Source of the DNA: Candidatus Acidulodesulfobacterium acidiphilum
GTDB taxonomy: Bacteria > SZUA-79 > Acidulodesulfobacterales > Acidulodesulfobacteraceae
Assembly (NCBI GenBank): GCA_008534395.1
Contig: SHMQ01000035.1
Coordinates: forward strand, 1-23,084
Direction of reading: 5' to 3'
Length of the DNA: 23,084 nt
Shown here: piece by piece, positions 1 through 23,084 of the stretch
Layout of the letters: each line of letters starts with the position of its first letter
Position numbering within the stretch: position 1 is the stretch's first letter
Notes under the pieces: generated by a model
What the model was told of the DNA's origin: nothing
What the model saw: the letters and a program-made list of their open reading frames with translations, nothing else
Databases searched by the model: none
Translations under genes and position numbers: made by a program

Positions 1-916
1 TTATTTTTATTATTGCATATATAAACGCTCCGATAAGAAATATGTATATAAAGGGAGTAATGACCAGAACCTGGCCGAGCCAGCCGGCTAAAAGAAGCGG
101 CAAACCCGGGGTAGGATGGGAAAAACCGTGCGAAAGCTGAAACCTGAAAGAAATAAAATTATGGACGGCATTCCAGTATATAACGGGCGAAAATATCAAA
201 AGAGCGGCGGCAAGCGTCATGTAGGGATAAAAAGTTTTGAGATAATGCCTGTTTTGCTTGGAAAGAAGCAGGTATAACAGAGCGGCGGGCGGAATAAGGG
301 CGGCGGTATATTTGCTAAGGAAAGCGAGTCCGAGGAAGATGCCGGAGAGGAGCCAATAAACAAAAGGGACAGATTTATTTATTTCCGTCGAGCCGCTTGA
401 TAAATTTTGCTTTTCGTTGCGGAAATAAAAAAGATCTGCCCCTTTTGTTTCGGCATTTTTTTCCGCCGCTTTATAGAAAAAAATAAAAAATAACAGAGTA
501 AAGAATAAAAGCGGGGCGTCGGGAAGCATCATAACGGAAAGAACAATGCCGAATATGACGGCGGCAAGATAAAAAAGAAACGAGAAAAAAGCGGCGCGTT
601 TGCTTTTAAATAAAATATAAGTCAGATAATATATTAAAAATCCGTCGAAAAAAGAAAATACGACGGAGCCGAGACGGACGGAAAGCTGACTTTTGCCGAA
701 AAGAGCGTCCGTAAGGTATATAATCCAGCCGGCAAAAGGGGCGTCGTCGAGATAACCGAGAGACGGCTTTAAAGACCACGCATAGTAGTGGGCTTCGTCG
801 TTGCCGAGGTTTAAGGTGGACGCAAGATGAATGTGGACTATCAGGGCAAAAAGAGAAACGAGGATTAAATAAATCTCGTATTTATATTTGTTATATTTTT
901 TTATAAACGAACTCAA
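1..916 (-). CDS. ArnT/PMT-type membrane glycosyltransferase, 3' end beyond window
   Basis: An open frame of 305 codons runs off the left edge with no stop. Family members move a sugar from a polyprenyl-phosphate carrier to a lipid or protein on the periplasmic side of the inner membrane. A first transmembrane segment lies at about residues 14-31. It is followed by [10 protein letters not shown] (39-48) and [11 protein letters not shown], the acidic first periplasmic loop typical of the PMT_2/ArnT group, and then more hydrophobic segments. I chose a TTG start at 914-916. It overlaps the rpoS TGA and has AGGA just upstream, and no ATG occurs in the frame before about residue 129, so this start is uncertain. 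Residues roughly 156-186 are a hydrophilic insert encoded by a palindromic repeat (see 358-450); without it the loop would have the short length usual in the family. The substrate cannot be told. Confidence 0.8.
358..450. repeat. Family II palindromic element, copy A, inside a coding gene
   Basis: The left arm (358-387) and right arm (420-450) are inverted repeats of about 30 nt with a few mismatches and one indel, around a 32-nt loop. The outer part pairs AAACAAAAGGG with the complement of CCCCTTTTGTTT. Inside it lies a CAGAT(t/c)T-T/A-rich segment ending in TTTCCG. Size, arm length and internal motif match copy B at 21361-21450. The element is 93 nt, exactly 31 codons, and is read through in frame by the glycosyltransferase. 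The outer motif resembles REP sequences linked to RAYT (IS200/IS605-like) transposases; that link is from memory and unverified. Confidence 0.75.
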
Positions 917-1908
917 CTCTCTTCCTTTTCTTCCGCGGGCGGCTTGCCGCCTTCAAAACCCGATTCTTCTGCCATCTGCCTGAGCTTTTTTAATGCTTTT
1001 ACTTCTATCTGCCTTATTCTTTCTTTTGTAAGTCCGAATATCCGCCCTACTTCGTTTAACGTGCGAGGCTTTTCGTAGTTAATCCCGTATCTTAAAATTA
1101 CGACGCTTCTTTCCTGCTTTGAAAGCCTTAAAAGCCAGCCGTTTAAAAGATTAAGAGTTTCTATTTTATCGAGTTCGTCGAAAGCCGAATCCTGGCTTTC
1201 ATCTGCTTTTATTAAATTAGAAAAAGAATTAGACTGGTTTTCTTCGTCTTCGCCGCCGGTATATACGGCATCCAAAGAATAAATATTGCCGACCAAACTC
1301 ATGATTTTTTCGAGTTTCGATTCTTTAATCCCCATGCGGCTGGCTACTTCGCCCATATTTGGAGTCCTTTGAATTTCGGAAGTTATTTCTTTTACCGCCC
1401 TCGAATACTTATAAACGTTTTCGGATATGTGGATAGGCAGCCTTACTACCCTGCCGGAGTTTAATATTCCGCGTTCTATGGTCTGTCTTATCCACCAGAT
1501 AGCGTATGTAGAAAACCTGAAACCGGATTTAGGTTTAAATTTTTCGACGGCTTTTATAAGTCCAAGATTCCCTTCCATAATTAAATCTTCAAAAGACAGT
1601 CCTCTTCCGAGAAATTTTTTTGCGACGCTTATCACTAGTCCGAGATTGGATTTTATCATTAAATCTCTCGCATCTGCGTCGCCCTCTCCTGCTTTGACGG
1701 CAAGTTCGTATTCCCGCTCTTTGGTCAGCAGAGGATATTTTTTAAGGTATTTAAGGTACTGGCTTGAAATTTTGTTTTCTTCCGACCTTAACGAATTATC
1801 GGAAACTCTTCCGTATTCTTCGGCATAACCGTTTTGAACTTCTGCTCCGTCTATTACGGCTAAAGATTTTTCAGAAACCGCACCTTTGGCTGGATTTTTG
1901 CGCTTCAT
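913..1908 (-). CDS. rpoS: RNA polymerase sigma factor, RpoS-like group 2
   Basis: A sigma-70 family protein of 331 aa that directs core RNA polymerase to stationary-phase or stress promoters if it is a true RpoS. Visible parts: region 1.2 (about 46-78), region 2 (82-152, with [24 protein letters not shown] and [17 protein letters not shown]), region 3 from [12 protein letters not shown] (158-169), and region 4 (255-312) with the [23 protein letters not shown]. It lacks the long N-terminal region 1.1 and non-conserved insert of RpoD, and the length equals E. coli RpoS. The ATG overlaps the end of pcm by 38 nt and is preceded by GGAAGA. The surE-pcm-rpoS order matches E. coli apart from the missing nlpD, which supports RpoS over a housekeeping sigma. 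Residues after 312 are an acidic tail. Confidence 0.82.
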
Positions 1909-2527
1909 AACCGTTCTTCCCTATTAATTTAACGAAGTTAGCCGGAGCTATATTTTTGGAAACCATCGCTCCGTTTTCCTTTTCTATTACGCATATCGAC
2001 TGGGCGCCGTTCTGCTCGACCGGCACCACCATAATGCCGCCTTCGGCAAGCTGGGCGAACAAAGCGGCCGGGATATCCGGAGAGCAGGCGGTTATCATTA
2101 TTCTGTCGTACGGAGCATATTCGCCGTAGCCGATAGAACCGTCGCCGACTATGAAAATTATATTGCGCAGATTTAAGGATTCGATAACCGTTCTTGCCTG
2201 CATGGATAAATCCCTTATGCGTTCTACGGTAAAAACGGAACCGCACAGCAGGGAAAGAACGGCGGCCTGATAACCGGAACCAGTGCCTATTTCCAAGACT
2301 TTATGGCTTTTATCGACGGACAGAGCCTGAGTCATAAGAGCGACGGTATAAATGCTGGAAATAGTCTGGTTATGCCCTATGGGCAGGGGCGACTCTCCGT
2401 AGCACATATCGGAGTGCCTGAAAGGCGGAGCGACGAAAGATTCGCGTGGAATTTTCGCTATCGCGCCCAAAACGGCGGATGAAGTAATGCCCTTCGATGA
2501 CAGACCGTTTATAATTTTTGCGTTCAT
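1871..2527 (-). CDS. pcm: Protein-L-isoaspartate O-methyltransferase
   Basis: Transfers a methyl group from S-adenosylmethionine to isoaspartyl residues in aged proteins, starting their repair in the cytosol. The 218-residue length is normal. Family hallmarks are present: GHNQTIS (51-57) in the substrate-binding loop, the SAM motif [10 protein letters not shown] (78-87), the GDGSIGY motif and [10 protein letters not shown]. The start ATG overlaps the surE stop as ATGA, so the two are probably translationally coupled. Its own end overlaps the rpoS start. The last ten or so residues (QKSSQRCGF) are encoded within the overlap with rpoS and are unlikely to be conserved. Confidence 0.93.
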
Positions 2528-3324
2528 ATCGAAAAATCTATATTTTTTAATTTTTCCATAGCTTTATAATTTGTCATGTCTAAGTGGATAGGCGTAACGG
2601 AAATAAGTCCGCTATGCACGGCTTCATAATCGCTGTCTTTTATATCCTCGAAAGTGATATTTTTACCCCATATCCAGTAATATTTTCTTCCCCTGGGGTC
2701 GGTTTTTTCTACTACGAAGTCCTCGAAATAGCGTTTTCCCTGTCTGGTAATTCGGTATTCAAAAGGATTATTTTCTTTTTTTATTATAGTCTGTGGAATA
2801 TTTACGTTCAAGAGGGTGTTTTCCGAAAAACCGGTTTTATTGAAAACGGAAGCAAGGTTTGAAACGAACTCGGAAGCTTTTACGAAAGAGGCTTCCAGAT
2901 CTTCTTCGAGAGAAGCGTCTTTGGGAAGATAGCCTCCTCCCCTGTTAACCATCAAAGAAACGGCGATGGATTTGATTCCCATAACGGCTCCTTCCATGGC
3001 GGCGGATACCGTTCCCGAATAGATGACGTCGTCGCATATATTGCCTCCGTAATTTATTCCGGAAATTACGAGGTCGGGTTTTGTTTTCATTATGGAGTGG
3101 ACGCCGATATTTACCGCATCGGTCGGCGTGCCGTCCACCGAAAATATGTTAGGTTTGATTTCGTTGACTCTTAAGGGTCTGTCTATGGTGAGCGAATGGG
3201 AACTTGCGCTTCTTTCCCTGTCGGGAGCTACTATGGTTACGTCGTATTTCTTTGATAATTCTTCGTATAATATGTTTATGCCGGTCGCATAAACGCCGTC
3301 GTCGTTGGAAAGGAGTATATTCAA
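2524..3324 (-). CDS. surE: 5'/3'-nucleotidase SurE
   Basis: A metal-dependent nucleoside monophosphate phosphatase of the cytosol, linked to stationary-phase survival. The 266-residue length fits. Metal and active-site residues sit where expected: N7-D8-D9-G10 at the N-terminus, S39 in DRERSASS, and N91 in SGINYGGN. SGTVSAAMEG also matches the family. The start is a TTG (3322-3324), two nucleotides after the merR stop; it places NDDG at residues 7-10 as in E. coli SurE, which decides the start. It is fourth from last in the chain of overlapping genes ihfA-merR-surE-pcm-rpoS-glycosyltransferase. Confidence 0.93.
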   Translation of the reverse strand: MNILLSNDDGVYATGINILYEELSKKYDVTIVAPDRERSASSHSLTIDRPLRVNEIKPNIFSVDGTPTDAVNIGVHSIMKTKPDLVISGINYGGNICDDVIYSGTVSAAMEGAVMGIKSIAVSLMVNRGGGYLPKDASLEEDLEASFVKASEFVSNLASVFNKTGFSENTLLNVNIPQTIIKKENNPFEYRITRQGKRYFEDFVVEKTDPRGRKYYWIWGKNITFEDIKDSDYEAVHSGLISVTPIHLDMTNYKAMEKLKNIDFSI

Positions 3325-3326
3325 GT

Positions 3327-3749
3327 TTAATATCCAGTCTTTCTTGATTTAATAAATGTTTTTAGCGAATTAAGTTCGCGACGGACCAATTCTATCTTTT
3401 CGTGTGCTTGTCCGCCGCCGGAATTTAAAACGCCTCCGTTTTCTTCGGCGCGTTCAGCCGCAATTTCGGCTATATTCTCCTCGCCGCCGTATAATTTGCG
3501 CTTTAAAGCTTTTCTTGCGCCTTCTATGGTAAATTTTTTATCGTATAAATAGTCTTTTATAAGTAGAAGTTTCTCGATATCCGAACCGGAATAGAGCCTA
3601 TGGCTACTTTTTGATTTATAAGGCTTTAAAAAAGAAAATTCGGTTTCCCAGTATCTGATAACGAACGGTTCGACGCCTATTTTTTTGGCGGCTTCGCCTA
3701 TTTTGTAAAAATATTTTTCATCTTGAGCGCTGTTTATCGGAACTTCCAT
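3327..3749 (-). CDS. MerR-family transcriptional regulator
   Basis: A 140-residue DNA-binding protein. A winged helix of the MerR type starts at about residue 14 (YKIGEAAKKIGVEPFVIRYWE), followed by the wing HRLYSGSDIEKLLLIKDYLYD and a helix resembling the MerR dimerisation helix with a short tail. No cysteine or other effector-binding module is seen, so the signal is unknown. A MerR-like gene beside ihfA is, to my knowledge, common in deltaproteobacteria-like genomes. Its start overlaps the end of ihfA by 32 nt; the nearest purine-rich site is far upstream, so translation may depend on coupling with ihfA. Confidence 0.85.
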   Translation of the reverse strand: MEVPINSAQDEKYFYKIGEAAKKIGVEPFVIRYWETEFSFLKPYKSKSSHRLYSGSDIEKLLLIKDYLYDKKFTIEGARKALKRKLYGGEENIAEIAAERAEENGGVLNSGGGQAHEKIELVRRELNSLKTFIKSRKTGY

Positions 3750-4038
3750 TTTTGTATTTTTTGTTCACTTCCGATTTAAAAACTACAGAAGGCTTAAATT
3801 TTACGACCTTTCTTTCGCTGATAATAATAGTTTCTCCGGTCTGCGGATTTCTGCCTTTTCTCGCTTTTTTCTCTTTAATCGTAAAATTTCCGAAACCGTT
3901 AAGCTTTATGGTTCCGGCTTCTTCTATTTCGGATTTTATAAGTTCAAAGAACGAATCTACGTACTGCGCGGATTCCGCGGTCGGCAAACCAACCTTAGAA
4001 CGTACTTTTGAAGTTAAATTTGCCCTGGTTAATGCCAT
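3718..4038 (-). CDS. ihfA: Integration host factor alpha subunit
   Basis: A 106-residue HU/IHF nucleoid protein that bends DNA and forms a heterodimer with IHF-beta, which is not in this window. It opens MALTRANL, close to E. coli IhfA MALTKADM, and carries GFGNF followed by the DNA-binding arm with GRNPQTGE and the VVKFKPS segment. It has GGAG nine bases before the ATG. Its position after rplT resembles E. coli, where rplT-pheS-pheT-ihfA occurs; here pheST is missing and the gap to rplT is only 34 nt. A basic, Ser/Lys/Arg-rich tail of about 12 residues lies in the overlap with merR. Confidence 0.9.
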   Translation of the reverse strand: MALTRANLTSKVRSKVGLPTAESAQYVDSFFELIKSEIEEAGTIKLNGFGNFTIKEKKARKGRNPQTGETIIISERKVVKFKPSVVFKSEVNKKYKNGSSDKQRSR

Positions 4039-4072
4039 AAACTATGTTCTCCGAATTAATCGTTTTAATTAT

Positions 4073-4423
4073 TTAGGCAGCGACAGCGTCTTTCACTATG
4101 CCCGCAAAAGCAGACGGATCTGAAAGAGCTATTTCGGATAAAACCTTTCTGTTTAATTCTATGCCTTTTTTATTAAGCGCATTTATAAATTTTGAATAGG
4201 AAATTCCGTTTTCTCTGCATGCGGCGTTTATCCTGACTATCCACATACCTCTGAATTCTCTTTTTTTGACTTTTCTGTCTCTGTAAGCATAGTTAAGCCC
4301 TCTGTTTACGGCTTCGTTTGCGGACTTAAAAAGCCTGCTTTTCGCGCCGTAATAGCCTTTTGCGGCTTTTAATACTCTTTTGTGTCTTTTTCTGGTTAAA
4401 ATACCTCTTTTTACTCTCGGCAT
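4073..4423 (-). CDS. rplT: 50S ribosomal protein L20
   Basis: A 116-residue early-assembly protein of the large subunit. The sequence is a full-length match in character: MPRVKRG start, the basic N-terminal extension ([15 protein letters not shown]), [33 protein letters not shown], and a C-terminal globular domain. AAGGAG lies eight bases before the ATG. It follows rpmI in the canonical infC-rpmI-rplT operon. E. coli L20 represses this operon through mRNA structures; I see no clear counterpart in the AT-rich spacers here. Confidence 0.97.
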
Positions 4424-4462
4424 TATACTGCTCCTTATAATAGCTTATTATATTTATAAATT

Positions 4463-4666
4463 TTACAGATACGGTATTAATCTTTTTACGTTAAGGGAAT
4501 CAACGGAATTAACTACCGACGATTTTTTAAGCCTGTTTTTTCTGCCGCGTTTTTTAGACGTCAGTATATGGCTCTTGTTTGCTTTATGATGAACGACGAG
4601 TCCGGTTGCCGTTACCTTAAATCTTTTTTTTGCGCCTTTTTTAGTTTTTATTTTTATCTTTGCCAT
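4463..4666 (-). CDS. rpmI: 50S ribosomal protein L35
   Basis: A 67-residue, highly basic large-subunit protein with the family pattern KIKTKKGAKKRFKVTATG and KSHILTSKKRGRKNRLKK. AGGTGG lies just upstream of the ATG as ribosome binding site. It sits between infC (68-nt AT-rich spacer) and rplT (39 nt), the universal order. No hairpin is obvious in either spacer. Confidence 0.96.
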   Translation of the reverse strand: MAKIKIKTKKGAKKRFKVTATGLVVHHKANKSHILTSKKRGRKNRLKKSSVVNSVDSLNVKRLIPYL

Positions 4667-4734
4667 TTTAATAAAACCACCTTTTTAAAATTTATTTTAA
4701 TTTTTTATTAACGTTTTTAATTAATATATTTTTA

Positions 4735-5322
4735 TTATGCCGTTTTTTCCTGCTCTTTCGTTTTTTCCGTTTTAACGGCGTCTTTTTCGGCAGTCTTTTT
4801 AGCCGTCTTAACCGGTACTATAATCGTGCTGAACGTCCTTTTGACGTCCGGCTTAATAGGAAACTCCGGAACGCCGAACTCCTTTAAATCTTCGATTGCC
4901 CTCAGTATTACCTTTATTCCCAATTCCGTATGGGCAAGTTCTCTGCCTTTAAAAGTTACCGTAAGTTTAACTTTGTTTCCGTCTTTAAGAAAAGAAACGG
5001 CGTTTTTCAATTTAAAATTGTAATCGTGCTCGTCGGTATTGGGCCTGAATTTAACTTCTTTTAAATGTATAACTACCTGTTTCTTCTTGGCTTCCTGAGC
5101 TTTTTTATTCTGCTCGTATTTAAACTTGCCGAAATCCATTATCCTGCATACCGGAGGAACGGCTTCTTCGGAAACTTCGACGAGGTCGAGGAGCTTTTCT
5201 TTGGCAAGTTTAACGGCTTCATATAAAGGCATTATACCGGCCTGTTTGCCGTTTTCGTCGATAACCCTTACCTCTTTTGCCCTGATACTTTCGTTTATGT
5301 ACGTTCTGTTATTTTTCTGTAT
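4735..5322 (-). CDS. infC: Translation initiation factor IF-3, non-canonical start codon
   Basis: Binds the 30S subunit, checks the start codon and prevents premature 50S joining. The first ATG in frame (5230-5232) would give 165 residues and lose the conserved IF3 N-terminus. Upstream in the same frame lie [21 protein letters not shown], matching E. coli IF3 NGEIRAQEV, then codons back to an AAGGAG Shine-Dalgarno. No ATG, GTG or TTG is available there. The only start-like codons are ATA (5320-5322, eight bases from GGAG) and ATT (5326-5328, two bases from it); a TAA closes the frame just above. I take ATA by spacing, giving 195 residues. E. coli infC uses AUU, and IF3 represses its own synthesis through that rare start; the same control is inferred here. 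The C-terminal domain ([36 protein letters not shown]) is normal, followed by a Lys/Glu/Thr-rich tail of about 20 residues. Confidence 0.9.
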
Positions 5323-5369
5323 ATTAATTTCTCCTTATTTATTTTTTTAATTTTTTGCGTTAGCTTTAA

Positions 5370-5398
5370 ATTATTGCATAATTTAAGAGCCGTGTCAA
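5370..5398 (-). promoter_or_regulatory. Promoter for the infC operon
   Basis: On the minus strand a perfect TTGACA (-35, 5393-5398) is separated by 17 nt from AATAAT (-10, 5370-5375), which carries an extended -10 TGC in front. It lies between the bamD stop and infC, giving a predicted leader of about 40 nt before the AUA start. This is the best sigma-70-type promoter match in the window and suits a highly expressed ribosomal operon. Confidence 0.7.
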
Positions 5399-5405
5399 CA
5401 TTCTT

Positions 5406-6140
5406 TTATTCCGCATACCTACTTTTCGGGTATTTTGTTTTTAAAATATTCAGATAGCGGGCTTCCATTTTTTTATTTCCAAGATTTTTATAGCAGGACG
5501 AAAGATAATAAAGCGTTTTAGGTATAATAGGAACGCCGTCCCTCCCGTACTGCTTTAATACCGTTTTAAACATATAAGCCGCCGGTTTCCAGATGCTCGC
5601 ATTGTAATAGTAAAGTCCTGTAAAAAAGGTATTTTCGGAAAGTTTTATATTAATAAGTTTAATATATTTAAAAGATTTTTTTGAATATTTTGAATAAGGG
5701 TATTTCGATATAAGTTTTTCAAAAACCTTCTTCGAGTTTTTAAGGGGAGTTTGATTTCTGCCTACCGCCAAATTTCTTTTGTAATACGACATAGCTTCGT
5801 AATACATTGCAAAAGGAACGTATTTGGAACGCGGATGAAGATGTACAAAATCCAAATAAGCGCCTGCTGATTCGATATATTTTCCTTCAAGATAGTAAAC
5901 GTCGCCGAGCCTTATTTCCGCAATTTCCGTTTTACCGTAAGCCGGATAATTTTCTATAAGGGCTTTAAAATTTTTTGCGGCGCCGTTATAATTTTTAACA
6001 TGGGAATCGTGCATGGCTTTGCCGTAATAAACGTCCGGCGGCAAAATATTTTTCTTTACGTTTTTGCCGCATCCGGAAAGCATAACCGAGAATACGGATA
6101 TTGCGGCTATAATAGAGATTAATAAAGTTAGTTTTTTCAT
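5406..6140 (-). CDS. bamD: Outer membrane assembly lipoprotein BamD
   Basis: A 244-residue lipoprotein of the BAM complex, which inserts beta-barrel proteins into the outer membrane together with BamA. The signal peptide ends in the lipobox LSGC, with Cys at about residue 24. The rest is tetratricopeptide-like: repeated A/Y-x-x-F helices with the BamD signature of YxxAxxxFxxLIxxYPxxxxxxxAxxxxGDxYY and a later YPYSKYS repeat. It is preceded by a Family I hairpin repeat and a 57-nt gap from the upstream lipoprotein gene, and followed by the infC promoter. Confidence 0.87.
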   Translation of the reverse strand: MKKLTLLISIIAAISVFSVMLSGCGKNVKKNILPPDVYYGKAMHDSHVKNYNGAAKNFKALIENYPAYGKTEIAEIRLGDVYYLEGKYIESAGAYLDFVHLHPRSKYVPFAMYYEAMSYYKRNLAVGRNQTPLKNSKKVFEKLISKYPYSKYSKKSFKYIKLINIKLSENTFFTGLYYYNASIWKPAAYMFKTVLKQYGRDGVPIIPKTLYYLSSCYKNLGNKKMEARYLNILKTKYPKSRYAE

Positions 6141-6166
6141 TTGTCTATTTCGTTACCAGTTTTGTG

Positions 6167-6195
6167 ACGGTGCCGGAATTGAATTACGGCACCGT
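6167..6195. repeat. Family I hairpin repeat, copy R1
   Basis: Nine-base-pair perfect arms ACGGTGCCG / CGGCACCGT (6167-6175, 6187-6195) enclose GAATTGAATTA. It lies between the LolB-like gene and bamD. No T-run follows on the transcribed strand, so it does not look like an intrinsic terminator. Confidence 0.85.
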
Positions 6196-6197
6196 TG

Positions 6198-6971
6198 TTA
6201 GTTAAGCAACATACTTCCTTTAGAAAGACGTATATTCATTTTAACATTATATAAATAATCGTCAACATATATTTTTAAAGGAACCATGCTTGTATTTGCG
6301 CCGGAACCTTTTAAAACGTAATCTTTAAAGCGTACCGATTCTATTTCTTTTCCGTTTTTGACCGAAGTTACGGAACGGATAAGGTATTTTTTTGAAACGC
6401 ATATATAATAGCCTTGTTTTCCGCCGTATGCAAAAAAGAAACCTTTTTCGGTATTATAAAAAATAGGCGACTTTTTTATTTTATTCAGTTTATCGATAAA
6501 AAGCAAAATTTTAAAAACTCTTAACAGCCTTTGATAATTTTGCGTTTTATCGTTAGTTTTAATTTTATATTTTTTATCCAAGTTTATTGATTTAATTTTG
6601 CCGTCTTCGGGATTGAAAAAAACGGCTTCCGTTCCGCTTTTCGTTTTAATTATTTTCGCGTTAAAAAGAACGTCGCCGTACATGTCTAAAATAATAAAGC
6701 TTATATACTTTCCGGCTATATATTTATAAATGCCTGCCTGCTCTATAGAAAAACCGCCGTCCGATACCGTGAAACGCAGTCTTCCCGATAACCCGCCGAA
6801 CGTTCCGTAATTTTTAATAAGTCCTGCCAGAACTTCTTTTCTGCTTTTATATGCAACCGGTTTTTTGTACGGTTTAACGGCGGTCTTTACGTTTACGGCA
6901 CATCCGCTGAAAAAGAAAGATATAAATATTAATAAGACGACCGTCGATGCCGCCGCAGTTTTCTTGCTCAT
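6198..6971 (-). CDS. Lipoprotein, possibly LolB/LolA-like
   Basis: A 257-residue lipoprotein: the signal segment AAASTVVLLIFISFFFSGC ends in a lipobox, with Cys at about residue 24. The mature part has alternating beta-strand patterns. The stretch GGLSGRLRFTVSDGGFS, followed by YISFIILDMYGDVLFNAKI, resembles the first strands of LolA/LolB-type lipoprotein carriers or DUF4292-like proteins, which bind acyl chains in a half-barrel. That assignment rests on pattern only. Its start overlaps the alaS stop (ATGA). With bamD downstream it forms an envelope pair, which favours a role in outer-membrane biogenesis. Confidence 0.55.
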   Translation of the reverse strand: MSKKTAAASTVVLLIFISFFFSGCAVNVKTAVKPYKKPVAYKSRKEVLAGLIKNYGTFGGLSGRLRFTVSDGGFSIEQAGIYKYIAGKYISFIILDMYGDVLFNAKIIKTKSGTEAVFFNPEDGKIKSINLDKKYKIKTNDKTQNYQRLLRVFKILLFIDKLNKIKKSPIFYNTEKGFFFAYGGKQGYYICVSKKYLIRSVTSVKNGKEIESVRFKDYVLKGSGANTSMVPLKIYVDDYLYNVKMNIRLSKGSMLLN

Positions 6972-9673
6972 AACAATACCGACTCAATGATTTTTTCTAT
7001 TACGTCGAATTTTGAAACATCCTGCGTTCCGCCCTGAGAAAAATCCTTTTTGCCTCCGCCTTTTCCTCCGGTTTCCGAATTAATGCGTTTTATAACGGCT
7101 GATGCGTCTATGGAACCTTTTGCAGATACGATGTAAATCAACTTTTCGTCTTTAATATTAGATATAAAAACTACGACAGAATCGCCTTCGGGAAAATCGC
7201 GCCTTGAACTTAAGGCGTTTACAAGCTCTTTTAATTCTTCGCCTGAAACGTTGCCGAATTTTGAAATTAAATATTTAAATCCGCCTGCGGCCGCCATGCC
7301 CGTTTTAAAAGATTTTATAAGACGCTCGGATTCAAAAGAATTGAGTTTCGACCTGAGTTCCTCGTTGGTTTTTTCAAGCAGTTCGTAATCGTAATACAGT
7401 TTTATTATTCTGTTGTAAACTTCGGATTTGGAAGTATTCAGAAGTTTGGCGATATTAACTATATTGTCCTCTTCCACGTACAAGTAGTCGAGATAATTAA
7501 AACCCGTAACGGCTTCTATGCGCCTTATGCCGGAAGCAACCGAAGATTCTCCGGTAATCTTAAAAAATCCGATTTCTCCGGTTCTCGAAACATGGGTGCC
7601 TCCGCAGAATTCTTTCGATGCCGTTCCCATGGACACGACCCTTACGGTATCTTCGTATTTTTCATCGAAAAAGTGAAGGGCGCCGGAATTTAAAGCGGTT
7701 TGAACGTCAAGCTCGTGCGTTTTTACTTCAAGGTCGGCAAAAATATATCCGTTGACTAAAACTTCCGCTTTCCTTATTTCTTCGTCTGTCAGAGGCTTGC
7801 CGTACGAAAAATCAAATCTGAGCCTTTCCGAATCTACGAACGAACCCTGCTGTGTTACGCGGCTGCCGAGTATCTCTCTTAGCGCGGATTGAAGAAGATG
7901 GACCGCGCTGTGGTTTGCCGCAGTTTTTTTTCTTAATTCCGCATCGACCGAAAAACTAGCCTTTACGGGAAAAACCGGCGGGGCAAGCATTTCTTCGGCG
8001 GCGGCGGCTCCCAGATTTTGTTCTGCATCCTTCATGCTTTCGGTAAATATTCTTGCATAATGAAGGATGACTCCGTTTTTGGTTTTAAATGTATCGGAAA
8101 CCGAAGCTGATAAGGAATATTTTCCGTAATTAAACTTTATAGTTCCTCTGTCGCCGGATTGACCGCCTCCTTCAGGATAAAAAGGGGTAATATCCGAGGC
8201 TATATAATAAAAACCGCCGTCTTTTATGTTCTCGACGGGCATGCCGTCTTCGTCGAATATGCCGTTAATATCGGCGTTAGCGGCATTTTCTATATTGCCG
8301 TATCCTTTAAAAAGCGATTTAGGTACGCCGGAAACGGTTTCGGGAACTCCGTTTTTTTCTTTTTTCTGCTTTGAACCTTTTTTCTGAAGTTCCATTAATT
8401 CGTCGTAAGCTTTTAAATCTATCGAAAAACCGTTTTCTTCAGCCATATCTATTGCTATATCTACCGGAAAACCTTTTTCGTCGTATAATTTAAATATGAA
8501 TTCGCCGGGAACTATTTTCTGCTTTTTCTCCTTAAGTTCGATAATTTTTTCTTCCAAAAGTTTAATTCCCAGTCCTACCGTATCGTTAAACCTTTCATAC
8601 TCTTCGGAGATTATCTTCTCGAAGACGGCAAGTCCGTCGGCAGTTTCGGGATAAAATCCGCCCATAATTATTACCACGATATTACCGAGATATTTCAGGT
8701 TATCGAGACTTATGCCGAGCTTTAAAGAATATCTGATAAGTCTTCTTAAAATTCTCCTGAATACATAGCCTCTGCCTTCGTTGGAGGGAAATACGGATTC
8801 TGCGGATAAAAAAACCGACGTCCGTATATGGTCGCTGATAACCCTTGCGGCGGTATCGTACGCTTCGTCTCCGCCGTCGTATCGTTTTCCGGTAACGGCG
8901 TCTATCTCTTTTATATAAGGAGTAAAAACATCGGTATCGTAGTTTGATTTTACGTTCTGCAAAATTCGCAGTATGCGCTCAAGCCCCATTCCCGTATCAA
9001 TAGAGGGACGCGGCAATTTTGAAAGGTCTCCTTTTTTATCTCTGTTAAATTCCATAAAAACGAGATTCCAAATTTCTAAATATCTGCCGCAATCGCAATT
9101 AATATCGCAGTCCGTATGCCCCGCTTCCGAATAACCGGTATCGTAAAATATTTCGCTTGAATAGCCGCAAGGACCGGTTTCTCCCATCTGCCAAAAATTA
9201 GTTTCGTCGCCGAGCCTGTATATTTTGTTTTCATCGAAACCTACGGTATTTTTCCAGATATTATAACCGTCTTCGTCTTTATCGTTTACTGTAACGTATA
9301 TTTTGTCGAGGTCGAGTTCTATGACGTCTTTTATAAATTCGTAGGCAAACAAAACGGCATCTTTTTTAAAATAGTCTCCGAAAGAAAAATTTCCGAGCAT
9401 TTCAAAAAAAGTGTGGTGGCGGGAAGTTTTGCCGACGTTTTCGAGGTCATTATGTTTGCCGCCTGCGCGCATACATTTTTGAACGGTTACGGCTCGCGGC
9501 ATAGGCGCCTGCTGAACTACGCCGGTAAAATAGTCCTTAAACTGGACCATTCCGGCATTAGTAAACATGATAGAGTCGTCGCCGGCGGGAATTAAAGAAG
9601 AACTCGGCAATTGCACGTGTCCTTTTCCCGTAAAAAATTTAATGAATATTTCCCTAAGTTCGTTTGATTTCAT
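6968..9673 (-). CDS. alaS: Alanyl-tRNA synthetase
   Basis: Charges tRNA-Ala and clears mischarged Ser and Gly. At 901 residues it is slightly longer than the 876 of E. coli. Visible: the class II core with HHTFFEMLGNFSFGDYF (86-102) and GMGLERI; the editing domain with zinc ligands in NHSAVH (about 586-590) and FCGGTH (about 689-693); a coiled coil (EKTNEELRSKLNSFESE) and the C-terminal DHHA1-type domain ending in the glycine-rich GGKGGGKKDFSQGG. A Lys-rich segment near residue 440 (KKGSKQKKEKNG) may account for part of the extra length. It follows recX, as in many bacteria. Confidence 0.97.
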   Translation of the reverse strand: MKSNELREIFIKFFTGKGHVQLPSSSLIPAGDDSIMFTNAGMVQFKDYFTGVVQQAPMPRAVTVQKCMRAGGKHNDLENVGKTSRHHTFFEMLGNFSFGDYFKKDAVLFAYEFIKDVIELDLDKIYVTVNDKDEDGYNIWKNTVGFDENKIYRLGDETNFWQMGETGPCGYSSEIFYDTGYSEAGHTDCDINCDCGRYLEIWNLVFMEFNRDKKGDLSKLPRPSIDTGMGLERILRILQNVKSNYDTDVFTPYIKEIDAVTGKRYDGGDEAYDTAARVISDHIRTSVFLSAESVFPSNEGRGYVFRRILRRLIRYSLKLGISLDNLKYLGNIVVIIMGGFYPETADGLAVFEKIISEEYERFNDTVGLGIKLLEEKIIELKEKKQKIVPGEFIFKLYDEKGFPVDIAIDMAEENGFSIDLKAYDELMELQKKGSKQKKEKNGVPETVSGVPKSLFKGYGNIENAANADINGIFDEDGMPVENIKDGGFYYIASDITPFYPEGGGQSGDRGTIKFNYGKYSLSASVSDTFKTKNGVILHYARIFTESMKDAEQNLGAAAAEEMLAPPVFPVKASFSVDAELRKKTAANHSAVHLLQSALREILGSRVTQQGSFVDSERLRFDFSYGKPLTDEEIRKAEVLVNGYIFADLEVKTHELDVQTALNSGALHFFDEKYEDTVRVVSMGTASKEFCGGTHVSRTGEIGFFKITGESSVASGIRRIEAVTGFNYLDYLYVEEDNIVNIAKLLNTSKSEVYNRIIKLYYDYELLEKTNEELRSKLNSFESERLIKSFKTGMAAAGGFKYLISKFGNVSGEELKELVNALSSRRDFPEGDSVVVFISNIKDEKLIYIVSAKGSIDASAVIKRINSETGGKGGGKKDFSQGGTQDVSKFDVIEKIIESVLL

Positions 9674-9688
9674 ATTCCATTTTGCGGC

Positions 9689-9714
9689 AGGGACAGAATT
9701 GAATTTTCGTCCCT
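9689..9714. repeat. Family I hairpin repeat, copy R2
   Basis: Arms AGGGAC / GTCCCT (9689-9694, 9709-9714) flank a degenerate core containing GAATTGAATTTTC. It lies in the 46-nt gap between recX and alaS. The centre (9701) is 43 nt from copy R3. Confidence 0.75.
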
Positions 9715-9719
9715 ATTTT

Positions 9720-10244
9720 TTATTTTATAGCAGCGCCGGAATTGAATTCAGGTGCTGTTGTTATAACATCTTCTATTATTTTAGAGGAAAATCCTCTGCT
9801 CTGCAAAAAATCGTAAAGTTTCTTTTTATATATCAGTTCGTTTTCCCTGTATTTTATCAGGGAAACTTTCTTTTTGTCCACCGCTTTAAGCATAACGGAA
9901 CGTTCTTCGTCTTCCGTGTAAAACGTTTCGATTAGCTTGTCTATAATATTTTTGTTTATTCCTTTTTTATAAAGTTCATAGCTTAATTTTATTCTGCCGA
10001 TAAGTCTTTTTTTTCCGCTTTCTATAAGTCTTTCCGCAAATTCTTCATCGTTTAAGTATCCGTATTCTTTTAATTTCTTTAACGCTTTGCCGGTATCTTC
10101 CGTAGAAAAGCCTTTTTTGATTAATTTTTCGGCAAGCCGTTTTTCGGAATAAGACCTCGCGGACACGAGCTTTAAAGAGTAATTCTGCGCCGATAAAGGC
10201 GTTTTAGACTTTCTTTTAGAAATATTTTCCTGCGATATTTTCAA
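9720..10244 (-). CDS. recX: Regulatory protein RecX
   Basis: A 174-residue, alpha-helical, Lys/Glu-rich protein that binds RecA filaments and modulates recombinase activity. The repeated three-helix modules are visible (SYSEKRLAEKLIKKGF...LKKLKEYGYLNDEEFAERLIES; then RIKLSYELYKKGI). It starts with TTG, with GGAG eight bases upstream and no ATG near. The last residues PEFNSGAA are read from a Family I repeat (9731-9757), so the natural C-terminus was probably altered when the repeat arrived. It is separated from recA by the pilus ATPase gene but stays in the same transcription direction. Confidence 0.85.
   Translation of the reverse strand: MKISQENISKRKSKTPLSAQNYSLKLVSARSYSEKRLAEKLIKKGFSTEDTGKALKKLKEYGYLNDEEFAERLIESGKKRLIGRIKLSYELYKKGINKNIIDKLIETFYTEDEERSVMLKAVDKKKVSLIKYRENELIYKKKLYDFLQSRGFSSKIIEDVITTAPEFNSGAAIK
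9731..9757. repeat. Family I hairpin repeat, copy R3, in recX 3' end
   Basis: Arms CAGCGCC / GGTGCTG (one G-T pair) surround the GGAATTGAATTCA core. It encodes the last residues of RecX just before the stop and forms a doublet with R2. Confidence 0.8.
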
Positions 10245-10312
10245 AGAGATTACTCCGATAATACATTATGTAGCGCTATACTTCTATATTTTGCGCATAA
10301 ACATACATGCGG

Positions 10313-11590
10313 TTACGTTGTCCAGTAAGAACCCGAACCGCCTGAAGCCGCCGTATTTCCAGTTACGGACGGACTTGCTCCGGCGGTGACTGAAGTTTTG
10401 CCGCTTTCAACGGAGTCTGCTTTTACCCCTGCGCTTATATCGTCGTCGGAAGCGTTTACTCCGGATATTAACAGTGCAAGGTCGTTCGGCGAGGTGGATT
10501 CCGCAAGAGCATCTTCGTATGTTATCAAGCCCTGTTTATAAAAATTGTAGAGGGACTGGTCGAAAGTCTGCATCTCGTACTGTATGTTTCCGCTTCTTAT
10601 GAAGTCTCTTATACTCGCGGTTTTATCTTCGTTTGATATGCATTCTTTTATCGTTTCCGTTCCTATCATTATCTCTACGGACGGAAGACGTCCTTTTTTG
10701 TCCGCTCTTGCTATAAGCCTCTGCGATATTACTGCGGAAATAACGGAAGCAAGCTGTATTCTTATCTGTTTTTGCTGATAAGGAGGAAAAACCGCTATAA
10801 TTCTGTTAATGGTTTCCTGCGCATCCAGCGTATGAAGGGTGCTCATTACGAGATGTCCGGTTTCAGCCGCAGTTATTGCCGTTTCTATCGTTTCTAAGTC
10901 TCTCATTTCGCCTACTAAAATAACGTCGGGATCCTGCCTTAAGGCTTCCCTTAATCCGTGCGAAAAAGAATAAACGTCCATGCCGAGTTCCCGCTGGTTG
11001 ACTAATGCTTTTATATCTTTATGCAGATATTCGATAGGGTCCTCGATGGTTATTATGTTTACCGGTTTATTCCTGTTTATAAAATCTATCATGGAAGCGA
11101 GAGTCGTGGACTTTCCGCTGCCGGTTATGCCCGTAACCAGTATTAATCCTCTTTCTTTAAGTGATATAGATTTTATAATTTTAGGCAGGTTAAGCGATTC
11201 AAAAATTGGAATATCGAAAGGGATATAGCGCATTGCTATGCTTAAAGAATTCCGCTGGGAATAAATATTGACCCTGAATCTTCCGACGCCGTGCAGGCTG
11301 TATGCAAGATCGACGTCCCTGTTTTCCTGAAAAACTTTAAGCTGATGCTTATCCATCATGCTTACGGCTATTTTTTCTATAACTTCTTTGGACATAACGC
11401 CGAAATTTTCCTGTTTGTAAATATCCCCGTCTATTCTAAAAATAGGATAAGAATTTACTTTAAGGTGAATATCCGACGCTTTCTTGCCGACCGCCGTCAT
11501 TAAAATAGTTCCTAAAAGCGACGGCTGTCCTCCCTGCTTAACCTGTTGACCGTCCTGTGCGGCATTAGACTGTAAAACCGTTTCGTCCAT
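10313..11590 (-). CDS. pilT: Type IV pilus retraction ATPase, PilT/PilU family
   Basis: A cytosolic hexameric ATPase that drives pilus disassembly, and so twitching, DNA uptake or adhesion. The 425 residues contain the PAS-like N-terminal domain (KKASDIHLKVNSYPIFRIDG, about 36-55), Walker A GITGSGKST (154-162), the acidic box TIEDPIEY, Walker B ILVGEMRD (224-231) and the His box HLVMSTLHT (246-254). The ending QTFDQSLYNFYKQG...SPNDLALLI is closer in type to PilU than PilT. After about residue 380 a 45-residue Ser/Gly/Ala/Thr-rich tail follows, unusual for the family. It lies three nucleotides after recA with no clear Shine-Dalgarno, so it is probably coupled to recA; no other pilus genes are in view. 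Confidence 0.9.
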   Translation of the reverse strand: MDETVLQSNAAQDGQQVKQGGQPSLLGTILMTAVGKKASDIHLKVNSYPIFRIDGDIYKQENFGVMSKEVIEKIAVSMMDKHQLKVFQENRDVDLAYSLHGVGRFRVNIYSQRNSLSIAMRYIPFDIPIFESLNLPKIIKSISLKERGLILVTGITGSGKSTTLASMIDFINRNKPVNIITIEDPIEYLHKDIKALVNQRELGMDVYSFSHGLREALRQDPDVILVGEMRDLETIETAITAAETGHLVMSTLHTLDAQETINRIIAVFPPYQQKQIRIQLASVISAVISQRLIARADKKGRLPSVEIMIGTETIKECISNEDKTASIRDFIRSGNIQYEMQTFDQSLYNFYKQGLITYEDALAESTSPNDLALLISGVNASDDDISAGVKADSVESGKTSVTAGASPSVTGNTAASGGSGSYWTT

Positions 11591-11593
11591 TTT

Positions 11594-12646
11594 TTATTTA
11601 AGATTAAATTTTTCTAAAATTTTAGAATGTATTTCGTCTCGCAGGGCGGGGTTGTTTTTGAGCGTTTCTTTTGCGGCTTCCCTTCCCTGTCCAAGCCTTT
11701 CTTTGCCGTAGCTAAACCATGTTCCCGATTTTTCTATTATGCCGCTTTCCGAACCTATGTCGACTATGTCCCCTTCTAAAGATATTCCGCTGTCGTAGAC
11801 TATGTCGAACTCCGCCTCTTTAAACGGAGGAGCTACTTTATTTTTTACTATCCTCGCTTTAGTTCTTGAGCCCACTACTTCGTCGCCTTTTTTTATAGAG
11901 CCGGTTCTTCTTATATCTATACGGACGGATGCATAAAACTTAAGAGCGTTGCCGCCGGTAGTGGTTTCGGGAGAACCAAACATAACGCCTATCTTCATCC
12001 TTATCTGGTTAATAAATATAACCGACGTATTTGACCTTGCTATAGCGGACGTAAGTTTTCTCAAGGCCTGCGACATAAGCCTTGCCTGCAGTCCCATATG
12101 GGAGTCCCCCATTTCGCCTTCTATTTCGGCTTTAGGTACCAATGCGGCGACGGAGTCTATTACCAAAACGTCGATAGAACCTGACCTTACCAAAGAATCC
12201 GCTATTTCCAACGCCTCTTCGCCGGTTCCGGGCTGAGAAACGACGAGTTCGTCCACGTTGACGCCTATTTTCTTTGCGTACTGCAAGTCTAAGGCGTGCT
12301 CCGCATCGATAAAAGCGGCTATGCCTCCCCGTTTTTGAGCCTGCGCGACTATTTGCAGCGTAAGCGTCGTTTTTCCCGACGATTCCGGTCCGAATATTTC
12401 TATTACCCTTCCTTTAGGGATGCCGCCTATGCCGAGCGCAATATCCAACGACAGAGAGCCGGTGGGAATAGACTGTATATTTTCTGCCGGCGGCTTTCCG
12501 CCGAGAACCATGACGGCTCCCGCGCCGAACTGCTTTTCTATCTGAGCCATAGCAAGGTCGAGCGCTTTCATTTTTTGCTCATGGATAGCGGCGTCTTTTG
12601 CGCTTTCTTTAACGTTTTCTTTAGTTTCGACTGATTTTACTGCCAT
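11594..12646 (-). CDS. recA: Recombinase RecA
   Basis: Forms filaments on single-stranded DNA, pairs homologous strands and triggers repressor self-cleavage. Its 350 residues show Walker [10 protein letters not shown] (86-94), the acidic [22 protein letters not shown] region with loop L1, [21 protein letters not shown] (loop L2 area), and the KAPPF-like [12 protein letters not shown]. Compared with E. coli the N-terminus has about 20 extra charged residues and the C-terminal acidic tail is short. AGGTG precedes the ATG. A promoter and a Family I repeat lie immediately upstream. Confidence 0.98.
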
Positions 12647-12670
12647 AATTTCACCTGTAGATTATTTGTT

Positions 12671-12700
12671 GCGGGGACGGAATTGAATTCCGGCACCACT
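12671..12700. repeat. Family I hairpin repeat, copy R4
   Basis: A core GGAATTGAATTCC with imperfect outer arms GGGGAC / GGCACC. It lies between the putative recA promoter and the recA start, so it would form a hairpin near the 5' end of the recA transcript. Confidence 0.75.
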
Positions 12701-12709
12701 GTTCAATAT

Positions 12710-12738
12710 AATATATTAAAAAAAAGAAAGATTATCAA
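12710..12738 (-). promoter_or_regulatory. Putative recA promoter
   Basis: On the minus strand TTGATA (-35, 12733-12738) is 17 nt from TATATT (-10, 12710-12715), just past the cinA stop. I see neither a CTGT-N8-ACAG nor a GAAC-N4-GTTC type LexA box around it. Confidence 0.5.
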
Positions 12739-12739
12739 G

Positions 12740-13999
12740 TTAAATTTTTGTCATATTTTTGCCGCTTATTTCGTTTAAAAGCCTGTAAATCCAGAACAGC
12801 GCCATTTTCGTCGTATAAGATTTTATATCGGCACGCGAACCGGAAAAAACATATTTTCTGGACTCTTTTATTTTATCGCTCGATAATGCTATAAAAACCG
12901 TTCCTACCGGATAATTGCCGCCGTCGGTACCGGGTCCCGCTAAACCTGTAACGGCGATGCCTATATCCGATTTTGTTTTTTCCCTTACTTTTTCTGCCAT
13001 TTCCTCTGCGCATGCTTCGGAAACGGCGCCTTCTTTTTCTATAATAGACGGATCTACTCCTAAAATATCGGTTTTTGCAAAATTTGAATATACTACGCCG
13101 CCGTAAAGAAAATAAGAAGATGCGCCCGGCAGGTCGGTAAGTTTGTCGGAAATATGCCCTCCGGTAAGGGATTCCGCCACGGATATCTTAATTTCGTTTT
13201 CCTTCAACAGATAAGAGCATACTACTTCAAGTTCGTCTTCGTCATAACCGTAAAGATAATTTTTAAAAATTCCGCCGGTTTTTGAATCTATTAACTTTAT
13301 GTTTTCATTGAGTTTTTGGGTTGAAACGCCGTTTACCGCCGCGGATATAATAAATTCCCCGTATGAATATTCATACGTTAAATTAACGTCCGAAACCTGT
13401 TTTAATTTTGCAAAAAGAGCTTCAAACTCTTTTTCTTTTAAACCGAACAGCTTGTATTTTCTAAATTTGACGAAATAATTTATACCTAATTTTCCGAGCA
13501 TTTTACCGAGAACGTGATTTTTGAACATATAAACCGCATTATGAGGCTCTAAAGGAAACGCGGCTATAAATACGGGTTCGGTAAGATAAAAACCGGATAT
13601 GCCGGAATTTTGATTCGGCACGATAAAAGAATGGTCGGGAAAATAACATGCTTTTTCTGCGGAATGATCGAAAGATTTTTTGTTCGATTCGTAAACTAAA
13701 GCCATCAAGTCTGCGGCATCTTTGCTTCTCGTCCGTTCTTTCTTCAAAACGGAGCATATTATTTCGGAAGTCAAGGAACTTCCTTCCTTTATGCCTCCGC
13801 ATATTATTACGAAAGAATCTTCGGACGTCATATAAGATACGACTTTAGATATGCTTACATCCTGGTTTTCCGGCATAATTACGGCTTCTTTGAAACCGAG
13901 TCCGTAAACCGAAAGCACGTCGGAGAGCTCTTTTATTATTTCGCCTGCCGCGGCAAAATTTCCGTCGTCCGATATAACTAATATTTTTATGTCTTTCAT
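12740..13999 (-). CDS. cinA: CinA-family protein with degenerate N-terminal domain
   Basis: A 419-residue two-domain protein. The C-terminal domain (about 265-415) is a standard CinA/PncC nicotinamide-nucleotide amidase: SVAESLTGG (273-281), YSNFAK (304-309) and TGLAGPG (351-357) are intact. It would convert NMN to nicotinate mononucleotide in NAD recycling. The N-terminal MoCF-type domain keeps the length and outline but not the motifs: the usual GDELL is absent, GGLGPTxDDxT is replaced by GGIKEGSSLT (68-77), and LPGVPxEM by FPLEPHNAV. Its usual ADP-ribose pyrophosphatase activity may therefore be lost. It lies between pgpA and recA; no Shine-Dalgarno is clear, and a repeat doublet is just upstream. 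Confidence 0.88.
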   Translation of the reverse strand: MKDIKILVISDDGNFAAAGEIIKELSDVLSVYGLGFKEAVIMPENQDVSISKVVSYMTSEDSFVIICGGIKEGSSLTSEIICSVLKKERTRSKDAADLMALVYESNKKSFDHSAEKACYFPDHSFIVPNQNSGISGFYLTEPVFIAAFPLEPHNAVYMFKNHVLGKMLGKLGINYFVKFRKYKLFGLKEKEFEALFAKLKQVSDVNLTYEYSYGEFIISAAVNGVSTQKLNENIKLIDSKTGGIFKNYLYGYDEDELEVVCSYLLKENEIKISVAESLTGGHISDKLTDLPGASSYFLYGGVVYSNFAKTDILGVDPSIIEKEGAVSEACAEEMAEKVREKTKSDIGIAVTGLAGPGTDGGNYPVGTVFIALSSDKIKESRKYVFSGSRADIKSYTTKMALFWIYRLLNEISGKNMTKI

Positions 14000-14014
14000 A
14001 TTTCGTTTTGAGAT

Positions 14015-14037
14015 GTGGCGGAATTGAATTCCGTACC
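14015..14037. repeat. Family I hairpin repeat, copy R5
   Basis: A 15-nt near-perfect palindrome CGGAATTGAATTCCG (14019-14033) with partly pairing flanks GTGG and CCCC. It forms a doublet with R6, centres 41 nt apart, in the pgpA-cinA gap. Confidence 0.8.
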
Positions 14038-14052
14038 CCTTTACATTTTGTG

Positions 14053-14080
14053 GCAGTGCTCTAATTGAATTCCGGCACTA
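14053..14080. repeat. Family I hairpin repeat, copy R6
   Basis: Arms AGTGC / GCACT (14055-14059, 14075-14079) enclose TCTAATTGAATTCCG. It is the second member of the doublet in front of cinA. Confidence 0.8.
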
Positions 14081-14090
14081 CTTCAGATAA

Positions 14091-14597
14091 TTAGATACCT
14101 GCTATTATTACGATAGCTATTCTTAAAATTATTACGGAAAAAAGGGCGGCGGCGACGTCGTCCAGCATAATGCCTAATCCGCCTTTAATTTTTTTGTCTA
14201 TAGTTCCTATAAACAGCGGCTTCGATATGTCGAAAATACGAAAAAGAAGAAGCCCAAGTAAAGAGTATATCAAAATATGAAAAAAATCGAAATGCATCCA
14301 TAATAAACCGGACATAACTGCAAGGTAGCCGAGAACTTCGTCTATTACTACGAAAGGCGGGTCCTCTAATCCGGATATTTTAGAAGCCTTGGAAGAAACG
14401 TAAACCCCGGTAATAAATATTATAATACATACTGCGATATAATAAAAAGGGTTTAAAAATCTAAGCAAAAATATATACAGCAAAAAAGCGGCTACGGAAC
14501 CGGCGGTACCGGGACCGTAAGGAAAAAATCCTGCGTAAAAAAAGGATGCCGCAAAAATAAACGGGTTATTTTTTTTAAATTCGTTCATTTTATTCAT
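14091..14597 (-). CDS. pgpA: Phosphatidylglycerophosphatase A
   Basis: An inner-membrane enzyme that dephosphorylates phosphatidylglycerophosphate to phosphatidylglycerol. Its 168 residues show the PgpA motifs PYGPGTAGS, VIDEVLGY, FRIFDISKP and GGLGIMLDDVAAA, with four or so membrane segments. The first ATG is at 14597, but a second (14588) has GGA at a better distance; the true start is open by three residues. It lies nine nucleotides after rodA, in a cell-envelope context. Confidence 0.92.
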   Translation of the reverse strand: MNKMNEFKKNNPFIFAASFFYAGFFPYGPGTAGSVAAFLLYIFLLRFLNPFYYIAVCIIIFITGVYVSSKASKISGLEDPPFVVIDEVLGYLAVMSGLLWMHFDFFHILIYSLLGLLLFRIFDISKPLFIGTIDKKIKGGLGIMLDDVAAALFSVIILRIAIVIIAGI

Positions 14598-14606
14598 TCC
14601 ATATGT

Positions 14607-15719
14607 TTACGATTGGAATTTATACCTCCTCATAGAAATATTCAGGAGTATTGCTACCGCGGACATATCTACGACGAGCGACGTGCCGCCGTAGCTGAAA
14701 AACGGAAGCGGGACGCCTACTACTGGCAAAAGGCCGACGGTCATAAACATATTTATTATAGCATGAAAAGTTATAATGGCAAGAGCTCCGCCGCCGAGTA
14801 AAAAACCCTGAAGTTTTTTGGCTCTGTAAACTATCTTAAACCCTCTTATTATAACTATAAAATAAAGAATTATAAGAACTAATCCGCCTATAAAACCAAA
14901 CTGCTGCATATAAGTCGAAAAAATAAAATCGGTATGCTTTGCCGGCAAAAAATCCAAAGTGCTCTGGGAGCCGTTGCCGAAACCGTCGCCGAAAAGCCGT
15001 CCCGCTCCCACGGCTATTTCCGATTGTATAATATTATATCCAGCTCCGAGATAATCTTTTGCGGGATGCAGAAATATCAATATTCTGCTTTTCTGGTAAG
15101 ATTTAAGCCTGAACCATAAAACCGGACCTGTTACCAGAATAATTCCGGCGAGTATAAGCATGGAATTTCTTTTAATTCCCGCCAAAAAAATAATAATTAA
15201 CCCTATAAATAAAACTATAAGGGACGTTCCTAAGTCCGGCTCTTTAGCTATTAATAAAACAGGTATCAATATCATAATAAAAGGTATAATAAGGCTCCGC
15301 AGGTTGTAGCCTTTTTTGTTTTCGCAGGTCGTAAAATATTTGACGAGAGCGAATATCAGGGCTATTTTCATTAATTCGGAAGGCTGAAACGAAAGTACGC
15401 CGAGAGAAATCCATCTCGAAGCTCCGTGGGTAATTCTTCCTTTTACTAGCACGATAACGATAAATATTAAAATAAATCCGTATATATAATACGCCGCTTC
15501 TATCAAAGTATTGTAATCTATGGATATAATTAAGGCCATTATCAGAATAGACACTACAAACCATACGAGCTGTTTTATGACGTACGGATCGAAAAAATCT
15601 TTGTGATGTATGCTTAAGGAACCGTAAAGATTAATAATACCTAACGAAAAAATTATAATTACCGTAAAAAGTATTATAAAATCGAAATTCTGCGTATATT
15701 TATTATTTAATATTTTCAT
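14607..15719 (-). CDS. rodA: Rod-shape peptidoglycan polymerase RodA
   Basis: A SEDS-family glycosyltransferase that polymerises lipid II in the elongasome with PBP2. Its 370 residues contain about ten membrane segments. SEDS signatures are seen in HGASRWISLGVLSFQPSE, AKEPDLGTSL and the C-terminal PFFSYGGTSLVVDM. It directly follows mrdA (16-nt gap), and the pair is expected to work as one enzyme complex; MreBCD upstream completes the machine. Confidence 0.95.
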   Translation of the reverse strand: MKILNNKYTQNFDFIILFTVIIIFSLGIINLYGSLSIHHKDFFDPYVIKQLVWFVVSILIMALIISIDYNTLIEAAYYIYGFILIFIVIVLVKGRITHGASRWISLGVLSFQPSELMKIALIFALVKYFTTCENKKGYNLRSLIIPFIMILIPVLLIAKEPDLGTSLIVLFIGLIIIFLAGIKRNSMLILAGIILVTGPVLWFRLKSYQKSRILIFLHPAKDYLGAGYNIIQSEIAVGAGRLFGDGFGNGSQSTLDFLPAKHTDFIFSTYMQQFGFIGGLVLIILYFIVIIRGFKIVYRAKKLQGFLLGGGALAIITFHAIINMFMTVGLLPVVGVPLPFFSYGGTSLVVDMSAVAILLNISMRRYKFQS

Positions 15720-15735
15720 AATATATTTTCATAAT

Positions 15736-17631
15736 TTAAAAACTTGTATATATAAAACTCGGAATATTGTTTTTCTTGCTCTTTTTATGATGTTTGGACG
15801 GTTTCCACAGCCCTTTCTGCTCCAAATATTTTTCCACTATTTTTTTTGCTATAACTGCCGCGTTTGCTCCGAGAAATTTAGCATGCATATCTAAAACCAC
15901 GACGGCGATTTTAGGATTTTTAAGCGGAGCAAATCCGACGAACCATGCATTGTCCCTGTATTTTCTCGGCACGCTTTTAATGTCGTAAATAGAATAAGTT
16001 TTCGATATGACCTGCGCCGTACCGGTTTTGCCGCAAAATTTTATGCCCCTTATTCTGGCGTTTACGGCCGTTCCATAACTTTTGCTTACAACTTCGCAGA
16101 GACCTTTTTTAACCGCATCGAGATATTTCTTTTTTATATCTATATTCCTTATAAATTTCGGCTTCATTGTCCTTAATACTTTTCCTTTCTGAGAAACTAT
16201 TTTTTCAAGTATATACGGTCTGTAAAGTTTTCCTCCGTTAGCTATGGCGCTGTAAGCCATAACAAGCTGTATCGGAGTTACAAGGTCGTAACTCTGCCCT
16301 ATGATTGCCGACAGGGTAGAACCCTTATACCAGTGCCTGCGGTATCTTTCGTAAACTAAACGTTTGGTGGGAATAAAACCCGGATTTTCCCCCGGCAGAT
16401 CTATTCCGGTTTTCTTTCCCAAACCGAGTTTAAAAGCGTATTTCGCAAGCTGGTCGATGCCTATCCTGACGCCTATGGAATAATAATAAGTATCCACGGA
16501 TTCGGCTATTGCCTTATACAGATTTATTTTTGAATTCTGATAAGGATTCCAGTTGTAAAATACCGCATCTCCCAATTTAAAAGTCGGTCCGGCATAAATT
16601 TTTTCTTTAGGCGTAATTATATGAAGGGAAAGAGCGGCAAGAGAAGCCACGGCTTTAAAAGTCGAACCGGGCGCGATTGCGTTCTGGATGGCCTTGTTTT
16701 GAAGCGGATGTTCGTCGTTGCCGATAATTGAGCTCCAGTGTTTTTCGCTAATGCCTTCCGAAAAATAAAAAGGGTTAAAGGAAGGGGTGGAAACCATAGC
16801 GAGAATTTTTCCGTTTTCGGGATTTACGGCTATAACCGCTCCTTCTCTTTTTTTCATAAGTTTATAAGCTAATTTTTGTAAAGTAAAATCAAGGGTAGTA
16901 TATAAATTAGCGCCCATTTCCGGTTTTTTTACTATAACCTTTCCTATAGGTTCGCCTTTCGAGTTTACGACGATTCTTTTTTCCCCGTCCTTTCCGTGCA
17001 GATATTTCTGGTAATAGTATTCAAGCCCTGTTTCGCCGATAATGTCGGAAGAATTAAGATATGAATATTTAGCTTCTTTTAGCTGGACGGACGACACCGG
17101 ACCTACATATCCGAAAATCTGGGCTCCCATTTTTACGTAAGGATAATGCCTTATGGGAATCTTAGCCACGAAAAAACCTTTTAGGAAGAGTTTGTTTACC
17201 TCGAATCTGGAGAGTTGTTTGACGGAAATATTCCGCATAATGATAATCGGTTCGTAAGGCGGAAGAAATTCTTCTTTTTTTACTTTTTTCAAAATATGCC
17301 GGTAGTTTCTATGCATCAGTACTGCAAGAAATTTTAATTCCGACCTTACATTTTTTACCCTCGACAGCGTAACGGCTATATTAAAAGAAGATTCGTCGTC
17401 GACGAATATTTTTCCGTCCGAAGACAATATATCCCCTCTTGGAGCCGCCAGATATATAACTCTCGTAGCATTATCGCGTGCCAGGTCATAATAGTATCCG
17501 CCCATTATAACTTGAAGAAAAAAAAGCTTGACTAATAAAATAAATAACAGTGCGGTTACGATAACTGCAATAATATTAATTCTGTTTTTTTGTTCTTTAA
17601 ATACTCCGTTTTCGCTATATAAAGAAGACAT
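15736..17631 (-). CDS. mrdA: Penicillin-binding protein 2
   Basis: A class B transpeptidase of the elongasome that cross-links new peptidoglycan. At 631 residues it has normal PBP2 length: an N-terminal membrane anchor (about 20-42), the pedestal domain with APRGDIL (63-69), then the transpeptidase domain with active-site Ser323 in STFK, SVD (378-380; PBP2 usually has SxD), and KTGT (535-538). A Lys-rich C-terminal tail (KHHKKSKKNN) is unremarkable. It is followed by rodA. Confidence 0.96.
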   Translation of the reverse strand: MSSLYSENGVFKEQKNRINIIAVIVTALLFILLVKLFFLQVIMGGYYYDLARDNATRVIYLAAPRGDILSSDGKIFVDDESSFNIAVTLSRVKNVRSELKFLAVLMHRNYRHILKKVKKEEFLPPYEPIIIMRNISVKQLSRFEVNKLFLKGFFVAKIPIRHYPYVKMGAQIFGYVGPVSSVQLKEAKYSYLNSSDIIGETGLEYYYQKYLHGKDGEKRIVVNSKGEPIGKVIVKKPEMGANLYTTLDFTLQKLAYKLMKKREGAVIAVNPENGKILAMVSTPSFNPFYFSEGISEKHWSSIIGNDEHPLQNKAIQNAIAPGSTFKAVASLAALSLHIITPKEKIYAGPTFKLGDAVFYNWNPYQNSKINLYKAIAESVDTYYYSIGVRIGIDQLAKYAFKLGLGKKTGIDLPGENPGFIPTKRLVYERYRRHWYKGSTLSAIIGQSYDLVTPIQLVMAYSAIANGGKLYRPYILEKIVSQKGKVLRTMKPKFIRNIDIKKKYLDAVKKGLCEVVSKSYGTAVNARIRGIKFCGKTGTAQVISKTYSIYDIKSVPRKYRDNAWFVGFAPLKNPKIAVVVLDMHAKFLGANAAVIAKKIVEKYLEQKGLWKPSKHHKKSKKNNIPSFIYTSF

Positions 17632-17646
17632 ATGGCATATTATTTA

Positions 17647-18681
17647 TCAATAAGGATGAAACGACGATAATGCATTCTTATTTATTTTAACGTTAGATTT
17701 AGATTCTAAATAATCTACGTAATAGTCTAAAAATTTCTGTTCCTTCTGAAAAGCGTACATTTCGCTTTCTTTATTGTTAGCTTTAGAAAGTTTGCCCGAA
17801 ACATATCTCGGAAAAAATACTCTCTGTATTTTAATGACGGCATACCCCGTTTTAACGGGAAATACTTCGTCGATGACGTCTTTACGCCCTGAAGAAAATA
17901 TAGATTTCAGCATATCGGCATTAAAGCGGTATTTTTTGAAATAAAAAGATTTTATTATTCCGGCTTCGGTAAAAAGAGGAACTGCAACGGTGCCGCCGCC
18001 GTATTTTTTTGCAATGCCGGAAAAATCTTTATTGAATAAAATTTCGCTCTTGAGAAACTTGTCCGCTTTGTTTTTTGTTTTAAATACGGCTATTTTAAAT
18101 GAAACAGACTTGTTTCTTATTTTATAATCGTTTATAAACTGGGTATCGACTACGCTGAAAGATTCTTCTACGACTCTTTTTATATATTCCCTAGTAATTT
18201 CGTTTTTGAAATTTTTTTCAAAAGCCGCCGGGGTCATATGGTTATCGAGCATATCGGCCTTAAACAGTTTATCGCTAAACTTCCCGTTTTTTTGAAACGC
18301 CGGAGCAGAAGCTATGTTCCTGGCTATGAAACCGTTTGAAACTTCGATGCCGAATACGGGAGCTTTTAATTCTAAAACTTTGTCCGCAATGAGAGACGAA
18401 AGGGCTGAGCCGGTAAGATTGAGCATGCTCAATTCCTTTCGCGTTAATTTATTTCCGTACAGCTTTTCGTATTCGTTTTCTAATTTTCCGTAATATCGGT
18501 TTAAGTCGTTTAAAGAAATGCCTTTCCCCGCAACTACGGCAACGTCGCTCGGCGATGCTCCGCCGCCCGCGCCCATTATATAAGGAAGAAAGCTAAAACC
18601 CACTATAAATAAAAGCCCGACGAGAATGGTTATAATTTTTCCCGCCGTGTGCGCATAAAATCTTCTTAAAAAATCAAGCAT
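17647..18681 (-). CDS. PpiD/SurA_N-like membrane-anchored periplasmic chaperone
   Basis: The 344-residue protein starts MLDFLRRFYAHTAGK, the typical PpiD opening, with one membrane anchor at about 14-37 and the rest in the periplasm. A SurA_N-like helical region follows, then a weak parvulin-like region (DFSGIAKKYGGGTVAVPLF ... VFPVKTGYAVIKI), which may be catalytically inactive. The frame stays open a further 32 codons to an ATG at 18777, but that part is translated through Family I repeats and is not protein-like, so I chose the ATG at 18679-18681 with GGGA upstream. Sitting between mreD and mrdA, it may help fold elongasome or outer-membrane proteins; that role is inferred. Confidence 0.75.
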   Translation of the reverse strand: MLDFLRRFYAHTAGKIITILVGLLFIVGFSFLPYIMGAGGGASPSDVAVVAGKGISLNDLNRYYGKLENEYEKLYGNKLTRKELSMLNLTGSALSSLIADKVLELKAPVFGIEVSNGFIARNIASAPAFQKNGKFSDKLFKADMLDNHMTPAAFEKNFKNEITREYIKRVVEESFSVVDTQFINDYKIRNKSVSFKIAVFKTKNKADKFLKSEILFNKDFSGIAKKYGGGTVAVPLFTEAGIIKSFYFKKYRFNADMLKSIFSSGRKDVIDEVFPVKTGYAVIKIQRVFFPRYVSGKLSKANNKESEMYAFQKEQKFLDYYVDYLESKSNVKINKNALSSFHPY

Positions 18682-18700
18682 AATTAAATCCCAATTTTTA

Positions 18701-18729
18701 GCAGTTACGAAATTTAATTCCGTCCCTGC
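18701..18729. repeat. Family I hairpin repeat, copy R7 (degenerate)
   Basis: Short arms GCAG / CTGC surround a core that differs from the consensus at two positions (CGAAATTTAATTCCG). It is the first of three copies in the mreD / PpiD-like gap; its centre is 45 nt from R8. Confidence 0.6.
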
Positions 18730-18733
18730 GGTT

Positions 18734-18762
18734 ATTTTAATAAATGCAGTATCGGAATTCAA
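18734..18762 (-). promoter_or_regulatory. Putative promoter for the PpiD-like-mrdA-rodA genes, -35 inside repeat R8
   Basis: On the minus strand TTGAAT (18757-18762) lies within the core of repeat R8, 17 nt from TAAAAT (18734-18739). It is correctly placed ahead of the PpiD-like start at 18681. It is a plausible sigma-70-type site but based on pattern only. Confidence 0.4.
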
Positions 18763-18774
18763 TTCCGGTACTGC
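18746..18774. repeat. Family I hairpin repeat, copy R8
   Basis: The best palindrome of the family: 14-nt arms around a single central base, with one G-T type mismatch. Outer arms are GCAGTA / TACTGC and the core is CGGAATTCAATTCCG. Confidence 0.85.
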
Positions 18775-18789
18775 CACAAATTGAATTAA

Positions 18790-18812
18790 GTATCGGAATT
18801 CAATTCCGGTAC
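18790..18812. repeat. Family I hairpin repeat, copy R9
   Basis: Eleven-nucleotide arms GTATCGGAATT / AATTCCGGTAC with one mismatch, around a central C. The centre is 41 nt from R8 and the copy has the same orientation. Confidence 0.85.
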
Positions 18813-18826
18813 CGTCAAAAATTTGA

Positions 18827-19378
18827 TTATATTTGTATTAGTTTTCTTTTATTTAAAAAATTCCCTAAGCCTGCTTTTTTAAAGGCGTAAAATACCGCAG
18901 GAGAAACTAAGGCGGTAGTAATAGACACCGGCAAAACATAAGAGAAAAGAAAATTCCAGTATGTAAAATCTATTTTAAGTCCGTAAAAAACCGTTAAAAA
19001 CAGAATTAAATAAAATATATACGATACGGCAAAAGTTATTAAAATTTCCGTTACCGTATTTTCAAACGGCATTCTTCGCCATATAACGTAAGAAGCCGCA
19101 TACGACAAAGTTCCGGAAAAACCGAAAACAGCAGGATTTAACGGCGTCATAGAACCGTAAATATAAAATATTATATATGCAACGATCCAGCCTGAATAAA
19201 CGTCTAAATAAGCAGATATAAAAACCAATCCGGCTATAGCAAAATTTGGAAATACGTAAAAAGAACCTGAATTAAAATTAAAATTATTGCTAATAATAAG
19301 CGGCAGTATTATTAAAAGCAAAAAAAGGCATGCTGTATAAAAATAATTATAAATGCTGTTATTTTTCGACGAGAACAT
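18827..19378 (-). CDS. mreD: Rod shape-determining protein MreD
   Basis: A 183-residue integral membrane protein with about five hydrophobic segments (for example FLLLIILPLIIS, IVAYIIFYIYG and YIFYLILFLTVFYG). MreD is poorly conserved in sequence, so the call rests on size, topology and position after mreC. It starts inside the last codons of mreC (20-nt overlap), which suggests translational coupling. The gap to the next gene holds three Family I repeats. Confidence 0.82.
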   Translation of the reverse strand: MFSSKNNSIYNYFYTACLFLLLIILPLIISNNFNFNSGSFYVFPNFAIAGLVFISAYLDVYSGWIVAYIIFYIYGSMTPLNPAVFGFSGTLSYAASYVIWRRMPFENTVTEILITFAVSYIFYLILFLTVFYGLKIDFTYWNFLFSYVLPVSITTALVSPAVFYAFKKAGLGNFLNKRKLIQI

Positions 19379-20183
19379 ATTTTTCGTTAAATAAATTTTT
19401 ATAAGGCGCTACGGTTACGCGTTGAAATATATCGTAACTTTTTTTTATTACGGAAACTACTTTACCGACGTATATTCCCGACGTAAATACGCCGCCTAAT
19501 CCCGACGTTAAAATTTTATCGCCTTTATTTATCTTTTTTGAATTAAATACAAATCTCATCTGAAGATAGCCGTTGCCAGCGCCGTTCGCTATGCCCATAG
19601 TTCCGGTATTTGCGTCTATAACGGAAAAAACGCACTTGGGATTAGTAATCGGAATAACTTTAGACCTGCCGCGTCCCGCGTAAACTACGCGCCCTACGAC
19701 TCCGTCGTAAGAAATAACGCCGTCTCCGTCTGATACTCCGTTTTTAGTTCCTTTATTAATATACAAACCGTAAAACCAGTCTTCTATGCCGTGAAGTATG
19801 ACCTCTGCGGCAACCGATTTCCTGCTTATAGAATTTTTCAAAAAAAGGAGCGATTTAAGTTCCCTGTTTTCTATTGCGTAATATCTGTAGCGGTTATATT
19901 TAAATTCTACTTTTTTTAATTCTTCTTTAAGCTTTAAATTCTTTCTTTTAACCGAAATAAGATCTATATAATTATTATATATCTTTTCGGAAGCCGCTAT
20001 AGGATAATCGACCGTTTCATAAATTAAATATACTTTATTTCCTATAAAATCGGAAAAAGCCCCTCCGAATCCTATTCCTTTAACCGAAAATAAATAAACC
20101 GCGGAAGATATTAATATAACAGCCAAAAGAACAACGGCATCTTTATGTTTTTTTAATTTTAATTTTTTTGCAAACTTTCCCAC
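19359..20183 (-). CDS. mreC: Rod shape-determining protein MreC
   Basis: A 274-residue bitopic protein that links cytosolic MreB to the periplasmic peptidoglycan enzymes. It has one membrane segment (about 16-33), a coiled coil (about 70-110, RKNLKLKEELKKVEFKYNRY) and a beta-rich periplasmic domain with NKGTKNGVSDGDGVISYDGVVGRV and DKILTSGLGGVFTSGIYVG, which are MreC hallmarks. The start codon is GTG, five nucleotides after the mreB stop. Confidence 0.93.
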   Translation of the reverse strand: MGKFAKKLKLKKHKDAVVLLAVILISSAVYLFSVKGIGFGGAFSDFIGNKVYLIYETVDYPIAASEKIYNNYIDLISVKRKNLKLKEELKKVEFKYNRYRYYAIENRELKSLLFLKNSISRKSVAAEVILHGIEDWFYGLYINKGTKNGVSDGDGVISYDGVVGRVVYAGRGRSKVIPITNPKCVFSVIDANTGTMGIANGAGNGYLQMRFVFNSKKINKGDKILTSGLGGVFTSGIYVGKVVSVIKKSYDIFQRVTVAPYKNLFNEKYVLVEK

Positions 20184-20188
20184 GACGG

Positions 20189-21294
<1,106 letters not shown>

Positions 21295-21321
21295 GTTTTA
21301 AATTAGGGGGGATGATTAAAA

Positions 21322-21350
21322 ACGGGGAAGGAATTCAATTCTGCCCTCTG
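21322..21350. repeat. Family I hairpin repeat, copy R10
   Basis: Core GGAATTCAATTC with weak outer arms (GGGG / CCCT). It sits immediately left of the Family II element, inside what looks like that element's outer arm. Confidence 0.65.
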
Positions 21351-21360
21351 CATGGATAGC

Positions 21361-21450
21361 AGAAAAAGGTGTCAGATTAATTTTACGCAACACATTGATA
21401 GTTAATTGCTGTTTTCCATATGCGTAAAATAAAATCTGACACCTTTTTCT
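21361..21450. repeat. Family II palindromic element, copy B
   Basis: Arms at 21361-21389 and 21421-21450 are inverted repeats with one indel and about two mismatches, around a 31-nt loop. The outer arms are AGAAAAAGGTGTCAGATT and its complement, and the inner arms end in TTTTACGCA / TGCGTAAAA. Architecture (29/31/30) matches copy A (30/32/31), with shared AAAAGG..CAGATT and T/A-rich parts. Confidence 0.85.
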
Positions 21451-21470
21451 TTCCCCGTCGCAAACGAAGC

Positions 21471-21499
21471 TTGCATTATATTTTGACGTTATATAAAAT
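21471..21499 (+). promoter_or_regulatory. Putative promoter of the aldolase-family gene
   Basis: TTGCAT (21471-21476) and TAAAAT (21494-21499) are 17 nt apart. Transcription would begin near 21506, only about six bases before the ATG at 21512. Confidence 0.45.
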
Positions 21500-21511
21500 A
21501 TAACGATACCT

Positions 21512-22144
21512 ATGGAAAAAAAATATTCTAAGCTTTTTGCCGAATTAAGAAACGTATGCAATATAGCGTTCGACAAAAATTTAGTGGATACCCACAGCGG
21601 CAACATAAGCGTTGAAACCGAAGACGGGATACTTATTACTAAAACCGGCAGAAGCCTTATAAATCTTAAACCTGACGATTTTACCGTATCGGCAAATTGC
21701 GCATCGTCGGAATTAGAAGTCCACAGATTTATATTAAAAAGTTTTCCTGCGTCGTCGGTCTTTCACTGTCATCCGCTTAATGCCATAGCCCTTTCTTTAC
21801 GTACCGATAAAACGGGAGCTGACGGCATATCGGGCGCAATTGCGGACGCCTCCTTGAAAAAACTTTTTTCTATTTACCCCGATATAAAAATAATTAAACC
21901 GTTAGATTTTGAATCCGCTTATTTCTTTCCCGAAATATACGTTTTTCCTTTAAAATTCATAGACGACGTAAAAAGCGGAACATTCTCTGCTTTTAATATT
22001 AAAGCAAGCGATATATTTAAAGAAAACGGCGTATTTATGATAAAATCCCACGGTTCTTTTTCATGGGGACGGACTCCGACGGTTGCGCTCAGATGGGCAA
22101 TGACGCTTGAAGCGTCGTCGGAAATTATTTTAAAATTAAGCTGA
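21512..22144 (+). CDS. Class II aldolase/adducin family protein
   Basis: A 210-residue zinc enzyme of the FucA/AraD/MtnB fold, which acts on sugar phosphates by aldol cleavage, epimerisation or dehydration. The key parts are present: SGNIS (29-33), TKTGRSL phosphate-binding loop (43-49), catalytic Glu candidate E67 in SSELEVHR, zinc ligands H85 and H87 in HCHP, and H180 in KSHGSFSWG. The substrate cannot be assigned from these. It is the only plus-strand gene in the window. No Shine-Dalgarno precedes the ATG, and the putative promoter ends a few bases upstream, so the mRNA may be almost leaderless. It converges on the ABC ATPase gene with a 14-nt gap. Confidence 0.87.
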   Translation: MEKKYSKLFAELRNVCNIAFDKNLVDTHSGNISVETEDGILITKTGRSLINLKPDDFTVSANCASSELEVHRFILKSFPASSVFHCHPLNAIALSLRTDKTGADGISGAIADASLKKLFSIYPDIKIIKPLDFESAYFFPEIYVFPLKFIDDVKSGTFSAFNIKASDIFKENGVFMIKSHGSFSWGRTPTVALRWAMTLEASSEIILKLS

Positions 22145-22158
22145 AATAAAGCCTTGAA

Positions 22159-22980
22159 TTACCGGTTTAAAGCCCTGCCAAACTGTCTCATTCTATCTAA
22201 AGCCGAACCTGTTTCATCTCTTATTTCCCTCCCGACGAGAGATAAAAAAACGTCGGAAAGGGTAGGAATTTCACCATGTTTAGACTCCGCCAATTTTTTT
22301 AAGGCTTGAGGACTGTCTATCGCTACTATTTTTCCATGGTCTATAATCGCTATTTTATCGCAATTTTCAGCTTCTTCTATGTAATGCGTAGTTAAAAATA
22401 CCGTCGTTTTTTCTTTTATTCTTAATTTATCGATAAAATCCCACATATTTATTCTTGTCTGAATATCCAGTCCGACCGTGGGTTCGTCGAGAAAAAGAAC
22501 CGAAGGAGAATGAAGAAGTCCGCGTCCGACTTCGAGCCTTCTTTTCATTCCTCCCGAAAGCCGTTTTACGGGTTTATCCCTGTATTCATATAAATCAATA
22601 AAATTTAATATATAGTCTATCCTTTCTTTAGCCGCTTTTTTTTCCATTCCGTATAATTTTGCATGGAAACTCAGATTTTCATATGCGCTGAGGTCGTTAT
22701 CAAGCGTAGGGTCCTGAAACACCAATCCGATGGATTTCCTTACGTTTTTTTTATCCTTAGCCGTATCGTAACCGTTTATATATGCATTTCCGCTCGTAGG
22801 CAGTATAAGCGTGCATAAAATCTTTATAGTCGTAGTCTTGCCCGCTCCGTTAGGCCCCAGAAAAGCAAAAAAATCTCCCTTGTTTACCGTAAACGATATA
22901 TCGTTTACGGCGGTAACGTCTTTATATTTTTTTACTAAGTTTTCTACCTTAACGGCGGCAGTTTCTCCGTTTTCCCGCAC
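22159..22980 (-). CDS. ABC transporter ATP-binding protein, DrrA/CcmA-like
   Basis: A 273-residue ATPase subunit that would power a separate membrane permease, not in view. Motifs in order: Walker A GPNGAGKTT, Q-loop VFQDPTLD, signature LSGGMKRR, Walker B VLFLDEP, D-loop VGLD and the H-loop LTTHYIEEAE. The EENL-like AYENLSFHAKLYGM and the extended C-terminal region after the H-loop are typical of drug or polysaccharide exporters of the DrrA type. The start is GTG (22978-22980), with GGGA just upstream. Any partner permease would be expected downstream, but that side holds the convergent aldolase gene, so the permease must be elsewhere or the ATPase acts as an orphan. Confidence 0.9.
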   Translation of the reverse strand: MRENGETAAVKVENLVKKYKDVTAVNDISFTVNKGDFFAFLGPNGAGKTTTIKILCTLILPTSGNAYINGYDTAKDKKNVRKSIGLVFQDPTLDNDLSAYENLSFHAKLYGMEKKAAKERIDYILNFIDLYEYRDKPVKRLSGGMKRRLEVGRGLLHSPSVLFLDEPTVGLDIQTRINMWDFIDKLRIKEKTTVFLTTHYIEEAENCDKIAIIDHGKIVAIDSPQALKKLAESKHGEIPTLSDVFLSLVGREIRDETGSALDRMRQFGRALNR

Positions 22981-23030
22981 TTTTCATCCCTTTTTATAAA
23001 TGTGCCGTTTATTGCGCAATATTTTGTAAT

Positions 23031-23060
23031 ATTATATAATACTATGGGGATAGAATTCAA
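23031..23060 (-). promoter_or_regulatory. Putative promoter of the ABC ATPase gene, -35 in repeat-like sequence
   Basis: On the minus strand TTGAAT (23055-23060) is 18 nt from a perfect TATAAT (23031-23036). The -35 lies in a degenerate Family I core. Confidence 0.5.
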
Positions 23061-23075
23061 TGTTGCGATAGGACC
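23046..23075. repeat. Family I repeat, copy R11 (degenerate)
   Basis: Only half of the core is clear (GAATTCAAT), flanked by GGGGATA and GATAGGACCC. Outer pairing is poor. Listed because of the shared core and intergenic position. Confidence 0.4.
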
Positions 23076-23084
23076 CAAAATTGC

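Follow-up and report, generated by a model that had tools for sequence, protein, structure and literature searches.

The GTAG/CGTC-tagged intragenic REPs are short palindromes, often present as inverted dimers, that contribute 20-30 residues in frame to conserved genes, sometimes as two copies per gene; dnaE is among their targets, and REPs flank RAYT genes (Di Nocera et al. 2013, PMC3733652). Single-copy RAYT genes with adjacent REPs also accompany the REPINs, hairpin-forming inverted REP doublets which are overwhelmingly extragenic (Bertels and Rainey 2011, PMC3116915), and in the Marinomonas REPtrons REPs are clustered near tnpA (PMC8266576). The RPEs are palindromes of ~105-146 bp that lie in frame in conserved proteins and are tolerated there (Ogata et al. 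2000 as reviewed, PMC2229807); their arms are reported to lose identity over time (PMC6649704). Perfect inverted repeats within coding sequence are also found in Nematomorpha mitochondria, for which template switching has been proposed (PMC6649704).

The element reported here lies in the window, by which we mean the whole analysed stretch of 23,084 nucleotides from Candidatus Acidulodesulfobacterium acidiphilum (contig SHMQ01000035.1). It shares with the GTAG/CGTC REPs the in-frame palindromes, dnaE as a target and a RAYT with flanking REPs. It differs from them in that a single gene is struck in three loops across the genus and in that the flanks are palindromic copy by copy; by eye, no GTAG/CGTC tag was seen at the palindrome foot in the window element or in the RAYT-adjacent arms. 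Like the REPINs, it belongs with short palindromic repeats in many copies per genome (~45 of class A, plus class B arms and class C; see below), has inverted doublets folding as a hairpin and is associated with a single-copy RAYT with adjacent REPs; in contrast to them, class B is often found inside genes. The resemblance to RPEs suggested by the sequence-only reading is one of behaviour alone (in frame and tolerated), shared sequence not being expected: the window element is not a Rickettsia RPE, since its arms match REP-like repeats beside RAYT transposases, and several arms here are perfect and extended, unlike the decaying arms of RPEs. The Nematomorpha palindromes differ in arising from the conserved gene sequence itself, whereas the arms here are common to the scattered copies of one repeat. 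REPs lying in frame within genes, dnaE among them and sometimes as pairs in a single gene (PMC3733652), are already known, as are RPEs (PMC2229807); what is new is an untagged REP family, the reuse of three loops of one gene across a genus, and palindromic extension into host sequence.

The palindrome in the glycosyltransferase gene and its classes

The features at the host gene are:
2..916, minus strand: ORF for the N-terminal 305 aa of a PMT_2/ArnT-like glycosyltransferase (GT), cut at the contig end, with the remainder in contig G000:C34
358..450, no strand: in-frame palindromic element of class B, an inverted REP-like arm pair with a ~47-nt centre, at about residues 156-186 of the GT
361..386, plus strand: REP-like arm 1, CAAAAGGGACAGATTTATTTATTTCC
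421..447, minus strand: REP-like arm 2, inverted, reading CAAAAGGGGCAGATCTTTTTTATTTCC on the minus strand
No coordinates: the class B REP-like arm as a single strand, AATAAAGGGGACAGATTTATTTATT

The host gene is recognized by Pfam PMT_2 at 1.5e-29, with PMT also matching. Its ORF resumes in G000:C34 (L064 4306-3347, minus strand; G000 being the genome of the window), which overlaps window positions 1-126 with 100% identity and encodes, at GT loop 2, a second in-frame fragment of the window element. The 93-nt palindrome at 358-450 has arms (358-380 and 428-450) that are 87% complementary, and its fold energy is -37.5 kcal/mol against -15.9 +/- 2.9 for shuffles (z -7.4, 0/200 shuffles). It is stop-free in the frame of the GT gene (minus-strand ORF 916..2), in which it encodes ~31 residues, and a stop is present in both remaining sense frames; the earlier claim of a palindromic element in frame inside this gene is hence confirmed. 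It consists of REP-like arms in an inverted pair with the arm motif AAAGGGGACAGATTTATTTATT, and the end of arm 1, tested using the L140 copy, is identical to the RAYT-adjacent REP singlets of relatives (100% over 24-29 nt). The window protein and a relative that carries several inserts were modelled with AlphaFold at a mean pLDDT of ~50, and only the helix/coil pattern was drawn on: at this low confidence loop 1 is a predicted coil with helices 134-156 and 185-200 on either side, which agrees with the proposed placement of the insert at a loop between hydrophobic segments, these being two predicted membrane helices. No PDB relative was found by sequence.

At least three palindrome types, which we term class A, class B and class C, are present in the genome. 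Two further features of the window belong to the first and the last of these:
21363..21448, no strand: class A intergenic palindrome, GAAAAAGGTGTCAGATT..AATCTGACACCTTTTTC, one of ~45 copies
21321..21346, no strand: degenerate class C palindrome adjoining the class A copy, read from sequence

Class A arms have the form GAAAAAGGTGTCAGATTAATTTT, with the ~45 copies in the own genome being counted by pattern match. When flanks are scored for complementarity between the two sides, class A has sharp ends: complementarity extends 2 nt only, and beyond this the sides are not complementary. Pairing in class A stems is preserved via compensatory changes, one pair being AT in 23, CG in 8, TA in 3 and GC in 1 of 35 copies. 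A typical class A copy has stops in 5/6 frames, and an in-frame census covering ~90 of the places in the own genome found none inside a credible gene. The intergenic palindrome, which the sequence-only reading had placed at 21361-21450 and likened to the window element, does have the same architecture; it is, however, of a separate subfamily, and its true coordinates are 21363-21448.

Class B is the type of the window gene (AAAGGGGACAGATTT...AAATCTGTCCCCTTT). The minimal form is open in every frame, reading as KGTDFKSVPF, KGDRFQICPL or RGQISNLSP. Lone single-arm matches within own-genome ORFs (L029, L124, L135) were rejected as chance matches or poor ORFs. The intact form of class C is GGGACAGAATTSAATTCTGTCCC, with ~20 copies in the genome; L126 97-271 (G000:C30) contains five consecutive class C palindromes (GGGACAGAATTCAATTCTGTCCC and variants) at a 38-base spacing, and a scan of G014 with the palindrome pattern gave 36 forward matches, nearly all of those listed being class C. 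Elsewhere in the window, at 6167-6195, a palindrome with 14-base arms (ACGGTGCCGGAATT/AATTACGGCACCGT) separates two lipoprotein-like ORFs and is perhaps a terminator or another repeat.

Loop contents in orthologues and copies in other genes

In an orthologue alignment spanning the genus and the family, the window GT has 47 residues between fixed anchors, against 21 in G014 (L088) and 23 in G012 and G018 (L089, L093). Such empty or short-linker orthologues support a repeat-derived in-frame insertion; the 31 codons said to be added are the stop-free length of the palindrome, but the net gain over these orthologues is just 24-26 codons. Short linkers, as had been expected for the family, are also seen in the distant homologues L097, L099 and L115, and no distant homologue with a homologous segment of the same length was found among them. 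Other relatives have filled loops: a minimal palindrome in G001, G005 and G013, longer palindromes in G004 and G009, decayed forms in G002, and an unrelated palindromic repeat coding RRGVGRRPTG in G008, G011, G009 and G015. This last repeat is absent from the own-genome loci examined. A palindromic repeat coding LLRRGVGRRPTG, unrelated to class B and likewise absent from those loci, fills GT loops 1 and 2 of several relatives in L103, L105, L106, L107, L108, L110 and L111. Because the contents vary in this manner across orthologues, loop 1 is a site that gains and loses palindromic repeats rather than one that a repeat entered in a single clean event. The notion of a clean, recent and exact insertion with a matching alignment gap is accordingly not sustained: the linker is hypervariable in the genus, and what relatives have there ranges from shorter palindromes and decayed arms to an unrelated palindromic repeat. 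For the same reason the insertion ends of the window element, as judged from the alignment, are approximate, and the empty site is too variable for a call of target duplication.

A copy of 88 nt, 92% identical to the window element, lies at loop 2 of the GT gene in G009, a second species. The GT genes of the window and G009 are 53% identical at four-fold sites and 66-80% identical in flanking windows; given a gene-wide identity of ~0.75, the 81/88 matches have a probability of ~4e-5. Since the element is so much more similar than the host at four-fold sites, it must have moved or been copied recently between positions and genomes. The flanking windows around loop 2 have no raised identity of the kind expected of a recombination tract. 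Related fragments of the element are present at both loops 1 and 2 in G000 and G002. The full 88-nt form was found in the GT genes of four genomes only and not outside GT genes, a pattern that transposition and copying, be it from loop to loop or from one GT allele to another, explain equally well.

Across the 16 genus genomes, 24/90 exact class B arms lie in the GT gene (1.85 kb), where 0.1 are expected; 7/90 lie in the adjacent kinase-like gene and 12/90 near RAYT. The GT gene holds 12/68 arm clusters (P ~2e-23, the clusters not being fully independent) and 9/19 of the two-arm class B clusters in the genus. Beyond the genus, the 25-nt palindrome core is found in 17/386 genomes: 12/16 in the genus, one from another genus of the family, and four from unrelated families. 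The search for more in-frame copies that the initial interpretation had called for was thus fruitful outside GT loop 2 too, namely in the kinase-like gene, in dnaE and probably in lysS. The dnaE gene of G004 carries an in-frame copy that is lacking from 13/13 other recovered dnaE genes, their sole difference being a variable linker; the in-frame copy in lysS of the same genome is probably at the gene start, the true start codon being uncertain. The unrelated genome G198 (L286-L290) has the 25-nt palindrome 8 times, with several copies inside ORFs. In-frame ones are found in a cytochrome b-like ORF and near the N-terminus of a substrate-binding-protein ORF, and another copy is in a universal stress protein-like ORF.

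The RAYT neighbourhood and proposed palindrome growth

In 5/6 relatives read, the gene for a RAYT (Y1, HUH) transposase has REP arms at a distance of 10-260 nt, and in G003, G004 and G009 arms identical to those of the window element crowd this gene; no REP arms are present on C68, the 3.2-kb contig with the RAYT of the own genome. The RAYT proteins are 245-268 aa long and score 69 bits, below the NCBIfam cut-off of 80 bits. No RAYT was detected in the palindrome-rich G013. The distance between RAYT and GT is 3.5-5 kb in G002, G004 and G009 (3.5 kb in G002). G004 and G009 have GT, the kinase-like gene and RAYT side by side, and in G000 RAYT adjoins the kinase-like gene. This latter gene, which has no NCBIfam match, is situated between a sigma factor and GT in G002:C84, G004:C25 and G009:C31, and is relocated beside RAYT in G000:C68 and G005:C18; in G003 and G013 (L136, L149) it contains in-frame palindromes of the KGTDFKSVPF type. 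The distribution of arms would be compatible with local hopping from RAYT, but tolerant loops would by themselves explain it too, given that the same loops also house an unrelated repeat.

The flanks of class B elements beyond the shared core vary between copies and are complementary within each copy: palindromy runs on past the core by 4.6 nt on average, compared with 0.76 when the partners are shuffled, the highest value in 2000 shuffles being 2.0. At loop 1 of G013 the host codons AAAGCGGTGGAAAA (KAVE) are duplicated inverted on the opposite side, and G002 has these codons without that copy. Fold-back template switching is known from E. coli and yeast (PMC7202029, PMC3820800), and such an inverted copy of host codons is its expected mark. 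Based on this one clear case and the flank statistic, we infer that the palindromes may have grown by template switching.

Several other explanations are to be weighed against these data. A chance palindrome within an ordinary diverged linker can practically be dismissed: every relative has a variable linker, but the z of -7.4 speaks against chance and the homologous copies elsewhere already exclude it. Selection of the hairpin for a role in the GT mRNA or DNA, for instance in attenuation or as a protein-binding site, would account for arms that remain perfectly complementary in several species whose host sequences have diverged widely; yet several orthologues have no hairpin, or a decayed or unrelated repeat in its place, and unrelated genes carry the same palindrome, so that we regard such a role as very improbable.

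The spread itself can be read in two further ways. There may have been no transposition into the GT gene, but one ancestral gain of a REP arm followed by local template switching and by recombination between loops or GT alleles of co-occurring species. The confinement of the 88-nt form to GT genes, the inverted flanks specific to each copy and the related fragments in loops 1 and 2 alike in G000 and G002 would suit such a history, which we nevertheless consider unlikely: the same core in dnaE, lysS, the kinase-like gene, intergenic spaces and four unrelated families indicates that the palindrome does spread, and no rise in identity near loop 2 marks a recombination tract. Alternatively, some agent besides RAYT could mobilize the palindrome, for example an unknown transposase or a fold-back replication error, in the manner of MITEs or RPEs. 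The many copies in G013, where RAYT went undetected, and the own RAYT contig devoid of REPs point this way, as does the precedent that, to our knowledge, RPE-type elements have no known transposase; the crowding of RAYT by arms identical to those of the window element in three genomes argues against it, and we give this alternative a lesser but real chance.

A probable REPIN-like origin and its meaning

The explanation we prefer, and think probable, is that a REPIN-like mobile palindrome entered a tolerant GT loop, was translated as a disordered linker and was later remodelled, with RAYT as its putative mover. Two inverted REP-like arms would have inserted into the loop between two GT membrane helices. 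A RAYT/IS200-like Y1 (HUH) transposase, encoded near GT in several relatives, would move the hairpin in single-stranded form, and its moves would often be short. Selection would then retain frame-keeping loop insertions, which are readily available as the minimal palindrome (KGTDFKSVPF) is stop-free in any frame. After insertion the centre may be lost and the arms may decay, or the arms may be lengthened through fold-back template switching, by which flanking host sequence is copied inverted. Apart from being tolerated, the insert most likely serves no function. More speculatively, and with doubt outweighing belief, the system could be a local engine of loop diversity, in which RAYT seeds nearby genes, palindromes grow by inverted copying of host codons, and GT loops are rewritten repeatedly across the genus.

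A mobile repeat has repeatedly been turned into new protein sequence in the same few GT loops of related organisms. The GT family over 16 related genomes constitutes a natural series, from empty sites through fresh, perfect palindromes to ones with a collapsed centre or with decayed arms, and it also shows the same element at two positions. In-frame REPs and RPEs were previously scattered curiosities; this series makes the entry, growth and decay of palindromes inside proteins directly testable, and may link the position of RAYT to the sites at which insertions land.
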